A stretch of DNA of 64,000 nt. Origin: an uncultured Bacteroidales bacterium. Lineage in GTDB: Bacteria; Bacteroidota; Bacteroidia; Bacteroidales; F082. The translations under genes were made by a program, and so were the position numbers. Every line of letters begins with the position of its first letter. The first letter of the stretch is position 1. The DNA is taken from the NCBI GenBank assembly GCA_946405575.1, contig CAMJHP010000002.1, forward strand, positions 1 to 64,000. Direction: 5' to 3'. The notes beneath the pieces were generated by a model. The model made no database searches and was not told the origin of the DNA. It saw only the letters and a list, made by a program, of their open reading frames with translations. Of this stretch, positions 1-64,000 are shown piece after piece.

Positions 1-89
1 TTGTCGCTTTGCAAGCAAAATCCCACTAAACCCTATAGGTTGCGGATTTGAGGTTAAAGTTGCCCTCTTTTCTTTATACAGCGGCCGGA

Positions 90-105
90 CGGCGGTAAAC
101 CGCCG
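90..105. other. GC-rich hairpin upstream of the rloAB-like pair
   Basis: A perfect 6-bp stem CGGCGG/CCGCCG with a 4-base TAAA loop. It sits before the first promoter of the window and may be the 3' end of a transcript that begins outside the window. No T-run follows, so a terminator role is doubtful. Confidence 0.3.
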
Positions 106-160
106 CCGACACCTTCTTGAATGGGTAAGCTGTAATAAAAAGACAATCCGACTATTTTTT

Positions 161-177
161 CCGTGATTTTTTCACGG
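161..177. promoter_or_regulatory. Palindromic operator candidate before rloA
   Basis: CCGTGA and TCACGG are separated by a T5 spacer. The arms lie 18 bp upstream of the -7 box TATCTTTG (195-202), so the right arm covers the place where a -33 box would sit. A repressor bound here would block the promoter. The palindrome is seen directly; the operator role is inference. Confidence 0.4.
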
Positions 178-194
178 ATGTATGAAAAAAGTTG

Positions 195-203
195 TATCTT
201 TGC
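195..203 (+). promoter_or_regulatory. Bacteroidota -7 element for rloA
   Basis: TATCTTTGC matches TAnnTTTG followed by C and lies 29 bp upstream of the ATG at 233. No clean TTTG -33 box is present at 19-21 bp, which fits a promoter controlled through the overlapping palindrome. Confidence 0.6.
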
Positions 204-232
204 GGAAAATTCAAATCTAACACTTTACCATC

Positions 233-1528
233 ATGTTGCTTCGATTGGAAATACAGAACTTTCTGTCGTTTTATGACAAAACGGTGTTCGACATGTTTCC
301 TAACCCTAAAAGGGAACACTTCCAGAACCATGTGTACAACGAAAAGATTCCGCTGCTCAAAATGGCGGCTATTTATGGCGAAAATGGGTCAGGAAAATCG
401 AATTTCGTGAAGGCTTTGGGGTTTGTGAAGTCGTTTGTGGAGGATGACGATTTCCTGAAGAAGATCAACCTGGGCGAATACCGATTCCAACTGTCGGAAC
501 AAAGCAACCTGCCGATTTCGCTGACGATTGAGTTTTGCGAAAAAGGCAGCTATTACATCTACGAAATGACTATCAACGGCGACATTGAAGAGCGGTTTTC
601 GATTTCGGGCCTCGGTGAAACGGAGAACCAACTGCTGTTTGAACGCAAGGGGGTGAATGTCGTTTCAGAGTTGATAGAAAACCAGGAAGTGGTTGAAAGG
701 TTGCTGTCGCTGAACAGACACTCTTCCATCCTGTCCCACAGGAAATACCCCGTTTTCAAGCAGAACAAGGATATTGGCAATCTTTTTAACTGGTTTAATG
801 ACTTGGATGTCATCACCATCAATTCAAACATTCCGACTTTAATCGACTTGCTTTCGAACTATTCGGAGCTGTTTGACTTCGCCAACGAAGTGATGAAGAA
901 CATCGGTATCACCAATTCGTTGACCATCAAGGAAACACCGTTGGAAGAATGGATTGTGCAACAAGACATCACGGGGCTGAAAGATGTACTGGAAAGCAAC
1001 GGCATTGACGACAATTCGGGTTTGGCCGTCCTCAGGAACAACCGTAACGAGTACAGCGTTTCGATGAAGGACGGGGAAAAGATTGTGAAGGAGTTCTTGT
1101 TTGAACAGTTGGGCGTGAATGGTTTCAAGAAACCGTTGAAAATAGCGACACAATCGGACGGCACTGTCAGATTGTTGACGCTTATTCCAGCTTTGTTTGA
1201 TGCCATTAGGAGGGGCAAGGTGGTGGTGATTGATGAGTTGGAGAACAGTATCCATCCTAATCTTGTGTATCGACTGGTAAAATACTACTCCACCAGCCAT
1301 TGCAGCGGACAGCTGATTTACACCACACATCTGACGCAGCTTCTTGACCAACAGAATCTGATTCGACCTGACGAGGTGTGGAAGACTGAGAAAGAAAACG
1401 GCTGCACAAGGATGAGCTCGTTCAACGACTTCAAGATCCACAGCACGATGAACATTGAAAAGGGTTACATCGAGGGCCGCTATGGAGGAATCCCGAGCAT
1501 TTCAAAAATCGCTTCCGATGAGCAATAA
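233..1528 (+). CDS. rloA: RloA/AbiLi-like AAA ATPase
   Basis: A 431-aa ATP-binding protein of the AAA_21/RloA type. The N-terminus LRLEIQNFLSF is the usual beginning of SMC/OLD-like ATPases. Walker A GENGSGKS is at residues 49-56, a signature-like QSDGTVR near 307-313, Walker B VVVIDELE at 330-337, and an H-loop TTHL at 364-367, so the ATPase looks intact. The stop codon overlaps the next gene, which encodes a RloB-like protein; this pair is known as restriction-linked rloAB and resembles the AbiLi/AbiLii abortive-infection pair. I infer an anti-phage or stress role in the cytoplasm. The ATG at 233 follows the -7 box by a short leader. Confidence 0.82.
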   Translation: MLLRLEIQNFLSFYDKTVFDMFPNPKREHFQNHVYNEKIPLLKMAAIYGENGSGKSNFVKALGFVKSFVEDDDFLKKINLGEYRFQLSEQSNLPISLTIEFCEKGSYYIYEMTINGDIEERFSISGLGETENQLLFERKGVNVVSELIENQEVVERLLSLNRHSSILSHRKYPVFKQNKDIGNLFNWFNDLDVITINSNIPTLIDLLSNYSELFDFANEVMKNIGITNSLTIKETPLEEWIVQQDITGLKDVLESNGIDDNSGLAVLRNNRNEYSVSMKDGEKIVKEFLFEQLGVNGFKKPLKIATQSDGTVRLLTLIPALFDAIRRGKVVVIDELENSIHPNLVYRLVKYYSTSHCSGQLIYTTHLTQLLDQQNLIRPDEVWKTEKENGCTRMSSFNDFKIHSTMNIEKGYIEGRYGGIPSISKIASDEQ

Positions 1529-2300
1529 CTGGTCATACAGCAAAGGTGAACCGAGAAAAGAGCCTTTGGACATCACCGCACATAAGACTGAGAACGAAAG
1601 CGCGGAAAAAAAGTCCTTGAACGAGGTGGCCGTTTCGTACCAGAAAGGCGAAGGTGTGCTCATTCCAAAGGCGTTCATCGTGATTGTTACAGGTGGCGAG
1701 CGGGAAAAGGACTACTTCAAACGAGTTAGTGACATTGAGAAGCTTAAGGTTGCCTCGTTTGTCGAGCCTAATTTTGACAAGGATGACGAGCCGAGGATTT
1801 TCAAGTTTGCCATCGACAAGGTGGAAGACTACAAGGCTTCGTCGAGCCCGGACAATCCAGACAGCTATTATCTGATTACGGATGTGGATCATTTCGGGCG
1901 GCACATTGTGGCTCATCATAAAGAGTGTGTCGATGCAGGCATTCGGATGATTGTTAGCAACCCTTGTTTTGAGGTGTGGCTGTATTATGGGTATCACAGT
2001 GACAAGTTTGTTGATTTCGTGAAACCTGGCGAGTTGAGTAAGCTGAGTTCTGCGTTGAAGAAGTATGTCAATACGAGCGTTGAAGGAGGATTGAATGTCA
2101 GGAATGCTATCTTCAGGCTTACCGAGAACATAAAGAACGCCGAGCTGAACTACTCATGTGACAAGAACCAGATGCCTGAATTGTATTCCACGGATATGTT
2201 TATTCTTGGCAAGGATATTCTACCATTTGTTGAAGAGGAGCTGAAGGCACAGGAGAAACGGATAGAGGAATTGGCGGAATTGCATCGGAAGAATAATTAA
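1518..2300 (+). CDS. rloB: RloB/AbiLii-like TOPRIM-type protein
   Basis: 260 aa if it starts at the ATG at 1518, inside the last codons of rloA (GATGAGCAATAA, 11-bp overlap), a typical translational-coupling arrangement; an in-frame ATG at 1455 would add 21 residues of low likelihood. The conserved core starts near residue 53 with IVIVTGGEREKDYFKRV (family: glycine, then glutamate, then YF), followed by LITDVDHFG (about 120-127) and SNPCFEVWLYYGY (147-159). These are the landmarks of RloB (PF13707), thought to be a TOPRIM-like nuclease domain. The charged N-terminal 50 residues are not conserved in the family as I recall it. It probably acts with the RloA ATPase as the effector. Confidence 0.8.
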   Translation: MSNNWSYSKGEPRKEPLDITAHKTENESAEKKSLNEVAVSYQKGEGVLIPKAFIVIVTGGEREKDYFKRVSDIEKLKVASFVEPNFDKDDEPRIFKFAIDKVEDYKASSSPDNPDSYYLITDVDHFGRHIVAHHKECVDAGIRMIVSNPCFEVWLYYGYHSDKFVDFVKPGELSKLSSALKKYVNTSVEGGLNVRNAIFRLTENIKNAELNYSCDKNQMPELYSTDMFILGKDILPFVEEELKAQEKRIEELAELHRKNN

Positions 2301-2305
2301 AAGGC

Positions 2306-2323
2306 CGAATTATGTGTAATTCG
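2306..2323 (+). terminator. Weak hairpin between convergent genes
   Basis: CGAATTA and TAATTCG pair around a TGTG loop just after the rloB stop, followed by a T-containing but not T-rich stretch. A second inverted repeat lies at 2374-2401 (CCAAA..CTTTTG / CAAAAG..TTTGG). Either could help end the two converging transcripts; neither is a textbook terminator. Confidence 0.3.
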
Positions 2324-2457
2324 CTAATATTACTCTTTGTCTATATGAATTAACATGAATATGTATTTTTTTACCAAACCCTTTTGAACAAAAGCCTTTG
2401 GGCGGAGAAGGATTTGAAAAACAAATTTCATCCTCTTTTCTTCTTATCCGTTCTCTG

Positions 2458-3357
2458 TTACCCTTTGGTGCAGTTGTCCTCACAATTATCCATATTTTTA
2501 AAGACAATACCAGGCTTCTTTTTTTTACGGCTTACAACAATGATAAGAGCAATTCCATAAATAATCTGTCGCATATTAGCAGCAATGGAAGATGGCATTC
2601 CTACGAATCTTAATATCTCAGGCAACAGCACAAGGAAAACAGCCGCGAGAAACACCCCTCGCAGATTTCGCATACCGCCAATGATAACGATACTCAAAAT
2701 GAATATTGACTCGTCCAACGTGAAACTTGTTGGATCGATATAGGAGATGTAATAGGCATAAAGAACACCAGCAATTGATGCCAGCATGCCACTAATGACA
2801 AACGAAACCACTTTTGCCTGACCGACATTCTTGCCCAAACTGTCAGTATAGATCTCATCCTCGCTCAAAGCACGCAATAAACGCCCAAAAGGAGACTTAG
2901 TAATATTGTGTAGAATAAACCAAACCAAAGCTGTCAATACAGATGACAAAGCCAAGAACGCCCATTTGCTTTCCAACGGAACACCAAACAACGAAATAGT
3001 TGGAATTCCGCTAATGCCTAACGGTCCATTGGTAACACTTTGCCAATTGTTCATAATGGAGTATATCACCACTTGTATACCCAGTGTTATTACAACATAA
3101 TAATCGTCCACTGTCTTCACCGCAACTTTAGCCACAATAAAAGCAATAATCCCAGATATAAGCAGAGCAATAATCAGGTTTAGTATTGCTGGTGTGCCGA
3201 AGTTGACAGCCATAAGTGCCGCGGCGTATGCGCCAATGCCATAAAAACCAGCATGGGCAAGCGATATTTGTCCACTATAACCCGCCACCAAACTCAGCGA
3301 TTGAGAGAGAATGGAATAGATGCAAATCAATATGAGCAAATGCAATATATATTCCAT
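2458..3357 (-). CDS. livM: Branched-chain amino-acid-type ABC permease LivM
   Basis: A 299-aa inner-membrane permease. It is hydrophobic throughout, with GYSGQISLAHAGFYGIGAYAAALM near residues 28-50, the family hallmark of LivM, and a glycine-rich IGGMRNLRGVFLAAVFLVLLPE late in the protein, the usual coupling-helix region. It should form the channel with LivH, powered by LivG and LivF. It is the last gene of a seven-gene minus-strand operon, one base after livH. The true substrate is unknown: this family also carries urea, amides and other small polar molecules. The tail after residue 275 is short and charged (RKKKK, then several Cys). Confidence 0.88.
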   Translation of the reverse strand: MEYILHLLILICIYSILSQSLSLVAGYSGQISLAHAGFYGIGAYAAALMAVNFGTPAILNLIIALLISGIIAFIVAKVAVKTVDDYYVVITLGIQVVIYSIMNNWQSVTNGPLGISGIPTISLFGVPLESKWAFLALSSVLTALVWFILHNITKSPFGRLLRALSEDEIYTDSLGKNVGQAKVVSFVISGMLASIAGVLYAYYISYIDPTSFTLDESIFILSIVIIGGMRNLRGVFLAAVFLVLLPEILRFVGMPSSIAANMRQIIYGIALIIVVSRKKKKPGIVFKNMDNCEDNCTKG

Positions 3358-3358
3358 T

Positions 3359-4234
3359 TTACACCTCCGTTTTCTTTAATTTCTTTCCACTGAAGCCAAA
3401 TGGTCTGAAAAATAGGAAGATAACCAAAATAATATACGCAGTGGCATTCATCCATTTGCTGTCGAAGTAATATGCTGCCAAATGTTGAGATGCGGCTACT
3501 AATAGGGATCCCAATACCATAGTCCTCATCCCACCCATTCCACCTATTATCATAGCGACTACACCAAACATCATCCAATCAAACCCCATCGTCGGAATAA
3601 TATCAATATCTGCCGCGATCATTATTCCAGCAAAAGATGCCATCAAAGTTGCAACAAACATTCCAATTAAAGACACATGATAAGGATTAAGTCCATAAAC
3701 GGGAATCAAATCATGATTGGAAGATGCCGCTTTAATCTTCATACCAAGCGTTGTATTGTTTTCTAATACTCCCCAAAGGATGGATAGAAAAGCACACACC
3801 CCTAGACTCCATAATTGCACCATCGAGAGGTATGCATTTCCAATATTCACGCCTATTGAAGTTCCCCATGATTTAAAGCTCAACATTCCACTACCCCATA
3901 CTATCTCTATAACATTTAGAAAAACCACATTTATTCCAAGTGAAACAAGCATCATTCGCCATCCTTCAACACCTCTATTCCCTAATGGTAAATATACAAT
4001 CTTTTCAGCAGTCAACATTATGAGAATACACAGAACTACTGAAGAAAAGATTGAAAACCAAAATGGACAATTTGTTTCTCGAACAAACAAAAAAACTAAA
4101 TACGCGCCTAGAATGATCGAAATGGATTGTGCAATATTAAAAAATCGATGCGTCACATAATAAATATGAAACGATTTAGACAATATCAAGTAAATAAATG
4201 TCGTATATAGAATATTCAATATTATTTGCATCAT
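3359..4234 (-). CDS. livH: Branched-chain amino-acid-type ABC permease LivH
   Basis: A 291-aa inner-membrane permease. FNIAQSISIILGAYLVFL (residues about 32-50) is the LivH-like first conserved block (family: FNLAHGdlmMlGAY), and a late GMFVATLMASFAGIMIAADIDIIPTMGFD followed by VVAMIIGGMGGM is the usual C-terminal block. It pairs with LivM in the transporter. One base separates it from the gene before it and from livM after it. The conserved His of the first block is replaced by Gln, and overall the protein is divergent from amino-acid transporters I know, which fits an unusual substrate. Confidence 0.85.
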   Translation of the reverse strand: MMQIILNILYTTFIYLILSKSFHIYYVTHRFFNIAQSISIILGAYLVFLFVRETNCPFWFSIFSSVVLCILIMLTAEKIVYLPLGNRGVEGWRMMLVSLGINVVFLNVIEIVWGSGMLSFKSWGTSIGVNIGNAYLSMVQLWSLGVCAFLSILWGVLENNTTLGMKIKAASSNHDLIPVYGLNPYHVSLIGMFVATLMASFAGIMIAADIDIIPTMGFDWMMFGVVAMIIGGMGGMRTMVLGSLLVAASQHLAAYYFDSKWMNATAYIILVIFLFFRPFGFSGKKLKKTEV

Positions 4235-4235
4235 A

Positions 4236-5261
4236 TTAGTCCCATTCTTTGATTTTAGGAACGAAGTCTATGAACTCAGGTATTGTGACTACTTCACCAT
4301 GGAAACCCACCTCTCCTGTATGTTTATTTTCTACTATGTCAGAGTATTTGCCGAGCACCATTTTGTATTTTGAGCGAAAGCCAACCATCTTTTCTTCTAT
4401 TTCGTCACATGGTTTGAATACTACTTTATCTTCACCATAGGATAGCATATCTTTTAGATCAATCATACAGACCCTTGCCAACTCATTAATATTTCCATGT
4501 ATTTCGACATTAAAATAATTCCTCAATAAATAGTCTAACATTTTATTACCACTTGCTTTTGAAGAAAAACGAAAAAAAGTTCCTTCCTGACGAGTGCCAA
4601 TAATTTCTTCTATTGCATTTTTTATGTCTTGAGAATAATATGGACAGTGGAAAATGAATTTTACTTGATCACATTCCGATATAATATTATACATGGTACA
4701 ATGCTTTTGATTATGTTGAATAATATCAGAAACCCCAATATTGATATTGGGAGAGTAAATATGCAGTTCTTCCTTAGGATTAATCCTTTGCAGGTCTTTT
4801 GCATGCAACCTTAATGCAGCGAGGAAATCCTCTCCTGATTCAATTTTCTTAATATCAAGTTTTAATGATAGCAACAATGCGACAACTAATGAACAGAGAC
4901 TAATAACTATTGCATAATACTCTTTTCTTTCAATAATTAATGGTAATAAAGGAACATCTTTACCTACCAAAAGTAAAATCTCATATATTGCGATAAAAAC
5001 AGCTGCGATTAATACCGTGTATATAGAAATCATCCATTCATGCTTTGCTATTCCGTGCTTGAGTCTATATGTTAGTTTCTTAATATAGGATTTAAAATAT
5101 TTTTCAATTATTACGATATAAAGTACCGATAACAATATGATAACTATAACGCCCCATCCTATTAAATTAAACAATAGAGATAGTGCTGCAATAACAATAT
5201 TAATTAAGACAAAGAAGACAGTTAGAGTTATTATCCTCCAATGTGACACTTCCCTTTTCAT
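4236..5261 (-). CDS. Four-helix membrane protein of unknown function
   Basis: Not recognised. I choose the ATG at 5261 (341 aa) because it leaves a 1-base gap to the preceding gene, as do the other junctions of this operon; an ATG at 5288 would overlap that gene by 26 bp. The N-terminal half carries four hydrophobic segments (about residues 9-31, 36-56, 76-97 and 112-133). The C-terminal 200 residues are soluble and hydrophilic, with the stretches EELHIYSPNINIG, VKFIFHCPYYS, GTFFRFSSKASG and EVVTIPEFIDFVPKIKEW. It lies between an AlaRS-like protein and the permeases, so it probably acts with them at the membrane. No enzyme motif can be claimed. Confidence 0.75.
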   Translation of the reverse strand: MKREVSHWRIITLTVFFVLINIVIAALSLLFNLIGWGVIVIILLSVLYIVIIEKYFKSYIKKLTYRLKHGIAKHEWMISIYTVLIAAVFIAIYEILLLVGKDVPLLPLIIERKEYYAIVISLCSLVVALLLSLKLDIKKIESGEDFLAALRLHAKDLQRINPKEELHIYSPNINIGVSDIIQHNQKHCTMYNIISECDQVKFIFHCPYYSQDIKNAIEEIIGTRQEGTFFRFSSKASGNKMLDYLLRNYFNVEIHGNINELARVCMIDLKDMLSYGEDKVVFKPCDEIEEKMVGFRSKYKMVLGKYSDIVENKHTGEVGFHGEVVTIPEFIDFVPKIKEWD

Positions 5262-5262
5262 T

Positions 5263-6342
5263 TTATTTAAATTTTTGTTCCCGGACATAGGCTTGTTTTT
5301 GTAAATCTATAATACGATTGCCAAAAATACCAAAGGCATCATCCTTAATTTGATATCTATAATACTTTCTTTTCATTTCTTCTTTAATGATATTCAATAG
5401 GGGCTCACTCGGTATTGATAAAAACTCCATTTCCGAAATAACTTTTGCAAAATATGATTTCATTATTTTCCCTTGAGGAGTATTGTCAAATGTCTGATCA
5501 TCATTAAGTAAGAATATTAAAGTCTTAGACAATTCGATTATTCTTATTAGTTTATCAATAATAATATCTGAACTATCCTTTGAAAGTCTCATCAATTCTC
5601 TAATCTTTTGTATCGAGTTGCTATAGAAAGGAAGTTCGAATGCGCTTTCCAAGTTATTAGTAACGAACTCTATCCTTTCTAAACCAACGCCACACCCAAT
5701 TCCTGTATTCACAGTTTTTTCCAAGTAGGATAATTTATTTATATATTGATAAATGTTTGATGATGCTATTTCTATAAACCTATTGTTTCTTTTGACAAAG
5801 AATTCCACATTATAACCAGCCAAACGATCTATGCCACGACTGAGCATAAAGTTTCTCCTTCCTTTTGTAAGGATTATATGTTTGTCGTTAATTCCAATAG
5901 CCTTAAAGATCTCAACAGAATCAGTATCTAATGGCATTTCTTGATCCAAGAAAACGCCTCCTTCACAGGCTGTAACATAGATTTCATCTCGAGGAATACC
6001 ACATAATTCAAGAAACTCTACGAGCAAAGACAACTGCTTATATTCCTCAGCTTTCTTGTCATCAATGAATCCAAATCCGCCCCATACACCCATTTCAAAG
6101 AGCAATAGATGCTCATAACTGACTCCTACTATCTGTGCATCAACCTTGCGAACACATAAGTCTATAACTGAAATATTATCCTTTTTTACTTTTTCTGGAT
6201 TTAAAATGGCCGGAACTAAATAACTATGTCCTCCGCTTAGATTAAATTCACCCTTAAAATACTTGGACACAAGATTACTCCGTTCAACAAAGCGGAAACT
6301 GTTTTCTTGAGTGAACCTCTCAAATAAACTATATATATCCAT
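5263..6342 (-). CDS. Stand-alone alanyl-tRNA-synthetase-like catalytic protein
   Basis: A 359-aa protein that reads as the N-terminal half of AlaRS. FTQENSFRFVERSNLV at the start matches the AlaRS motif 1 region. CVRK (63-66) followed by LFEMGVWGGFGF (81-92) matches CVRAGGKHNDLE...FFEMLGNFSFGDY, including the motif 2 Arg. EIASSNIYQYI (191-201) matches EIWNLVFMQF. GIGCGVGLER (214-223) is motif 3. The last 120 residues resemble the AlaRS helical domain (DDQTFDNTPQGKIMKSY). Editing and C-Ala domains are absent (full AlaRS is about 870 aa). It should bind ATP and a small amino acid; transfer to tRNA is doubtful. It sits inside an amino-acid-type ABC transporter operon, so it may activate or sense the imported compound. 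Confidence 0.72.
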   Translation of the reverse strand: MDIYSLFERFTQENSFRFVERSNLVSKYFKGEFNLSGGHSYLVPAILNPEKVKKDNISVIDLCVRKVDAQIVGVSYEHLLLFEMGVWGGFGFIDDKKAEEYKQLSLLVEFLELCGIPRDEIYVTACEGGVFLDQEMPLDTDSVEIFKAIGINDKHIILTKGRRNFMLSRGIDRLAGYNVEFFVKRNNRFIEIASSNIYQYINKLSYLEKTVNTGIGCGVGLERIEFVTNNLESAFELPFYSNSIQKIRELMRLSKDSSDIIIDKLIRIIELSKTLIFLLNDDQTFDNTPQGKIMKSYFAKVISEMEFLSIPSEPLLNIIKEEMKRKYYRYQIKDDAFGIFGNRIIDLQKQAYVREQKFK

Positions 6343-6344
6343 AA

Positions 6345-7424
6345 TTACTGTTTTTCCATAATTAGTTCGGGAAGAATGTCATTAGTTGCAGTAATTTCTA
6401 TACGGCTTCCAAGTATGTCAAGTTCGGAATGGCTCTTAATGTCATTAGCTACCGATACGGGATTTACTCCGTTAGAACTATTTAAATATACAATCATTGC
6501 GCTATTAAAGAAAATCAATTCGGCAGTACCTATTTTACACCCATTTCTCTTTTCATAGTCTGTGACAAAATTGGAAAGGTCTTCCGTAAGTTCTGACTTT
6601 TTAAAGTTAACCATAGTCAAATTACTTATATCAGCAGTTAGAGCACCTGCCCCAGAAACCACATAAGATAACGTTGTAATAATCTCACCCTGATAATTCT
6701 GCTCTCTGAGTTTAATAATCAAATTTGAAATGTTCTTTCCTCCTGCACAAATAATGATTTTTTGTGCGCCAGAATCAATAACCTTTTTTGCCAATGTCTG
6801 AAAATTCGTTTCATTCGCAGGGAATGGGAAATCAGCAATTAGTTTTTCACTTCCTAAACTATTCATTAACGAGGAACTAAATGCCACTCCAAAATCATCA
6901 TTCATGTAACAAAGAGCAAAATTTGAGGATGTGTCAACATTGTCCAAAATGAACGACACCTCTTGAGTAACTGTTTGAGAATGTCTAAAAAACAAACTAT
7001 CAACAGCACTTAATGAAGGATGGGACGCATGAGAAAACATAAGTGTTCCCTGTTTTTGATGGATTGGTATCAATGCCAAATCAATTGAACTGACAATCGA
7101 GAACACCGTACTAATCTTATCAATTGTCACGAGTTTATTAACAGCACTTATTGAGGATGCAGTATTTCCCATGCCGTCCTCAATTTGTATTTTGAGTTGC
7201 CTTTCGGGATAATATTTATTTACATATTCCTCTGCCATTCTCAATCCATGACTTGCAGATTCTCCAACAGATGATAAATTACCTGTCATTGGCAAAACAG
7301 CCCCGATTTGCACTGTGTCCTTTTTATCAACTGGACGTTTTTTCTGGTTCAAAAAGAGCCATACTGATGCGCCCACAATTAATGCGACGCAAATAAGAAT
7401 TCCTACGATACTTCTTTTTTTCAT
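6345..7424 (-). CDS. LivK-type substrate-binding protein, membrane-anchored
   Basis: A 359-aa type I periplasmic binding protein: VQIGAVLPMTGNLSSVGESASHGLRMAEE (residues 38-66) is the family opening, followed by repeated Rossmann-like segments (NFALCYMNDDFG, KKVIDSGAQKIIICAGG). The N-terminus MKKRSIVGILICVALIVGASVWLFLNQ is one hydrophobic helix with no lipobox Cys and no clear signal-peptidase I site, so it may stay as an uncleaved anchor in the inner membrane, facing the periplasm. It should deliver the ligand to LivHM. It lies 2 bases before the AlaRS-like gene and 11 bases after livF. The ligand is not predictable from sequence. Confidence 0.82.
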   Translation of the reverse strand: MKKRSIVGILICVALIVGASVWLFLNQKKRPVDKKDTVQIGAVLPMTGNLSSVGESASHGLRMAEEYVNKYYPERQLKIQIEDGMGNTASSISAVNKLVTIDKISTVFSIVSSIDLALIPIHQKQGTLMFSHASHPSLSAVDSLFFRHSQTVTQEVSFILDNVDTSSNFALCYMNDDFGVAFSSSLMNSLGSEKLIADFPFPANETNFQTLAKKVIDSGAQKIIICAGGKNISNLIIKLREQNYQGEIITTLSYVVSGAGALTADISNLTMVNFKKSELTEDLSNFVTDYEKRNGCKIGTAELIFFNSAMIVYLNSSNGVNPVSVANDIKSHSELDILGSRIEITATNDILPELIMEKQ

Positions 7425-7435
7425 AGTTGTGAATA

Positions 7436-8140
7436 TTAAACAATTTGTTGTAATATTGATTCTACAGACTTTAGATTCTTTTCAACGATTTTTCCTAATC
7501 GCATACAAAAGACCATACTTGCATAAGGCACCATCTCCTTTAAATGATGCTCAACAACCATCATAGTAGTCCCTTTTTCACGTATCCTGCCAAGTATGTC
7601 AATCACCTCGGGAATCTTATCCTCACTAAGCCCTGCCAGGGGCTCATCATACAGCAACATGGTTGGCCGATTAACCATAACCATGCCAAGCGCAAGCATC
7701 TTTCTCTCTCCCCCACTCAAACGTCCAGCGGTTTGTTTCCGGCGTTCTTTGAGCAGTGGCATCTCTTCCATCACTTCATCAATTCTTCTGATACTCTCTT
7801 TTCTGTTGTTGAGATGCAACAAGGAGAATTGCAAGTTCTCTAATACACTTACATCATCAAAAAGTTCATTTTTCTGCGGCACATACATAATCCCTCGATT
7901 CAGCAGAGTATGTGTCGGTGCTTTCTTTTCCCTATTGTGAAGCACTTTACCATCATATTCTACAGAACCTTGCCAGACATCTACCAATCCATAAATCAAC
8001 TTTAGCAAGGTGCTCTTTCCTGAGCCGTTTGAGCCAACCAACAATACCACATCTCCTTTTTCGATATCCATTGTAATGTCGAAAAGCACTTGCTTGTTGC
8101 CGTATCCTGTACTTGCGTTATGTATGGAAAGGAGACTCAT
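7436..8140 (-). CDS. livF: ABC transporter ATPase LivF
   Basis: A 234-aa ABC ATPase. Walker A GSNGSGKS is at 36-43, the signature LSGGERKM near 140, Walker B TMLLYDEPLAGLSED near 160, and the H-loop VVEHH near 197. Length and the late EHHLKEMVPYASMVFCMRLGKIV segment fit LivF. It overlaps livG by 4 bases (ATGA), so the two are translated together. With LivG it forms the nucleotide-binding pair for LivHM on the cytoplasmic face. Confidence 0.9.
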   Translation of the reverse strand: MSLLSIHNASTGYGNKQVLFDITMDIEKGDVVLLVGSNGSGKSTLLKLIYGLVDVWQGSVEYDGKVLHNREKKAPTHTLLNRGIMYVPQKNELFDDVSVLENLQFSLLHLNNRKESIRRIDEVMEEMPLLKERRKQTAGRLSGGERKMLALGMVMVNRPTMLLYDEPLAGLSEDKIPEVIDILGRIREKGTTMMVVEHHLKEMVPYASMVFCMRLGKIVEKNLKSVESILQQIV

Positions 8141-8883
8141 ACGTATGCGTTTAATACTTCTGGGGATTCTCTAAATTCTTGATACGAGCTGTATCTTTGT
8201 ACCAAGCCATTATGCAAGAAAAGAATTTCATCAGCAACAGCTTCGATGAAATCTGAATTGTGTTCGATAACAAACAATGCTTTACCTTGCTCCTCCAACC
8301 TCTTTACAACAGTGGCCAACTTCTCGCGAAACACAGGGTTGACACCGGCTGCTGGCTCATCCAACAGCAAAACAGAAGCATTGCTGGCCATACAACAAGC
8401 CAGATTCAACAATTTCTGTTGTCCGTAGGATATTTCATTAGCTTTGCTCTCAGCAATGTCATCAATAAAGCAATCCCTCAACAATTGGTCAGCTTGCGTG
8501 GAATTATGTCTTTGCTCTTGGCTCACTTTTTTATTGGGCAATAATGTCTTCCACCACTTTTCACCTTCTTGTTCTGGAAACGACAGCATGACATTCTCTT
8601 TTACCGAAAGTTCACCAATTAGACGCATATTCTGAAATGTTCTCCCAATTCCACTCCTTTTGCGCTGATAAGGCCTTAGCTTGTTTATTGATTCCTCATC
8701 AAGCAATATATCGCCTGCATCCTGACGGACAAATCCGGAAATGATATTGAATAAAGTTGTCTTACCCGACCCATTCGTACCCATCAAAACAGAAATCGAC
8801 CCACCAGAAACACTAAAAGAAACATCCCGAAGAACCTCATGTTCTCCGTATGACTTCTTTATATTTCTGACAGTCAGTATCAT
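8137..8883 (-). CDS. livG: ABC transporter ATPase LivG
   Basis: A 248-aa ABC ATPase and the first gene of the operon. Walker A GTNGSGKT is at 35-42; GIGRTFQNMRLIGELSVKENVM is the Q-loop block typical of LivG; the signature is ISYGQQKLL and Walker B VLLLDEPAAGVNP, the latter characteristic of LivG. The start ATG is 102 bases downstream of a good -7 box. It heterodimerises with LivF. Confidence 0.9.
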   Translation of the reverse strand: MILTVRNIKKSYGEHEVLRDVSFSVSGGSISVLMGTNGSGKTTLFNIISGFVRQDAGDILLDEESINKLRPYQRKRSGIGRTFQNMRLIGELSVKENVMLSFPEQEGEKWWKTLLPNKKVSQEQRHNSTQADQLLRDCFIDDIAESKANEISYGQQKLLNLACCMASNASVLLLDEPAAGVNPVFREKLATVVKRLEEQGKALFVIEHNSDFIEAVADEILFLHNGLVQRYSSYQEFRESPEVLNAYV

Positions 8884-8985
8884 ATTTCTTTGACAACTTG
8901 TATTACTTTGAGTTTATTGATTCTCTTATAATCAATTCGTCTATGATGAATTAACCGTACATTCGGTACTTTATTATAATAGGGA

Positions 8986-9018
8986 GCAAAATTACAAAAA
9001 ACATTTCATCCATGCAAA
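8986..9018 (-). promoter_or_regulatory. Promoter of the livG-AlaRS-like operon
   Basis: On the minus strand TTTG (9018-9015) and TAATTTTGC (9994-style -7 at 8994-8986) are separated by 20 bases, the normal Bacteroidota spacing. The leader to livG is about 100 bases, long enough to hold regulatory structure, though none is obvious. Confidence 0.7.
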
Positions 9019-9155
9019 ATGAAGAAAAAATAAAGAACATCGCAGGTTCAAATAGAAAGTGTAACAACAGAAATCCCGATGAAATCTATCGTTAGCATGA
9101 TAGCATCTATGTTCGTATGTCGGGTTGACAAATTAAATATTTTCTCAAAAAACCA

Positions 9156-9186
9156 TTGCAACAAAATATAAAAAAGCTACCTTTGC
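9156..9186 (+). promoter_or_regulatory. Promoter of the DUF4143-type ATPase gene
   Basis: TTG (9156-9158) and TACCTTTGC (9178-9186) are separated by 19 bases. Transcription should start around 9190-9192, just before the palindrome at 9199-9212. Confidence 0.7.
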
Positions 9187-9198
9187 ACCCGATAAATC

Positions 9199-9212
9199 TG
9201 TCACATGTGACA
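9199..9212. promoter_or_regulatory. Perfect palindrome in the ATPase leader
   Basis: TGTCACATGTGACA is a perfect 14-bp palindrome beginning 13 bp after the -7 box and ending 14 bp before the ATG. Position and symmetry fit a repressor operator, possibly autoregulation. The binding protein is unknown. Confidence 0.45.
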
Positions 9213-9226
9213 CAAAAAACGAATAA

Positions 9227-10480
9227 ATGGAAATCAGACGAGACTTATACTTGCAGAAGCTGATTGACCGTCGGCACAATGGATTGATTAAAGTCGTGAC
9301 GGGAGTACGTCGATGCGGAAAATCATACCTGGTGTTCAACCTGTTCAACGACTATCTGAAATCAAACGGCATTGATGACAGACATATTATCAAAGTGAAT
9401 TTGGAGAACCGCAGAAATAAGAAGCTTCGCAATCCTGATGCACTCCTTGAATATCTTGACGGAAAGTTTGTCGACAAGCAAATGCACTACATCTTGCTTG
9501 ATGAAGTGCAGATGGTGGATGAGTTTGAGGATGTGCTGAATAGCTATCTTGACATTCCCAATGCGGATGTGTATGTGACCGGCTCAAACGCCCGATTCCT
9601 TTCAAAAGATGTCATCACCGAGTTCCGTGGCCGAGGCGACGAGGTGAAGATTTATCCCCTCTCGTTTGTCGAGTTCATGACCGCTTACAACGGAAGCAAA
9701 CAACTGGGCCTGGACGAATTCATGACATTCGGAGGCCTTCCCCTGATACTCACCTATAAGACCGAAGAGCAGAAATCAGCATATCTGAAAAACCTGTTTG
9801 AAGAAACCTATATCAAAGACATCAAGGAACGTTATCAAATCAGGCACGAAGAAGAGTTTGAAGAGCTGCTCAACATCATTTCTTCGTCCATCGGGAGCCT
9901 CACCAACCCGACAAAGCTGTCCAAGACCTTCAAAAGCGTGAAGCAAGTGACCATCGACCCCGAAACCATCAAGAACTATCTCGAATACCTTTGCGACTCA
10001 TTCCTTGTGTCAAAAGCCATGCGCTATGATGTCAAAGGCAAAAAGTATATCGACACCCCATCCAAGTATTATTTCTCTGACATGGGTTTGCGCAACGCCC
10101 GCATCAATTTCCGACAGGACGAAAAGACCCACATAATGGAAAATGTCATTTACAATGAGCTGTTGATTCGTGGCTTCAACGTTGACGTGGGTGTCGTCCC
10201 CGTGGTCATCCGCGACGAGAACGGCAAGCAAAAGCGTTCCCAATTGGAGATTGACTTTGTGTGCAACCAAGGCAGCAAACGCTATTATATCCAATCGGCC
10301 TTCCGGATAAACAGCGAGAGCAAGGAGCAACAAGAACAAGCCTCTTTAAACAAGGTGAACGACTCGTTCAAAAAGATCATCATCACTGGCGAGGAATGCC
10401 TCGTCCATCGCAACGATTACGGTATCACTACGATGAGTATCTATGACTTTCTTCTTAACTCTAATGCTTTGGAATTATAG
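9227..10480 (+). CDS. AAA ATPase with DUF4143-type C-terminus
   Basis: 417 aa. Walker A GVRRCGKS is at 26-33 and Walker B YILLDEVQ at 88-95; FTGSNARFLS-like VYVTGSNARFLSKD and YPLSFVEFM follow, as in the family AAA_14 plus DUF4143. The C-terminal part (ENVIYNELLIRGFNVDVG...QLEIDFVCNQGSKRYYIQSAF) has the layout of a PD-(D/E)XK-like nuclease fold: Glu, Asp-x-Phe, then a Gln in place of the usual ExK. Such ATPases are common and variable in number in Bacteroidales; their cellular role is not known. It is monocistronic, with its own promoter, and faces the next operon tail to tail. Confidence 0.85.
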   Translation: MEIRRDLYLQKLIDRRHNGLIKVVTGVRRCGKSYLVFNLFNDYLKSNGIDDRHIIKVNLENRRNKKLRNPDALLEYLDGKFVDKQMHYILLDEVQMVDEFEDVLNSYLDIPNADVYVTGSNARFLSKDVITEFRGRGDEVKIYPLSFVEFMTAYNGSKQLGLDEFMTFGGLPLILTYKTEEQKSAYLKNLFEETYIKDIKERYQIRHEEEFEELLNIISSSIGSLTNPTKLSKTFKSVKQVTIDPETIKNYLEYLCDSFLVSKAMRYDVKGKKYIDTPSKYYFSDMGLRNARINFRQDEKTHIMENVIYNELLIRGFNVDVGVVPVVIRDENGKQKRSQLEIDFVCNQGSKRYYIQSAFRINSESKEQQEQASLNKVNDSFKKIIITGEECLVHRNDYGITTMSIYDFLLNSNALEL

Positions 10481-10596
10481 ACATTGAAAAGCTAATCTCC
10501 TCTGATCAAACTCTTTCCCCTCACCCAAGGGTAAGATAATATACCATTGAAGAAAAACATAAAAAATGCACTTTTTATAATGTACAGAAAAAAAGA

Positions 10597-10622
10597 AAAG
10601 TAACGACAAATGCCGTTACTTT
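10597..10622. terminator. Bidirectional terminator candidate
   Basis: AAAGTAACG and CGTTACTTT form a 9-bp stem with an 8-base loop, with A-rich sequence before and T/C-rich sequence after. It lies between the converging ATPase gene and the regulon A operon and could end both transcripts. Confidence 0.5.
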
Positions 10623-10679
10623 CCCTTTTCCCCCTCAACCTAACAGGTCGAAGCTTTTTCGAGCGAAACAATAAACCGC

Positions 10680-11171
10680 TCAATGGAACATATCATCGGT
10701 TAGTTTGAGGGTGTAGGTTCTTGTACCTTCATAGCCTTCATCGTCAGGATTGCAAGTCCATGCTTCGCGCTTAAAGAAGAAACGCTGGCCTTCAGTGGCG
10801 TTATCATCATGTCGAAAGATGATGGTAGATGCACCATCAGAACTCCGAGTGATTCTTACACTGTCAAAATCTGACATCAACTGGGTAAACGCCTGCTCAT
10901 TTGTTACAGATACGTGAGGCCCTCCTCCCGCGTTAAAAGAACTAATCGATACCTTTTCCATTTGAATTCCTGCATTGGTGGTATAAGGTGTTGTGTAATT
11001 TGTTACACCATTTTGATATGCATTACTCCATCCAATAAGTGTAATAGTGTCATTTGTCTCCCCTTTGAGTACAAAATCGACATCCACAAAATGTTCACAA
11101 GCTGAAAACAATATAGATAATGAAATAAGCAAAACCAACAACAATGAGTGTTTACAGATTTTATTCTTCAT
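10680..11171 (-). CDS. Small lipoprotein, last gene of regulon A
   Basis: 163 aa, not recognised. A hydrophobic signal (residues 8-24) ends in a lipobox LFSAC, so the mature protein should be a lipoprotein. The rest is beta-rich with GETNDTITLIGWSNAYQNG and IIFRHDDNATEGQRFFFKREAW. It follows the metallopeptidase lipoprotein by 24 bases and is probably co-transcribed with it. An envelope role is all that can be inferred. Confidence 0.7.
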   Translation of the reverse strand: MKNKICKHSLLLVLLISLSILFSACEHFVDVDFVLKGETNDTITLIGWSNAYQNGVTNYTTPYTTNAGIQMEKVSISSFNAGGGPHVSVTNEQAFTQLMSDFDSVRITRSSDGASTIIFRHDDNATEGQRFFFKREAWTCNPDDEGYEGTRTYTLKLTDDMFH

Positions 11172-11195
11172 TTCTATTTTCCTCCATAGATTAGA

Positions 11196-13088
11196 TTAAT
11201 AACCATAGGTTGTAAAAAGCTGGTTTATTTTAGTTGCATTGCTCTGATAAGCAGAAAGCAGTTTCGATTTTAAGCTTCCTCCATTTAATGTGGTACTTGT
11301 CATGCAATTATATACAGGAGACAAATCACTCAGGCTACCAATATGCAGATTGTCTGTAATATAATTGATAATCTGAAGTGTTTGACCATTTATCAACTTA
11401 GATTGCGAATCTACTTCATTGTCAACGATATCCCAAAATAGCCCTGTCAATAACCAACAGTTCATGTAGCCTGACATTGTTGGCGATTGAGAAGGTCTAG
11501 TCCGCATAGTGAATCCTTCTATTTGATTCTTGTATTTATATGAATTGGCATTACCATCATAATAATGGTTCATACATTTATTGCAAACAAAATCTGCCCA
11601 TCCTTCACACAAAGCAATTAATTGTCCACTTGCATCAGATGGAATAAGACCATTCTGATAAGGATCGTGATTAGAATTGTTCAAAATGTTTTCAAATTCA
11701 CGACGGACAAACTCACTCCAGAAACTGCCTCCAGCTTTGACACCATGACTAAAATGTCCAGCTTCATGGAACAAAACATCTTCAATGTTCTCAACATCTT
11801 GGCTTGAACTAGAAAAAGAGAGTACAATATCGGGATAAAGATGTCCAAATAACAAACCAAACTGTGTTCCTATGGGATAGGTAATTGGTGCAAAGTATTG
11901 AAGCCAACCTGAAAGCAATCCATTGTATGTAACCGCCCATGTGTATTTTTTTGCCATGGGTGTCGCCCCTCCCATTCCATTTGAGGAAACCATTACCCAG
12001 ATATTGGCATCATTATGAATTCCTGTAACGCCACAAGATTCCATATGTTGGTTATATTTGTACAAAGCGTTACTGACAATGGCTTTATACCAAAGATGAG
12101 TATTGGTATTGTCTATTTTGATTACTTTGTATGGGCCCGAAGAACCTTGGTTCATATAACAAATGGCATCAGAAGTGGCAATACCAAGCATCTCGTTCCA
12201 ACTTTTGCGGATAATGTAGTCACCATTGCGCCATGTTGCTCTTACCTTTACTTCACCACGCATCTTCTTGTTAAGTTTGAAATGGCCATTAGCATCGGTA
12301 AAAACCGCATAAGGGATACCCCATCTCACAATTTGGAGTTTTGTGTTTTTAACTGGCTCATAATTGTTACCTGAGGTTTGAACTTTCAAGATTCCTTCAG
12401 GATAGTAGTTCCCACTTCCTTTTGTTGATTCTGGAAGAGCAAGATATTCAGGCAATGTGGAAACGCTTAAGTCCTCACCATTATACTGGATACCTAATTG
12501 ATCGGCATTTCCGGTAAGCACATACGAAACAACAGTAAGGTCAAACTGTTCTTCATCAGGGTCGAAAAGGGTGTCAATCACCGTATAGGGAACAGCAGGA
12601 AGGACATCACCAATCGGAATGCTGGCATAAAGAGGGGCAAACTTGTTTTGTGTTTCCTCTGAAACGGAAATGTAACTCCCTTCTTGCAATACTACATTCT
12701 GAATTGGGTAGTTGTACAAGGCATACGTGTTGCATAAGGAGTCAAGCAAAGTAAGATGCTCGTTGGTAGTTGGATTAAACTGCACATAGTAATGGGTTGG
12801 AAAAACCACTATCAAACCGTGGTTAGAATTGGCATTGATGAAATTTGCTGCCGTACGCATATTCCTTAATGAGAATGGAATACCCCTGTCGTTTCCGATT
12901 ACCATCATACTTGACCCATCACCATCTCTTGCCCCACTAACAGGAAGCTCAGATGTTGTGTACGAAAGTGGTGATGAAGGATCTTGAAATTGGTTTTCAG
13001 TAGCTGTTTCTTGTTTTTTGCAGCTAAAAGCCAACAATGCCATAGCTGTCAACATGAACATTGTTTTGATTTTGTTTTTACTAAACAT
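11196..13088 (-). CDS. Lipoprotein zinc metallopeptidase, HEAGH...EGWAD type
   Basis: 630 aa. The signal ends in the lipobox LAFSC (Cys23). VLFHEAGHFSHG (HEAGH at 441-445) supplies two zinc ligands and the catalytic Glu, and CEGWADF (495-499) about 50 residues later supplies a Glu in the way of gluzincins. A carboxypeptidase-regulatory-like beta segment lies at about 245-290 (PVKNTKLQIVRW...DANGHFKLNKKMRGEVKVRA). I infer a surface or periplasmic protease attached to the outer membrane. It lies within the long operon downstream of the regulon A operators. The family cannot be fixed more precisely without a profile search. Confidence 0.72.
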   Translation of the reverse strand: MFSKNKIKTMFMLTAMALLAFSCKKQETATENQFQDPSSPLSYTTSELPVSGARDGDGSSMMVIGNDRGIPFSLRNMRTAANFINANSNHGLIVVFPTHYYVQFNPTTNEHLTLLDSLCNTYALYNYPIQNVVLQEGSYISVSEETQNKFAPLYASIPIGDVLPAVPYTVIDTLFDPDEEQFDLTVVSYVLTGNADQLGIQYNGEDLSVSTLPEYLALPESTKGSGNYYPEGILKVQTSGNNYEPVKNTKLQIVRWGIPYAVFTDANGHFKLNKKMRGEVKVRATWRNGDYIIRKSWNEMLGIATSDAICYMNQGSSGPYKVIKIDNTNTHLWYKAIVSNALYKYNQHMESCGVTGIHNDANIWVMVSSNGMGGATPMAKKYTWAVTYNGLLSGWLQYFAPITYPIGTQFGLLFGHLYPDIVLSFSSSSQDVENIEDVLFHEAGHFSHGVKAGGSFWSEFVRREFENILNNSNHDPYQNGLIPSDASGQLIALCEGWADFVCNKCMNHYYDGNANSYKYKNQIEGFTMRTRPSQSPTMSGYMNCWLLTGLFWDIVDNEVDSQSKLINGQTLQIINYITDNLHIGSLSDLSPVYNCMTSTTLNGGSLKSKLLSAYQSNATKINQLFTTYGY

Positions 13089-13140
13089 GATTTTAAATTT
13101 TTAAAGGTTTAACATTTAATTATTGATAAAAGTATCGTTT

Positions 13141-13404
13141 TCATTTGTCGCTTTCACTCCGTCCCATCCCATTACGCATCCTTTCTCTTCGAGGAATTAG
13201 TTTATAGAATGTTTTCATGGAGTCTTCTTTCAAGCTGTCTGGCTTGGCTTCAACCCTCTCCCCTTTCCCCCTCTGAGAGGGGGGCTGGGGAGATTCCTTG
13301 CGGTTTCCCTGGTGGCATTCTGTCAAAAGAAAGAAAACAACGGAAATCATTGCAAACAAGGGTACCAACAGTCTTGTTTTTCCTTTTTTCTTCACCTTAT
13401 CCAT
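13141..13404 (-). CDS. Small putative lipoprotein carrying a palindromic insert
   Basis: 87 aa. A Lys-rich start and hydrophobic stretch (10-29) ending in LLTEC suggest a lipoprotein, although the lipobox is imperfect. Residues about 37-50 are encoded by a 35-base REP-like palindrome, which reads through in frame. The C-terminal stretch EDSMKTFYKL...RMRNGMGRS has an eroded relative at 38585-38685. The gene is 7 bases after the hydrolase gene and 52 before the metallopeptidase. It may be a decaying member of a small repeated gene family rather than a functional gene. Confidence 0.5.
   Translation of the reverse strand: MDKVKKKGKTRLLVPLFAMISVVFFLLTECHQGNRKESPQPPSQRGKGERVEAKPDSLKEDSMKTFYKLIPRRERMRNGMGRSESDK
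13258..13292. repeat. REP-like palindrome inside a small gene
   Basis: Arms CTCCCC and CCCCCTCT pair with AGAGGGGG and GGGGAG around a single G, with a 3-base mismatch (TTT against GCT). C/G-run palindromes of this kind are dispersed repeats in many Bacteroidota and Cyanobacteria. It adds Pro/Arg-rich residues to the host protein. Confidence 0.7.
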
Positions 13405-13411
13405 AGCTCTT

Positions 13412-16006
13412 CTATTTCATTACCTGCATTTTCAACACACCATTTGTTTCACCATTGGCTCTTACAATGCCAATGTACATTCCAGTGGGAAGCGATGATG
13501 TGTTCACCATGGTGGTATACCGTCCTGCTCCCATATTCTGGCGGTCTTCTACGGTAAACATTTTTACACCCATTAGGTTATACACATCAATTTCCACTTT
13601 TGCATTCTTTTCCAGCTCATATTCAATAGTCGTATAATCGCTACAGGGATTAGGATAGCTTCTTGGAAGTTTTTCACTACTTGTTGGGGCTATACTTTCA
13701 TGTATTTCTGTATAAGTCTGTTCTTCAGGTTGTTTCTCGTCAATTTCAGTGTTTCTTCCCAAAGAGTTCTCTGGCAACCAAGAAGATGAACAAAGAAACT
13801 CTGAAACACTAACATTAACCATGCCTGTTCCCAAAGGTTTCAAATGAGTTCCATCCCTAAGTTGAATAGTACCTTCACAACGTAGAAGAACATCTCCACT
13901 ATCGTTTTGTACAACAAAATTTCCAGTAGGAAGGTTAGAAGTAACATTTTTGCCTACCAAAATACTATGACGTGCCTCGAAAACCTTTGGACTATTGACT
14001 ACTCGATTCTGAAGATTCAGATCAATAACACCTAATTCATTTAAAATCCAACCAATATTGGCCAACGTTACATCAACATGATATTCATTTGTATCAGGTG
14101 CATAAATAACATCAAATGGCGAAGCGTTTGAAGACGGATGAGGATATCCTGTTATATTATGCACATTACAATTTACATCGGTCACATTTTGAAGACATAA
14201 TGAACTAACTATCGGAATAAAACAAACAATTGGATAATCTGTAGTAATATCTCCATAACCTCCAGTATCACCATCAGCAATAACTTCGTTCACGTTTCTT
14301 CCTCCTCCAGGTGCCCCATCATAAGGATAAGTACCTTGAACATAAACCTTTAACGAAACATATAAGTCCCAGTCAAATTTGACGATACTTCCTTCAAATA
14401 TCATTTGTCTTCCGCCATTTCGAGCTGGAAGAGCCCAAGTATTTCCTTTTACAAGTCCAAGTAAATACCTATATTCTATCATTTGTTCTCCGGGTTCGAA
14501 GTATATCTGACTCTCTCCACTTCCATTAGCAATACCTATACGTCTGCATTGTGTTGGAAACTGAAAGTATGGGTCATTAAGTAGATTCATTCGCAGAATT
14601 GTTGGACTCAATTGAGATGAATAATGATAGATAAGCATCTGCTTGGCCGCAGGAGTGTCTAACATGGCTTTTGCCTCAATAGCAGCATCTTTTTTCCCTT
14701 CTGTTGCAAAAAAATCAATCCAAAGTTGATCGCCTAAAGGAATATTTGCTCCTAAATGTGGAGAATCGAAGGACACATACGAATGAGTGTTATGATTAAT
14801 GTTGTTTTGTTCCATATAACTAAGTGCATAACGAGTAATAAGACCTCCCATGCTTGGTCCAATGATGGTTAATTCGGCATCAGAACCATTATTTCGCAAT
14901 TGTTCATTTACTTGATTTATAAGCGAAACCATAACAAATGCGTTTCGTTGTATATAATCAGCCCCTTTGTCATAATCAAGAATAACAAAATCAAAGCCCT
15001 CTTGCCTTGCATTCTCAAGGAAATCTTCTTTGTTTAACATATTATAAAGCGAGTCTATTATATTAGTCCCATTTGGATCAAAGCCATCAGAAACAATAAT
15101 GGGTTTTCTTAATCGATGGTTATTACCACAACCATAGTATACATATGCGGTTCCAAGCCCATAAGAACCATTGAACGGAACATACCCTGTAACTCTAAAG
15201 CTATCATCATATGAGATAGTTGATCTATCTTTTACTACCACTTTTAACTTTGAATATAATACAACATTATTCGACAGAGTAATCCTTACAATTAGATTCT
15301 TAGTTCCTGTTTGTGAATAATTTACTGTGATAATGCGATTGTTGATGACACCAGATTGTATTGGGATGTTCACAAAACCCCTTCCATCGCCATAATTAAT
15401 TTCAAAAGATGAGAGGGTTTCATTGGTATTGCTCAAATAGAAGTGATTGTCTATCTTAAAAGAGACTTGACCTAATCCTATTGTATTCGTGAAAGTAGTG
15501 GCGGCAAATAGTCTTTTTTCTTCGTAAGGCGATTCTAGTCTGCCATTTACATCATATAGTTTCCCATCATTAAGGTAGATTAGGTTACTATCCAATGCAT
15601 ATGGCTTTATCTGATGGTATTTCATATTGAGAATAACAATTGGGATGACGCCTTGATGCAAATGAGAATCAAGTGAGTCTTTTAGGTCTTCTGGAACAGG
15701 CATATCAGGTTCAGATATTGAGGAATGATATAATTGTCGATACACTTGTTTCCATTGACCAAATGTAATAACAGAATCCGTTTGACCATCATACTGGTCT
15801 AATGAAACAAAGGGAATAACCTTATCTGACAACAAACCAGAGGTAATCAAACTCTTGTCAAGAGGCTCGATACAATCTGCTATGCTTTCAAGAAATGGTT
15901 TATTCGTCCCTTGTTTCTCAGTACTAAGTATGATTGTGTCTTGTGTCATTGCCAGGTGGGGAATGAACAAAGCCACAAATAGAGTAAATAAGATTTTCTT
16001 AATCAT
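13412..16006 (-). CDS. T9SS-exported alpha/beta hydrolase (lipase-like)
   Basis: 864 aa. A signal peptide spans residues 1-21. After a beta-rich N-terminal part (about 165-260) comes the hydrolase: KPIIVSDGFDPNG (301-313), VILDYDKGADYIQRNA, and IIGPSMGGLITRYALSY with nucleophile Ser385 in GPSMGG, then SFDSPHLGANIP. This is the layout of PGAP1-like and lipase-class hydrolases. The last 80 residues are a T9SS sorting domain: SYPNPCSDYTTIEYEL..VYNLMGVKMF..LPTGMYIGIV. It should be exported to the surface or medium and cleave an ester or amide whose identity is unknown. It is in the regulon A operon. Confidence 0.8.
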   Translation of the reverse strand: MIKKILFTLFVALFIPHLAMTQDTIILSTEKQGTNKPFLESIADCIEPLDKSLITSGLLSDKVIPFVSLDQYDGQTDSVITFGQWKQVYRQLYHSSISEPDMPVPEDLKDSLDSHLHQGVIPIVILNMKYHQIKPYALDSNLIYLNDGKLYDVNGRLESPYEEKRLFAATTFTNTIGLGQVSFKIDNHFYLSNTNETLSSFEINYGDGRGFVNIPIQSGVINNRIITVNYSQTGTKNLIVRITLSNNVVLYSKLKVVVKDRSTISYDDSFRVTGYVPFNGSYGLGTAYVYYGCGNNHRLRKPIIVSDGFDPNGTNIIDSLYNMLNKEDFLENARQEGFDFVILDYDKGADYIQRNAFVMVSLINQVNEQLRNNGSDAELTIIGPSMGGLITRYALSYMEQNNINHNTHSYVSFDSPHLGANIPLGDQLWIDFFATEGKKDAAIEAKAMLDTPAAKQMLIYHYSSQLSPTILRMNLLNDPYFQFPTQCRRIGIANGSGESQIYFEPGEQMIEYRYLLGLVKGNTWALPARNGGRQMIFEGSIVKFDWDLYVSLKVYVQGTYPYDGAPGGGRNVNEVIADGDTGGYGDITTDYPIVCFIPIVSSLCLQNVTDVNCNVHNITGYPHPSSNASPFDVIYAPDTNEYHVDVTLANIGWILNELGVIDLNLQNRVVNSPKVFEARHSILVGKNVTSNLPTGNFVVQNDSGDVLLRCEGTIQLRDGTHLKPLGTGMVNVSVSEFLCSSSWLPENSLGRNTEIDEKQPEEQTYTEIHESIAPTSSEKLPRSYPNPCSDYTTIEYELEKNAKVEIDVYNLMGVKMFTVEDRQNMGAGRYTTMVNTSSLPTGMYIGIVRANGETNGVLKMQVMK

Positions 16007-16048
16007 AATTGTTGATTTTTAATTGTTATTATTTCGTTTGTTTTGGCA

Positions 16049-16576
16049 TTATGGTTCAAGCTTGTTTTTTTGATTAAAGTCATAACCAAGAAGAATTCCG
16101 AAACGCGGGTAATACCTATCCGAAACGACATTTGCTTCTCTCTTATTGGTGGTTCCAACATAAGCCATTCCATACAGTCCTTTATAGATGTTTTGTTTAT
16201 GGCCAATTGTGAATGAAAAAGCCTTTACATCTTCTACTTTGCGTACTCCTGTTTCTTCGGTTTGATAATGGTGTTTATCGACAACACCATAGTTTACGCC
16301 GACAAAAAGACCTTTAAAGACATAACACTTCACACCAACATCAAATCCCAAATTCGGATGGTCACCAGTAAGTTTAAAATTCTCATAACCAAAAAAATAT
16401 GAACCTCCTATTGCAGCATTGGCTGAAATGCATTTATATCGGACTTCTGTACCTATTCCTACTAATCCTCCCAGATTTGTACCTAATCCAGATCCAGTGT
16501 ATACCGATGGTGTAATCTGAGAAAACAAGGACAGGTTAATTCCGAAAAAGAGTATTATTGTTGTTATCCATTTCAT
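16049..16576 (-). CDS. Small outer-membrane beta-barrel-like protein
   Basis: 175 aa. A signal peptide (1-20, ending LFSQ) precedes alternating hydrophobic strands with many Gly and Tyr: VGIGTEVRYKC, ANAAIGGSYFFGYE, LGFDVGVKCYVFKGLFVGVNYGV, SFTIGHKQNIYKGLYGMAYVG, RFGILLGYDF. The pattern and length fit an eight-strand outer-membrane barrel. It lies 11 bases after the YadA-head-like gene, so the two may work together at the surface. No family name is claimed. Confidence 0.65.
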   Translation of the reverse strand: MKWITTIILFFGINLSLFSQITPSVYTGSGLGTNLGGLVGIGTEVRYKCISANAAIGGSYFFGYENFKLTGDHPNLGFDVGVKCYVFKGLFVGVNYGVVDKHHYQTEETGVRKVEDVKAFSFTIGHKQNIYKGLYGMAYVGTTNKREANVVSDRYYPRFGILLGYDFNQKNKLEP

Positions 16577-16587
16577 TTTGACGGGTT

Positions 16588-18045
16588 TTATCTATCAGAT
16601 TCCAATTCTTGAATACGTTTTTCCATTTCAATCAAATGCAACGTCATTTCCTCAATCTTTTGAAGTAAAAGTGCATTCATTTCACCTAATCCAATGCCGT
16701 TTTCCTCAACTTCATTTGCTGAGGGAACATCTGGAAGATGCCCATGTTGTTTTACAAATTGTTCCACTTCAGCAAGCGACATCAATTTGTAATCTTTCTC
16801 GAAAACAAAATCTGACCATCCTGTTATCTCAACTAAGACTTCTTTCGAACGTACAATACCGTTCACTTCTAAAGCTTTGCTTGGATTGCCTGAGCCGGCA
16901 CCTATTCTTACATTGCCATTAGTTCCTACAAATAGGCCATTGGTCGAAGCACTGCTTCCTACAATTTTATTTCCATCCAAATTGATATTCTGTGTTGCAG
17001 TATGATTACCCATGTTATCAGCTAATGTGGAGTAACTTGTCGCATGTACTAGTCCATCCGGATAGATAATAAGCGCTTGAGGTGTCGCGTTTGCTAGATT
17101 ACTGATTTTCAGTTCGGATGAGACAATAGTCCCATCTACCTCTAAGGCATTTGAGGGTACTGTGAATCCCGTTCCAATCCTTACTTTGCCTTCTGTTGAC
17201 ACAAAGATACCTTTCGTGGTGGAAGTGCCGTTCACAATCTTCTTCCCATTTAGGTTGATGTTTTGTTCGGCCATATGATTGCCAAGATTGTCGTTAAAAG
17301 TGGAGTATTCTACAGAAGACAATTGTCCGTTAGTGCCAACAGTCAGCACCTTGGACGAAGAACCTGCAAGACCGCTCAGGGTGACATTTCCAGTCGCCTT
17401 GAAGGCGCCGTTCACAGCCACCTGGCCTGTCGGGTAAAACTGCATGTTGGGCGCATTGAACTTCATCACATTGTCTGAACCTACTGTAATGTTGTTGCCA
17501 CTACTGCGGAATTGGATGACAGATTTGTTTGTGCCCGTAGAAGCCAACAAAATGTTGGCATCCTCGCTAGCATCGCCCGCCACATGAAGTTTAGCCTGTG
17601 GGGAAGTTACATTCCCGATGCCAACCTTACCCGTGCGGTTCTCAATGTTTTGATTAGAAATAAAAAGAGTAGGAAGATTACTCCCTGAACCCAGCATAAT
17701 ACCTGAAGTGGTATTGACGAGTGGTTTTGTGTTGCTGTAGCCCATACCAATAGTGATTCCATAGGCATTTTGACTTTTCGTAAACATACCAATAGCAATA
17801 GAATTAAGTCCTAAGGAATTATTACCATATCCTAAAGCAAAGGATGTTTGTCCACTGGCTTGGTTACCCCAGCCGGCAGCAAGAGAATAATTACCACTGG
17901 CGGTATTCTGGTTGCCAAGTGTCGATTTGTATCCTGTAGCAGAACCGCCACCAGATGAATAAGCTTGTGCCATAGCTCCTACACTGAACAACAGGCAGGA
18001 AAGCGTTACGATACTTTTTTTAATGTTGTGTTTTCTTGTATTCAT
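16588..18045 (-). CDS. YadA-head-like surface protein with coiled-coil end
   Basis: 485 aa. A signal peptide ends AMAQ at 27. Residues about 40-110 carry 14-residue YadA-head-like repeats (NTASGNYSLAAGWGN, QASGQTSFALGYGN, SLGLNSIAIGM). Two long repeats follow (near 258-305 and 345-395) with NLGNH/NMGNH, QNINL, GxxRIG. The end, SDFVFEKDYKLMSLAEVEQF, GHLPDVPSA and a leucine-rich coiled coil (about 455-485), is common in Bacteroidota tail-fibre-like proteins and resembles the region around an S74 peptidase. No T9SS domain is present. Probably a trimeric adhesin or fibre. It is in regulon A. Confidence 0.72.
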   Translation of the reverse strand: MNTRKHNIKKSIVTLSCLLFSVGAMAQAYSSGGGSATGYKSTLGNQNTASGNYSLAAGWGNQASGQTSFALGYGNNSLGLNSIAIGMFTKSQNAYGITIGMGYSNTKPLVNTTSGIMLGSGSNLPTLFISNQNIENRTGKVGIGNVTSPQAKLHVAGDASEDANILLASTGTNKSVIQFRSSGNNITVGSDNVMKFNAPNMQFYPTGQVAVNGAFKATGNVTLSGLAGSSSKVLTVGTNGQLSSVEYSTFNDNLGNHMAEQNINLNGKKIVNGTSTTKGIFVSTEGKVRIGTGFTVPSNALEVDGTIVSSELKISNLANATPQALIIYPDGLVHATSYSTLADNMGNHTATQNINLDGNKIVGSSASTNGLFVGTNGNVRIGAGSGNPSKALEVNGIVRSKEVLVEITGWSDFVFEKDYKLMSLAEVEQFVKQHGHLPDVPSANEVEENGIGLGEMNALLLQKIEEMTLHLIEMEKRIQELESDR

Positions 18046-18076
18046 GACTAATTCTTTTTAATTAATTGATTGATTA

Positions 18077-19552
18077 TTATTCTTTTATAAACTTGTTTCT
18101 TACAATTTCTTTTTCTGCATTGTAAATGCTGTAAATATAGATGCCAGACTTCAATGAGGAGACTTCTACCGTAAGCACATTGCCCTCGCCATGGATAACA
18201 CGATCCAGGTAAATGTGCCCCAAGGCATCGGTAATCTGTATGCGATGTTCATTGTGTCCTGGCAAGCCCGAAATGTCGATGTTTAACTCATCCTTGGCAG
18301 GATTGGGATAGGCCATAGCCTTTATTGCTTTTTCTGGCATTTCCTTTACACTACAAGGAATAGGATTGAAATCCTCACGAGACAATTTGATAATCTTTCC
18401 ATGATAATGGTTTTCACCGAAAGCGTGATATTCCATAACAGAAATTATGCAACCTCCGTCTGGTGTTGAAAGAATACTGCCAGGAAAATAGTAATCGGAT
18501 GCCTCCGTAGTGATTTCTTTAAGCCCAAGTACTTCCATTTCAGTATCGACCAAGCAAATACGGGTTATACTAGGACCTTCTAAATACCATTGGCAATCAA
18601 TTGCACCATAAATGGTCGTATCATTATAATACGCCATACATCTGTTTTGGGTTAGTAACATTGTGTCTCTATTGCAATAAAATCTTTCAATTGATTCCAT
18701 TGTGCCGTCAAGGCCAAGTTTTGCCAATCCTATACTTTCCAAGTAGGGATCATCAAAACTTGCCACCCTGCCCATTACCAATAGTTGGTCATTGGGAAGC
18801 CAGTGGTCGGAATAAGCATCGGAGAACTTTCTGCGATTAGCATATAACTGATTTCCACCTATATAGTTGAAATCGCTATCAAACCGCAATATGGATCTTG
18901 CTCCATATATGCCAGCACCAAGTAACACGAAACCACCATACGGATTCAACAGCAATTGATCCAATTCATATTCATACGCAATAATTCCTGGTTGTGTTTC
19001 AGGCGTATAAAAACGGCTGGCAATAGTATCGGCTTGGTTGTCAAAGCGGCAAAAATAGTGTCTATACCCCAACCCATTTTCATCATAATTGCAACTTCCA
19101 GCCAGCACAACCGTTCCGTCATGGTCAAGCACAAGATGCCCACCCACCATAGAGTGGGCATCTTCCGGTTTATCATAGCGTTTGCATGAAAGAACATTGA
19201 AATCCGAATCAAGAACAATGGCATAAATGGCACTTTTCTCTACATCACCTACCATAAAGAAATTGCCATCTTCCATTTGCACCATGGAAGGCTTATTCAG
19301 ATTATGGAATCGTTCGTCACCCAAGACATAAGACTGATGGTTGCCCTCCTCATCTACACGAATAAAGTAGGGATAGCAATCGGTCTTGTCACTTCCTGAC
19401 TTGCCGAAGAAAATAGCATTCTGTTCTCTATCCGTGATCCCTTGACTCAACCAAGTGTAAGTTAAGGAATTCCCGAAGTCAATCTCCCATTGCTGAGCGC
19501 TCAACAATAGTGATGTCGTAATCAACAACAGAATCAAACATACTCTTTTCAT
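18077..19552 (-). CDS. T9SS-exported protein, delta-60/beta-propeller-like
   Basis: 491 aa from the ATG at 19552 (MKRVCLILLL...), 10 bases after the previous gene; an upstream ATG at 19588 would overlap that gene. A signal peptide ends LSAQ. The body has repeated blocks with Gly-Gly near turns (MVQMEDGNFFMVGDV, LDHDGTVVLAGSCN, LLNPYGGFVLLGAG, STPDGGCIISVMEYH), as in propeller-type proteins. The T9SS sorting domain is AYPNPAKDELNIDISG...SGIYIYSIYNAEKEIVRNKFIKE. It is the positional and structural counterpart of the regulon B protein at 48201-49724. Confidence 0.78.
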   Translation of the reverse strand: MKRVCLILLLITTSLLLSAQQWEIDFGNSLTYTWLSQGITDREQNAIFFGKSGSDKTDCYPYFIRVDEEGNHQSYVLGDERFHNLNKPSMVQMEDGNFFMVGDVEKSAIYAIVLDSDFNVLSCKRYDKPEDAHSMVGGHLVLDHDGTVVLAGSCNYDENGLGYRHYFCRFDNQADTIASRFYTPETQPGIIAYEYELDQLLLNPYGGFVLLGAGIYGARSILRFDSDFNYIGGNQLYANRRKFSDAYSDHWLPNDQLLVMGRVASFDDPYLESIGLAKLGLDGTMESIERFYCNRDTMLLTQNRCMAYYNDTTIYGAIDCQWYLEGPSITRICLVDTEMEVLGLKEITTEASDYYFPGSILSTPDGGCIISVMEYHAFGENHYHGKIIKLSREDFNPIPCSVKEMPEKAIKAMAYPNPAKDELNIDISGLPGHNEHRIQITDALGHIYLDRVIHGEGNVLTVEVSSLKSGIYIYSIYNAEKEIVRNKFIKE

Positions 19553-19562
19553 GGCTTTAGAA

Positions 19563-20612
19563 TTAAAGCTCGTTAAAGTCAATAACACTATTTACATACA
19601 GGTAACGTCCGTATTCAGCAGTGGTGTTATGCCTGATGAAAGTTTCTCCGTCAGAATCTCCTTGAATGATGATGGCTGTCACATAATCCTTATAATTGTA
19701 TGCTGATGTTGGATGCAAAACAATGACAGGATCAGTCGAGTTTGAAGGAATCTCTTCAAAAACCAGCCTTCTTTCATAATGGAGAAGATCGTTCATCTCT
19801 TGCCATTCAATACAGGTGTCTTCAATGTCACTGCGGTAGAAGACATTCTGTGTATTAGATGCCGTTGGAGTGAATTCAATCCAGGCAAGATGAATGAATA
19901 CGCCCCTCCCTCCATCATAAGGGATTGGCCATAGGGCTCTAACTTCTTCCATAAGTGTATCTTGAAGCATTTTGTCGGCACCACCAAGAAGGGTCCCATC
20001 ACAGTTTCCCAAACCATAACAATAGTGCCAATCATCGCCTTGATGAAAAGGACCAGAATAATGAGGATTGGGGGTTGGAGGTTGGGGGTGGTCGTTCTTT
20101 GAGCCAAACTGGCCATCGAAATCCAAACTCACTTCACCGTCTCTTTGAATTTCGCAGGATACCATAAGGCGTCGATAACCTTTATTGGCAAACGTACTGG
20201 CATGATAAACCTCACGGGCTTCTTCCACGGCTTGCTCATATGCTGCCACCACCTCGTCAACTAAAATTTTCCCATCAACTGTAAGTGGGACTCTGATGCT
20301 GAATTTCTGATTTTCTGTGGATGTATAGCACTCCATTGGCTCTGTGTAAGTCACGTTAAAGAGGTCAACAATATTGTTCATTGCCTCTTCAAGCGTCATG
20401 GTTTCTCCACTCCTCGTGCCAGGATGCAGTTTCCTTTCGTCGACTTTGTTTTTGAAGTCAAGGATGCGATTCACTTCAGCATCGTTTTGTGGGTCATTAA
20501 CTTCGGTTTGAATCTTTTCGCTCATAACCGTTTCTTTTTCCTTTTTGCAGGAGGTCATCGCCACTCCTACGAAGGTGGCAATCATAGCCACGCTAAATAA
20601 TACTTTTTTCAT
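19563..20612 (-). CDS. MKKV-type lipoprotein, regulon A copy
   Basis: 349 aa, function unknown. The signal ends in the lipobox MTSC (Cys22) followed by KKEKE. The mature part starts with an acidic helical region (VNRILDFKNKVDERK) and has PYDGGRGVFIHLAWIEFTP and a Trp/Asp-rich patch FHQGDDWHYCYGLGNCDGTLL. The regulon B protein at 49854-50939 shares signal, helical start, the phrase GPF-x-x-x-DDW-x-x-G-L-x-x-C-D and length, so the two are paralogs. It lies 42 bases after the DUF3244 gene. Confidence 0.75.
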   Translation of the reverse strand: MKKVLFSVAMIATFVGVAMTSCKKEKETVMSEKIQTEVNDPQNDAEVNRILDFKNKVDERKLHPGTRSGETMTLEEAMNNIVDLFNVTYTEPMECYTSTENQKFSIRVPLTVDGKILVDEVVAAYEQAVEEAREVYHASTFANKGYRRLMVSCEIQRDGEVSLDFDGQFGSKNDHPQPPTPNPHYSGPFHQGDDWHYCYGLGNCDGTLLGGADKMLQDTLMEEVRALWPIPYDGGRGVFIHLAWIEFTPTASNTQNVFYRSDIEDTCIEWQEMNDLLHYERRLVFEEIPSNSTDPVIVLHPTSAYNYKDYVTAIIIQGDSDGETFIRHNTTAEYGRYLYVNSVIDFNEL

Positions 20613-20654
20613 AGTAATTAATTTGATTTAAGTGAAACATTTGTTTATTTTGGA

Positions 20655-21032
20655 TTAATCCGTTACCGTAAATTCACCAGCATACACATCCCCATTGGAG
20701 AGTGTAATAGTGACAATGTAATTCCCTGCATTGGGGATATAAACCTGCAAGCCATTAGGCGTAAGCACTGAAAGGCATTGTACCGAAGCACCAGCAACTG
20801 TGGCAACTTCCACAGAAACCTGTCCAAGATTTTCGCTGAATGCTACAACAAGTACATGGCCATTAATGAACGGAATAATGGCATTGCTTTTGTCCGAACT
20901 ACTAACCCCCGTACTTTCCTTTAATTCTATAGGCACGGGTTGTTCATCCTTCTCGATTTTCGTATTGGCATAGCACAATGCTCCCGAAAGGACCAAGCAG
21001 AGCATCAGAATTGTTTGTTTTAATTTGAACAT
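20655..21032 (-). CDS. DUF3244-like secreted protein, regulon A copy
   Basis: 125 aa with a signal peptide (1-22, ending LCYA). The C-terminal 60 residues (FSENLGQVSVEVATVAGASVQCL...GNYIVTITLSNGDVYAGEF) match the DUF3244 beta-sandwich pattern. They differ from the paralog at 51227-51619 at only a handful of positions, while the N-terminal third has diverged. It is the first gene after the paired operators at 21131-21237, so it should be the most directly controlled product. The function of the family is not known; it resembles a degenerate sorting domain. Confidence 0.8.
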   Translation of the reverse strand: MFKLKQTILMLCLVLSGALCYANTKIEKDEQPVPIELKESTGVSSSDKSNAIIPFINGHVLVVAFSENLGQVSVEVATVAGASVQCLSVLTPNGLQVYIPNAGNYIVTITLSNGDVYAGEFTVTD

Positions 21033-21088
21033 TGCATTTGTGTTTTAATGTTAATACTGTAGATACTTTTTAGCTTAAGCTTTCGCCG

Positions 21089-21097
21089 GCAAAAGTA
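21089..21097 (-). promoter_or_regulatory. -7 element of the regulon A operon
   Basis: TACTTTTGC on the minus strand, identical to the element at 51646-51654 in regulon B. No clear TTTG stands at the -33 distance, which fits dependence on an activator bound at the operator 33 bp upstream. Confidence 0.65.
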
Positions 21098-21130
21098 GGC
21101 TGATGCATAATCAGCAGTGCTTTAATTTGC

Positions 21131-21145
21131 TGGAGTAAAGTTGGA
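21131..21145. promoter_or_regulatory. Proximal operator A1, TGGAGTAAAGTTGGA
   Basis: One of four copies of TGGANWAAAGTTGGA in the window. Its TGGA elements repeat with an 11-bp period, one helical turn. It lies 33 bp upstream of the -7 box, the same distance as in regulon B. Confidence 0.65.
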
Positions 21146-21222
21146 ATTCATCCAAATGGGGATTTTGCAAACTGATAATCAGTACGTTAAAAATAAAATC
21201 GGATGCTTGAGGGACATTTCTG

Positions 21223-21237
21223 TCCAACTTTTATCCA
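21223..21237. promoter_or_regulatory. Distal operator A2, inverted copy
   Basis: TCCAACTTTTATCCA, the reverse complement of TGGATAAAAGTTGGA. It is 92 bp centre to centre from A1 and in opposite orientation; in regulon B the spacing is 93 bp. Confidence 0.65.
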
Positions 21238-21547
21238 ATAAATCCTATAAATGCAAACAAAATGCAATCACTTTTCCCCTCTGAAATCCACGATTAGCTT
21301 CGCTGAAATCGCAGATTCATCGATATAATGCATTCCGCTGAAATCAAAAGGGAGAAAGACATATTAACAAAGCATGATTTTGTATGAATGTTTTTCTTGT
21401 TCGCACAATTCCTCATTGCAGGTTTGGCCTGCAAATAGCAGATTTAATGAATCTATCACATGATTCTAAATGTCGTTGTGCGTATAACGCAGGTGCGTAA
21501 AATCAAGAAAAAACATCAATTGAATAACCAGACAAGACAGCTAACAG

Positions 21548-23845
21548 TTATTCAATCACTTCCCAATGCCCGCTATAGCCACTTCCCACATAGCGAACAC
21601 GTCCGTCAAGTTTCTTCAAATAACGTCCAACCGTTTTTGAGCTGACGCCCAATTGATGGGCAATTTCTTCCCTCGTGATCTTGGGATTATGGGAAACAAT
21701 ATACAAAATGGCTTGGGATATTTCTTGAGAGACATCCTGAGAGACACCTTGAGGGACATCTTGAGGGACACAAAGTCCTTCAGCCATCCTCAAAATGTAT
21801 GCAGCAACGTCATTTTCCACCCCAAGCCTCTCCTGAAGACTCTCATTTTGCTTCTTGATGGCGGAATAAGACAAGTTTTTTAGTGCTGCTATCTCACTTT
21901 CGTTCAATCCCAACAAATGCAGATGGCACAACGATAGCAACCCTTGTTTCAAACTCGGGCATTGGCTTAACAACTCATGATCAAAACCCTCATAATGCTT
22001 CTCCACAGCCTCTCTGAGCTGTTCAAAGTCCTTGTCTTTAAGAGCAATGCCAAGCTCGTGTGCTACGTCGCGAGTAGTAATTTGCTGGCTTCTCGCCTCA
22101 TTGAGAATGTGTTGACAAATTGGTTCTTTCAGGAAAGCCATCCGTCGCTGCTTCGCCTTTTCACGCTGTAGGTTCAATGATTTTTCCAATGCACACACCT
22201 GAACCTCTCTTTCCTTTAAGTTCCGTCTTAAAGTCTCCTGTTCCTTCTCGTATGCCAGTCGCTCAGCTTCCAATTCCTTCTCATGCCGTTTCCTGGTTTT
22301 CTCAATCTCCTTTTCCGACAGGTCTTTTTGCACCCTCAATTCCTCCTCATGCCGTTCTTTTGTCTTTGCCATCCATTGTTGGTGCTTTCTTTCCACTTCC
22401 TCCAACTGTTGTTCGGTTTCCGCTTTCAATTGTCTTAGCTCTTCCTCATATTTCTTTTTTGTTTCCTCCAAAGTCTTGTCGGCTTCAGCTTGCCACAGCC
22501 TCAACTCTTGTTCATGCTGTTGATCAGCCTCCCCAAGCAGTCTGTCTGCTTCCTCTTGTTGTATCTTTAGTTGCTTCTTGTTTCTCAGTATCAACACACA
22601 GATGACAACCAACACTACTACAACAGCGATAGGTACAATGATGTTCCGAACTCTCCTCACGGCTTTTTGTCGTTCTATTTCAGCCTGTTTTTCTTGCTCT
22701 TGGATCATATATGTCTTATACATGTCTTCAAGCTTTGAAACCAAAGCCTTGTTTTCTCCTTCAGATTTCTTGTAGTTAGTTAGAAACCGCATATATACAT
22801 CAGACTGCTCCCTATTTCCCAAGCTATCATAAATAATACGCAAATAACCTGCTGATTGTGCTTGTAATCCAGCTTCATTATTTTCATACACAGGTTTCAA
22901 ATAGAACAATGCGGAGTCGTAATTACCCTCCATAAAATAAATCCCACCAATAGTCAAATATCGGTTTAATCGTTCATTTTCGGTCTTCGACAGAAAGAGA
23001 ATACAGTTGAGTTCGTCCAAGGATTGTTTTGCAATTCTATTAATCTGATAATCACAAAGAGCCTTGCTTGCTACAATATCCCTATAGACCAAATTGTCAG
23101 TTACCGTCATGTTCTCTAATGCCTCGCTGAAATATGATTGTGCTATTTCTACCTCATTCTTCTTGTCGTATTGTTTGCCTATTCGATATAGAATGTTGGA
23201 AACGCCAATGGGTGATGTGGGTTCTATTTTACAATAGACGAGTGCGTTCTCATAACAAGTAATGGCGGATTCCATCATAAATTGCTCTGAAAACAAGTCA
23301 CCAAGCCGATTATAGGTATAGGCCAAGAATCGCGCCTTATGCCCCACCAATTCCTTCTCCTCAAATTGTTCTTCCATCACCTCTAATGTCTTCAGGTATT
23401 CCGCGCAGGCATTCACCACGTCGCCCCGCTCATAAAAGCCCACACCATTAATATAATGCACACGAGCATCTAAAAACGCATTCCGTTTATGTTCAGATGC
23501 ACCACGTGTTTCCGGAATAACCAATAAATCAAAATAATCCACCGCCTTCAGCAGATTCTCCCTATTGCTTTGTTTCCAATCATTTTTATACAACAGCTCC
23601 GAAATCAACAATTGGCAGTAATGTCCGTTAAATTCATCCAGACTATCCGATGCCGCACTTGAAGCAAACTCTTGAAGCACAATCAAAGCACTATCAGGCT
23701 GCCGCCACATCAGCGAGTCAATCTCGGCCAGTGCCGCATGAGTACTACTCCCCTGCCCTTCCATCTGCCTTGTTTTTTCTCCACAGCATATAGAAACAAG
23801 CAACAAACCAGCAAGCGCAATTACTATTTTCAACCAATTGTTCAT
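21548..23845 (-). CDS. Membrane TPR sensor with two HTH segments, regulon A regulator
   Basis: 765 aa from the ATG at 23845 (MNNWLKIVIALAGL), chosen because it opens with a signal sequence like its paralog; an ATG at 23920 would add 25 residues. Signal or lipobox region 1-21 (VSICC), TPR-like helical pairs about 35-380, one membrane helix 402-420, a long charged coiled coil 425-565, an HTH-like block 585-680 (GLNESEIAALKNLSYSAIKKQNESL), a repeated linker 692-710, and a winged-HTH end 712-765 (ITREEIAHQLGVSSKTVGRYLKKL). It should sense in the periplasm and bind DNA inside. Likely targets are the paired operators downstream. Closely related to 51894-54104. Confidence 0.8.
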   Translation of the reverse strand: MNNWLKIVIALAGLLLVSICCGEKTRQMEGQGSSTHAALAEIDSLMWRQPDSALIVLQEFASSAASDSLDEFNGHYCQLLISELLYKNDWKQSNRENLLKAVDYFDLLVIPETRGASEHKRNAFLDARVHYINGVGFYERGDVVNACAEYLKTLEVMEEQFEEKELVGHKARFLAYTYNRLGDLFSEQFMMESAITCYENALVYCKIEPTSPIGVSNILYRIGKQYDKKNEVEIAQSYFSEALENMTVTDNLVYRDIVASKALCDYQINRIAKQSLDELNCILFLSKTENERLNRYLTIGGIYFMEGNYDSALFYLKPVYENNEAGLQAQSAGYLRIIYDSLGNREQSDVYMRFLTNYKKSEGENKALVSKLEDMYKTYMIQEQEKQAEIERQKAVRRVRNIIVPIAVVVVLVVICVLILRNKKQLKIQQEEADRLLGEADQQHEQELRLWQAEADKTLEETKKKYEEELRQLKAETEQQLEEVERKHQQWMAKTKERHEEELRVQKDLSEKEIEKTRKRHEKELEAERLAYEKEQETLRRNLKEREVQVCALEKSLNLQREKAKQRRMAFLKEPICQHILNEARSQQITTRDVAHELGIALKDKDFEQLREAVEKHYEGFDHELLSQCPSLKQGLLSLCHLHLLGLNESEIAALKNLSYSAIKKQNESLQERLGVENDVAAYILRMAEGLCVPQDVPQGVSQDVSQEISQAILYIVSHNPKITREEIAHQLGVSSKTVGRYLKKLDGRVRYVGSGYSGHWEVIE
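21724..21771. repeat. Four 12-base tandem repeats in the regulator linker
   Basis: Units CTTGAGAGACAT, CCTGAGAGACAC, CTTGAGGGACAT and CTTGAGGGACAC follow each other exactly. They encode the VPQD/VSQE-type linker between the two HTH segments. Gain or loss of a unit would change linker length without shifting the frame. Confidence 0.85.
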
Positions 23846-23901
23846 TACTTCGCCAAATATAGAACCGTGTTGTATCCTTTCATCTATGTTGAAGCAAAAT
23901 A

Positions 23902-23909
23902 CAAAACTA
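23902..23909 (-). promoter_or_regulatory. Possible -7 element of the regulon A regulator
   Basis: TAGTTTTG on the minus strand, 57 bp before the ATG at 23845. A second match, TATATTTG at 23861-23854, lies only 9 bp from the ATG. No firm -33 box was found for either. Confidence 0.35.
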
Positions 23910-23929
23910 ATTATACCCAAGAATATGTT

Positions 23930-25348
23930 TTACTTACAATTATTTATCACAGTTGAAGCACCATTGGAGGGCATTCTTTCAATAGCCAATATCAGTCTAT
24001 CGACATGCTCCAACAATTCCTTACATTTCCCTTCACAATTTTCCTTGTCACAAAGAAGAGATTTCAAACACTTTTTCAATTTCTCACAATCAATAGGATC
24101 GCCGAATAGACATTTTAAGATTTTACAACAGCAATCGTCTTCTTTGATGAAACCTTGAAGAACCTCTTTCAATTCATTACAGCAATCTTCAGATAGAACA
24201 CTTCTTTCTATCGTGATAGTCTTGCCACTACCTTGGGGATCATTAAAAGTCACCGTATTTTTAACTTTGGCCAATTCTTTTAGCACATTGCTCAATTCAG
24301 CAATGCGTTCTTGTTCCATAATATTTAGCTTGCGTTCGTTTTCTTTGTTTTGGCTCCACTCGTCAATACGAGACTTCTCCAATTTCTCATGCAAAGCAAT
24401 TTCAGTTTTAGTCCTAAATCTGATAAATTCTCGATCTTCATGGAATGCATCAACAACGGCATTCATCATTTTTTCCTTCAATTTTGCATTAGACTCACAA
24501 TGTTTTGACTGAAATTGAATAAACCTATTAAAAAGCAATACAAGAGTAGCAAGAATTGAAGCAATACACATAAATATAAATACACAGTGTATCCATACGC
24601 AATTATTACAAATATCAATTGCAAGTAATTTATCACCCAGTTTCCAACAACCTAATACAGAAAGAACAATTATTACCAAAATTGGAATGATTATGTACCA
24701 ACAGCAACATTTGTTTGCTTTTTCGCCGTAAAACAAATCTATTTTATTGCATAAGCTATCCCATTCTGGAGTAAACCTTTCGTCATTTGAATTGAAGAAA
24801 TTGCCTTGTGATAACAAAGAAGAATAATCATACACTTGTTTTATTGATGGCTCGTTTTCTTTGAGTTCGATATTATCTACAAATTTGATTATCAGCCAAA
24901 TACTATTAATAGCTTCAAGTGAGTTGTTGACAACAGTTTTGAAATCTTCAAGTTTGCTTTTCAACTTCTCAACTGTATTTTTCTCAACCTCATTTTCGAG
25001 TACAATGTCTTCATTTTTCTCTATGTCGCCTATCTTTCTTATTGGCTCACCTGACGTTTCGATTGGATTGAGTAATTCCAACTTTAATAAATCATTAGTA
25101 ATTTTATCTTTGTCTGATATTTTTCTTAGCCATATGGTTTTAATAATTTTATCAGCTTCATCGTCTTTGATATATTCTTTGAGCTCCTCCAAAGAAAATT
25201 TGATAGCGTTTACCCTTTCTATTATCGTCAGGGCATAACTATTTGACAAAGGGTAGTCATCCAAAAAGATTTTATGGATAGATTTAGACTTTCCTATTTT
25301 GTCTAAGAATTCATTGATTTTGTTTGTTTCATTAGTTTCCATATTCAT
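23930..25348 (-). CDS. Cys-rich two-helix membrane protein, partner of the KAP-like NTPase
   Basis: 472 aa, not recognised. Residues 1-200 are acidic and helical. Two membrane segments follow (about 218-236 and 253-274), each lined with Cys (KCCCWYIIIPILVIIVLSVLGC; CVWIHCVFIFMC). A coiled-coil region (about 285-360) leads to a Cys-rich end with CCNELKEVL, DDCCCKILKCLFGD, CEKLKKCLKSLLCDKENCEGKC. About 20 Cys in all is very unusual for a cytoplasmic protein and suggests metal binding or redox sensing. It lies 6 bases after the giant NTPase gene, so the pair is almost certainly co-transcribed. Confidence 0.72.
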   Translation of the reverse strand: MNMETNETNKINEFLDKIGKSKSIHKIFLDDYPLSNSYALTIIERVNAIKFSLEELKEYIKDDEADKIIKTIWLRKISDKDKITNDLLKLELLNPIETSGEPIRKIGDIEKNEDIVLENEVEKNTVEKLKSKLEDFKTVVNNSLEAINSIWLIIKFVDNIELKENEPSIKQVYDYSSLLSQGNFFNSNDERFTPEWDSLCNKIDLFYGEKANKCCCWYIIIPILVIIVLSVLGCWKLGDKLLAIDICNNCVWIHCVFIFMCIASILATLVLLFNRFIQFQSKHCESNAKLKEKMMNAVVDAFHEDREFIRFRTKTEIALHEKLEKSRIDEWSQNKENERKLNIMEQERIAELSNVLKELAKVKNTVTFNDPQGSGKTITIERSVLSEDCCNELKEVLQGFIKEDDCCCKILKCLFGDPIDCEKLKKCLKSLLCDKENCEGKCKELLEHVDRLILAIERMPSNGASTVINNCK

Positions 25349-25354
25349 GATTGT

Positions 25355-28300
25355 TTAATATTCTGAGTTAATAAATTGTGATCTGTCAAATTGGTCAGGG
25401 TCATATTGTTCGTTTCGAAGGTTGTTGGGACCCGTAATATAAGCATGGCGAAGATGATATACATTTGAATACTTATACAGGCCCTCCAAACTTTTACGCT
25501 GTTTTGCCACTAACCCACAGTTAAGGAGGAAACGGTCACAGGCGATATTGAACTGATTGGTGTCGTTGTTCATGTCGTCATCAAGGAAATACATCGTTCC
25601 CATCATCTCTTTATAGGCCGTCCCCTCCGTATTGGCTTCTTCTGCCATTTGATAGTATTTAATAGCCATCTCAGCAGTATAGTTACTATTTATATTGCTG
25701 ATGGTGGTATCATCCACATCATGACGGAGTTGTGCATAAAACTGTTCGCTTCGCCGTCCGTATTTATTTGTGTCTTCGTTATACTCTATTTTCGCCATCA
25801 TTTTACAACAGCGGTCCATCTCAAAGCGTAAATCCCTAAACACTTCCGAATATTTATCGGGGTTGTTTCTGATAACGCTGTTTCTTCTTGCCATGTTGCT
25901 CACAATATGCTCTGCATCGCTTATATTGTTGCTCTGCATCAACTCATTATATCTATATAAACTATAGATAAACTCATACTTGTGAGACCATTCCCAATAG
26001 AAATTGTAGTTAATCCCTATGAAACTGTTTGAATAAGAAGAAAGATTATTATGTGGAACGAAAATCTTCACCATGTTTGTCGCACAAACCAGAGTGTCAA
26101 GTATTAAGAATTCCACTAGTTTCAAGCGTTTGTCCACATCCTTGCCTGTTTCGAACATCTGGCAATCAAGACGAACCAAATCGGCGGGTGATTCAAGATA
26201 ATCCGCCAGTTTCTGATAGAATTGTACATGATAAATATCCGAATATTCGCCAGTACTACTATCGAGCATAGGGTTTCCTCCCAAAATATCATTCAAAATA
26301 TGGTCATTAAAACGCATTTTAGTATAATGCCCAAGGACTTCCTCGTAGAAAGTTGTTCTGTATCGGTCTTTCGGTGCTATAAGAGGGTACGTGTTTCGGA
26401 TAAAAGCAAGATAATCTTCATGCTTATATTTGGAATCTACTTTTTCAAGAAAATGTGTCCCAATAGCCCTTATCTCTACGACACGTAACCAGGCCGACCG
26501 TATTGCAGGATAGAAGGACAGGCGTGTCAAATCAATATTATCATGGACATCCTTACTGTATATCCATTTTAACTCGCTTATTTCTGTCAGGTTTGTAAGG
26601 TCATATTTATAACTGGTGTATCGTGCCATAAACCGGAACAATGTGGCAAGAAGTGAACCATGGAACTGGTTGTCTCCTAGAATTGCCTCAACCGTTTTCG
26701 ACTCTCTTTCTTTGCTCCATAACAATTCCTCGCCACCATCGTAATAACAGAACACCTCAACATAATATGCGAGAAGATTAATGATTTTGTTCAAACAACC
26801 CGCAGCTTCGCTATAGCAGGAGTCCATAAGATAAAACCGATAGGCATCGAAATAATAAAGAATGCTTTTATCAAGTCGACTTATCGGATGCTTCGAAAGC
26901 AGGTTTTCTCTTTCGGTTATCAGTTTCAATTCCTCTTTTTCCGTAGATTTATTCAGTAAATCTTTAATTAAATCTATGATATTCTTACTAATGCCACTAC
27001 CAGAACGAACATTTGTACCTTCCAGATTGTCACCAGAAGCACACGAAAGCATCACATTGCCAAAACCTTCCAATGTCTGCGCTAAAATACGAATATGATT
27101 GGATCTGGTATATAGCAGCTTGGACTTGAATGATTTCTTCAAAATACCATACGATCTGGTAAAACCATCTTCAAGAACGTTTTTGTCGCCAAACATATTC
27201 TCGGCAAGTATACGGAGACTTCGTGTGTAGTACTTACAAGCGTAACACGGGGGTCTATGACCTTGTTTCCTCATCAATCTACAATGGTAGCCACAAGCCT
27301 CAACACCCTTATAGAAGAAAGTCATGGATTCGTTGGTATATACTCTATCTATACAGTAATCCAAATAGCCTATGACATTCTCTTTAATTCTGAAAAAATC
27401 ATCTTCCGGATGCAGCAGTCCGTTATTCTTGATTATTATTAAATAGTCATTTGCATTATCCTTCAGTTTTTCAAATAACTCTTTATACGTACATCTGTCT
27501 TCAGGAAAATCATATTTGAATTTGGGATGGCTCTCATTTTTTGACGCAGAGTTATCCAACAAATCAAAGAACAACTTGACATCGTGTTTGATGGCAATAA
27601 CATTTCTCTTTGGTTCGCATATATGGTAAAGATTATAAGGTTTGTCCTCGTCGTATCTACAAAAATCATCAAGATACGCAAGCAAATCAAAATCATCATA
27701 ATACGCCGAAGCATATAATGAATCCTGATTTTGGGTAAGAATGGTCAGACTATTCTTATAATAGAGGATTTCTGCCAATTTGCGGAAAAAGTCAGCAGAA
27801 ATAATGAATTTTTCTTTGACATTGACACTTTTGTGAATGGCCATGAATTCGCCCTCAGCCACATCAATATTGGTTTGGGTGATTCCGCTCATTCCCATTT
27901 TTTCCAATATGCTTAATTTGGCCAAGATGGCTTGATAGACATATCGAATCTCCTCAAATACAGTGAGAGAGTTGATTGTGGCGGTTTTCTCCTGCGTCAA
28001 ATCGCTCGCAAAGGATGATATCACCCCATCAACATCAACACTATAAACATACTTGTCTTCTTCGTCAAAACTGACAATGTCATGATTGAACTGGGTATCA
28101 AATTTAGAACCATATCTGGCTCCCTTTCTAACTATCACTTGTCTCTTTCCACGCCAGTCGTCAACATATTGGTCCATAGTATAGAGACCATAATCGTTTT
28201 CATTAATCCAACGCTTTTTGATTAACAGTTCCAACAATTGGCAATACAACTGATAGGCATTAGGAAACAGCCTTCGTGATTCGTAAGTGAGTCCAAGTTT

Positions 28301-31048
28301 CAACATGCAACGAATACGAGTGAGGAATCCCGCAACTGTATCGTCTTTTGAGAATCCGTCTATTGCAGCACGATATTCTAACGAAGCCGCATAATAGTCC
28401 TCATCCCAAAAGTGCAAGTCGCCAAGATTGGAATGGATACGTGCGATGATGGGTAAGTACTGTCGCTGACTGGTATTGTTTTCGCGGTCAGGCTTGTCAA
28501 GTTCCATGTAGTGAGTCAACAGGCGATTGTTGTATGTTATGACGGACAACGACTCGTCAAGTGTAAAATTGAAGATAGCCGATGCTTCGTCCGACATCTT
28601 CGACATGACAGAAATCTCTTCAGCTATGCTCTTGTGGAATTTGTATTCATTCAGACCGATAAGAATAGGAGAGATATGCGTTTGGGTCAAATATTCCATT
28701 ATGGACATCATTGAATCGCGCAATTCCGGAGCTTTACTGGTTTTCAGCAAATCAGGAATTTGCTCAATATTGCGCCATGAGAAGCTCCGATTGTGGTGTT
28801 TATAAATATGGTCGATAATGAATGAAAGTGAAACCAAAAACCTGTCGCCATAATTGCTTAAATCATTGGTGATTGTACCCATAATGGGATTGGCCAAATA
28901 GTAAACAAAGTTGATGGTCTTTTGTTGAATCTGTTCAAAATACAACACATAAACATCATCCTTTTCCCTAACGTTGGGTTTTCCTACTGCCAACACATCA
29001 CCCCACTCGTTCAACGGTTCGCAGTCTTGGTTGCGTCGAATATATTTCTCAAAATAAAGGAATATCTTTTTGGGCGACCCATTGCTGATATGTGTTAGAT
29101 ACGCTGCAAAAGTGTGTAGGAATCCTATGACATAGGTGGCTTCTGTCTTAGGTGCGTCACACTCTTCTATAAGATATTCATAATACCAACGCAAAGAAGG
29201 CATCTCTTTTTTCAATACAGCTCTCGATTTCGATTCTTCTGTCTTCTTTTTTAACTGTCCCTTGGCATTCCTTTCCTCCACCTTTCTAAGCCACTCCTGC
29301 GGAATTAACCTATTGGCAATATACCATTCAGACATGGAACGAACATCTGTCTGCCCTCCTTCCGGGGAAAGAAAGCTGTCCACATTGATAACTCCTGAGA
29401 AAATACTGCTAATGGCGAAATTGCGGTCACTTAAATCAGCCAAATACGCATCATATAGTTCACGACCTGAAATAAACACAAACTTGGCCTTTGCAGTTGA
29501 CACAAAGAGTTTAATATTAGCCAATAACATCAATACATTACGGCGGCGTTCACGTGAATCCATGCCGTCTGGAAAGCCTTTTACTGAATCTGTAAACTCG
29601 GGCATCTCAGTGGTTCTGTGTTGTTCCATCATCGCTGGATCAATCTTGTCCATTTCGTCAAACACCACGATAAAACTGGCTTGATACCCCTTTACACATT
29701 TGTCGGAGTAAATCAAATTTATGATGTCTGCCAGTTCGGTCTCTATCTCACGAATGTCGGCAATAGGCTTGGTTTTATGCCTCTTATGATTGAACAATGA
29801 AAAAGTGAACATGCTAGTGTTTGCAGAAGGAGCCACCCCTGTTTCCTCTCCAGTGACAGTATTGAGACGTTCTGTCAGTAACTCAAGCCGTCGTAAAGCA
29901 CTTAATGGTGTAGCATAATACGGTATTAGCCGAAATATTTTCTCCAATAACCAACTTAGAAAAACAAAAAGCAGAATGTAAACAACAAACCTAAACACAC
30001 CTCCCAGACCCGTTTCTAAATGATATACTGTCACAAAAGCCCTTGCCACCTTAGTGAATAGACGCGAGACCCATGACTCACTGGAATCTCTATTGACAAA
30101 AACTTGCTGATTGTTGGAATTGTCGGAATTTCCCGAGACAACAAGCGTTTGGTCATTTGAGACCTCTTCCCTGACTGTTACGGGAGAATTATGTACATCT
30201 ATATTTACATCCGCCCTATTAGTCTTAACTTCATTATTGATTACAATATTATTATTGACATCAAAATTCATTTGGATGGAAATAGTAAGGGCAAGACTAA
30301 CTGAAGAAATAACCAGTATCAAAGTAGACTTTATGGCAAGGTGAGGTTTTGAGCTTTTTACAAACGCTTTGTATTTGTCTCTTACGGAAGTTGCAATCAT
30401 ACTCAGCACGTCTCTTTCCTTTAGTACCTCATGACCAAGGTTGATGGAAATCTTTATGTTGCTATAGTTTCGGCTTTCATAGTCATCATTCTTTCCACGA
30501 GCCATTTTGTCAACATTCACATCGTCAAATTTCTCATGATTTGGATATTTCCTCCTGACCCTTTTCTTTTTCCATTTATAATAGTATTTGTCAAAAATAA
30601 ATACCCCAACACCCCCAACATACCATAGGAACAGTATAACAGCTAACCAACACCAATAAGCTGAAATAAAGTCCATTATTTGGGGCTTGATAGCTGCCGA
30701 AAATCCCATAATGATTACAGGAACCAAGCTCAGTAGGAGCCACCATGGCTCACCTTTCTCATTAACCTCACGGGTCAATTTATCAACGACACGTTCCACC
30801 AAGATGGTCTTACCCATACCACGGAAACCAGTCACCAAATAAGAGCCACTTTCCTTCTTTTTGTCGGACAGCCAATTGAACAATCTTTCCATCAAGCGCT
30901 CTCGCCCGACAAAATCGTCATACTTGTTGTCTTCTAAATTATCATTTTTGTCTTGTGCGGGTAGAAAAATCTTAATTGGCCGAATCAATGACGAATACTT
31001 GTCGTTGAAAGGATTTGCAGGCACTATATTATCTTTTCTTTTAAACAT
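25355..31048 (-). CDS. Giant KAP-like membrane P-loop NTPase
   Basis: 1,897 aa from the ATG at 31048. The in-frame ATG at 31090 lies inside the -7 box, so it cannot be used from this promoter. FVGRERLMERLFNWL leads to Walker A GFRGMGKT (74-81). Four membrane helices (about 103-121, 131-153, 237-258, 348-370) and an Asn-rich outside loop (260-346) come before Walker B FIVVFDEMDK (459-468). Helices inserted between Walker A and B are the mark of KAP NTPases (Kidins220, PifA). The remaining 1,400 residues are helical and TPR-like, with a CYACKYY motif. I infer a membrane-attached sensor or effector, perhaps anti-phage. STAND-type is the alternative. Confidence 0.75.
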   Translation of the reverse strand: MFKRKDNIVPANPFNDKYSSLIRPIKIFLPAQDKNDNLEDNKYDDFVGRERLMERLFNWLSDKKKESGSYLVTGFRGMGKTILVERVVDKLTREVNEKGEPWWLLLSLVPVIIMGFSAAIKPQIMDFISAYWCWLAVILFLWYVGGVGVFIFDKYYYKWKKKRVRRKYPNHEKFDDVNVDKMARGKNDDYESRNYSNIKISINLGHEVLKERDVLSMIATSVRDKYKAFVKSSKPHLAIKSTLILVISSVSLALTISIQMNFDVNNNIVINNEVKTNRADVNIDVHNSPVTVREEVSNDQTLVVSGNSDNSNNQQVFVNRDSSESWVSRLFTKVARAFVTVYHLETGLGGVFRFVVYILLFVFLSWLLEKIFRLIPYYATPLSALRRLELLTERLNTVTGEETGVAPSANTSMFTFSLFNHKRHKTKPIADIREIETELADIINLIYSDKCVKGYQASFIVVFDEMDKIDPAMMEQHRTTEMPEFTDSVKGFPDGMDSRERRRNVLMLLANIKLFVSTAKAKFVFISGRELYDAYLADLSDRNFAISSIFSGVINVDSFLSPEGGQTDVRSMSEWYIANRLIPQEWLRKVEERNAKGQLKKKTEESKSRAVLKKEMPSLRWYYEYLIEECDAPKTEATYVIGFLHTFAAYLTHISNGSPKKIFLYFEKYIRRNQDCEPLNEWGDVLAVGKPNVREKDDVYVLYFEQIQQKTINFVYYLANPIMGTITNDLSNYGDRFLVSLSFIIDHIYKHHNRSFSWRNIEQIPDLLKTSKAPELRDSMMSIMEYLTQTHISPILIGLNEYKFHKSIAEEISVMSKMSDEASAIFNFTLDESLSVITYNNRLLTHYMELDKPDRENNTSQRQYLPIIARIHSNLGDLHFWDEDYYAASLEYRAAIDGFSKDDTVAGFLTRIRCMLKLGLTYESRRLFPNAYQLYCQLLELLIKKRWINENDYGLYTMDQYVDDWRGKRQVIVRKGARYGSKFDTQFNHDIVSFDEEDKYVYSVDVDGVISSFASDLTQEKTATINSLTVFEEIRYVYQAILAKLSILEKMGMSGITQTNIDVAEGEFMAIHKSVNVKEKFIISADFFRKLAEILYYKNSLTILTQNQDSLYASAYYDDFDLLAYLDDFCRYDEDKPYNLYHICEPKRNVIAIKHDVKLFFDLLDNSASKNESHPKFKYDFPEDRCTYKELFEKLKDNANDYLIIIKNNGLLHPEDDFFRIKENVIGYLDYCIDRVYTNESMTFFYKGVEACGYHCRLMRKQGHRPPCYACKYYTRSLRILAENMFGDKNVLEDGFTRSYGILKKSFKSKLLYTRSNHIRILAQTLEGFGNVMLSCASGDNLEGTNVRSGSGISKNIIDLIKDLLNKSTEKEELKLITERENLLSKHPISRLDKSILYYFDAYRFYLMDSCYSEAAGCLNKIINLLAYYVEVFCYYDGGEELLWSKERESKTVEAILGDNQFHGSLLATLFRFMARYTSYKYDLTNLTEISELKWIYSKDVHDNIDLTRLSFYPAIRSAWLRVVEIRAIGTHFLEKVDSKYKHEDYLAFIRNTYPLIAPKDRYRTTFYEEVLGHYTKMRFNDHILNDILGGNPMLDSSTGEYSDIYHVQFYQKLADYLESPADLVRLDCQMFETGKDVDKRLKLVEFLILDTLVCATNMVKIFVPHNNLSSYSNSFIGINYNFYWEWSHKYEFIYSLYRYNELMQSNNISDAEHIVSNMARRNSVIRNNPDKYSEVFRDLRFEMDRCCKMMAKIEYNEDTNKYGRRSEQFYAQLRHDVDDTTISNINSNYTAEMAIKYYQMAEEANTEGTAYKEMMGTMYFLDDDMNNDTNQFNIACDRFLLNCGLVAKQRKSLEGLYKYSNVYHLRHAYITGPNNLRNEQYDPDQFDRSQFINSEY

Positions 31049-31086
31049 ATACGATTGAAAAAAACTGTTTATGAATGAAAAATCAA

Positions 31087-31119
31087 GCAAAATTACATCA
31101 AACCTGTATTAACTCCAAA
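31087..31119 (-). promoter_or_regulatory. Promoter of the KAP-like NTPase gene
   Basis: On the minus strand TTTG (31119-31116) and TAATTTTGC (31095-31087) are 20 bases apart, matching the consensus well. It decides the start of the NTPase gene in favour of 31048 and shows that the NTPase is transcribed apart from the gene at 31161-33143. Confidence 0.72.
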
Positions 31120-31160
31120 TAAATAATAAAAATGATGGACAAAGAAAAAACCTCCAACCT

Positions 31161-33143
31161 CTATCGCCCCCCTCGATACTTCTTCTTCCTCAACCCATAA
31201 TACCCGTCTCCAAACAAAACAAACCGCTCCTTGTCGCTTCCCAAACTCGACGTGACACTACCCTTGTTGGTATAAGGATAAGCCTGCAACACTTTCTTCA
31301 TGATTTCATCAATATGCAAAGGGGTCCTGGATTTCTTCAAAATGTCGGCCACCAAGTCACGGATGCTCCCTCGATACACATGGGTCCATTCGGCCAAGGT
31401 GTACATCGATGACTTCCCGATGGGCTTTAAGGCCTCCGAATGCAACACCTTTGCCCTGACATGATCAAAGCTTTTATGCCCAACCTCCGGACATCTCTGT
31501 ATCAGTGCTGCATACAATTCCCTCAAACTCATTGGCCTGCCTTTGTCGCGCAGGATTTCACTCAACTCATAGATGACATCAACCCCATTGGGCGGCAGAA
31601 CGATGTTCCCATTTTCGTCAACGACCAATCTGTATGCCTTGGTGATGATGACAGGCAGGGCTTGCCTGTAATCATCCTTCTTGTCGTCGGGAATATCCTT
31701 CAGCAAATCTTCAAGCCGAATAGAATCGATACCCGACCTTATCCGCTTGTTTTGCTTGTTGACTTCTCCGCAGATTCTATTGATGATTTGTCCGCTCAGT
31801 CGTTTGTTGACAAGAAAACGCATGTCGTTCTCCTTTATCGCTTTCAACGGGAACCCCTCGATACAAACCTGGGCGAACGACTCGAATGAGATATTCACTT
31901 TCTCTTGGTCAACGACATTCAAATACAAATCATCGACTTCAGCAATAACAAGGGTGCTGTCAAACTGGTAATACGACCAGTTCATGTCCTCAAACAAGTC
32001 TTTAGAGGCCTTCTCCATCAGCTGCCTGACACGCTCCCTGGTGCATTCTATCTTCTCTCCAATTTCGGCCATATTCATAGGATTTTCGCCGCAAATGCCC
32101 GTCGCCATCGCAAAAACCTTATCCAATCTTTTATCCGACTTGGCCAGGTACTCCCTCAAAAGGTAGAACATCGGAAAATGCTCGTATTGGTTGAAAAAAT
32201 TGATAACGAAACCGATTTGTTCTTCCGTCAGATAAGGGTATTTTGTCGCAATGAGAGTTTTACTGATGTCATCCCCATCAAGGTTTTCATACTGAAACAG
32301 CACATCGTTCAAATCGGCCAAGAAACGGAATATCTCGCCTTGGGGTGCTCTGTGAAGCCATATTTGAGGCAAAAGTTCTACCACTTGCTCTTCAGGAAGC
32401 AGGAACATTGTGACAGCCTTCTGATAGGTGGGAATGAACCATTCCTGAATGCGCTTCGATTGCTTTGACAATTTATCAACGTTTTCGGCAAAATCAGCCA
32501 AAAGGAGGCGTTTCCTGACCTTCAGATTCTCATCCGAAGCTTCAATCTCTTCAGCGAACTGTTCATCACAGAACCATAATATGGTCCGCGCAATGACAAC
32601 CAATTCGTATGTAAATGTGTCGGCCAGCTGTTCTTTCCAAAACGAAGAATGGATTTCAGAAAGCAGCTGATAGCAATAGTGCTTTAGCTCCCAATTGTCA
32701 AGGTTGTTGAACCTTTCTGCCAGGTTTTTCTGGTTGAGACAGAAGAAAGAATAAAACGAGCGAGGATCATTGAAGGTGGCATAAAACTGGTCTATGCAAT
32801 CCATGGAGAAGTCAAACAACGGCTTGTGGTAAGCCGATACAATGAGATTCTTCGGTGCTTCCGGCAAATCTCCGTATTTGTCCTGTTTGTTTATGAGCTG
32901 CAGGGCGTATGTTTGTTCGGTTGAATTGAGTAGCGCAAGTATCCCTTCAAGTTCCTTGATGGTTTTCTTTCCACAATTACGCAGCTTCGGCAAAACATGA
33001 TCGTGATAAGCGCGAAGAAGGTCGCCTACAGTGTATATTTCATTAGCCATGCACACCAAGAAAGCCCGCTTGGAAATATCCCATGTGTCATAATACCATT
33101 CAATCGGTTTCCGAAGTATTGCCCTTATGTCTTTGCCTTCCAT
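31161..33143 (-). CDS. Alpha-CTD / sigma-4 / HARE-HTH composite protein
   Basis: 660 aa. Residues 23-70 (ISKRAFLVCMANEIYTVGDLL...LRNCGKKTIKELEGIL) match the helix-hairpin-helix C-terminal domain of RNA polymerase alpha. Residues 355-385 (MNMAEIGEKIECTRERVRQLMEKASKDL) match sigma-70 region 4. Two HARE-HTH-like winged helices follow at about 525-590 (IYELSEILRDKGRPMSLRELYAALIQR) and 595-652 (SIRDLVADILKKSRTPLHIDEIMKKVLQAYP). The middle is helical and unassigned. Such proteins occur near restriction and defence loci in Bacteroidota, to my knowledge without an assigned function. It could guide RNA polymerase or DNA enzymes to modified or invading DNA. It is upstream of the KAP-like gene on the same strand. 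Confidence 0.75.
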   Translation of the reverse strand: MEGKDIRAILRKPIEWYYDTWDISKRAFLVCMANEIYTVGDLLRAYHDHVLPKLRNCGKKTIKELEGILALLNSTEQTYALQLINKQDKYGDLPEAPKNLIVSAYHKPLFDFSMDCIDQFYATFNDPRSFYSFFCLNQKNLAERFNNLDNWELKHYCYQLLSEIHSSFWKEQLADTFTYELVVIARTILWFCDEQFAEEIEASDENLKVRKRLLLADFAENVDKLSKQSKRIQEWFIPTYQKAVTMFLLPEEQVVELLPQIWLHRAPQGEIFRFLADLNDVLFQYENLDGDDISKTLIATKYPYLTEEQIGFVINFFNQYEHFPMFYLLREYLAKSDKRLDKVFAMATGICGENPMNMAEIGEKIECTRERVRQLMEKASKDLFEDMNWSYYQFDSTLVIAEVDDLYLNVVDQEKVNISFESFAQVCIEGFPLKAIKENDMRFLVNKRLSGQIINRICGEVNKQNKRIRSGIDSIRLEDLLKDIPDDKKDDYRQALPVIITKAYRLVVDENGNIVLPPNGVDVIYELSEILRDKGRPMSLRELYAALIQRCPEVGHKSFDHVRAKVLHSEALKPIGKSSMYTLAEWTHVYRGSIRDLVADILKKSRTPLHIDEIMKKVLQAYPYTNKGSVTSSLGSDKERFVLFGDGYYGLRKKKYRGGR

Positions 33144-33224
33144 GATTATTTTCTAATTAGCACCCTTGCCGTTTATGCCTAAAAAACTACAGTTTTTCCA
33201 CATCACATCCTCTATACTTTACAA

Positions 33225-35564
33225 CTAAAACCACACCTTATAAGAAAACGACGGTATAATCGGGAAGAAGCTCCGCTGCCAAAGTGTTTGCGGCTCTTCG
33301 GGGAACTGGTTCCAATACAGCGGGTCGCCTTTCTTGTCGCCGTAGTAGTAATAATACGGATTCTGTCGGCAATACACATTGTAGATGGAAAACGTCCATT
33401 CGGCTTTGCGACCTTTCTCGTTCTTGGTCTTAAACTTGGCGGCCAAGTCGAGACGGTGGTAGTCGCGCATCCTGGCACTATTGCGCTCACCGTAGATGTT
33501 AACTTGCTCAAAATCCACATCGCCTTCGGGTGAGATGACAGGCGTGTTCTGTACACCAATGACGGGCGTGAAGGGCAATCCCGTCTGGTAAGTCCACAAG
33601 GCACTGAGCGACCAACGTTCCGTCAGTTGATAATTCACGTTGATATTGACAGAGTGCGGTCGATCATATTCGTAAACATATTCCTTGCCATTGTTAATGT
33701 GGTCAAATTGTCGCGTGGTATGCGACCAAGTGTAGCCTACATAGCCATCTAAACGGTTGAAGTTGAAGCGCGTCATCATCTCAACGCCATACGACTTGCC
33801 CTTGCCGCCAGCTTCCACTTTGCTGCGCCAGTCGGAGTCGCCGAGGAGGGTGCTGTAGCCTTCACGATAGGTGGCCAAGTCGCGGAGCAGCTTGTAATAA
33901 GCATCGATTTCCACGCTGACATGGTCTTGCCAGAAACCTCGCTGCCAGCCCACCGAGGCTTGGTCAGAGGTGGCAGGCTTAATGCGGGCATCGGCAGGAA
34001 TCCAAACCTCGTTGTTCATGATGGAGCCTGGCGTCATCATCAGGTGAGCGTTCTGCGTGACACGCATAGCGGTCAGGTTGATGGTGCTTCCTCCTAGGAT
34101 GAAGCTGAGATTCAGCCTCGGTTCCCAAGCGAAGTGATGATACCCTTTGTTCACAAAACTATTCGCCCTCAAGCCGATGGAGCCATTGAACCAAGTGCCA
34201 AACTTCAGTTTGTTGTCCAGATAAAGCGAGTTGTCGAACACGCTCGAAACATCGGGCAAATTAGCCTCTGAAAAGCTGCTGGTGAAGTGGTTGGGGCGGT
34301 AGTTGAGATAGGAAGTTTGCAGGCCATATTCCAAGGTGTAGGCATTGCTGACAAAGAGTTTCCAATCGGAGCGGAGCGAGACATCACTAACCCGCGAAGA
34401 AGTCTTGACAAAGAAATCTGTCGTGTCGGCGGCATTTTCTAAGTAGGCCTTCATATTGTTCTTGAGTCGGTATTGCGTGAACGACAGCGTATTGGCCATA
34501 AATAGCCGAGAACTAACCGCGCTGTTCCATTGTCCCGAGACAAGCAGGTTGCCCCAAATGTTATTGATGCTGTTGCGTTCGATGTCGCCGTTTTCCTTTT
34601 TGTTTTTCCAAATGCGCATATAGTCATCGCCTTCATAAACATTGAAAGCGAAGCTGTTTTTGGCATCGGGAGCCCAGGTGTACTTGGCATTGATGTCATG
34701 GAAACCATAAAGCATATTGTAGTCTTGTCCGCCTTGCTCTTGGCTGATTTGACTGGCAATGTAAAGCAGTGCTTCCGTGAGGGTCTTGCGGCCAGTGACA
34801 ATGAAACTGGAGTTTTTCAGTCCGCCAGGGCCTTCCACGGCAAAAGCCAGATCCGTCAGACCTGCGCTCAGTGAGCCTTTCAGCTTTGTGGGGTCGCCTT
34901 TCTTGGCGGTGAGGTCGACAATGGATGACAGCTTGCCGCCATAGCGGGCAGGGAAGCCTCCTTTGTAGATGTCCATGGTGTTGATCATCTCGGAGTTGAA
35001 CACCGACATAAAACCGCCAAGGTGGTTGACATAGATAAGTGGCACATTGTCGAGCATATAGAGGTTCTCGCCTGGATTGCCGCCGCGCACAATCATCAGG
35101 CTGGAGGCTTCGGTGGCTGCCTCGATGCCGGGCAACTGCTGTGCTGCCTTGATAATGTCGGGGCGGCTGCCGATGGTAGGCAACTGGTCGATGCTTTTGG
35201 CATTCAAGGTCAAGGTGTTGAAGGTCTTGCGCTCAATGCGGGTGGCATTCACTTCAACAGATTGCAAAGTCTCGGTCAAAGGTTTCAAATGGATTTGCAG
35301 CGGCTCATCGGTATAGTTTACCTCGATGCATTTTTCTTCGTAGCCTATGCACGAAATGCAAAGTGTGGCGGGCAACTTGATGGCAAGGTTAAAATACCCC
35401 TTTTGGTCGGTGGCCACCCCTTTTGAGTGGTCTTGAAGAAAGACATTGGCCCCAATGATGCGCTCACCGTCGTTGGCATCGCTGACGAAGCCGGAAACAT
35501 GAACTTGTTGGGCTTGGACAAAGAGAGAAGCCAAGAGGCCAATCATCAAAAACAATCTTTTCAT
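33225..35564 (-). CDS. TonB-dependent receptor with carboxypeptidase-regulatory domain
   Basis: 779 aa. Signal peptide 1-19 (LFVQAQ); a CarboxypepD_reg-like domain about 22-95 (VHVSGFVSDANDGERIIGANVFLQD..GVATDQKGYF); a plug domain about 115-220 (LPTIGSRPDIIKAAQQLPGIEAATEASSLMIVRGGNPGENLYMLDNVPL); then a beta barrel to the C-terminal aromatic (SFSYKVWF). It lies 6 bases after a DUF4249 lipoprotein gene, a pairing common in Bacteroidota. The ligand is unknown; this sub-type is often linked to protein or metal uptake. Confidence 0.88.
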   Translation of the reverse strand: MKRLFLMIGLLASLFVQAQQVHVSGFVSDANDGERIIGANVFLQDHSKGVATDQKGYFNLAIKLPATLCISCIGYEEKCIEVNYTDEPLQIHLKPLTETLQSVEVNATRIERKTFNTLTLNAKSIDQLPTIGSRPDIIKAAQQLPGIEAATEASSLMIVRGGNPGENLYMLDNVPLIYVNHLGGFMSVFNSEMINTMDIYKGGFPARYGGKLSSIVDLTAKKGDPTKLKGSLSAGLTDLAFAVEGPGGLKNSSFIVTGRKTLTEALLYIASQISQEQGGQDYNMLYGFHDINAKYTWAPDAKNSFAFNVYEGDDYMRIWKNKKENGDIERNSINNIWGNLLVSGQWNSAVSSRLFMANTLSFTQYRLKNNMKAYLENAADTTDFFVKTSSRVSDVSLRSDWKLFVSNAYTLEYGLQTSYLNYRPNHFTSSFSEANLPDVSSVFDNSLYLDNKLKFGTWFNGSIGLRANSFVNKGYHHFAWEPRLNLSFILGGSTINLTAMRVTQNAHLMMTPGSIMNNEVWIPADARIKPATSDQASVGWQRGFWQDHVSVEIDAYYKLLRDLATYREGYSTLLGDSDWRSKVEAGGKGKSYGVEMMTRFNFNRLDGYVGYTWSHTTRQFDHINNGKEYVYEYDRPHSVNINVNYQLTERWSLSALWTYQTGLPFTPVIGVQNTPVISPEGDVDFEQVNIYGERNSARMRDYHRLDLAAKFKTKNEKGRKAEWTFSIYNVYCRQNPYYYYYGDKKGDPLYWNQFPEEPQTLWQRSFFPIIPSFSYKVWF

Positions 35565-35570
35565 GTCGCA

Positions 35571-36524
35571 TCAGTTTACGTGGTTGATAAATACGGTGTC
35601 GCAGGTCATGGGGGCGATGGCGGCAAACACGCCACGGCCATTCTCCACGTTACTGTAAAGATTGAGCGGTGTCACGACACCAAGGAAAAGATTGGTATAA
35701 GCATCAGGCTCCTCGAAGGCATCTTGACTCTTCATGTAATGGTAAGCCGATTCCGAAAGGCCGTGCATCCTGACCACCACCTTGCCTGAACGCTCTATAA
35801 CGCCGCCCGTATGCGGCCCGGCCCAGCCGTGGCTGCTGAACCATGCGTTCACTTTCATGGTATAGGTCGTGTCGGTGATGATGGCATTGCTGAACAGCAG
35901 CTGGTCAGAACCTTCGTTAAGCAGCACGGGGTCGTCGGTGTTGATGGACGCGCTCATCGTGCCTTCTTCTGTGGAGTAGCCTTGATGTGCATGGGTCTCT
36001 GCATCAAAGTAATAGTTGATAAAACTGGCGTAGATATTGGAACAGTAATACAAGTTTCGGTTGGGGTCGGTCCTGAAAGTGACCAAGAATGCGGGACAAG
36101 GACGGCCTTCGTCATCAACGGTGGCGTTTTCCATGATTTCAACCCCAGTCACCACGGGCTTCTCCGGCATCTCGGTTTGGGCAAAGAGCGTGTCGTAGCC
36201 GGGAATGACCACCTTGCAGGCATATTCGTGCAAGGCCCCGGCGGTGGTTTCACCAACATAAAGGCCATCGCCCTCGTGTTGTAGCCTCTCGGCGAACTGC
36301 CCATCCACATAAAGCAACACTTCGGCATCAATGCAGGGTGCAGGATGCACCGAATCAAGTCCTTGTGCAAAAGTGACCTGTGCCCATACGGGCTGGCCTT
36401 CCTGAAGCACGGCGTTCAAAGTAGGTTGAGGGTCAAAATCAGGTCGCTCGTAGTCGCTGACCTGCTTGCGGCAGCCGCTGAAGACCAGCGCAGCGAAAAT
36501 GAAAATAATAAGATGTTTTTTCAT
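35571..36524 (-). CDS. DUF4249 lipoprotein, partner of the TonB receptor
   Basis: 317 aa. Lipobox LVFSGC (Cys18) followed by RKQ. The body has the DUF4249 order: PTLNAVLQEGQPVWAQVTFAQG, CIDAEVLLYVDGQFAERLQHEGDGLYVG, then an EYACKVVIPGYDTLFAQTEMPEKPVV block, and late LSESAYHYMKSQD. It precedes the TonB receptor by 6 bases. It should be an outer-membrane lipoprotein that caps or assists the receptor, as SusD-like proteins do, though it is unrelated to SusD. Confidence 0.82.
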   Translation of the reverse strand: MKKHLIIFIFAALVFSGCRKQVSDYERPDFDPQPTLNAVLQEGQPVWAQVTFAQGLDSVHPAPCIDAEVLLYVDGQFAERLQHEGDGLYVGETTAGALHEYACKVVIPGYDTLFAQTEMPEKPVVTGVEIMENATVDDEGRPCPAFLVTFRTDPNRNLYYCSNIYASFINYYFDAETHAHQGYSTEEGTMSASINTDDPVLLNEGSDQLLFSNAIITDTTYTMKVNAWFSSHGWAGPHTGGVIERSGKVVVRMHGLSESAYHYMKSQDAFEEPDAYTNLFLGVVTPLNLYSNVENGRGVFAAIAPMTCDTVFINHVN

Positions 36525-36527
36525 GGT

Positions 36528-37217
36528 TTATTCCTTTCTCCATTTCTTCGGTCCAGGGAATCGGACGTTGAAACCCCAGCGGTGGATAGACTTTGGTTTC
36601 TTGTCTGCATAATACCCTTCCTTGTTCAGGTTGTTGTATGCATATTCATAGAAAAGGCCGAAATATCTTGAAGGATTGACGGCCACGCCCACACTACCGC
36701 CAATAAGGAAATCGTTATAGAATCGGTTGGTAATATTATTAAGATTAGGGTCTTGGTAGTTGGGTACATAACGGTCTGCAATGGTTCTCATGCCCAATTC
36801 TCCACGGCAATAAATGTCAATGAAATAAAAGTTCGGCATCCAAAAAGACAAAGGGTGCAGTTCTGCGTCAATGCCATAATGATAATAGCGGTATATCTGT
36901 TCATCCCAGACAACAGGAATTGAATAGGAAACCGTATCATCTTGCACTATTTCACCACCTGTTATCACAAAACCTTTATCGAAGCCAAAGCTGCCGAAGA
37001 CACCCACCACACACCAGTTGGTAATGCCATAGCCTACGTTGACGCGGAAGTCGGGATAGTCATGAGACAGGTGTTTTTGTTGTAATCTGGAATAACTTAC
37101 ATCGATTTTGAAATTGCCTTTGTTGAAAGGCTTTAGTGAGGTGAATGGAAGGTTGGTTTGTGCGAAGGCCATGCCCGACAGCAGCATGAAAGCCAGAAGA
37201 AAAACATTTTTTCTCAT
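36528..37217 (-). CDS. Outer-membrane barrel-like protein of the TonB operon
   Basis: 229 aa. Signal peptide 1-19 (GMAFAQ). The mature part has alternating aromatic strands (FKIDVSYSRLQ, RVNVGYGITNWCVVGVFGSFGF, YYHYGIDAELHPLSFW, FYFIDIYCRGELGMRTI, FLIGGSVGVAVNPSRYFGLFYEYAYN, RWGFNVRFPG), as in small barrels of the outer membrane. It precedes the DUF4249 gene by 3 bases, so the three genes 37217-33225 form one operon. Function unknown. Confidence 0.72.
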   Translation of the reverse strand: MRKNVFLLAFMLLSGMAFAQTNLPFTSLKPFNKGNFKIDVSYSRLQQKHLSHDYPDFRVNVGYGITNWCVVGVFGSFGFDKGFVITGGEIVQDDTVSYSIPVVWDEQIYRYYHYGIDAELHPLSFWMPNFYFIDIYCRGELGMRTIADRYVPNYQDPNLNNITNRFYNDFLIGGSVGVAVNPSRYFGLFYEYAYNNLNKEGYYADKKPKSIHRWGFNVRFPGPKKWRKE

Positions 37218-37296
37218 GATTTATGATTTGATAGATGGTCATTTATTTTAATGTGATGGGATAACGCAGACATTTTGGGATTATTACATTAGACTA

Positions 37297-37325
37297 GTAG
37301 GGCTGTCGCATGGCGGCAGCCTTAC
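37297..37325 (-). terminator. Stable hairpin after the 37348-38325 gene
   Basis: GTAGGGCTGTCG pairs with CGGCAGCCTTAC over 12 bp including two G-T pairs, with a 5-base loop. It follows the stop of the lipoprotein gene on the minus strand. There is no T-run, so it may be an RNA-stabilising 3' end rather than an intrinsic terminator. Confidence 0.4.
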
Positions 37326-37347
37326 AAATTGTTATTATCAACCGAGT

Positions 37348-38325
37348 TTAATAACAGCTAACATATACAGTTCCTGCATCTGGTGTACTAGCAGAACAAT
37401 TGCATCTTATTATTGCATAAGGATATTGAATTAAATGATATCGGTCACCATGTTTACTGAATTCAAAAGAACTTCCTCCGTGAACAAGATTACTAATACT
37501 AGGAAGATTATATTCGTCCGTGATATTAAAGAGTCCTCCTATTCCAAGTACAACACTGTATACATTTGCTGTTATTGTTCGATTACATCCCCACCATCCA
37601 ATTGAATAGTGGTAAGGTTTTGCATAATAACTATAGCCGCATTGACAGTAATTATTATTAATTGGGCCATATTGATAGTTGCTGATTTGTAATGTAATTC
37701 TATTATTACCTATTGTGTTTTCATTATACAATTCTTCCTCTGTACAATAATGAGCGTACCTATCCTGCTTGGTTTCAGATCTTTCTCCAAAAGTATATAA
37801 CTTCAAATCCGATGTGCTTTGGCGATAGCCATTGTCAACATATTTTTTCAAGCAATCCATCTTGTCTAATGAAGTATATGCATACCCTCCATCTATAATT
37901 TTGTACAGAGTGTCACCTATTTGAAAAATGCCATCAGTGTTGGCAACATTTCTAAATGGATGGTCATACATTCGGGTTTCAACTGTGTATTCCCCATCGC
38001 TACCTAGAATCAGTTGAAACAAGTCGCGATGTTCTAAAACATAGTCTATTACCTCGTCTATGCTACTGAACATTTCTTCCGGATCAATGGAATAATAAGC
38101 ATCGTCAGCCATTTTTCCAAAAGAAATAAAACCGGCTTTTTCGTTGTTGACTTCAGCTTTCTCTAAGTAATTAAAGAAATCTTCTGAGGTTTGAAATTGC
38201 AACATACCCACAGATGCTTTAATTGTGGCATTAGGTGTCTCTTCTGCCTTTTCTTTCTTGCATCCCACTAAGAGGACAAATGCTGCCATAACGATGGCAA
38301 ACATGGTAAATCTTTTAGTTGTCAT
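37348..38325 (-). CDS. Lipoprotein of unknown function, Cys/Tyr-rich end
   Basis: 325 aa. Lipobox LLVGC (Cys22) then KKEKAEE, the same style of signal as the regulon A and B lipoproteins, but without clear similarity after it. It has an acidic middle (DPEEMFSSIDEVIDYVLEHRDLF) and an end rich in Cys, Tyr and Asn (NNNYCQCGYSYYAKPYHYSIGWWGCNR). It stands alone, with structured repeat copy 1 about 130 bases upstream of its start. No function can be proposed beyond an envelope lipoprotein. Confidence 0.7.
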   Translation of the reverse strand: MTTKRFTMFAIVMAAFVLLVGCKKEKAEETPNATIKASVGMLQFQTSEDFFNYLEKAEVNNEKAGFISFGKMADDAYYSIDPEEMFSSIDEVIDYVLEHRDLFQLILGSDGEYTVETRMYDHPFRNVANTDGIFQIGDTLYKIIDGGYAYTSLDKMDCLKKYVDNGYRQSTSDLKLYTFGERSETKQDRYAHYCTEEELYNENTIGNNRITLQISNYQYGPINNNYCQCGYSYYAKPYHYSIGWWGCNRTITANVYSVVLGIGGLFNITDEYNLPSISNLVHGGSSFEFSKHGDRYHLIQYPYAIIRCNCSASTPDAGTVYVSCY

Positions 38326-38457
38326 GATAATAAAGTTTTAATGTGTTTGTAAATCGGTGATTAATTATTTGAAAGATAATTTGTTACTGCAAAATCACCA
38401 TAATCTCATTTTCATTAGATGGTATAAAAGTGAAGTTGCAGTTGTTTGAAATAAAGA

Positions 38458-38540
38458 GCATTTCAGCTCTCACTGCCGCAAAATCTCTCTCCAAGCACGG
38501 CTCTCATGGCTTGAAGAGAATCAAACAATACTATTCATAT
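38458..38540. repeat. 83-base structured repeat, copy 1
   Basis: About 88% identical to 48079-48161. On the minus strand TCTCTTCAAGC and GCTTGGAGAGA form a stem around a CATGAGAGCCGT loop, followed by GATTTTGCGGCAGTGAG. Compared with copy 2, a C-G pair in the stem has changed to T-A on both sides, which suggests pressure on structure. Confidence 0.7.
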
Positions 38541-38584
38541 CAATTCGTTTAAATTATTGCTAAGTATCTTTTCCATTTATCTCT

Positions 38585-38685
38585 TTCTCTTTGTCTCATT
38601 CTGCAATGCAGGGCATCCCATTATTGTATCCGCTCATAGATTGTTTTTCATGGAATCCTCGTTTTTGACTTCGGTCTGTTCAATA
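38585..38685 (-). pseudogene. Eroded copy of the 13141-13404 small gene end
   Basis: Reading on the minus strand, GAGGATTCCATGAAAA gives EDSMK as in the small gene at 13141, and AATGGGATG, ATCC and GACAAA recur in the same order, but a stop follows soon after EDSMK and the spacing has shifted. It lies just after a small lipoprotein gene. Confidence 0.33.
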
Positions 38686-38727
38686 TTTTCATTCTGTGGG
38701 GACAGTAAAATAGGTGAGGTTGAGAGC

Positions 38728-38946
38728 TTATCTATCCAGCGGCACATCCGGATGTAAAGCCTCAAATTCTCGCATCCTCCTGTAAAACTCCTTGTCCATT
38801 GCCGATGTGTCGATTGGTGCTGGAATATGGATTTCTGTTTCTTTCTGAGAGTAATAGCCTTTTAGGCTTTTTTGTTGGCATCCTATAAACAGCAGGATGG
38901 CTAAAGCCGTCAGTGCTATTGCAGACATTATCAGTTTCTTTTTCAT
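38728..38946 (-). CDS. Small lipoprotein
   Basis: 72 aa from the ATG at 38946; an upstream ATG at 38982 lacks a signal-like start. Lipobox LLFIGC (Cys23). The stretch SQKETEIHIPAPIDTSAMDKEFYRRMREFEALHPD resembles SQKKNEANTFASIDTSTLDEGYCEQNPKYEAFHPD of the 218-aa lipoprotein at 54168-54824, but the protein stops just after this point, so it may be a shortened family member. It follows the RiPP-linked outer-membrane gene by 86 bases. Confidence 0.6.
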   Translation of the reverse strand: MKKKLIMSAIALTALAILLFIGCQQKSLKGYYSQKETEIHIPAPIDTSAMDKEFYRRMREFEALHPDVPLDR

Positions 38947-39032
38947 TTTACGATTCTCCTTTTGTATTGCTAATATTACCATTTTTTATTTTTTGTCTCT
39001 ATACTACTATTATAAGCCTTTTATAAAACAGA

Positions 39033-41666
39033 TTACAATATCTTAAATCTCACCCTCAGCATCACGCTCCTCGGGCGAATCGAGTAAGCCGAATAATATC
39101 CATAAATCCCTGAATAATAGGAATAAATGAAACTGTCGGTGTTGAGGATGTTATTCACATCAAGGCTAAACTTCACTTTGCGGAAGGTGTAGCTCAGACT
39201 GCAATCCAGGAGCACGAAATTGTCGGTACACTCTTCGGAACGGGTGTGATAGAACTCCACCGAGGGCGTGAGGGACAAACCGAAAGGCAACAGCACACTC
39301 AAATTGGCGTTGTCGATGAGACTCACAATCGGCTGACTGTCGCCATTGAAACCGTCCAACGAGGAAGTCATCCGGCTAAAACTGCCTTTGTTGTTGAAGA
39401 AGATGTAGTCCGTCAAAGCGATGGTAGCGGTCAGGTTGGCGTTCCAGCCTAGGTTGTAATATGTAGCCACTTGATTTTGCACCAAATGCGGTGAGCGCCC
39501 CAATCCGTAGGAACATTTTGCGTTAATGTTCAACTTTTTCCAACTGAAGCCTTTGCCCGCAAACAGCGAAACAGACAAATAATCACCCCAACACGGCTGC
39601 TCCACGGCGTTGATAACCATGGTGTTGCCTTCAAAAGATTGTGCATACATAACCTCGTTGCGGTAGCGGTTGTAGTTCACCGAGAAGTCACCGAAAACAT
39701 ATTTCATGATGTTTTTGAACGACAGTGTTAGGGAACCGTTGGCACCATAAGTGTCGGCCAAAGGGCAGTCGTAATGCGACAAAGTTCTGTAGTTCTGCAA
39801 GATATAGCCTGAATAGAGCGTTCGCAAACTCGGAGTGTTGTTGTAAGTGGCTATTTTGGTGCTCACCTTCCAGTTGTGGTTGAAGTCGTAATGGAACGAA
39901 AGCGAAGGCTGGGACAAAACCTTGAATTGCTTGTCGGAAGCGGTTCCGATGCGGTTGTCCAATTGCAGGTAACGCAACTGTATGGGTACCATAAGCGTCA
40001 CATTCACACGACGACGGTCGTAAGTGAAATAGGCACCGGCAGCAGTCTGGTATTTGTGCCAACGGATGTCATTGCTGAATTGGTTTCCTGCAAACTGAAT
40101 AGTCAAACCATCTGCATTTTGCCCTGTGAGGCTCGAATTAAGCGCTTGCTCTTCCATGCTGAAATTGAAATAAGGCATGATGCGCAGCCGTTTCCAAACT
40201 ATGCTGGTGAGGAAGCGAAGGAAATTCTCATTCTTAAAGGACTGGAAACCTATGTTTTGCAAGGTCAATGCGTAGCCCTCTCCACCATTGAGGACTTCTG
40301 GGAAACATCCCGGCGCGACTTGCAATCCGTAGGGCAAGGTGCCATAACTCGTGTTGGAGTTGAATTCCACGCCGCTTTCAGGGTCGCGGCGGCTCTTGCG
40401 AATCCAATGGATGTTGGCTTTGGCGCACAGCGATTGGTAGTTTTCCTCCTGCCGTATCAGCTCACCATTGTCCACCAAGCCCTCGCCCCAGTTGCGGTGT
40501 CCCGAAACAATGAGGCTGATTGTCAGATAGTCCAAGTCTTTGTTGAGATTGTAGTTGATGCTTCCTTCGAGCATTCTGGCCGTTTCCAACGACTGCATCC
40601 GCTCAACGAGGTTAAGGGTGTCATCAGGAAGGAGATAAAGCGTATGCGACTTGCTCGATTTGCGGTTGCGGTCGCTGCCAACAAGGAGGTTGAACGAGAG
40701 ATCTGCGTCGTTTTTCAGTTTGTGGAGGCTGTTGAGGGTAATCCCTTGAGAGCGGTTCATCGTGTGCCGCACTCCAGAAATGCCCGGAGCGCTCGGCTCG
40801 ACCATCGAGGCCATCGGATAGACCGTGACATTCTCATTGTCAACAAGGTTAGTGCCCGAATTGTTCGCTTTCAAAGTGCCTAGAAACTGATTGCGTTTTG
40901 CGAAATACATCCCTGTAAAGCTGCCTTCGTATTGCAGACTGTCGGCCCAGCCCGCGCCAAGGTCGGCCATCAAGGCAAAAGTGCCTTTGGCGTTTTCCTT
41001 CAACTTGATGTTGAGCGCCACATTGTCCGAGAACTGGATGTTTTGCAGTGCCCTCACCTCCTGATGGTTCTCCATCACCTGCACCGAGGCCACATCGGAG
41101 GCGGCAATGCTGGTGGTGGCGAGGTTGTAGCGGCCTTGCAGCATGTCCATGTTCTCGATGTAGAATTTGGAGATGGGCTTGCCTTTGTATTCCACCTTGC
41201 CGTCGTCCTTCACCTCGATGCCAGGCATCTTCTTCAGCACATCGGCAATGACAATGTCGGTGGTGTCGCGGAAGGCATCCACCACATAGTTCACCGTGTC
41301 GTTGCCGCCCCAAATCTTCTCCGATTTCACGCTCACCTCGCGAATCTGAAGGGCTTGCTCGAATACGTCAAAATCAACGATTTGCGATTTATTTTCAATC
41401 GTTTTCGTCTGCCTCCCGATGTTGAAGCCATACACGGTGAGCAGCCATTTGTCCTCCTTGCTTTCGGTGATGAGCTTGTAGTGTCCCTTGTCGTTGGTGA
41501 AGGTGTAGTTCAAGGTCAGGCTGTCGGAAATGCGCATCAGCACTACCGAGGCATTGAAGACGGGCTGTTTCTTCTCGTTGATTACATGTCCCGTCAGGAT
41601 GGTTTGCGACATCGCTTCCAATGTGCAAAGCGCAAATAGAATGATGAATACAAATGTTCTTTTCAT
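39033..41666 (-). CDS. TonB-receptor-like outer-membrane protein of the RiPP operon
   Basis: 877 aa. Signal peptide 1-20 (LEAMSQ); carboxypeptidase-regulatory-like domain about 21-105 (TILTGHVINEKKQPVFNASVVLM); a plug-like domain (VIADVLKKMPGIEVKDDGKVEYKGKPISKFYIENMDML, about 138-175); then a large barrel ending RPRSVMLRVRFKIL. Proteins of this type are usual companions of GLPGLI and peptide-maturation genes in Bacteroidota and may carry the product across the outer membrane. It overlaps the HlyD-like gene by 4 bases and closes the operon that starts with the precursor. Confidence 0.8.
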   Translation of the reverse strand: MKRTFVFIILFALCTLEAMSQTILTGHVINEKKQPVFNASVVLMRISDSLTLNYTFTNDKGHYKLITESKEDKWLLTVYGFNIGRQTKTIENKSQIVDFDVFEQALQIREVSVKSEKIWGGNDTVNYVVDAFRDTTDIVIADVLKKMPGIEVKDDGKVEYKGKPISKFYIENMDMLQGRYNLATTSIAASDVASVQVMENHQEVRALQNIQFSDNVALNIKLKENAKGTFALMADLGAGWADSLQYEGSFTGMYFAKRNQFLGTLKANNSGTNLVDNENVTVYPMASMVEPSAPGISGVRHTMNRSQGITLNSLHKLKNDADLSFNLLVGSDRNRKSSKSHTLYLLPDDTLNLVERMQSLETARMLEGSINYNLNKDLDYLTISLIVSGHRNWGEGLVDNGELIRQEENYQSLCAKANIHWIRKSRRDPESGVEFNSNTSYGTLPYGLQVAPGCFPEVLNGGEGYALTLQNIGFQSFKNENFLRFLTSIVWKRLRIMPYFNFSMEEQALNSSLTGQNADGLTIQFAGNQFSNDIRWHKYQTAAGAYFTYDRRRVNVTLMVPIQLRYLQLDNRIGTASDKQFKVLSQPSLSFHYDFNHNWKVSTKIATYNNTPSLRTLYSGYILQNYRTLSHYDCPLADTYGANGSLTLSFKNIMKYVFGDFSVNYNRYRNEVMYAQSFEGNTMVINAVEQPCWGDYLSVSLFAGKGFSWKKLNINAKCSYGLGRSPHLVQNQVATYYNLGWNANLTATIALTDYIFFNNKGSFSRMTSSLDGFNGDSQPIVSLIDNANLSVLLPFGLSLTPSVEFYHTRSEECTDNFVLLDCSLSYTFRKVKFSLDVNNILNTDSFIYSYYSGIYGYYSAYSIRPRSVMLRVRFKIL

Positions 41667-42154
41667 GGCACAAACTTATTTTTTTTTGTTGTATTCTCCA
41701 AAATGTTTTTTCCCAACATCCACGACAGCAGCGGCACTTTCCCCAGGTGGAAGACCGTGAGAGTGGAATCAGGGTTCAGGTTGTCGGTTTTTCCTTGCAA
41801 TTCGATGAGGGTAAGAGGATTGCCGTCATCATCGTTCCCGATTTCCGTGGCACGAAGGAGCCGGTGCCCGTCTTTTTGCCGATTGATTCGGACTTCGGAA
41901 AAAGCCGCCGGGAAAGTGTTGTACAACTCGCTTGGGACAACAGCGGACACGATTTGCAAGGAATCGGCTCCAATAGTTTGCTTGGCCGTGACGGAAATCC
42001 GGGGGCGATAGGGCACTGCGGCGAAAACAAAGAAGGTCGCCAGCAGGCTTCCGGCGATGGCCGCAATGCCGTAACGGGCCAGCATAGGCGGCATCCTGCC
42101 TATGATTTCCCTCACCTTGGGGCTTTTCCGTGCATCAGATTCTTTCCAGTCCAT
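41663..42154 (-). CDS. Very short HlyD-like membrane protein
   Basis: 163 aa. A short cytoplasmic start, one membrane helix (about 28-47, YGIAAIAGSLLATFFVFAAV) and a periplasmic part of about 115 residues with ISVTAKQTIGADSLQIVSAVVPSELYNTFPAAFSEVRIN, which resembles the beta-domain of HlyD-family fusion proteins. The lipoyl and coiled-coil hairpin segments, usually needed to reach an outer-membrane channel, are absent (family size about 350-450 aa). It lies 2 bases after the exporter gene and overlaps the outer-membrane gene by 4. It may be a specialised adaptor of this cluster type. Confidence 0.65.
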   Translation of the reverse strand: MDWKESDARKSPKVREIIGRMPPMLARYGIAAIAGSLLATFFVFAAVPYRPRISVTAKQTIGADSLQIVSAVVPSELYNTFPAAFSEVRINRQKDGHRLLRATEIGNDDDGNPLTLIELQGKTDNLNPDSTLTVFHLGKVPLLSWMLGKNILENTTKKNKFVP

Positions 42155-42156
42155 GG

Positions 42157-44361
42157 CTATTTTCCTAATTCCAATTGATCTTTTACCAAATTGTAATACC
42201 GTCCGCGCAAGGCTGTCAGCTCCTCGTGCGTGCCGCTTTCCACAATCTTGCCTCCATGCAGCACCACGATGCAGTCGGCTTGGCGCACTGTGCTGAGCCT
42301 GTGAGCCACAACGACCACGGTCTTGCTTTGGTAGAATTTGCGCAAGTTATTGACAATCATACGCTCGTTCTCCGAGTCCAAGGCATTGGTGGCCTCGTCG
42401 AGAAAAACAAAATCGGGGTTTTTATAGATTACCCTTGCCAGGAGGATTCTTTGCTTCTGCCCTTGGCTCAGTCCTTGCCCGTTATGCCCAATTTTAGTTG
42501 ACAACCCCATTGGAAGAGATTGGATATAATCCTTCAGGTTGGCCATTTCGAGGGCTTGTTGAAGCCTTGTTTTGTCTGGCACATCACTTGAAACAGCGAT
42601 GTTGTTCTCAATGGTGTCGGCAAAGATGAAGCCGTCTTGCATTACTGCGCCGCATTTCGACCTCCACCATTGTAAATTGATGTCGTTCATATTCTTATCT
42701 CCCAACTTGATTTGCCCCGACGTGGCCGGATAATAGCCCAACAGCATCTTCACCAAAGTGGTTTTGCCGCTCCCGCTTGTCCCGACAATTGCCGTGGTTT
42801 CCCCTTGCCGCAAGGTCAGGCTGATGTCGTCAAGCGTGTTGCTTTTCGCGTTGCCGTCATATTTGAAGCACACATGGTCAAGCGTGATGTCGCGCTTTTG
42901 CGGCATGGAACAGGTTTCCCTGCGGATGTTTTCGTCCTCAACCTCATGGATTTCGTTGATGCGCTCAAGGCTGATGCTCACATCCTGCCAGCGGTAGATG
43001 AAGCCGACAATCTGGTCGATGGGGCTGTTCAGTTGCCCGATGATGTATTGTATGGAAAGCATCATGCCAAGGCTCAAGTTGCCGTTCACCACATTGGCCG
43101 CCGCCAGGATGGTGATCAGGACGTTTTTCAATTCGTTGATGAATATGCTTCCCGCCTCTTGGTTCTGTTGCAGGTTGAGCGATTCCAGATTGACCTTGAA
43201 CAAGTCGGCCTGGACGTCTTCCCATTCCCAGCGTTTCCGCTGTTCGCAGCCTTGCAGCTTGATTTCGGGCAAGCCCATAAGCAGTTGGTATATCACATCC
43301 TGATTCACGCCATAGCGGTCGAACAGCTTGTAGTCGAGGATACGGCGCTTCTTGAGAAACACGCTGGTCCACACCGCATACAGAAGACTGCCCGACAGGA
43401 ACACGAGAAACACAGGAACGCTGTAAACCGCGAGAACAATGCCGAAGACGATGATGGAGAACAGCGAGAACAGCACATTGAGCGACTGCACGGTCAGGAA
43501 ACCCTCCACGCGGCGGTGGTCGTCGATGCGTTGCAGCAGGTCGCCCGTGGTGCGGGTGTCGTGGAAGCGCATGGAAAGATTCATCAGCTTGCAGATGAAA
43601 TCGGAAATCAGGGAAATGTTGATCCTTGTGCTCAGATGGAGCAGCACCTTGCGCCTGACGAAGTCGATGGCCGTGCGGCTGAAAATCAGCATCATCTGGC
43701 CCAACAGGATGAGCCATATCAGGTTCAAGTCCTTGAAGCGGATGCCCTTATCGACAATGGCCTGGGTGAGGAAAGGGAACAGCAATTGCAACAGGCTTCC
43801 CGCGAGCAGTCCAAAGGCCAACTGGAAGAAAGCCCCCTTGTATCGCATGACATGGCGGCTGATAAGGGCGAAACGTTTCCGCTGTGCGGCCCTGCCGTCC
43901 TCATGCTCAAAGAAAGCCGGTGTAGGCTCTAAAACCATCACAATGCCTTGGGGAGGCTTGGAGGCCTCGAACACGCTGTGCCAATGCGAGCAAAACTCGT
44001 CCTCCGAATAGCTGACCAAGCCCACGCCCGGGTCGGCCACCTTCACGATGGTGCCTTTCCTGCCTTGTTCAAAACCGTACACCACCACGAAATGCCTTTG
44101 GTTCCAATGCGCGATGCAGGGCAGTTTCTCCCCGTCCATCAGGTCGGCGAAGGCAATGGTGCCCGATTCCGTCTCGAAGCCGATGCTCTCCGCCGCGTGG
44201 GCTATGCCAGCCAAACTGACCCCTTGGTTGGTGATGTGGCTCTTGCCCCGCAGCCATTCCAAGGAATAAGACTTGCCAAAGTGCTTGGCAATCATGCAAA
44301 GGCAAGCCGGACCGCAGTCCATGGCGTCGTGTTGGCGAATATGTGGAAATCGCTTGGCCAT
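42157..44361 (-). CDS. C39-peptidase ABC exporter (PCAT)
   Basis: 734 aa. The N-terminal C39 protease has Gln10, Cys16 (QHDAMDCGPAC), His90 (RHFVVVYG) and Asp110 (VADPG), so it looks active and should cut after the double Gly of the leader. A six-helix membrane domain spans about 165-460. The ATPase has Walker A GTSGSGKT, signature LSQGQKQR, Walker B FVFLDEATNALD and H-loop VVAHRLST. It should remove the leader of the precursor at 47805-48038 and export the core. It is 20 bases after the second SPASM-type gene and 2 before the HlyD-like gene. Confidence 0.9.
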   Translation of the reverse strand: MAKRFPHIRQHDAMDCGPACLCMIAKHFGKSYSLEWLRGKSHITNQGVSLAGIAHAAESIGFETESGTIAFADLMDGEKLPCIAHWNQRHFVVVYGFEQGRKGTIVKVADPGVGLVSYSEDEFCSHWHSVFEASKPPQGIVMVLEPTPAFFEHEDGRAAQRKRFALISRHVMRYKGAFFQLAFGLLAGSLLQLLFPFLTQAIVDKGIRFKDLNLIWLILLGQMMLIFSRTAIDFVRRKVLLHLSTRINISLISDFICKLMNLSMRFHDTRTTGDLLQRIDDHRRVEGFLTVQSLNVLFSLFSIIVFGIVLAVYSVPVFLVFLSGSLLYAVWTSVFLKKRRILDYKLFDRYGVNQDVIYQLLMGLPEIKLQGCEQRKRWEWEDVQADLFKVNLESLNLQQNQEAGSIFINELKNVLITILAAANVVNGNLSLGMMLSIQYIIGQLNSPIDQIVGFIYRWQDVSISLERINEIHEVEDENIRRETCSMPQKRDITLDHVCFKYDGNAKSNTLDDISLTLRQGETTAIVGTSGSGKTTLVKMLLGYYPATSGQIKLGDKNMNDINLQWWRSKCGAVMQDGFIFADTIENNIAVSSDVPDKTRLQQALEMANLKDYIQSLPMGLSTKIGHNGQGLSQGQKQRILLARVIYKNPDFVFLDEATNALDSENERMIVNNLRKFYQSKTVVVVAHRLSTVRQADCIVVLHGGKIVESGTHEELTALRGRYYNLVKDQLELGK

Positions 44362-44381
44362 TACTCAAACTTGGATTGGTT

Positions 44382-45629
44382 TCAGGAATCGCCATCAATG
44401 GCGACAGTGGATTTTATCTTGCACAGATTCTCCTTGCCTATCGCCGTTTCGTAGTTGCCCGGCGACGGACAGAGGAAACGGTAGCAGCATACGGAACACC
44501 TCTCGCCGCTCCTTATTCTTCTCCAAGCCGTGTTGCGGGTCAGTTCCTCGTACACCAGCTCCAACACCGACTTGTCGGGGAACCTCCCGACCGTTTCGGC
44601 GTTCACGTCGGCCTTCACTTCCCCGTCGGCAAAGAAATGAAGCGTCCCGAAATAGTTCGTGTTCAGCTTCTGGTGGCAGAAGATCTCCCGCATACTGACT
44701 GGACCCGATGTGATGTCGTCCTCATCAAGAAATACGTTGTCCTCAAAAAACTTCAGGTTCTCGCCGTTGAAAACCGGAACCCACTCACAACGCTCCGCCT
44801 CAATTCCAGCAACCAAACGCTCTGCTTGCTCAACCTGCATCTCGTTTTCAACCAACAGGTGGAACCGTGCATCCGGATTGTTCCGCAGGGTTTCAAAACC
44901 ATCGCTCGTTTCAAACGGGGCCGACAAAACCACATCCGTTTTGGCCTTGCCAGCGGCAAAGCCCTCGCCATTCGCGCCATGCTGCCACAGGTGCCAGCTG
45001 AATTGTGGATATTGCTCCACCAAGGCATGTAGTTGGCCCAAGTGCGGATAGGCGCGCAAGTCGCCGCCCACCAAGTCGATCACCTGCACCGAGGTGGCGG
45101 CCAATTGCCCGACCAACTCTTTCAGCCGCTCCAAAGGCATGGCCAGAGGCGGCTCGGTGGCAGTGCAGCAAAGCGTCTGCCTGTGCGCAATGCCGCATTG
45201 CGGGCAATGCTTGCCGCATTCGGTGTTGAGGTGTATCACCGCACGAGTGAGGTAGTTGCTGATGTTATCGCCGATCATGTGGGCTTCCCCGATTTCTTGC
45301 AGCCTTTCCACGTCATTCTGCAAGTTCAGGATGGGAAGAAAATGGATTGGTTTGGGCTGGTTCGTGACATGCGCTTTGGTCATGCACATTTCCAAGTGCT
45401 TCAAACGCCCGACAAAACGCTCAATCCCGTCATCGGGCAAATACACATCCAGGCTCACAACACCCATGTTCTCAGGACGATACACGTCTTTTATCAATTC
45501 AACGACTTGAGGCAATTCACTACTGGCCTGATGCCCTTTCTCCGTATGATAAAGCATCACCAAGCCAGGATTGTCAAACGAAACATAAACCGTTTCGGGA
45601 AGGGAAAACCAACAGTCTTTCATATCCAT
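44382..45629 (-). CDS. Pseudo-rSAM/SPASM-type protein of GG-Bacteroidales system, with CX3CX2C
   Basis: 415 aa. Overall layout (N-terminal domain of about 130 residues, then HLNTECGKHCPQCGIAHR, a barrel, and a C-terminal Cys cluster ERCSVCCYRFLCPSPGNYE) fits the TIGR04150-like 'pseudo-rSAM' partner of GG-Bacteroidales maturases. As I recall the family, the cluster motif is normally lost; here Cys138, Cys142 and Cys145 give CX3CX2C, with CC at 154-155 close by. It could be a true second radical SAM enzyme. It follows the maturase by 2 bases. Role: modification of, or binding to, the precursor peptide. Confidence 0.72.
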   Translation of the reverse strand: MDMKDCWFSLPETVYVSFDNPGLVMLYHTEKGHQASSELPQVVELIKDVYRPENMGVVSLDVYLPDDGIERFVGRLKHLEMCMTKAHVTNQPKPIHFLPILNLQNDVERLQEIGEAHMIGDNISNYLTRAVIHLNTECGKHCPQCGIAHRQTLCCTATEPPLAMPLERLKELVGQLAATSVQVIDLVGGDLRAYPHLGQLHALVEQYPQFSWHLWQHGANGEGFAAGKAKTDVVLSAPFETSDGFETLRNNPDARFHLLVENEMQVEQAERLVAGIEAERCEWVPVFNGENLKFFEDNVFLDEDDITSGPVSMREIFCHQKLNTNYFGTLHFFADGEVKADVNAETVGRFPDKSVLELVYEELTRNTAWRRIRSGERCSVCCYRFLCPSPGNYETAIGKENLCKIKSTVAIDGDS

Positions 45630-45631
45630 GT

Positions 45632-46879
45632 TTATTTGTAAATGACGTTCTTCATGATTTCAGAATAGGCTTCGGGATGGCGAGCGAAAAACGCCATTTG
45701 CGTTTGGCAGTACTGCTCAAACTTTTTCTCGTCCATGAAGCCGTTGCAACTGCAATTTCCTTTCTCCAGTCCGTCGAGGTTGAACATGCATTGGAGGCAG
45801 TTGCGCTGGTTCTTGCACAAGAGGCATTGCTTCTCGAGCCTTGAGTAGTAATTGTTGTATTTTTCGGCTATCGCCTCGAAGTCAATCAACACTCCATTGT
45901 CGCCAATTTGCCCGACGCTGTATTGATGCCCAATCCTCTCGCAAGGAAGAATCTTGCCGTTCACCGTGACGAACACCTTGCGCGAAAACGGTATGCAGGT
46001 GCCCGTGGGGCAAAAGGCTATCTTCTCGTTTTTGCCGAACAGCAACTCATTGTAGTTCTCATACTTGAACGGCGAGTTCTGCATGAGAAAGATGGTGGCC
46101 GAATGATAGGTGGGGCTTGAAAGGAACATTTCCTTCTCTATCTCATCATAGTTCTCGTTCTGTAAGAGGCTTTCAAACGAATTGCGATACATTTGCTTGA
46201 ACTCTTCCCTCATATCGTCGCGTATGCCCGCGTCGTTGATGTCACCGATACGAGGCGTTTTCCCATAGCGTTCCTTTATGAAGCCGCGTATGCTGTCCAC
46301 CGAGTTGCGATTGTGCAGCACGGCGTTGAAGTTCACTTTCTTGGCAAAATATTCGGGATAGGCAGTGCGCAGCTTATCGACATTCTTTACCACTTGTTCA
46401 AACGACGGCATCCCGTTGGCCTTGACGCGGTATGAGTCGTTTTCGGCATTGCCGTCCAGGCTGACGAGCAGGCTGAAATCGTTTTCGACAAGGAAATCCA
46501 TGTGGCGGTCGAGCAGCATGGCGTTGGTGGTCATGTTGTAGGCGAAGTGCTTGGCATGGTCACCCGCTTCCAAATAGCCTACAACCTCCTTGATGAAAGG
46601 CATGTTGAGCAGAGGCTCGCCGCCGTAGAAACCAATATAAAGGTTGTTGTTCACGGAATGGTTGTCGGGCGAAACCCACAGGGCGGCCATGTAGTCGATA
46701 AATTGTTTGGCGGTTTCCGTAGGCAGCATCTTGTCTTCCCGCTTGTCGTAGTCGGCATACAACTTCCCATAGGCGCAATACTCGCAACGCAGGTTGCAGG
46801 CATCCGTCACCTCAAAGGTGATTTGGGGTGTGTTGGCCAAGGCCGACCTGATTTGACCCCCAGTAAGATAAACACTCAT
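45632..46879 (-). CDS. Radical SAM peptide maturase, GG-Bacteroidales type
   Basis: 415 aa from the ATG at 46879, one base after the GLPGLI gene; an ATG at 46924 would overlap it. FEVTDACNLRCEYCAYG gives CX3CX2C (Cys28, 32, 35). GFYGGEPLLN and MTTNAMLL, LVSLDGN are the next radical SAM motifs. A SPASM-type end carries CPTGTC, LPCERIG, CLLCKNQRNCLQCMF and CSCNGF. It should cleave S-adenosylmethionine and use the radical to form a thioether or other cross-link in the core peptide. Cytoplasmic. Family TIGR04148 is the best fit, from memory. Confidence 0.88.
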   Translation of the reverse strand: MSVYLTGGQIRSALANTPQITFEVTDACNLRCEYCAYGKLYADYDKREDKMLPTETAKQFIDYMAALWVSPDNHSVNNNLYIGFYGGEPLLNMPFIKEVVGYLEAGDHAKHFAYNMTTNAMLLDRHMDFLVENDFSLLVSLDGNAENDSYRVKANGMPSFEQVVKNVDKLRTAYPEYFAKKVNFNAVLHNRNSVDSIRGFIKERYGKTPRIGDINDAGIRDDMREEFKQMYRNSFESLLQNENYDEIEKEMFLSSPTYHSATIFLMQNSPFKYENYNELLFGKNEKIAFCPTGTCIPFSRKVFVTVNGKILPCERIGHQYSVGQIGDNGVLIDFEAIAEKYNNYYSRLEKQCLLCKNQRNCLQCMFNLDGLEKGNCSCNGFMDEKKFEQYCQTQMAFFARHPEAYSEIMKNVIYK

Positions 46880-46880
46880 G

Positions 46881-47732
46881 TTACTCCAATTCGATGGGGT
46901 TGTAGGGCTTGTTGAATCTCTCATTTACCTTTTCTGCCGGCATTTTGGTTCCATCGCCATATACAATATTTGGAGTTTTACCGTTATAGGTTGTCATGTA
47001 ACCGTAAAAGTCGTTATGGGATTTCTTCTCCAATTCAGTTACTGCTGCTCTTGTGCTTTTCTCATAAAAGTAACTTTGCATGACCTCAATTGGCTTGCCT
47101 CCACCATTGATTTTGACGCAACGGAAAGCGTACTCGTTCTTGTCGTCTTCAACTTTCAGAATCAACCCTGGCAATCCGAAAAACTTCCATGGGCCTTCAG
47201 AACAGGGAACCTCTGAAGTGTACCATGCCGTCCATTCGCGTCCTCTGAATGTGCAGACTGCCTTTTTGCAGGAATGGCCCGCAATGGTTTCTTTCCCGCC
47301 AACTGGTATCCATTCCATTTCTTCCATTTTCTCTTCATAGCTGAATATGCCTCTCATTCGTGCGCGATAGAATACTTGCACGTTCTTTTCCGAATGGTTT
47401 TTGTAAACTTCAAAAGGATACAAGTTGCTATTGGCAGGAGGTATGCCTTGCCTCCCTTTTCTCAACGCTACCGTGTAAATGGAATCAAAGGTGACAAGGT
47501 GTTTGCTATGATAGCGAGATATTTGCCTTCCCACTTCAAGCAAGGCATAGTCGTAAACCTTTTCTGATGGATTTTGGGCATCGCGTGTTTGAAGCATTTC
47601 ATAAACGACGACAAACTGGCTGGTATCAACAACCATATAATCTTCAAACGAAACCCCATCTATGCGGTCTTGGGCTGTAATGCAAAGCGAATGAAAAAGC
47701 AAAAGCACTAAAACTGTTGTTTTCTTATTCAT
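46881..47732 (-). CDS. GLPGLI family protein
   Basis: 283 aa from the ATG at 47732 (MNKKTTVLVLLLFHSLC, signal peptide ending ITAQ); an ATG at 47780 would place the signal behind an unlikely extension. The family motif GLPGLI is at 186-191 within GPWKFFGLPGLILKVED. The family (TIGR01200) is periplasmic or surface-exposed, of unknown activity, and found with peptide-maturation clusters in Bacteroidota. It lies between the precursor and the maturase in the operon. Confidence 0.88.
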   Translation of the reverse strand: MNKKTTVLVLLLFHSLCITAQDRIDGVSFEDYMVVDTSQFVVVYEMLQTRDAQNPSEKVYDYALLEVGRQISRYHSKHLVTFDSIYTVALRKGRQGIPPANSNLYPFEVYKNHSEKNVQVFYRARMRGIFSYEEKMEEMEWIPVGGKETIAGHSCKKAVCTFRGREWTAWYTSEVPCSEGPWKFFGLPGLILKVEDDKNEYAFRCVKINGGGKPIEVMQSYFYEKSTRAAVTELEKKSHNDFYGYMTTYNGKTPNIVYGDGTKMPAEKVNERFNKPYNPIELE

Positions 47733-47804
47733 ATATCCATGTGTTGGGGAAAAGAGTGTTGCGATTTCATTCAACAACACTCTTTTATCGTAAAACCTTA
47801 AGAT

Positions 47805-48038
47805 TTAGTCTTGTGGACAAACAATATGCCACATATCTTCATATGCAGTGTCGCAATCAGTACCAACAACCGAGTGATACCCGTATTTCTTGTTTTCATT
47901 TCCGTTTGCAGCCACCGACGACCCGCCGCTATTGGCATAGCAGCATCCGCATGAGCAGCAGGGTGCTTCGCCGCCCTTAACGGCGTTCTTCATTTCCTCG
48001 CTGATTTGGTTCAGCTTGTTCAGTTTTAAATTATTCAT
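47805..48038 (-). CDS. RiPP precursor peptide with GG leader
   Basis: 77 aa. Leader MNNLKLNKLNQISEEMKNAVKGG (residues 1-23) is Lys/Leu/Asn-rich and ends in the GG cut by C39 proteases. The 54-residue core starts EAPCCSCGCCYANSGGSS and ends WHIVCPQD, with seven Cys (27, 28, 30, 32, 33, 62, 74). The YANSGGSSVAANGNENKKYGYHS segment recalls GG-Bacteroidales cores (TIGR04149). It heads the maturation and export genes and is preceded by the structured repeat copy 2. The activity of the product is unknown. Confidence 0.85.
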   Translation of the reverse strand: MNNLKLNKLNQISEEMKNAVKGGEAPCCSCGCCYANSGGSSVAANGNENKKYGYHSVVGTDCDTAYEDMWHIVCPQD

Positions 48039-48078
48039 TTTTGTAAAATTATGGTTAATAATTAGATTATTCTCGAAG

Positions 48079-48161
48079 GCATTTCAGCCCTCACTGCCGC
48101 AAAATCTCTCTCCAGGCACGGCTCCCAAGGCCTGGAGAGACAAAAACAATGCTGTTCATAT
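48079..48161. repeat. 83-base structured repeat, copy 2
   Basis: On the minus strand TCTCTCCAGGC and GCCTGGAGAGA form a perfect 11-bp stem with a CTTGGGAGCCGT loop, then GATTTTGCGGCAGTGAG as in copy 1. It lies between the T9SS gene and the precursor gene, 40 bases from each, and could be a 3' end of one or a leader element of the other. Confidence 0.72.
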
Positions 48162-48200
48162 AGGTTTTATTAATCATGGTCTTTTCTTTCAAATTAGATT

Positions 48201-49724
48201 CTACTCTTTAACCCATTTCCCACTCTCCACTTCGGCCCCTGAGCCTGCGGCCCCTGAGCTCGGTCGAAGCGTCGAAGAACCGCCTGTGTATACCTTCCAA
48301 ATATATGTTCCAGAAGCCCATCCTTCAGCATCAATCCCCGTCACATTCTCCGTAATATTCTGTTTATGAACCAGCCTCCCATTCAAATCATACACCTCCA
48401 CCCAAGCATCCTGCAATCCCGTCCTGATATTCAGCGCATCCTTTCCCGGATTGGGATAGGCCGTGGCAACAGCAAACCCGTGCAAATGCGCTTCTTCAAT
48501 ATTCAAGAAGTCAGAGCCGGTGATTTTAATGATGCAGTTTTCAGCCGCATGGGTGTTGTCGTCCAGCCCGTCGCAATACACCAGGCACCCGCCATCAGGA
48601 CAGGCAACTAGGCACTCAGCAATTAGATACTTTGACGGATGGATATAATAAATCTCGCCGTATTTGTTCAGGTCTTGATCCATGTAGGCGACATAGAGGT
48701 TGTGAGGTACTGCTCCATCCATGCCACCAGCCATATACACCTTATCCGACGCGCCGAAATCGATTGTGTATATGAGTCCGCCTTGACATACTGTCGGAGT
48801 ATGTATACCCCAAGTATAATGAGTTTGGACCATGTTTTCGTCATAAACCGACATTAGGATGTCTTGGTAGATTTCAGGATTGTTGTTATAGGCTGGCACT
48901 GACCACTTATTGATGGAGTAAGTCTTTCCACTGTATCGGTTGGTGCGGAAATAGGCGTTGTCACAACATGACACAGGTGGATAGGAAAGTTGGTCAACAT
49001 TCACAATCGTATCCACAAGGTTCAAATCAGCGTCAAAAGTAAAGCAACTAAAGCCGTATGGGCCATCTGTCCGCTGCCTGATGATTCTGCAACCGAGGGA
49101 ATCGGGCGTGGTAACCAGGCCATGTCCCGAAAGCAAATCGGGATGGGCATCGATAAAGTTCTCTGCAAGCACATGCCCTGCGTCGTCAAACCTTACAATC
49201 TTAATACCTTCATACTCGGTGATATAGGAAAGAACAGCCCCACCGTCTTTGTTGACAATGACGTTAACGGTCTTATTGATTAGATGCCCATTAATTTCAT
49301 AGAAATCAGAGCCATACCAATCGTAATCCTCAAAGGTCAGACCCAGGTCTTCATGTATGATGGCCTTATGGAAAGTACAGGTGTCGCTGCCCTCGTGTCT
49401 TTTCAGGAAGTAGAAAAAAGGCTCGCGGTCTTGGAAGCGGAAGATTTCAGTAATAAAAGGGGTTGCTGTATCAGCCAAAAACTCCTTATTCCAAACTTGG
49501 GCAGATGCCAGCACTTCGCCGTTATTGCGCATTTTTTGGACAAAAACCACTGGTTTGTTGTCGTCGTTTGTCTTTGAGGCCAAAGTTAGCAATGTGGTTT
49601 CATCTATAAAGTTCATGGCAAATACGGTAGTATCGTCCATTGACCGAACCTCCTCAAAACTTTGGGCAACACCATAAATGCATAATACAACTAGAAACAA
49701 AAATGTGCAAAACAACCTTTTCAT
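48201..49724 (-). CDS. T9SS-exported protein, regulon B copy
   Basis: 507 aa. Signal peptide 1-20 (IYGVAQ). The body has repeated Asp/Gly turns (VVFVQKMRNNGEVL, VNKDGGAVLSYITEY, VACPDGGCLVYCDG) and is the counterpart of 18077-19552. The sorting domain is AYPNPGKDALNIRTG...GTYIWKVYTG, then 16 residues encoded by a REP-like repeat, then EVESGKWVKE, so the repeat has split the normal T9SS end in frame. Whether export still works is uncertain, but the terminal KWVKE is preserved. Confidence 0.78.
   Translation of the reverse strand: MKRLFCTFLFLVVLCIYGVAQSFEEVRSMDDTTVFAMNFIDETTLLTLASKTNDDNKPVVFVQKMRNNGEVLASAQVWNKEFLADTATPFITEIFRFQDREPFFYFLKRHEGSDTCTFHKAIIHEDLGLTFEDYDWYGSDFYEINGHLINKTVNVIVNKDGGAVLSYITEYEGIKIVRFDDAGHVLAENFIDAHPDLLSGHGLVTTPDSLGCRIIRQRTDGPYGFSCFTFDADLNLVDTIVNVDQLSYPPVSCCDNAYFRTNRYSGKTYSINKWSVPAYNNNPEIYQDILMSVYDENMVQTHYTWGIHTPTVCQGGLIYTIDFGASDKVYMAGGMDGAVPHNLYVAYMDQDLNKYGEIYYIHPSKYLIAECLVACPDGGCLVYCDGLDDNTHAAENCIIKITGSDFLNIEEAHLHGFAVATAYPNPGKDALNIRTGLQDAWVEVYDLNGRLVHKQNITENVTGIDAEGWASGTYIWKVYTGGSSTLRPSSGAAGSGAEVESGKWVKE
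48231..48279. repeat. REP-like insert in the T9SS sorting domain
   Basis: Contains GGCCCCTGAGC twice (48234 and 48249, 15 bp apart) and CCCTGAGCTCGGTCGAAG, a core seen in dispersed repeats of many Gram-negative genomes. It is in frame and encodes SSTLRPSSGAAGSGAE. Confidence 0.65.
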
Positions 49725-49793
49725 AATACAATAATTAGTCCAATGAGTCTAAAAAGGATATTTATAGCTTAATTGTTTTTTGACACTGTATTA

Positions 49794-49846
49794 GGAGCGA
49801 AGCATTCCATGCCGCAAAAAAAACGCAACATGGATAGCTTCGTTCC
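49794..49846. repeat. 18-bp inverted repeat between two regulon B genes
   Basis: GGAGCGAAGCATTCCATG (49794-49811) and CATGGATAGCTTCGTTCC (49829-49846) pair at 15 of 18 positions around a 17-base A-rich loop. It lies between the lipoprotein gene and the T9SS gene on the same transcript and could be a processing or stabilising stem-loop. Confidence 0.7.
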
Positions 49847-49853
49847 ATAATGT

Positions 49854-50939
49854 TTATTCTTCATTACTATCGTCGATAGGCACAGGATAGTTGCCATTGT
49901 CATTTCTCCATACTCGTGTAGCATACAGAACTTGTACGACATGACGTATAATGTGATAATCTTGAGGAACATCCCCAAGAACCCAATCTAGCACTTCCGT
50001 CTTATAGTATCCATAATAACCGTATGGATTCGTTTCCATATTCTCAGTATGGGTGTGCTGCATGATTTCTTCATAATACATTTCCAATTCTTCTCCTAAT
50101 ATGCAACGAGTCAACACTTCTTCCCACAACAAACCTGAATCAAAGAACGGCCATGAAGAATTGGCATTGCCATAGTAAGATGCTTCAATGTTTGGGCCAA
50201 CTAGAAAATAAGTATAACAAGTTGGACAAGGAACATAAATTGACCCATGAATGAAGTCATAATTGGCAATGGCCAAAGTAAGTTGATCAGAAGCATCACT
50301 TTCCATAATAGTACTATCACAGCTTCCTCCTTCAAGTCCCCAAATCCAATCGTCATCTTTATCAAAAGGTCCCACATACCATGGCAATTCTGAGGGAGCC
50401 TGCATAGAAGAGTCACCATAGCTATTGCTACCCGTATTCATAAGAATTATCAAATCATCACCACCATCTTTTGCCTTCCCTTCTTCGATACTGACAATTA
50501 CTAATTGAAGAGTTTTTCCTTTCATTTCAATACTCTTATATGCCTCACGTACAGCACTGACCATATTGCCGTAAGTTTCCATTACATCAAGGTAGTCTAT
50601 GTAACCTTCTGCATCGGTTTTTGGCATAGGAATCCGCACTGTATCCATGCGCATATCACATAATACTACATGAGCAAAACCATGGCAGTAATTCATTGCC
50701 GTTTCCCAATACCATCGGGCATCCTCAATGCAAATGGGGTCTTCTTCACTCTTCACACCCCGCTTCATCGCATCATAGTCCGAGAGGAAGTCAAGCACTT
50801 TCTGCTCTTCAGGCGACATACTTTGTTCCGCCTGAGCAACACCGTTCTTCATTTGTGTGCTCTCTTCTTTCTTGCAGGAGCTCATCATCACTCCCAACAT
50901 GGCGGCAATGATAGCCACACTTAGTAAAACTTTTTTCAT
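49854..50939 (-). CDS. MKKV-type lipoprotein, regulon B copy
   Basis: 361 aa. Lipobox MMSSC (Cys22) then KKEEST. An acidic helical start (MSPEEQKVLDFLSDYDAMKRG) and GPFDKDDDWIWGLEGGSCDS match the regulon A paralog at 19563-20612. The middle has a helix MVSAVREAYKSIEMKGKTLQLVIVSIEEG like the AYEQAVEEAREVYH...RLMVSCEIQ region there. Tyr/Gly-rich end. Function unknown; envelope lipoprotein. Unlike in regulon A, 287 bases separate it from the DUF3244 gene, and they hold an opposite-strand RNA candidate. Confidence 0.75.
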   Translation of the reverse strand: MKKVLLSVAIIAAMLGVMMSSCKKEESTQMKNGVAQAEQSMSPEEQKVLDFLSDYDAMKRGVKSEEDPICIEDARWYWETAMNYCHGFAHVVLCDMRMDTVRIPMPKTDAEGYIDYLDVMETYGNMVSAVREAYKSIEMKGKTLQLVIVSIEEGKAKDGGDDLIILMNTGSNSYGDSSMQAPSELPWYVGPFDKDDDWIWGLEGGSCDSTIMESDASDQLTLAIANYDFIHGSIYVPCPTCYTYFLVGPNIEASYYGNANSSWPFFDSGLLWEEVLTRCILGEELEMYYEEIMQHTHTENMETNPYGYYGYYKTEVLDWVLGDVPQDYHIIRHVVQVLYATRVWRNDNGNYPVPIDDSNEE

Positions 50940-51020
50940 TTTAACGGGTTTTAATTTGTTGATACTATTGTTATTAAATCGGTTTCATTTCTTTTTTCCA
51001 CCCGTCTTGCGAAGAAATGC

Positions 51021-51029
51021 TATCTTTGC
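51021..51029 (+). promoter_or_regulatory. -7 element for the small RNA candidate
   Basis: TATCTTTGC on the plus strand, the same sequence as before rloA, opposite to the surrounding genes. No good -33 box stands at the usual distance. The predicted start would be near 51030. Confidence 0.5.
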
Positions 51030-51159
51030 CACGCAAAACGGGATGGATACACCAAGGGTTTTCGCCCTTTGTTCTTAGGTCGTCTTGTTTTGTGTCGGGT
51101 GCTTCTGAGATTAGCGATCTTCCACAACTGCATGGTCTCTGCAAGCACCTTCTTTTTTT
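51030..51159 (+). ncRNA. Structured small RNA candidate with intrinsic terminator
   Basis: ACGCAAAACGGGA (51031-51043) pairs over all 13 positions with TCTTGTTTTGTGT (51083-51095), allowing G-U. Inside is AAGGG/CCCTT with a TTTTCG loop. A second domain begins with GGTGCTT (51098-51104), encloses GAGATT/GGTCTC, closes with AAGCACC (51143-51149) and runs into TTCTTTTTTT, an intrinsic terminator. There is no coding gene on this strand. It is antisense to the gap between the DUF3244 and lipoprotein genes of regulon B. Confidence 0.5.
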
Positions 51160-51226
51160 GCCTCACAAAGGAGGCTGCATTTAATGAATTTGTTTTTCTC
51201 CTCCATAGCTACTGAAGATTTATTCA

Positions 51227-51619
51227 TCAATCCGTCACGGTAAACTCACCATAATACTCATCTCCATTGGAAAGTGTAAATGTGACAATGTAATTCCCTG
51301 CATTAGGGATGTAGACCTGCAAGCCATTTGGAGTAAGCACCGAGAGACACTCCACCGTGGCACCAGCAGTCGTAGCAACTTCCACGGAAACCTGTCCAAG
51401 ATTTTCACTAAACACCACCGTAAGAATATTATCATCTAAAGTAGGTGTAATAGTGTTACTCTTGTCTAAGCCTCCATGAGAAGCTTTCTCTTTAACACTA
51501 ATAGATATTCCTTCATCGTTTGTTTTCTTGTTTTCCATGCTGGCCACACCATGGGCGTAGCACAATGCTCCCGAAAGAATGAAGCAGAGCATCAGAACTA
51601 ATGTTGTTACTTTTTTCAT
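51227..51619 (-). CDS. DUF3244-like secreted protein, regulon B copy
   Basis: 130 aa with a signal peptide (1-22, LCYA). The last 60 residues (FSENLGQVSVEVATTAGATVECL...GDEYYGEF) are almost those of the regulon A protein; signal peptides share LSGALCYA. The region 25-70 differs. It is the first gene after the regulon B operators, 27 bases from the -7 box. Function unknown. Confidence 0.8.
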   Translation of the reverse strand: MKKVTTLVLMLCFILSGALCYAHGVASMENKKTNDEGISISVKEKASHGGLDKSNTITPTLDDNILTVVFSENLGQVSVEVATTAGATVECLSVLTPNGLQVYIPNAGNYIVTFTLSNGDEYYGEFTVTD

Positions 51620-51645
51620 CGTATCGTTGTTTAACGGTTACGATG

Positions 51646-51654
51646 GCAAAAGTA
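51646..51654 (-). promoter_or_regulatory. -7 element of the regulon B operon
   Basis: TACTTTTGC on the minus strand, the same nine bases as in regulon A, and the same 33-bp gap to the proximal operator. Confidence 0.65.
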
Positions 51655-51687
51655 TAGTAAAATCTAATGATTAAAGCAAGTCATTGC

Positions 51688-51702
51688 TGGAGAAAAGTTG
51701 GA
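51688..51702. promoter_or_regulatory. Proximal operator B1, TGGAGAAAAGTTGGA
   Basis: Differs from A1 by one base. The flanks TTGC before and AT after are also shared with A1. A palindrome-like CTGATAATCA lies between B1 and B2 (51730-51739), as it does between A1 and A2. Confidence 0.65.
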
Positions 51703-51780
51703 ATAATTTAATATATAGGGGGGGGGTAGCTGATAATCAACAAGTTACGAATTTGAGAAAAAAGTCAGGCGTTAAGATTT

Positions 51781-51795
51781 TCCAACTTTTGTCCA
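51781..51795. promoter_or_regulatory. Distal operator B2, inverted copy
   Basis: TCCAACTTTTGTCCA, one mismatch from the reverse complement of B1. Centre-to-centre distance to B1 is 93 bp. Confidence 0.65.
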
Positions 51796-51893
51796 TCATT
51801 TACTATTTTTTCCAGCATAGAGAAACTATTAAAAGGGACGAAAAGCATGGCATAGAAGGAGCCAATTGACACTCCAAATTAAACAATTGACAA

Positions 51894-54104
51894 CTACTCA
51901 ATCACTTCCCAATGTCCACCCTTATCAGGTCCAACACGACGGATAACCCCTTGTTCTTTCAGCCTTTTGATATTTTTGTCAACACCTCTTGTTGTCATGC
52001 CGAGACGGTCGGCAATTTCTGAAATCGTGATACTGGGTGATACAGAAATGAGCTCCAAAATCTTCTGCGAACTTTTCAACGAACTTTTCAACGAACTTTT
52101 ATTTTCCATTTCTTCGGAATTGTCTGGATTTTTATCCTTCGTTCGCTGTAAATCCATATCCAACTGGTTTTCTTGTTCAACATTTGGGGTTGCACACAAC
52201 CCTTCAGCTATCCTCAAAACATACGCAGATATATTTTCGTCCACCCCCAACTTCTCCTGTAGGCTCTCGTTCTGCTTCCTGATGGCCGAATATGATACGT
52301 TTTTAAGTGCCGCAATTTCACTTTCGCTCAATCCCAATAGATGCAGATGGCACAATGCTAAATATCCATGTTTTAAATTCGGGCATTGGCTCAATAGCAC
52401 ATGGTCAAAACCGTTATAGTGCTTTGCCACAGCCTCTCTGAGCCGTTCCAATTCCTCGTCTTTAAGGGCAATACCAAGCTCGTGTGCAACAGCACGAGTA
52501 GTAATTTGTTTGCTTTTCGCTTTGTTGAGAATAGCCTCGCATATTGGTTCTTTCAAGAAAGCCATACGCCGCTGCTCCGCATCATTGCGTTGCTGGTTCA
52601 AGGCCTTTTCCAACACATTTACATGCGCTTCTCTTTCCTGTAGGTTTTGCTGCAAAGTCTCCTGTTTCTTTTGATAAGCCAAACGCTCGGTTTCTAATTC
52701 CTTCTCATGTTTCTTCTCGGTTTCTTCCAATGTCTTGTCAGCCTCTGCTTGCCATAGCCTCAGTTCCTTCTCGTGTTCTTTCTCCGTCTCTCCCAGCACC
52801 CTGTCAGCTTCATCTTGTTGCTCCTTCAAAAGCTGCTTGCTTTTTAGTTTAGCCACAACAATAATGGCCAATGTAACAAAAACTGCAATGGGCACTATTA
52901 TTTCAACCAATTTTCTGATAGATTCTTCTCGTGCTTTTTCAGCCCCTTTTTTCTGTTTTTGGTTCATGTATGCCTTGAACAGTTCTTCAAGTTTTGAAAC
53001 CATAGCTTTGTTTTCGGCAACAGACTCATTTTGAAATGCTATATTACGTAAACATTCATGTGATTTTTCGTAATATCCTAAATGGTCGTAAATAACACGC
53101 AATTGTTCAGCAGCCTCAATGCGCAAACTCTCATCTACCTTGTTGTTTAATAGGGGTTCTAAATAGAACAAGGCCGAATCATACATTCTTTCTTCATAAT
53201 ACACAGATCCTATAGTCAAGAATCGAGTTAAACGCTCACTCTCATCTTCAGCTTGCATAAGGGCCGTCCTTAAAGTCTCTAACGATAGTTTCATATCTGC
53301 CCCGACTTGATAGTCACAAAGTGCCTTACTTGATATAATATCCCTATAGACCAAATTATCAGTACTCTTTAATTCTTCTAATGCAAGTCCATAATACCAC
53401 TTCGCTTTATCCACATCATCCATCTTATCATATTGTTTCCCCAAATAATACAGATTGTTGGAAATAGCTTCGGAAGAAGTCGGTTCAATTCTACAGAACA
53501 TCAAAGCTCTTTCTCCACAGACGATGGCAGGATCCATCATAAACTGTTCTGAGAAAAGCTCCGTAAGACGGTTGTAGGTGTAAGTCATAAAAATGGCTTT
53601 TTTGCCTGTCAGTGCTTTATCCTCATAATGCCCTTCCATTATTTCCAATGCCTTTAGATATTCTGCACAGGCTTGTACCATATTCCCATCTTCATAAAAC
53701 CCGACACCATTTATATAATGCACTCGTGCATCTAAGAACACATTTTGTTTTTGTTGAGAAACAACTCGTGTGTTCGCGGTCAAGGAATCAAAATATACTA
53801 CAGCCTCCAGCAAGTCCTCCCTGTTGGTCTGCTCACAGTCGTTTTTATACAACAACTCAGAAATCAACACTTGGCAATAATGTTCGTCGTATGTATCAAG
53901 TTCTTTCGCTTCAGGGCTAACAACGAACTCCTGCAACAACACAAAAGCACTATCGGCCCGCCGCCACATCAGTGAGTCAATCCCAGCCAATGCTGCATGA
54001 GCACTACTCCCATGTCCTTCTGGCCGTTGTGCCCTCTCTCCACTACAATAGGGAAAAAGCAGTAGCGCCAATACTATACCTATGACATTCAAGCACTTGT
54101 TCAT
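51894..54104 (-). CDS. Membrane TPR sensor with two HTH segments, regulon B regulator
   Basis: 736 aa, paralog of 21548-23845 over its length. Signal or lipobox region 1-20 (LFPYC), TPR-like repeats, one membrane helix (EIIVPIAVFVTLAIIVVAKL), coiled coil, first HTH-like block (GLSESEIAALKNVSYSAIRKQNESL, nearly as in regulon A) and a winged-HTH end (ITISEIADRLGMTTRGVDKNIKRLKEQGVIRRVG) that has diverged more than the first. The shared first block may recognise the shared operator and the different last block may give specificity; this is inference. A 4-residue repeat KSSL lies in the linker. It has its own -7 box at 54130-54138. Confidence 0.8.
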   Translation of the reverse strand: MNKCLNVIGIVLALLLFPYCSGERAQRPEGHGSSAHAALAGIDSLMWRRADSAFVLLQEFVVSPEAKELDTYDEHYCQVLISELLYKNDCEQTNREDLLEAVVYFDSLTANTRVVSQQKQNVFLDARVHYINGVGFYEDGNMVQACAEYLKALEIMEGHYEDKALTGKKAIFMTYTYNRLTELFSEQFMMDPAIVCGERALMFCRIEPTSSEAISNNLYYLGKQYDKMDDVDKAKWYYGLALEELKSTDNLVYRDIISSKALCDYQVGADMKLSLETLRTALMQAEDESERLTRFLTIGSVYYEERMYDSALFYLEPLLNNKVDESLRIEAAEQLRVIYDHLGYYEKSHECLRNIAFQNESVAENKAMVSKLEELFKAYMNQKQKKGAEKAREESIRKLVEIIVPIAVFVTLAIIVVAKLKSKQLLKEQQDEADRVLGETEKEHEKELRLWQAEADKTLEETEKKHEKELETERLAYQKKQETLQQNLQEREAHVNVLEKALNQQRNDAEQRRMAFLKEPICEAILNKAKSKQITTRAVAHELGIALKDEELERLREAVAKHYNGFDHVLLSQCPNLKHGYLALCHLHLLGLSESEIAALKNVSYSAIRKQNESLQEKLGVDENISAYVLRIAEGLCATPNVEQENQLDMDLQRTKDKNPDNSEEMENKSSLKSSLKSSQKILELISVSPSITISEIADRLGMTTRGVDKNIKRLKEQGVIRRVGPDKGGHWEVIE
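52068..52101. repeat. 12-base tandem repeat in the regulon B regulator linker
   Basis: CGAACTTTTCAA occurs twice and then for 9 more bases (52068, 52080, 52092). It encodes KSSL repeats at the same place in the protein as the unrelated 12-base repeat of regulon A. Confidence 0.8.
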
Positions 54105-54129
54105 TTCGCTCTCTCAACAAATTCGCGTT

Positions 54130-54138
54130 GCAAATGTA
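54130..54138 (-). promoter_or_regulatory. -7 element of the regulon B regulator
   Basis: TACATTTGC on the minus strand, 25 bp before the ATG at 54104. A TTTA stands about 20 bp further upstream in place of TTTG. Confidence 0.5.
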
Positions 54139-54167
54139 CAATAATTATTCATCAACCTAAACCTGTC

Positions 54168-54824
54168 TTATCTCCTCCCTTCATAATCCCCTTCACTCCA
54201 CCATCGGAGAGGCCTCGCCGGATGTTCCTCGTCCACCTTGCGAAACGTCGAACTTTGATGAAGGTCTTTTCGTCCGGTGCCTTCAGTATCCGTAATGACA
54301 AGGCATTTCATCTCATACCCTTTATTGAGGATACTGAAACTCACATAGCCGTTCAGTATGGCTTCAGGCAAGTCGCCCACCTTCTCAAAGACCACCTTAC
54401 GCACTTCTTCAGGAACCGTTATCAGATACTCGCCGTAGGGGTTTTCTTCAGCTTTCTTCAATGTGTACTTTGCCCCTTCCACGATTGTCTTTCCATTGAA
54501 GTCCACACCGAGTTTGTTTCCACGCTCAAAACGGAGCACCATGCACCAATACACCTTACAAGACAGGTTGCCGATGGAACAGTAGGTATGAAGCCATTGC
54601 CAGGATCCTATCAAACTATCCGGATGAAAAGCTTCATATTTTGGGTTTTGTTCACAATAACCTTCATCGAGCGTTGATGTGTCGATGGAAGCGAATGTGT
54701 TGGCCTCATTCTTCTTTTGTGAGGAAAACCTATTATGGCTTCCTTCATGGCATCCCGCCAGCAGCAGGGCGGCCAAAGCCGCCACTGCTACTGCGAGAAT
54801 CAAATAATACGGTATTCTTCTCAT
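54168..54824 (-). CDS. Lipoprotein of unknown function
   Basis: 218 aa. Lipobox LLLAGC (Cys25). Residues 35-70 resemble the 72-aa lipoprotein at 38728-38946. The rest has SLIGSWQWLHTYC, LGVDFNGKTIVEGAKYTLKKAEENPYGEYLITVPEEVRKVVF, a lipocalin-like strand order (compare 'GxW' near its start), and the end AEEHPARPLRWWSEGDYEGRR-like DEEHPARPLRWW. It is 3 bases after the choice-of-anchor gene, so they are one operon. A lipocalin-like fold is a guess. Confidence 0.68.
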   Translation of the reverse strand: MRRIPYYLILAVAVAALAALLLAGCHEGSHNRFSSQKKNEANTFASIDTSTLDEGYCEQNPKYEAFHPDSLIGSWQWLHTYCSIGNLSCKVYWCMVLRFERGNKLGVDFNGKTIVEGAKYTLKKAEENPYGEYLITVPEEVRKVVFEKVGDLPEAILNGYVSFSILNKGYEMKCLVITDTEGTGRKDLHQSSTFRKVDEEHPARPLRWWSEGDYEGRR

Positions 54825-54827
54825 GGC

Positions 54828-55631
54828 TTATCTGATTACAGTTATACGTTTCGTGTAGGAAAGATTTTCTACATCCATAATGCGCAGAAGGTAAACCCCT
54901 TCCGCCAATCCCTCAACATCAATCTCATTCGTCCCACGCACACATTTCACCATCTGCCCTGAAGTATTGTAAACCTTTACTTCAACAGCCTCCATGCCTC
55001 CAACAACAACCCTGTCCCTTGCCGGATTGGGATAAACGCCAATGCTTTCAGCTTCTTCTTCGACCCCATCATACGAACCTTCAATAAAAATGTCATCAAT
55101 ACAGATGGCGGAATATCCTGTGCTGCTGAAGTGACGGAAAGCAATATAGACCTCCTGACCGGCATAATTGGAAATGTCAACTGTATACCGATACCAATTG
55201 CCTTGACGTTTTCCCTCGCATTTGGCCATCAAAGTCCATTCACGAAAGTTGGCAAAAGCCAACGGGTCGTCATTGACAGTAGTGGAGATGGCCACCGCAA
55301 AATGTTCCGCACTGCTGTACTCATCCAAAGCGCAGGCATAGAAGCTGAGAATGGGATATTGTGAATTTAAGGATATTTGTGGTGAGACGAGATAGTTGTC
55401 AGGTGTCAAAGGGTTGCCAGTGGTAGGGTCCACTGAAAACGATAGTAACACTCCATCGGAACCCAAGTGTCCCAATCCGTTGGCAGACTGCCGTTGCCAG
55501 TTGTGGCCATCGCCGTCGGCATCAATAGTGGTCCAGCCTTGAAGGGTGCCGTCTTCAAAGTCGAACGAGATTTGCGCTTGCATCGCTCCGCATACCAGAA
55601 ATGCGGCAAGAATAAATGATAGTTTCTTCAT
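54828..55631 (-). CDS. Cleaved-adhesin-domain T9SS protein
   Basis: 267 aa. Signal peptide 1-19 (GAMQAQ). The domain ISFDFEDGTLQGWTTIDADGDGHNWQ...YLVSPQISL...YACALDEYSSAEHFAVAISTT...WYRYTVDISNYAGQEVYIAFRHFSSTGYSAICIDDIFI is the choice-of-anchor J/cleaved adhesin fold known from gingipains and HagA. A T9SS sorting domain follows (GVYPNPARDRVVVGGMEA...AEGVYLLRIMD). It should be a small surface or secreted binding protein. It lies 48 bases after the gene upstream. Confidence 0.85.
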   Translation of the reverse strand: MKKLSFILAAFLVCGAMQAQISFDFEDGTLQGWTTIDADGDGHNWQRQSANGLGHLGSDGVLLSFSVDPTTGNPLTPDNYLVSPQISLNSQYPILSFYACALDEYSSAEHFAVAISTTVNDDPLAFANFREWTLMAKCEGKRQGNWYRYTVDISNYAGQEVYIAFRHFSSTGYSAICIDDIFIEGSYDGVEEEAESIGVYPNPARDRVVVGGMEAVEVKVYNTSGQMVKCVRGTNEIDVEGLAEGVYLLRIMDVENLSYTKRITVIR

Positions 55632-55679
55632 AGTTTATTCTGTTTTAATGATTTGTCGTTTGCAAAGTTACACATTGGT

Positions 55680-57389
55680 TCATTCCCTCAGCACTTTCCG
55701 TGTGAGGCACACTTCCGCATTGCGGATCCTCAGCATGTATATCCCTTTGGGCAAGTCGCCCATCTCCATCCAACCGCCCATGCCGCTGAAGGTCTTTGTG
55801 GCCACCACCTGGCCGCTCATGTTGATGAGTTCCATTTCCGTGGCCTCGGCCTCGTTGGGCAGCAGCACGCAAACCGTGTTGTTCGTCGGGTTGGGATAAA
55901 CCTCCACCGCAGCCTCTTCTTTTGGCATGGGCCGTTCCGGCACCTGCAATGTGGTGTAGTCCACCGTGTCGGTGATGTGGAGAATCCAATAATCCCAATT
56001 CATGACAGTAGGGGTTGGGGTGTAAGAGAATGCGCAGTTAGAACAGCTCACATCTCCGCTGGAGCCGTTTGGGGGACATATCAGCTCGCCCACGATGGTA
56101 TATTCCCTATCGTTGTGTTGGATGACCTCCCTAAATCTTGTATAGCCCCCATTCTTACCTAAGCAGCGTTCCCAAAGAAGATTGCCATTGGCATCAATGC
56201 GAAACACCCATCCCACGCCATCGTTAAGATCTCCCAAATTTAGGTGCGCCGCACTGGCCACATCACCATTATTGGATTGCGTTGTTCCAAACGCCATGAA
56301 GCCGCCATCTTCCAAAGGAAACACTCTCGTCATACCTTCGTGGGAGCTTCCACCATAGCACTTGCTCCAAACGACATTGCGGTCTAAATCCAAGCGCAAC
56401 AGCCAAATGTCGTCGCATGGAAAACCTCCTCCGTAATGTCCAGGATGCCATCCTGCACCTTGCAAATTGCCGTCCGTGCAGTTTGCAGTCCCCATGCCGA
56501 TATAACCGTCTTCAAGGTCAATAAACCTCCATATTCCAGCCTCTTTTCCCGCTCCATAATTGCATCCATAACATTCCTGCCATTCTATTCCTCCGACGGA
56601 ATCCAGTTTGATGAACGTGGCATTGCTGTTCATGGGAGGATCATAACATGGGGCAAGATTTCCGTATGGCCCCAAAGTGTTATTGTACATAGAGACATAA
56701 TAACCGCCTTTGTCGCTTCTGTCAACCCTATCCAAAAAATCCGCCCCTTCTGTTCCAAGAGTGGTTTCCCATGTCATGTTCCCCAGACTATCCATTGCCA
56801 CCATCCAACCATCCACGCCGCCATAATGGTGGCTGATGTCACACCCTCCAGAAGTATAGTTCGCGAAAGCAAGCACACCGCCGTCATAAGTCAATTCCCC
56901 ACCGCCTGGTTCGAAATAATACTCGTGTTCGTTGCCAAAACAACTGCTCCAAATCTCCTCTCCGTCGGAATTGATTTTGATCACTCTCAGATTGCGCCTA
57001 ACATATCCGCAAATGTCACACGCCGCTCCTCCGACCAAATAATACTCTTTTTTTTCACTGTTTTCAACCTTCAGGATGTCTTTGATTCCTAAATCATAGC
57101 ACCAACTGTCAATGAGTTCGTAATCGTAGTTGATTTTCACAACCCAAGCATGGTCGTTGCCAGGAACATTGCTGCAATATTCGGGCACCAGCCCCGTGCC
57201 GCTGCCTGGTTTGTTGGAAGTGCCCGCAAGCAATATGAAGTCATCTTCCATGATGATTCCTCTCCCTCGCACGAGGTCTTCGTCATATCCCCCAAAGCAT
57301 TGCTGCTTGTCAATACGGATTTGGGCAAAGGAGAGGGAGGGTGCTATTAATGCTAATAAAATGAATGACAACCGTGTTGTTAGTTTCAT
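55680..57389 (-). CDS. T9SS-exported propeller-like protein
   Basis: 569 aa. Signal peptide 1-22 (SLSFAQ). Repeated blocks of the type GGxxxDxx-x-WVxKxNxxGxxxWxxxxG (VIKINSDGEEIWSSCFGNEHEYY, MVAMDSLGNMTWETTLGTEGADF, FIKLDSVGGIEWQECYGCNYG, LLRLDLDRNVVWSKCYGGSSHEG, VFRIDANGNLLWERCLGKNGG) give a beta-propeller. The sorting domain is EVYPNPTNNTVCVLLPNEA...KGIYMLRIRNAEVCLTRKVLRE. Surface or secreted; role unknown. Confidence 0.82.
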   Translation of the reverse strand: MKLTTRLSFILLALIAPSLSFAQIRIDKQQCFGGYDEDLVRGRGIIMEDDFILLAGTSNKPGSGTGLVPEYCSNVPGNDHAWVVKINYDYELIDSWCYDLGIKDILKVENSEKKEYYLVGGAACDICGYVRRNLRVIKINSDGEEIWSSCFGNEHEYYFEPGGGELTYDGGVLAFANYTSGGCDISHHYGGVDGWMVAMDSLGNMTWETTLGTEGADFLDRVDRSDKGGYYVSMYNNTLGPYGNLAPCYDPPMNSNATFIKLDSVGGIEWQECYGCNYGAGKEAGIWRFIDLEDGYIGMGTANCTDGNLQGAGWHPGHYGGGFPCDDIWLLRLDLDRNVVWSKCYGGSSHEGMTRVFPLEDGGFMAFGTTQSNNGDVASAAHLNLGDLNDGVGWVFRIDANGNLLWERCLGKNGGYTRFREVIQHNDREYTIVGELICPPNGSSGDVSCSNCAFSYTPTPTVMNWDYWILHITDTVDYTTLQVPERPMPKEEAAVEVYPNPTNNTVCVLLPNEAEATEMELINMSGQVVATKTFSGMGGWMEMGDLPKGIYMLRIRNAEVCLTRKVLRE

Positions 57390-57451
57390 GGCCTGTTCTG
57401 TTTTTGCAAGGGGAGAAGCACCATAAAGGCCTTCTCCCCTTTACTACAATT

Positions 57452-60400
57452 TTATTTTGTTATCACAAGTTTGCCAGTATACAACAGCCCTGTACAACTC
57501 ACGACATAGACATATACTCCATCAGGCAAGTGGCTCAGGTCAATTACTCGTTGACCTTGATTGCCGTTCAATTCCACATTTTGAACCTCAATGCCAAATG
57601 TATTGATTAAAGAGAATGATGCTTTAGTAACTTTGTTTGGCAAGGTGAAATCAATAGCCATCCAAGTTGTGGCTGGATTTGGTGAAACATTAACGGTAAA
57701 TCCTAATGCTTCGTTTAAGTCTTTAGCGACAAAAATTCCTCTCCCTCCGTCACTAATATCATTATGCAAGACCAGTTGCGGACAGTTCACCATAGCTGGG
57801 CCTCCATTGGCTTCAATGATGTTTTCGGCCATGACTTGGGCAATGCCTACACCAAAGGTGGCTAAACTATCTACCATGGCGGTTTCTGATTCTGTCAATT
57901 CAAATACGGTTCGGTGCTGATGGTAAAGCGTGTCATTGAGAGTTAAGAGTTGCATATATCCATTGTGCTCGTTCAAGGCTGCGCCTGTCAACCCATATAA
58001 CGAAGGCAACAAATTGGCCAAGGCAAAAGCGGTGCTTTCGTTACCTTCTTCCATGTAAGAGGTGATGATCTGACGGTCAGCGTTTATATCCTTCAAGTTG
58101 CTTAACCAACAACGTAATTCGGCACGATTCATCACAGAATCATTTAGGATACTACGGATGATGTCGTTGGCGGCGTCTCTGTACTCATGTTCGTAAGAAG
58201 CTATCCTCGATTCCAATATACTTTTGTAAGTGTTGGTACTTTTGACCAATTCCTTCAAAGTACTCATTAAGTATTCAGGCAAAGTCTCTTGGCTTTCCAA
58301 ATAATTCAACAAGGTGTCTCGTCTCAATTCTTCGGGATTAGCGGCAAAAATCTCAAACATCACCGAGGCAGAGAATACATCTGGCTTATCAGATACTGTT
58401 TTCATTACATTTGAAGAAACAAAAGGAGAATAACCAAGCAATTGACTCCTTAGCGTCCACATATCGTCTGGTGTTGCAGCGGTTATATCATTTATCACAC
58501 CACTCGTATTACCCCCATCGATGTAACTTTCATAGAGGATTTTTGTACCAATGTAGTTGTTGTATGCGTTATAGTAGTCCATTTCGCGTTGTTGCCTTTC
58601 TTCTGGTGAAAGCACAAGGTCTTGTCCTGCAACATAATTGTCAGGACATTCGTTTTCTGGCGCTGTGTCAAGATCAATATTATAAGAACGAGTTAAAACT
58701 TGATTGGGATCGGTTTCATATTCGTAATAAGTTATTTGATAGTGAGCCCCATTGTAAAATTGGTATATTGCATCTGAACTGAACTGGTTGCCTGCAGCTT
58801 CTGTCGGATTACCCTGTGTAAATTGAATGCCATAATTATAATTCTCATTATCAAAAGGAATAAAAAAGTCATATTTATTATGAGTACATATATTACACTT
58901 ATATTCCAAGCCGTGACCATTTGGTGTACTAATCGATGAGCGGTTTTCCATATCCGAATAATTAGCACAAGTCATATCTGTAAAATTGTTACGATAGATT
59001 TTATTTATTCCACGAGAATTAATAATCACTGTACCAAAGCTTTCAGTATTGTTTAATTGGGAAAAGGTTCCGTTAAAGACGTTATCTTCAATCTCAAAAG
59101 TAGACGTATTGTCAAGATAAATACCAGCACTACAAGTCCTCGTATTATCTGTAATAAATGTGGAATGCAAAACAGTTGGGAAAACCGAGAAATTAGTCCG
59201 GATTCCGAAATTATTTCTGTTAAACCATGAATTATCTACATTGAAAGCATTATGACCATTCCCATCGTTTATGGCATTAATACCCATATAAAAGCCACTA
59301 AAGCGACTAAGTATTAGGTTTTCATTAGGACAAGGAAGCGTGATATTACTCGGACAATAGCCCAACACGGAGAAATTCGCATTAAAAGAGAAAATAGCAG
59401 CGTTATCAGGAGCACACAATTCTGCTGGACAATCCTGCAAATAGAAGATACATCCTTTAAACTTTATTCCATTTACTTTTGCCATTACAACATGGTGGTG
59501 AAACACTTCGCCTTCCTTCGGATAGCCTTTGTCAATAGCAAAACAACAATTATCAAAATGGGCATTGTATAAATGCACATCCTCAGTGATTGGATTGACA
59601 TTTTGGAAATACAAAGCGCGAACCGCCATACCATTGTTACTGAAATTGGCGTCCTTAGCATGGACAATACCACCGGTGGTATTGAAATTGATCCCATCCC
59701 AAAGATCCAAGGCGACACGGGCGCAACTGATTCCAGCATTGTTCCTCATTACGACCCGTCCCTGGATATATGCCCCATGAATCAAGCCTTGGTATCCTTC
59801 AGCCCCCGTGCCGTATACCCTGACACCCTGCCATTGATGTTCGGGTATGCCGCAAAATAGTGTACCTCCATCAATAACCAACGTCCCTCCAGGCAACACT
59901 TTAACCTTGTTACGCGGACAAAACGCAACATCACATGTAATGGTTAATGTTGCGTTTGGATGGATGATAACATCACACCATGTTGCAAAACTTAGGTTCC
60001 ATGTTGTATCTGAAATAATATGGACTTCACAATCTGGGCCATATACGGGAATGTATTTCTGTGCTGGGATGTGGTTGTAACAAGTTGCCGTGGCGGTAAT
60101 ATAACCTACCGTCATGGGAAAAATGCTGTCGAAAACAGCTGTTGCGTATCCTTGTGCATCAACAGGCACATCCAAGATCTTGAAGACATCATTTTCACTA
60201 TATAAAGTAACGCGACAAATCCTATCCGAATAAGGTGTTTTAAATCCAGTCACCACAACTTCAACACTACTCCTAACCTCTTTATCCAAATAATCAGGGA
60301 CAACTGTCATGCTCAGTCTATTGGGCACATCTGTCCACATTTGGCATTCAGGGTCGCCAATAAGGTTGTGAGCCATAGCATGATAAGTATAATCTTTAGT

Positions 60401-62206
60401 ATCGCTGGTTTCATATTTAGATTCGGATTCGGTGATACCAATGTGGGAATAGTGTAGATTGTTTTCCGAAGCTAAGCCAAAAAGATAAGAAAAATTATTT
60501 AATAGATAATCCGTTGGATCTGACCAACTCTTTCCTGTATATCCAAGGAATGCAACACCTCCATAAGTGCCACCCATAACGCAACTTTCTCCAAAATTAC
60601 GAACTTCATTACTTGATTTTGTCAATTCAAAGGGACATGAAGAACTACTTATTCCATACATAATAAAAGGTAGTTTCCCATTACGCAAATTATCAAGACC
60701 ATTTCCATTTTCGTCAGAACCAACAAAGTCATAATTGTCTTCTGCCATAAGATAGCTATAGACACTGCCTTGTTTAACTTCAATACCACTGCCTTGCGTA
60801 TTGGTTTTCCCATTTATATTTAACGATACTACAAAACCATATCCTCTATCATTGATTCTATTAATAATATCATAGCCATGAGGATAATACGAGTGTTCAT
60901 CTTCTTGCATATAATCAAAAAGAAAACAAGGAAGCAAGGGAGGAACGGTACTTTGCAACTGATTAAAGCGCCCAAGGGTCATTAACGCTCTTTCTAAGTA
61001 GGAAAGATTACCACTCCCAGGATCTTTTTCATATTGCAATAGTTTTGTTGTCCAACTTGTTATCTCTGTAGAATTTGTGCATAGCAATCTTCCTACAAAA
61101 ATATCCGCTTGTTTTCTTGGGTCGTCACATACAAAATCAAGATCGCCATAATATCCATCATGGTCTACATTCCAGTTTCCATGCAATTCAGAAAAGTACA
61201 TATCTGTGGAAACTTCATCATATATTGTATATTTTCCTCCTTTTCTAATGGGCATCACCGTGGCATCACCAACAAGTAAAGCAAAAGCAGTTCCCAATAT
61301 GTGGGCATCATGAAGATATTGGCGAAGACTACCTGCATCATCCACGATAGCATCATTGGGCCAGATACAGTCACCACCTGGATAGGCATCCAAAATGTCT
61401 TCAATAGCAACAACACCCGTCCGATACCCTTTTTGGTTTTTCCATGTCACAAAATCATGTAAGGACTCTATTAAGTTTAGTGGAGCCACCACTACATATT
61501 CATACACAGGAAGATTTGTGCTCGTATTTCCCAATTCCTCGACAATGGTAGGAGCGATTCGGAAAGTAGGAATCACTTCTGGATTATCCACCATGTGATA
61601 TAAAATGGAATCATAGAGATTCTGCGTTGTTTGCAACCGTTGAATCTGAGTTACCCCACCTAGCAGCCCGTTGGCATAAGTCACCGTAATGGTAACAGAA
61701 GTAATCAGTTTTAATAGCCCTGTTTTGGGATAATATTCAAACGGACAGAGCCCAACGGAAACAATATTGTTGTTGCCGTCAAAATAGTCCTGTCTCCATC
61801 CTATGATGGGTTGGGCAGGAAAAGCATTGCTGGATTGGTACACGAGCAAATCAGGAGTAGCAAACACTTGGCCTGTCGCATCGTATGTAGGAGCTGGATA
61901 AACATTATGATTCAATTGAAAACTTTGTGTCACGATGTTTGAACAAACAATATTGGTGACTTCCTTCCCAAAAGGAATCATCAGCTGCAAGGTACGCAAA
62001 GGCAGTTGTGGTTTCCCTGCATCAGAAGTATTTCCTATTACACCTGAAAGTAACACTTGTGAATAAGTGTTCCCGTCTGGTGCGGAAACAGATTCAAACG
62101 ACAAGTTGTTGCCGTTAAAAGTGGCCGTATAGGTCACTTGTCCTTGGGCAACTATGGCAATCGCCATAATTCCCAACATCATCATGAAAGTAAATAGCTT
62201 TTTCAT
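57452..62206 (-). CDS. Gingipain-family (C25-like) T9SS protein with missing His
   Basis: 1,584 aa. Signal peptide 1-22. An N-terminal C25 propeptide-like part (about 30-190) is followed by a C25-like domain: VYEYVVVAPLNLIESLHDFVTWKNQKGYRTGVV (234-266), FALLVGDATVMPI (308-320), ADIFVGRLLC (367-376). The Cys region MYGISSSSCPFELT keeps Cys524 and is followed by GGTYGGVAFLGYTG. Where the catalytic GHG should be, the sequence reads SLNINGKTNTQG (461-472), with no His. A large right-handed beta-helix-like part with Asn-rich turns (about 770-1180), a helical part and a T9SS domain (SPNPATTWMAIDF...PDGVYVYVV) follow. Probably inactive as a protease, or changed in mechanism. Confidence 0.75.
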   Translation of the reverse strand: MKKLFTFMMMLGIMAIAIVAQGQVTYTATFNGNNLSFESVSAPDGNTYSQVLLSGVIGNTSDAGKPQLPLRTLQLMIPFGKEVTNIVCSNIVTQSFQLNHNVYPAPTYDATGQVFATPDLLVYQSSNAFPAQPIIGWRQDYFDGNNNIVSVGLCPFEYYPKTGLLKLITSVTITVTYANGLLGGVTQIQRLQTTQNLYDSILYHMVDNPEVIPTFRIAPTIVEELGNTSTNLPVYEYVVVAPLNLIESLHDFVTWKNQKGYRTGVVAIEDILDAYPGGDCIWPNDAIVDDAGSLRQYLHDAHILGTAFALLVGDATVMPIRKGGKYTIYDEVSTDMYFSELHGNWNVDHDGYYGDLDFVCDDPRKQADIFVGRLLCTNSTEITSWTTKLLQYEKDPGSGNLSYLERALMTLGRFNQLQSTVPPLLPCFLFDYMQEDEHSYYPHGYDIINRINDRGYGFVVSLNINGKTNTQGSGIEVKQGSVYSYLMAEDNYDFVGSDENGNGLDNLRNGKLPFIMYGISSSSCPFELTKSSNEVRNFGESCVMGGTYGGVAFLGYTGKSWSDPTDYLLNNFSYLFGLASENNLHYSHIGITESESKYETSDTKDYTYHAMAHNLIGDPECQMWTDVPNRLSMTVVPDYLDKEVRSSVEVVVTGFKTPYSDRICRVTLYSENDVFKILDVPVDAQGYATAVFDSIFPMTVGYITATATCYNHIPAQKYIPVYGPDCEVHIISDTTWNLSFATWCDVIIHPNATLTITCDVAFCPRNKVKVLPGGTLVIDGGTLFCGIPEHQWQGVRVYGTGAEGYQGLIHGAYIQGRVVMRNNAGISCARVALDLWDGINFNTTGGIVHAKDANFSNNGMAVRALYFQNVNPITEDVHLYNAHFDNCCFAIDKGYPKEGEVFHHHVVMAKVNGIKFKGCIFYLQDCPAELCAPDNAAIFSFNANFSVLGYCPSNITLPCPNENLILSRFSGFYMGINAINDGNGHNAFNVDNSWFNRNNFGIRTNFSVFPTVLHSTFITDNTRTCSAGIYLDNTSTFEIEDNVFNGTFSQLNNTESFGTVIINSRGINKIYRNNFTDMTCANYSDMENRSSISTPNGHGLEYKCNICTHNKYDFFIPFDNENYNYGIQFTQGNPTEAAGNQFSSDAIYQFYNGAHYQITYYEYETDPNQVLTRSYNIDLDTAPENECPDNYVAGQDLVLSPEERQQREMDYYNAYNNYIGTKILYESYIDGGNTSGVINDITAATPDDMWTLRSQLLGYSPFVSSNVMKTVSDKPDVFSASVMFEIFAANPEELRRDTLLNYLESQETLPEYLMSTLKELVKSTNTYKSILESRIASYEHEYRDAANDIIRSILNDSVMNRAELRCWLSNLKDINADRQIITSYMEEGNESTAFALANLLPSLYGLTGAALNEHNGYMQLLTLNDTLYHQHRTVFELTESETAMVDSLATFGVGIAQVMAENIIEANGGPAMVNCPQLVLHNDISDGGRGIFVAKDLNEALGFTVNVSPNPATTWMAIDFTLPNKVTKASFSLINTFGIEVQNVELNGNQGQRVIDLSHLPDGVYVYVVSCTGLLYTGKLVITK

Positions 62207-62465
62207 AGCAGTAATTTTTTAATGGTTATTTGAGTATATAGTACTAGTCTGTTCCAAATTTGTTTCTATTGCCAAATTCTTATTCCACATTTTTAGTTCA
62301 ATTTTATTCATTATTACGTGCTTAAGTCACAATCTTGGCTTATAATATCTATTCTTCAAATCAGTTCTTCTCCAAAAACTAAATAATACAAATCCAATCT
62401 CAATTCTCAGCTTGATGGGCCAGCATCCGTTTCTTTTATAGCCAGCCCACCAAAGCCAAGGTGTT

Positions 62466-64000
62466 TCATTTATCGTTTACCACTACTCTAGCTACTTGTA
62501 TTGTGCCATCAGTAGCCATAACACGCAATATATAAATACCCTGTGGCAAACCTTCCACATTGATTTCATTAGTGCCAAGAACGGTTTTAATCTTTTGGCC
62601 AAGCGTATTAAACAACTGCACTTGAGTAACTTCCATACCTTCTAAATGGACAAAGCCTGTGGTAGGATTAGGATAGACGGCAAGAGCTTCTGTGCCACAT
62701 TCCAGTTTATCCACTACAGTAATGCCATCGGCGAACATGGGAATACCGTAGTCCTCATTGACTTCCCAAGCTTTGTATAGGCTGGGGCTTTCCTGCATGT
62801 CCACCCAAGTATTAAGGGCATCCACCATAATGTTAGTCGAAGTGGAACCTACCATCACGCTTGTTTCCAATTGGCACGGACCAGTAGGAAGAAATTCCGC
62901 ACATTCCGAGGCCAAACCCTGATTGTCGCCGAAAAGACCTGCTTGTCCGTAGTTGTTCCAAATATGGCCATAGCAGTTTTCCACCACGCAACCTTTCATG
63001 TTGTAACCCACTACGGAACCTTTGTATTCCATAAAACCATTCAACCCAGAAAGGACTTCAGCAAAGCAATTCTTTACCACGGCTTTGCCGCCCTGACTAT
63101 CTGATTCGTTGAAGCAAACAATCCCGCCAAACGACTGGGCGCTATACGAACCTTTAACGCTTCCATAGAAGAAGCAATTAACCACCTCTGCGTCGGCATA
63201 CCCGCCTTCCGAAAGGTTGTGATATACGATACCTCCTCCGTTCCTTGAAACCAAATAGTCATTATCACCATAGCAATAGGCGCAATTCCTTACAATGGAG
63301 TTTCTGTTCAATCCAACAATCATGCTACATTGGTCATCCCCTCCAGCCCTGATTTTTACCACACAACCGTCCACTACAGAGAGGGAATCGCAAATGCCCA
63401 CCAAACATCCATCAAAAAACTCGCCGCTGTTGATGTGATGGCCTGTAACAAACAAGCCTGTATTGACAACAAAGTCTTTCACGGTTCCGTGTTTAAGACA
63501 ACCGAACACGCCTATATCAAAAGCGGGATCAAAGTCAGGAGAATTATATGCGACATACAAGCCATCGATTGTATGACCGCCACCGTCAAAAGTACCCATG
63601 AAGGGATGTTCGCGGCTGCCGATGGGTGAAAAACGTCGATGCGCCCCGGCGTCAAGGTCGATGTCGCAAGTGAGCCTCACGGTACGCCCATCGAAATTGT
63701 CGGGCTCGCAGCCGTTCAGCCCGTTCACTGCGCTTATCAGCCAAGCCAAGCCTTCGGGCGTGGAGATTTCCGCATTGCCGTTGGCATCCATCACAAAGCC
63801 ATTAGGCTGCACTGTGACAGAATCAATCCATAAAGGATATTCTTCAATATAATGGGGCCATGGGTCTTTATTTCTTTCAATAGGTAACAATGAAAGGGCT
63901 TTCTCACAATTTATTAAATACAACTCGATGGATTCTGGTTTGTATTGTGCAAGTTTTCCTTTTGTTTTTATGCCATTATTTTCCATAGCCAAATATAGAT
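62466..64000 (-). CDS. T9SS protein with GLUG-type repeats, 5' end uncertain
   Basis: The frame is open to the window edge. An ATG at 63986 would give 506 aa, but that start lacks a signal peptide, so the true start may be beyond the window. GRTVRLTCDIDLDAGAHRRFSPIGSREHPFMGTFDGGGHTIDGLYV (about 102-150) is the classic opening of GLUG/adhesin-like beta-helix proteins, followed by repeated Cys/Gly rungs (VFGCLKHGTVKDFVVNTG, CLVGICDSLSVVDGCVVKI, CYGDNDYLVS). The end is a T9SS sorting domain AVYPNPTTGFVHLEGME...QGIYILRVMATDG. Surface protein of unknown ligand. Confidence 0.75.
   Translation of the reverse strand, partial: LYLAMENNGIKTKGKLAQYKPESIELYLINCEKALSLLPIERNKDPWPHYIEEYPLWIDSVTVQPNGFVMDANGNAEISTPEGLAWLISAVNGLNGCEPDNFDGRTVRLTCDIDLDAGAHRRFSPIGSREHPFMGTFDGGGHTIDGLYVAYNSPDFDPAFDIGVFGCLKHGTVKDFVVNTGLFVTGHHINSGEFFDGCLVGICDSLSVVDGCVVKIRAGGDDQCSMIVGLNRNSIVRNCAYCYGDNDYLVSRNGGGIVYHNLSEGGYADAEVVNCFFYGSVKGSYSAQSFGGIVCFNESDSQGGKAVVKNCFAEVLSGLNGFMEYKGSVVGYNMKGCVVENCYGHIWNNYGQAGLFGDNQGLASECAEFLPTGPCQLETSVMVGSTSTNIMVDALNTWVDMQESPSLYKAWEVNEDYGIPMFADGITVVDKLECGTEALAVYPNPTTGFVHLEGMEVTQVQLFNTLGQKIKTVLGTNEINVEGLPQGIYILRVMATDGTIQVARVVVNDK

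Follow-up and report, generated by a model that had tools for sequence, protein, structure and literature searches.

Liv/HAAT importers of branched-chain amino acids are built from five parts, namely two ATPases (LivG and LivF), two permeases (LivH and LivM) and a binding protein (SBP). The operon described here has the same five parts but differs in carrying cargo genes between them and in an SBP that is exchanged independently of the other four. Its cargo includes a protein homologous to the N-terminal catalytic half of bacterial AlaRS (PF01411, TIGR00344), termed AlaL, in which the ATP site of that enzyme is retained but the rest of the tRNA domain and the editing and C-Ala domains are absent; some acceptor arginines and pocket residues are also exchanged. 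AcmF is reported to be another AlaRS-like protein that is truncated, stands alone and acts outside translation, with the tRNA recognition domain kept and most ATP-site residues missing (PMC12945691). AlaL would share such a role, but its gene lies in an importer operon and that of AcmF in a nucleoside cluster (PMC12945691). In type III CRISPR, the SAM-AMP/CorA pair provides a precedent for a conjugate of ATP and an amino-acid derivative acting on a membrane effector; there the messenger is made by the CRISPR complex rather than by an aaRS-like protein, and the abstract mentions no importer (PMC10600005). Finally, vWA-MoxR and related conflict systems combine a conserved core with variable parts and interchangeable effectors, one radical SAM effector among them, and in one membrane system of two genes a periplasmic-binding-protein domain is one of the variable parts (PMC7159879). 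Their core is not an importer, and ABC transporter, branched-chain and permease are terms absent from the accessible part of that survey (PMC7159879).

We analyzed a 64,000-nucleotide stretch of an uncultured Bacteroidales genome (GCA_946405575.1, contig CAMJHP010000002.1, positions 1–64,000), here called the window. Seven open reading frames on its minus strand (2458–8883) constitute one operon in the order livG, livF, SBP, AlaL, membrane protein (TM protein), livH and livM, with the coordinates that a sequence-only reading of the window had given. Six of the products were assigned by Pfam and the TM protein had no match at E ≤ 1. The ATPases are LivG-like (8137–8883; PF00005 ABC_tran, 108.9 bits; nearest named models UrtD/LivG) and LivF-like (7436–8140; PF00005, 110.4 bits), and the permeases are LivH-like (3359–4234; PF02653 BPD_transp_2, 86.9 bits) and LivM-like (2458–3357; PF02653, 142 bits), the latter serving best as a marker of this Liv type. 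Together with a type I SBP (6345–7424; PF13458 Peripla_BP_6, 92.3 bits) they provide, within a single operon, the two ATPases, two BPD_transp_2 permeases and SBP of a Liv/HAAT importer. Hereafter, LivG, LivF, LivH and LivM are called the chassis, and the SBP with its cargo genes the cassette, which in the window comprises the SBP, AlaL and the TM protein. Intergenic distances from livM to livG are 1, 1, −26, 2, 11 and −4 bases. The spacing of 1–11 bases or a 4-base overlap proposed earlier is correct for five junctions; it overlooked the 26-base overlap between the TM protein and AlaL frames. Met10 of the TM protein (~5261) aligns with Met3 of its homologue in a second locus, L037; with this residue as the start, a 1-base gap takes the place of the overlap. 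No Rfam match was found within positions 1–12000, and promoter and terminator scans yielded no more than shuffled sequence. As neighboring context only, an AbiL-like AAA_21 and RloB pair (PF13304, PF13707; PADLOC AbiLi 5.8e-66, AbiLii 1.9e-15) lies on the plus strand at 233–2300.

AlaL (5263–6342, 359 aa) comprises a stand-alone class II catalytic core and part of the helical domain. In agreement with the earlier proposal it matches PF01411 (tRNA-synt_2c) with 37.5 bits against a cut-off of 30.3 (E = 1.4e-9), and its L037 homologue scores 48.9 bits; the score against TIGR00344 (48.5 bits) is far under the cut-off of 457. Profile-profile comparison supports the homology, with hhalign aligning AlaL to AlaRS residues ~10–342 (probability 99.1%, E = 1.8e-18). 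Motif 2 (CVRK...LFEMG) and motif 3 (GVGLER) are both present. We then compared the two AlaL sequences with 37 AlaRS at positions that we take to belong to the ATP site or the alanine pocket, each of them invariant in 37/37. Far from being absent, the ATP-binding residues R65, D68, H78, F82, E83, G218, G220, E222 and R223 are retained in both AlaL. The alanine pocket is altered identically in the two (W to M166, N to S194, V to N196 and the motif-3 D to G216), and the acceptor-helix arginines are partly exchanged (S296 and A299 in both members). Since only two AlaL sequences are available, this conservation amounts to n = 2. Recognizable similarity ends near AlaRS residue 342 and the protein terminates 40 residues further on, so that its length leaves no room for the editing and C-Ala domains, whose absence had been noted from the sequence. 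Full-length AlaRS is encoded elsewhere in both genomes (open frames of 869 and 886 aa). As judged from these residues and domains, AlaL is not a functional alanyl-tRNA synthetase, and without the motif-3 Asp it may even have lost catalysis. The suggestion that the imported molecule is loaded on to a tRNA appears unlikely, because the acceptor-helix arginines are partly altered and the rest of the tRNA-recognition domain is unrecognizable. AlphaFold models built from two-sequence alignments had mean pLDDT values of 48.7 for AlaL and 38.0 for the TM protein, which is too low to judge either fold.

The SBP carries an N-terminal hydrophobic segment by hydropathy; a canonical lipobox is not evident by eye, and the solved SBPs nearest to it by sequence are of the HAAT type. 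The TM protein (4236–5288, or from ~5261 with the alternative start) has three clear N-terminal TM segments by hydropathy and possibly a fourth at the N-terminus by eye, followed by a soluble C-terminal part of ~200 aa for which no relative was detected, other cassettes included. A PLD-like soluble domain common to the membrane proteins of different cassettes, suspected by eye, found no support, with no hhalign score exceeding those of controls. Likewise, a PADLOC match to CARF_2M (E = 0.0085) covers only the TM stretch and was taken as chance, and weak PHROG matches were not accepted.

The gene order is not unique to the window genome. The same seven genes occur in the same order in L037, a Planctomycetota MAG, with identities to the window of 42% (LivG), 36% (LivF), 52% (SBP), 58% (AlaL), 28% (TM protein), 35% (LivH) and 60% (LivM). 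Because the order recurs in L037, the arrangement is not a product of chance, and an AlaRS-type catalytic core is indeed conserved in a Liv-type importer operon, at two loci in two phyla. AlaL identity (58% over 345 residues) exceeds that of LivG, LivF, LivH and the SBP. The two SBPs are 51.7% identical, the next value among 36 SBP pairs being 37.0%, and the chassis proteins of window and L037 are among the least similar pairs. The SBP tree unites window and L037 (100/100), and the chassis tree groups L037 with L099 (96/96). Grouping of window and L037 in the chassis tree was rejected (AU p = 0.012), for a pair picked after the identities had been seen and with a long window branch. By these comparisons the two loci share SBP, AlaL and TM protein though their chassis are not sisters.

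We found 12 loci with LivM of this type, 10 of them complete and one (L103) a relic; their LivM scores are 431–475 bits, compared with at most 338 for other Liv operons. All 10 complete loci carry extra genes inside the operon. In four loci LivM is 88–92% identical, the SBPs are 25–33% identical and the cargo families differ. Among relatives in genus g99, DNA similarity breaks near the 3' end of livF and resumes within the 5' part of livH. Among the cargo of the 12 loci are radical SAM, methyltransferase, TIR (TIR_2), RelA/SpoT, GGDEF and aminotransferase proteins as well as a SerRS-like core, with a Pfam-recognized enzyme or TIR domain in each of the 11 loci other than the relic, and a caspase domain is found as cargo in a more distant Liv operon. 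The SerRS-like cargo (L095) is a second stand-alone class II core. It matches 3w3s at E = 8e-22 and can be aligned with solved type-2 (methanogen-type) SerRS at the residues of motifs 2 and 3, but it occupies a Liv cassette slot. SerRS-like carrier-protein ligases exist; at L095, a Pfam scan of three cargo and flank proteins recognized no carrier protein. Judged by sequence, the SBP with its cargo forms an exchangeable cassette within a chassis of conserved Liv genes, and AlaL is one cargo among many that can take each other's place. The presence of different enzymes and effector-type proteins in the same slot of the pump suggests a plug-in sensing system.

Distribution of these elements is patchy. 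AlaL was found in 1/173 family genomes and this Liv type in 4/39 genomes of genus g99, one of the four being a relic. Other genome matches to AlaL were mostly open frames of ~830–1080 aa and were rejected as AlaRS; the exceptions in size were frames of 457 aa (G845, entering the contig end), 585, 602 and 628 aa, one of 84 aa with stops (G550), and G1030. Matches in phage records (2) and plasmids (2), including an 837-aa frame that extends to the record end (L009), were AlaRS throughout, in part from a cluster of biosynthetic appearance. IMG/VR scans with AlaL, the AlaL pair and the LivM pair returned no relative. PADLOC reported defence-type neighbors at 5/8 loci with scanned flanks and none at 3/8, for flanks chosen by length and without a background control; AlaL and the SBP had no PADLOC match at E ≤ 0.01. 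The sequence-only reading knew of no described system of this kind, and searches of open-access papers (PMC) likewise turned up no account of one.

Taken as a whole, these observations are best explained by cassette-specific import followed by an ATP-dependent reaction of AlaL and a response of the TM protein, a reading that we hold tentatively, at a little under even confidence. A single kind of small molecule would be captured by the cassette SBP and imported by the Liv pump. AlaL, with its class II ATP site kept, its acid pocket rebuilt and its grip on tRNA weakened or lost, would activate or conjugate the imported molecule with ATP, yielding an acyl- or aminoacyl-adenylate or a derivative thereof. 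The TM protein may then receive this product through its soluble part, which would bring about the response. A signaling or conflict device, possibly anti-phage, is more likely than nutrition or tRNA charging, though this preference is weakened because radical SAM, methyltransferase and aminotransferase cargo also fit nutrient processing. Such cargo, the importer nature of the chassis and the joint exchange of SBP and cargo are compatible with scavenging, in which the SBP and enzymes process one unusual nutrient and AlaL activates the imported acid for catabolism. TIR_2, RelA_SpoT, GGDEF and caspase cargo are non-nutrient enzymes, and both the defence-type neighbors and the patchy presence speak against scavenging, which we consider improbable. 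Alternatively, AlaL could have ceased to be an enzyme and, as a sensor of the ligand or of ATP, control the gating of either the importer or the membrane protein. Synthetase relatives of this sensor type are exemplified by HisZ and by the HisRS-like part of GCN2. The AlaL gene directly adjoins that of the membrane protein, and the identical exchange of the motif-3 Asp and the pocket Asn and Trp is what a specific binding site would produce. Against a sensor stand the retention of both ATP arginines and the remaining ATP-site residues in both AlaL, the aligned motif residues of the SerRS-like core, and the recognizable enzyme or TIR domains of all 11 loci other than the relic, and we regard it as unlikely.

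The remaining explanations fare worse. AlaL and other cargo enzymes might make a molecule that is exported and recaptured by the cognate SBP and Liv pump, much as AI-2 is released and taken back up through Lsr. Joint exchange of cargo and SBP would follow, and cargo families include typical small-molecule makers; yet no exporter family was recognized by Pfam among 40 cargo and flank proteins, AlaL and ATP alone would be a short pathway, and effector-type cargo would need an additional explanation, all of which leaves private signaling of this sort distinctly improbable. That a piece of alaS landed in a Liv operon by accident and is decaying there would fit a truncated protein and the presence of a normal AlaRS in both genomes, but L037 contradicts it with intact frames in two phyla, 58% identity and the same gene order, making it a negligible prospect. 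Very little likelihood attaches to an AcmF-like transfer of alanine from Ala-tRNA to the imported molecule, a reaction that AcmF performs in ascamycin synthesis (PMC12945691), as the pattern in AlaL is reversed: the ATP site is kept, S296 and A299 replace arginines and similarity does not extend past ~AlaRS 342.

Extending the preferred reading of import followed by activation with ATP, one might envisage a new class of importer-based immune or conflict systems. SBPs, swapped between cassettes, would recognize different molecules outside the cell that indicate danger or a competitor. Synthetases, swapped likewise, would combine the imported molecule with ATP to give a messenger inside the cell, in the window an acyl- or aminoacyl-adenylate from a class II tRNA synthetase put to new use, and this messenger would trigger an effector of the membrane, TIR, caspase or another type; we put this forward as speculative and rather doubtful. 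If true, sensing in these bacteria would be modular, with the specificity part (the SBP) and the response part (enzyme and effector) exchanged as a unit within a conserved transporter. The SBPs would then offer a direct route to matching orphan enzymes with ligands, and the AlaRS-like and SerRS-like proteins would represent two independent cases of tRNA synthetase cores recruited into the same slot.

Open reading frames and Pfam matches bear out the seven-gene Liv operon that the sequence-only reading had proposed (2458-8883, minus strand): livG, livF, a substrate-binding protein (SBP), an AlaRS-like protein (AlaL), a protein with 3-4 transmembrane segments (TM protein), livH and livM. AlaL (359 aa; 5263-6342, minus strand) scores 37.5 bits against PF01411, above the cut-off of 30.3, which agrees with its earlier assignment to the AlaRS family; against full alanine--tRNA ligase models it reaches only 54.2 and 48.5 bits (cut-offs 529 and 457). 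Its closest solved relatives are AlaRS catalytic fragments, at E=0.021 with the single sequence and E=1.1e-5 with a two-sequence AlaL profile, and a profile-profile comparison with 37 AlaRS aligns residues 2-319 with template positions 10-342 (probability 99.1%, E=1.8e-18). Residues conserved in 37/37 AlaRS and retained in both known AlaL, those of the window and of L037 (a Planctomycetota MAG), include C63, R65, D68, G73, H78, F82, E83 and M84 around motif 2 and G218, G220, E222 and R223 in motif 3. From E. coli AlaRS, we take this set to hold ATP. Both AlaL depart from 37/37 AlaRS at Trp (M166), Asn (S194), Val (N196) and the Asp preceding motif 3 (G216), positions that, again by E. coli AlaRS, presumably hold alanine and its amino group. 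Four of the five GPCGP loop residues are also changed in both, and the conserved arginines of the acceptor-binding helix are changed in part (S296 and A299 in both). Detectable similarity stops at about AlaRS 342, and AlaL ends 40 residues beyond. Judging from these retained and changed residues and from where similarity ends, AlaL seems to have an intact ATP site together with a new acid pocket, and it is unlikely to bind tRNA. Besides AlaL, the two genomes each encode an AlaRS elsewhere, in frames of 869 and 886 aa.

Scanning genome contigs for AlaL with exact peptide patterns, which detect close relatives only, returned one relative, that of L037 (58% identity), whose seven genes match the window operon in kind and order. 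Among 60, 173 and 395 genomes, no AlaL was found outside the window's own genome, the remaining matches lying almost all in AlaRS-length frames; among 294 genomes of L037's phylum, AlaL was found solely in L037's own genome, with weak matches in 61 others. An order-wide search (393 genomes, E<=1e-10) gave, as a second match, a stand-alone AlaRS-like gene in genome G1030 (E=8.7e-22); inspecting the ORFs on its 11.9-kb contig by eye revealed no Liv gene. The genome samples of these searches overlap one another. The stand-alone protein at L062 (G1030 C207, 5873-7024) scores 117 bits against PF01411, measures 383 aa from the start that we chose and has Ala for the motif-3 Asp. Plasmid clusters of Peribacillus and Exiguobacterium (L007, NZ_CP068052.1, 3045-12302; L008, NZ_CP053558.1, 1-13047) hold genes for a 595-aa AlaRS, asparagine synthetase A, ATP-grasp, MFS and S66 peptidase proteins, L007 additionally encoding a 386-aa AlaRS-related protein; the arrangement resembles a natural product cluster of the aminoacyl type that includes self-resistance. 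Two records labelled Bacteriophage sp. (unverified) (L009, MT836110.1; L010, MT835476.1) carry, by eye, ordinary bacterial housekeeping genes including alaS and are probably bacterial contigs.

Over 36 pairs, SBP identity is highest between the window and L037 (51.7%; runner-up 37.0%), and their chassis proteins rank with the most divergent (LivM 60, LivH 35, LivG 42, LivF 36%). The SBP tree unites the two at 100/100. The chassis tree places L037 with L099 (96/96) and rejects a window plus L037 clade (AU p=0.012, for a pair picked post hoc with identities already known and a long window branch whose placement is weak). Together, these trees and identities indicate that SBP, AlaL and TM protein travel together and that the cassette moves as a unit; such co-inheritance would tie the function of AlaL to the SBP ligand.

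A LivM profile built from the window and L037 matched (E<=1e-40) in 12/246 and 15/395 genomes, at 31 places, two of them the starting loci; surroundings were retrieved for the other 29. Scores were at least 431 bits for the window, L037 and L094-L102, with which fragment L103 is grouped, and at most 338 for the others, the line around these 12 loci (group A) being set post hoc with scores already known. All five Liv parts are found in ten; the L095 SBP is in pieces, L097 is truncated by a contig end with cargo visible, and L103 is a deletion relic. At 2947-4262 of L103, the livG start runs directly into the latter half of livM. Two or more additional genes (>=150 aa) lie between Liv parts in 10/10 complete group A operons, versus a single 160-aa ORF in 1/5 complete operons with LivM <=46% (L112, L114, L115, L119, L120; Fisher p=0.0037), these five being simply those complete among the fetched loci. 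No inserts were seen in the incomplete loci L113, L116, L118 and L121; L117, also incomplete, has two ORFs between livH and a second, distant ATPase match. Intermediate loci (L104-L109, L111, L122) have inserts in 5/8, and cargo directly adjoins the Liv genes in the other three (L105, L109, L111). L110 is truncated by a contig end.

Cassettes are exchanged on this chassis. L096, L098, L100 and L101 share 88.5-91.8% (LivM), 84-94% (LivG), 76-83% (LivF) and 74-79% (LivH) pairwise identity, with SBPs at merely 25-33%; L097, which lacks a usable SBP, has LivM 89-93% identical to these four. In the one ordinary Liv pair available as control (L115/L118), LivH is at 86% and SBP at 64%. DNA similarity breaks near the livF 3' end and returns within the livH 5' part, about 70 and 210 bases inside for L096/L101. 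L097, L098, L100 and L103 have a common downstream chromosomal flank, making one site home to three different cassettes and one deletion. In 10/10 operons the chassis has a higher G+C content than SBP plus cargo (window, 0.397 vs 0.335).

Leaving out L103, 11/11 group A loci encode one or more enzyme or TIR domains that pass Pfam cut-offs: AlaRS-like (window, L037), a SerRS-like core (L095), radical SAM (L094, L096, L102, twice in L099), methyltransferase (L094, L101; below cut-off in L102), TIR_2 (L096), RelA_SpoT (L097), GGDEF (L098, with a sub-threshold SLATT-like protein) and aminotransferase (L100). More distant operons carry a caspase with another methyltransferase type (L107), polyprenyl synthetase (L104), radical SAM (L105, L108, twice in L106) and methyltransferase with phosphoesterase (L109). 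For many cargo proteins, above all membrane proteins, no Pfam family was found. The GGDEF protein and the SLATT-like membrane protein (below cut-off) of L098 (4739-8678) resemble a cyclase plus pore pair; at L097 (9253-13455) the RelA/SpoT-type synthetase accompanies a 778-aa protein whose N-terminus is TIR-like by eye, not by Pfam. The 301-aa L095 protein (PF00587, 31.1 bits, cut-off 29.3) adjoins a 2-TM protein; its best solved relative is type-2 SerRS 3w3s (E=8e-22), to which it aligns at the R-x-E of motif 2 and the Arg of motif 3. Because two different class II cores share one slot, ATP-dependent activation of an acid would be the likeliest common chemistry. The L095 SBP gene (11070-13277) is split by a 348-aa ORF, transposase-like by eye; livG, livF, livH, livM and cargo stay open.

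PADLOC matches lie beside the operon at 5/8 loci with scanned flanks, the ORFs having been hand-picked as long, with no background set, and L037, L097, L100 and L103 lying outside the scan: an AbiLi/AbiLii pair and PDC-S01 (window), PDC-M68B (L094), PDC-M23B and PDC-S27 (L098), DpdE and DrmMI (L099), and AbiU and Avs3a (E=1e-210; L102). The scanned flanks of L095, L096 and L101 gave none at E<=1e-8. The PDC-S01 match (1.2e-118) is a divergent ATPase gene upstream of livG (9227-10480). In the host genome (73.8% complete), the two permease genes of the window operon are the sole BPD_transp_2 permeases detected.

SerRS-like ligases are presumably among the enzymes nearest to AlaL. AcmF (PMC12945691) is another, and SAM-AMP with CorA (PMC10600005) is the nearest signalling precedent. 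Conflict systems with variable parts are described in PMC7159879; those it describes are not importers. No description of AlaRS-like or importer-based conflict systems was found in open-access PMC full texts, and as far as that literature goes the system is undescribed.

The cassette structure, the AlaL residue pattern and co-inheritance with the SBP are observed. AlaL might instead be a non-enzymatic sensor, or the cassette might process a nutrient or synthesise a private signal. In the mechanism we propose, the importer would bring the SBP ligand into the cell, AlaL would adenylate it and the TM protein would read the product, and the system may have a role in conflict.
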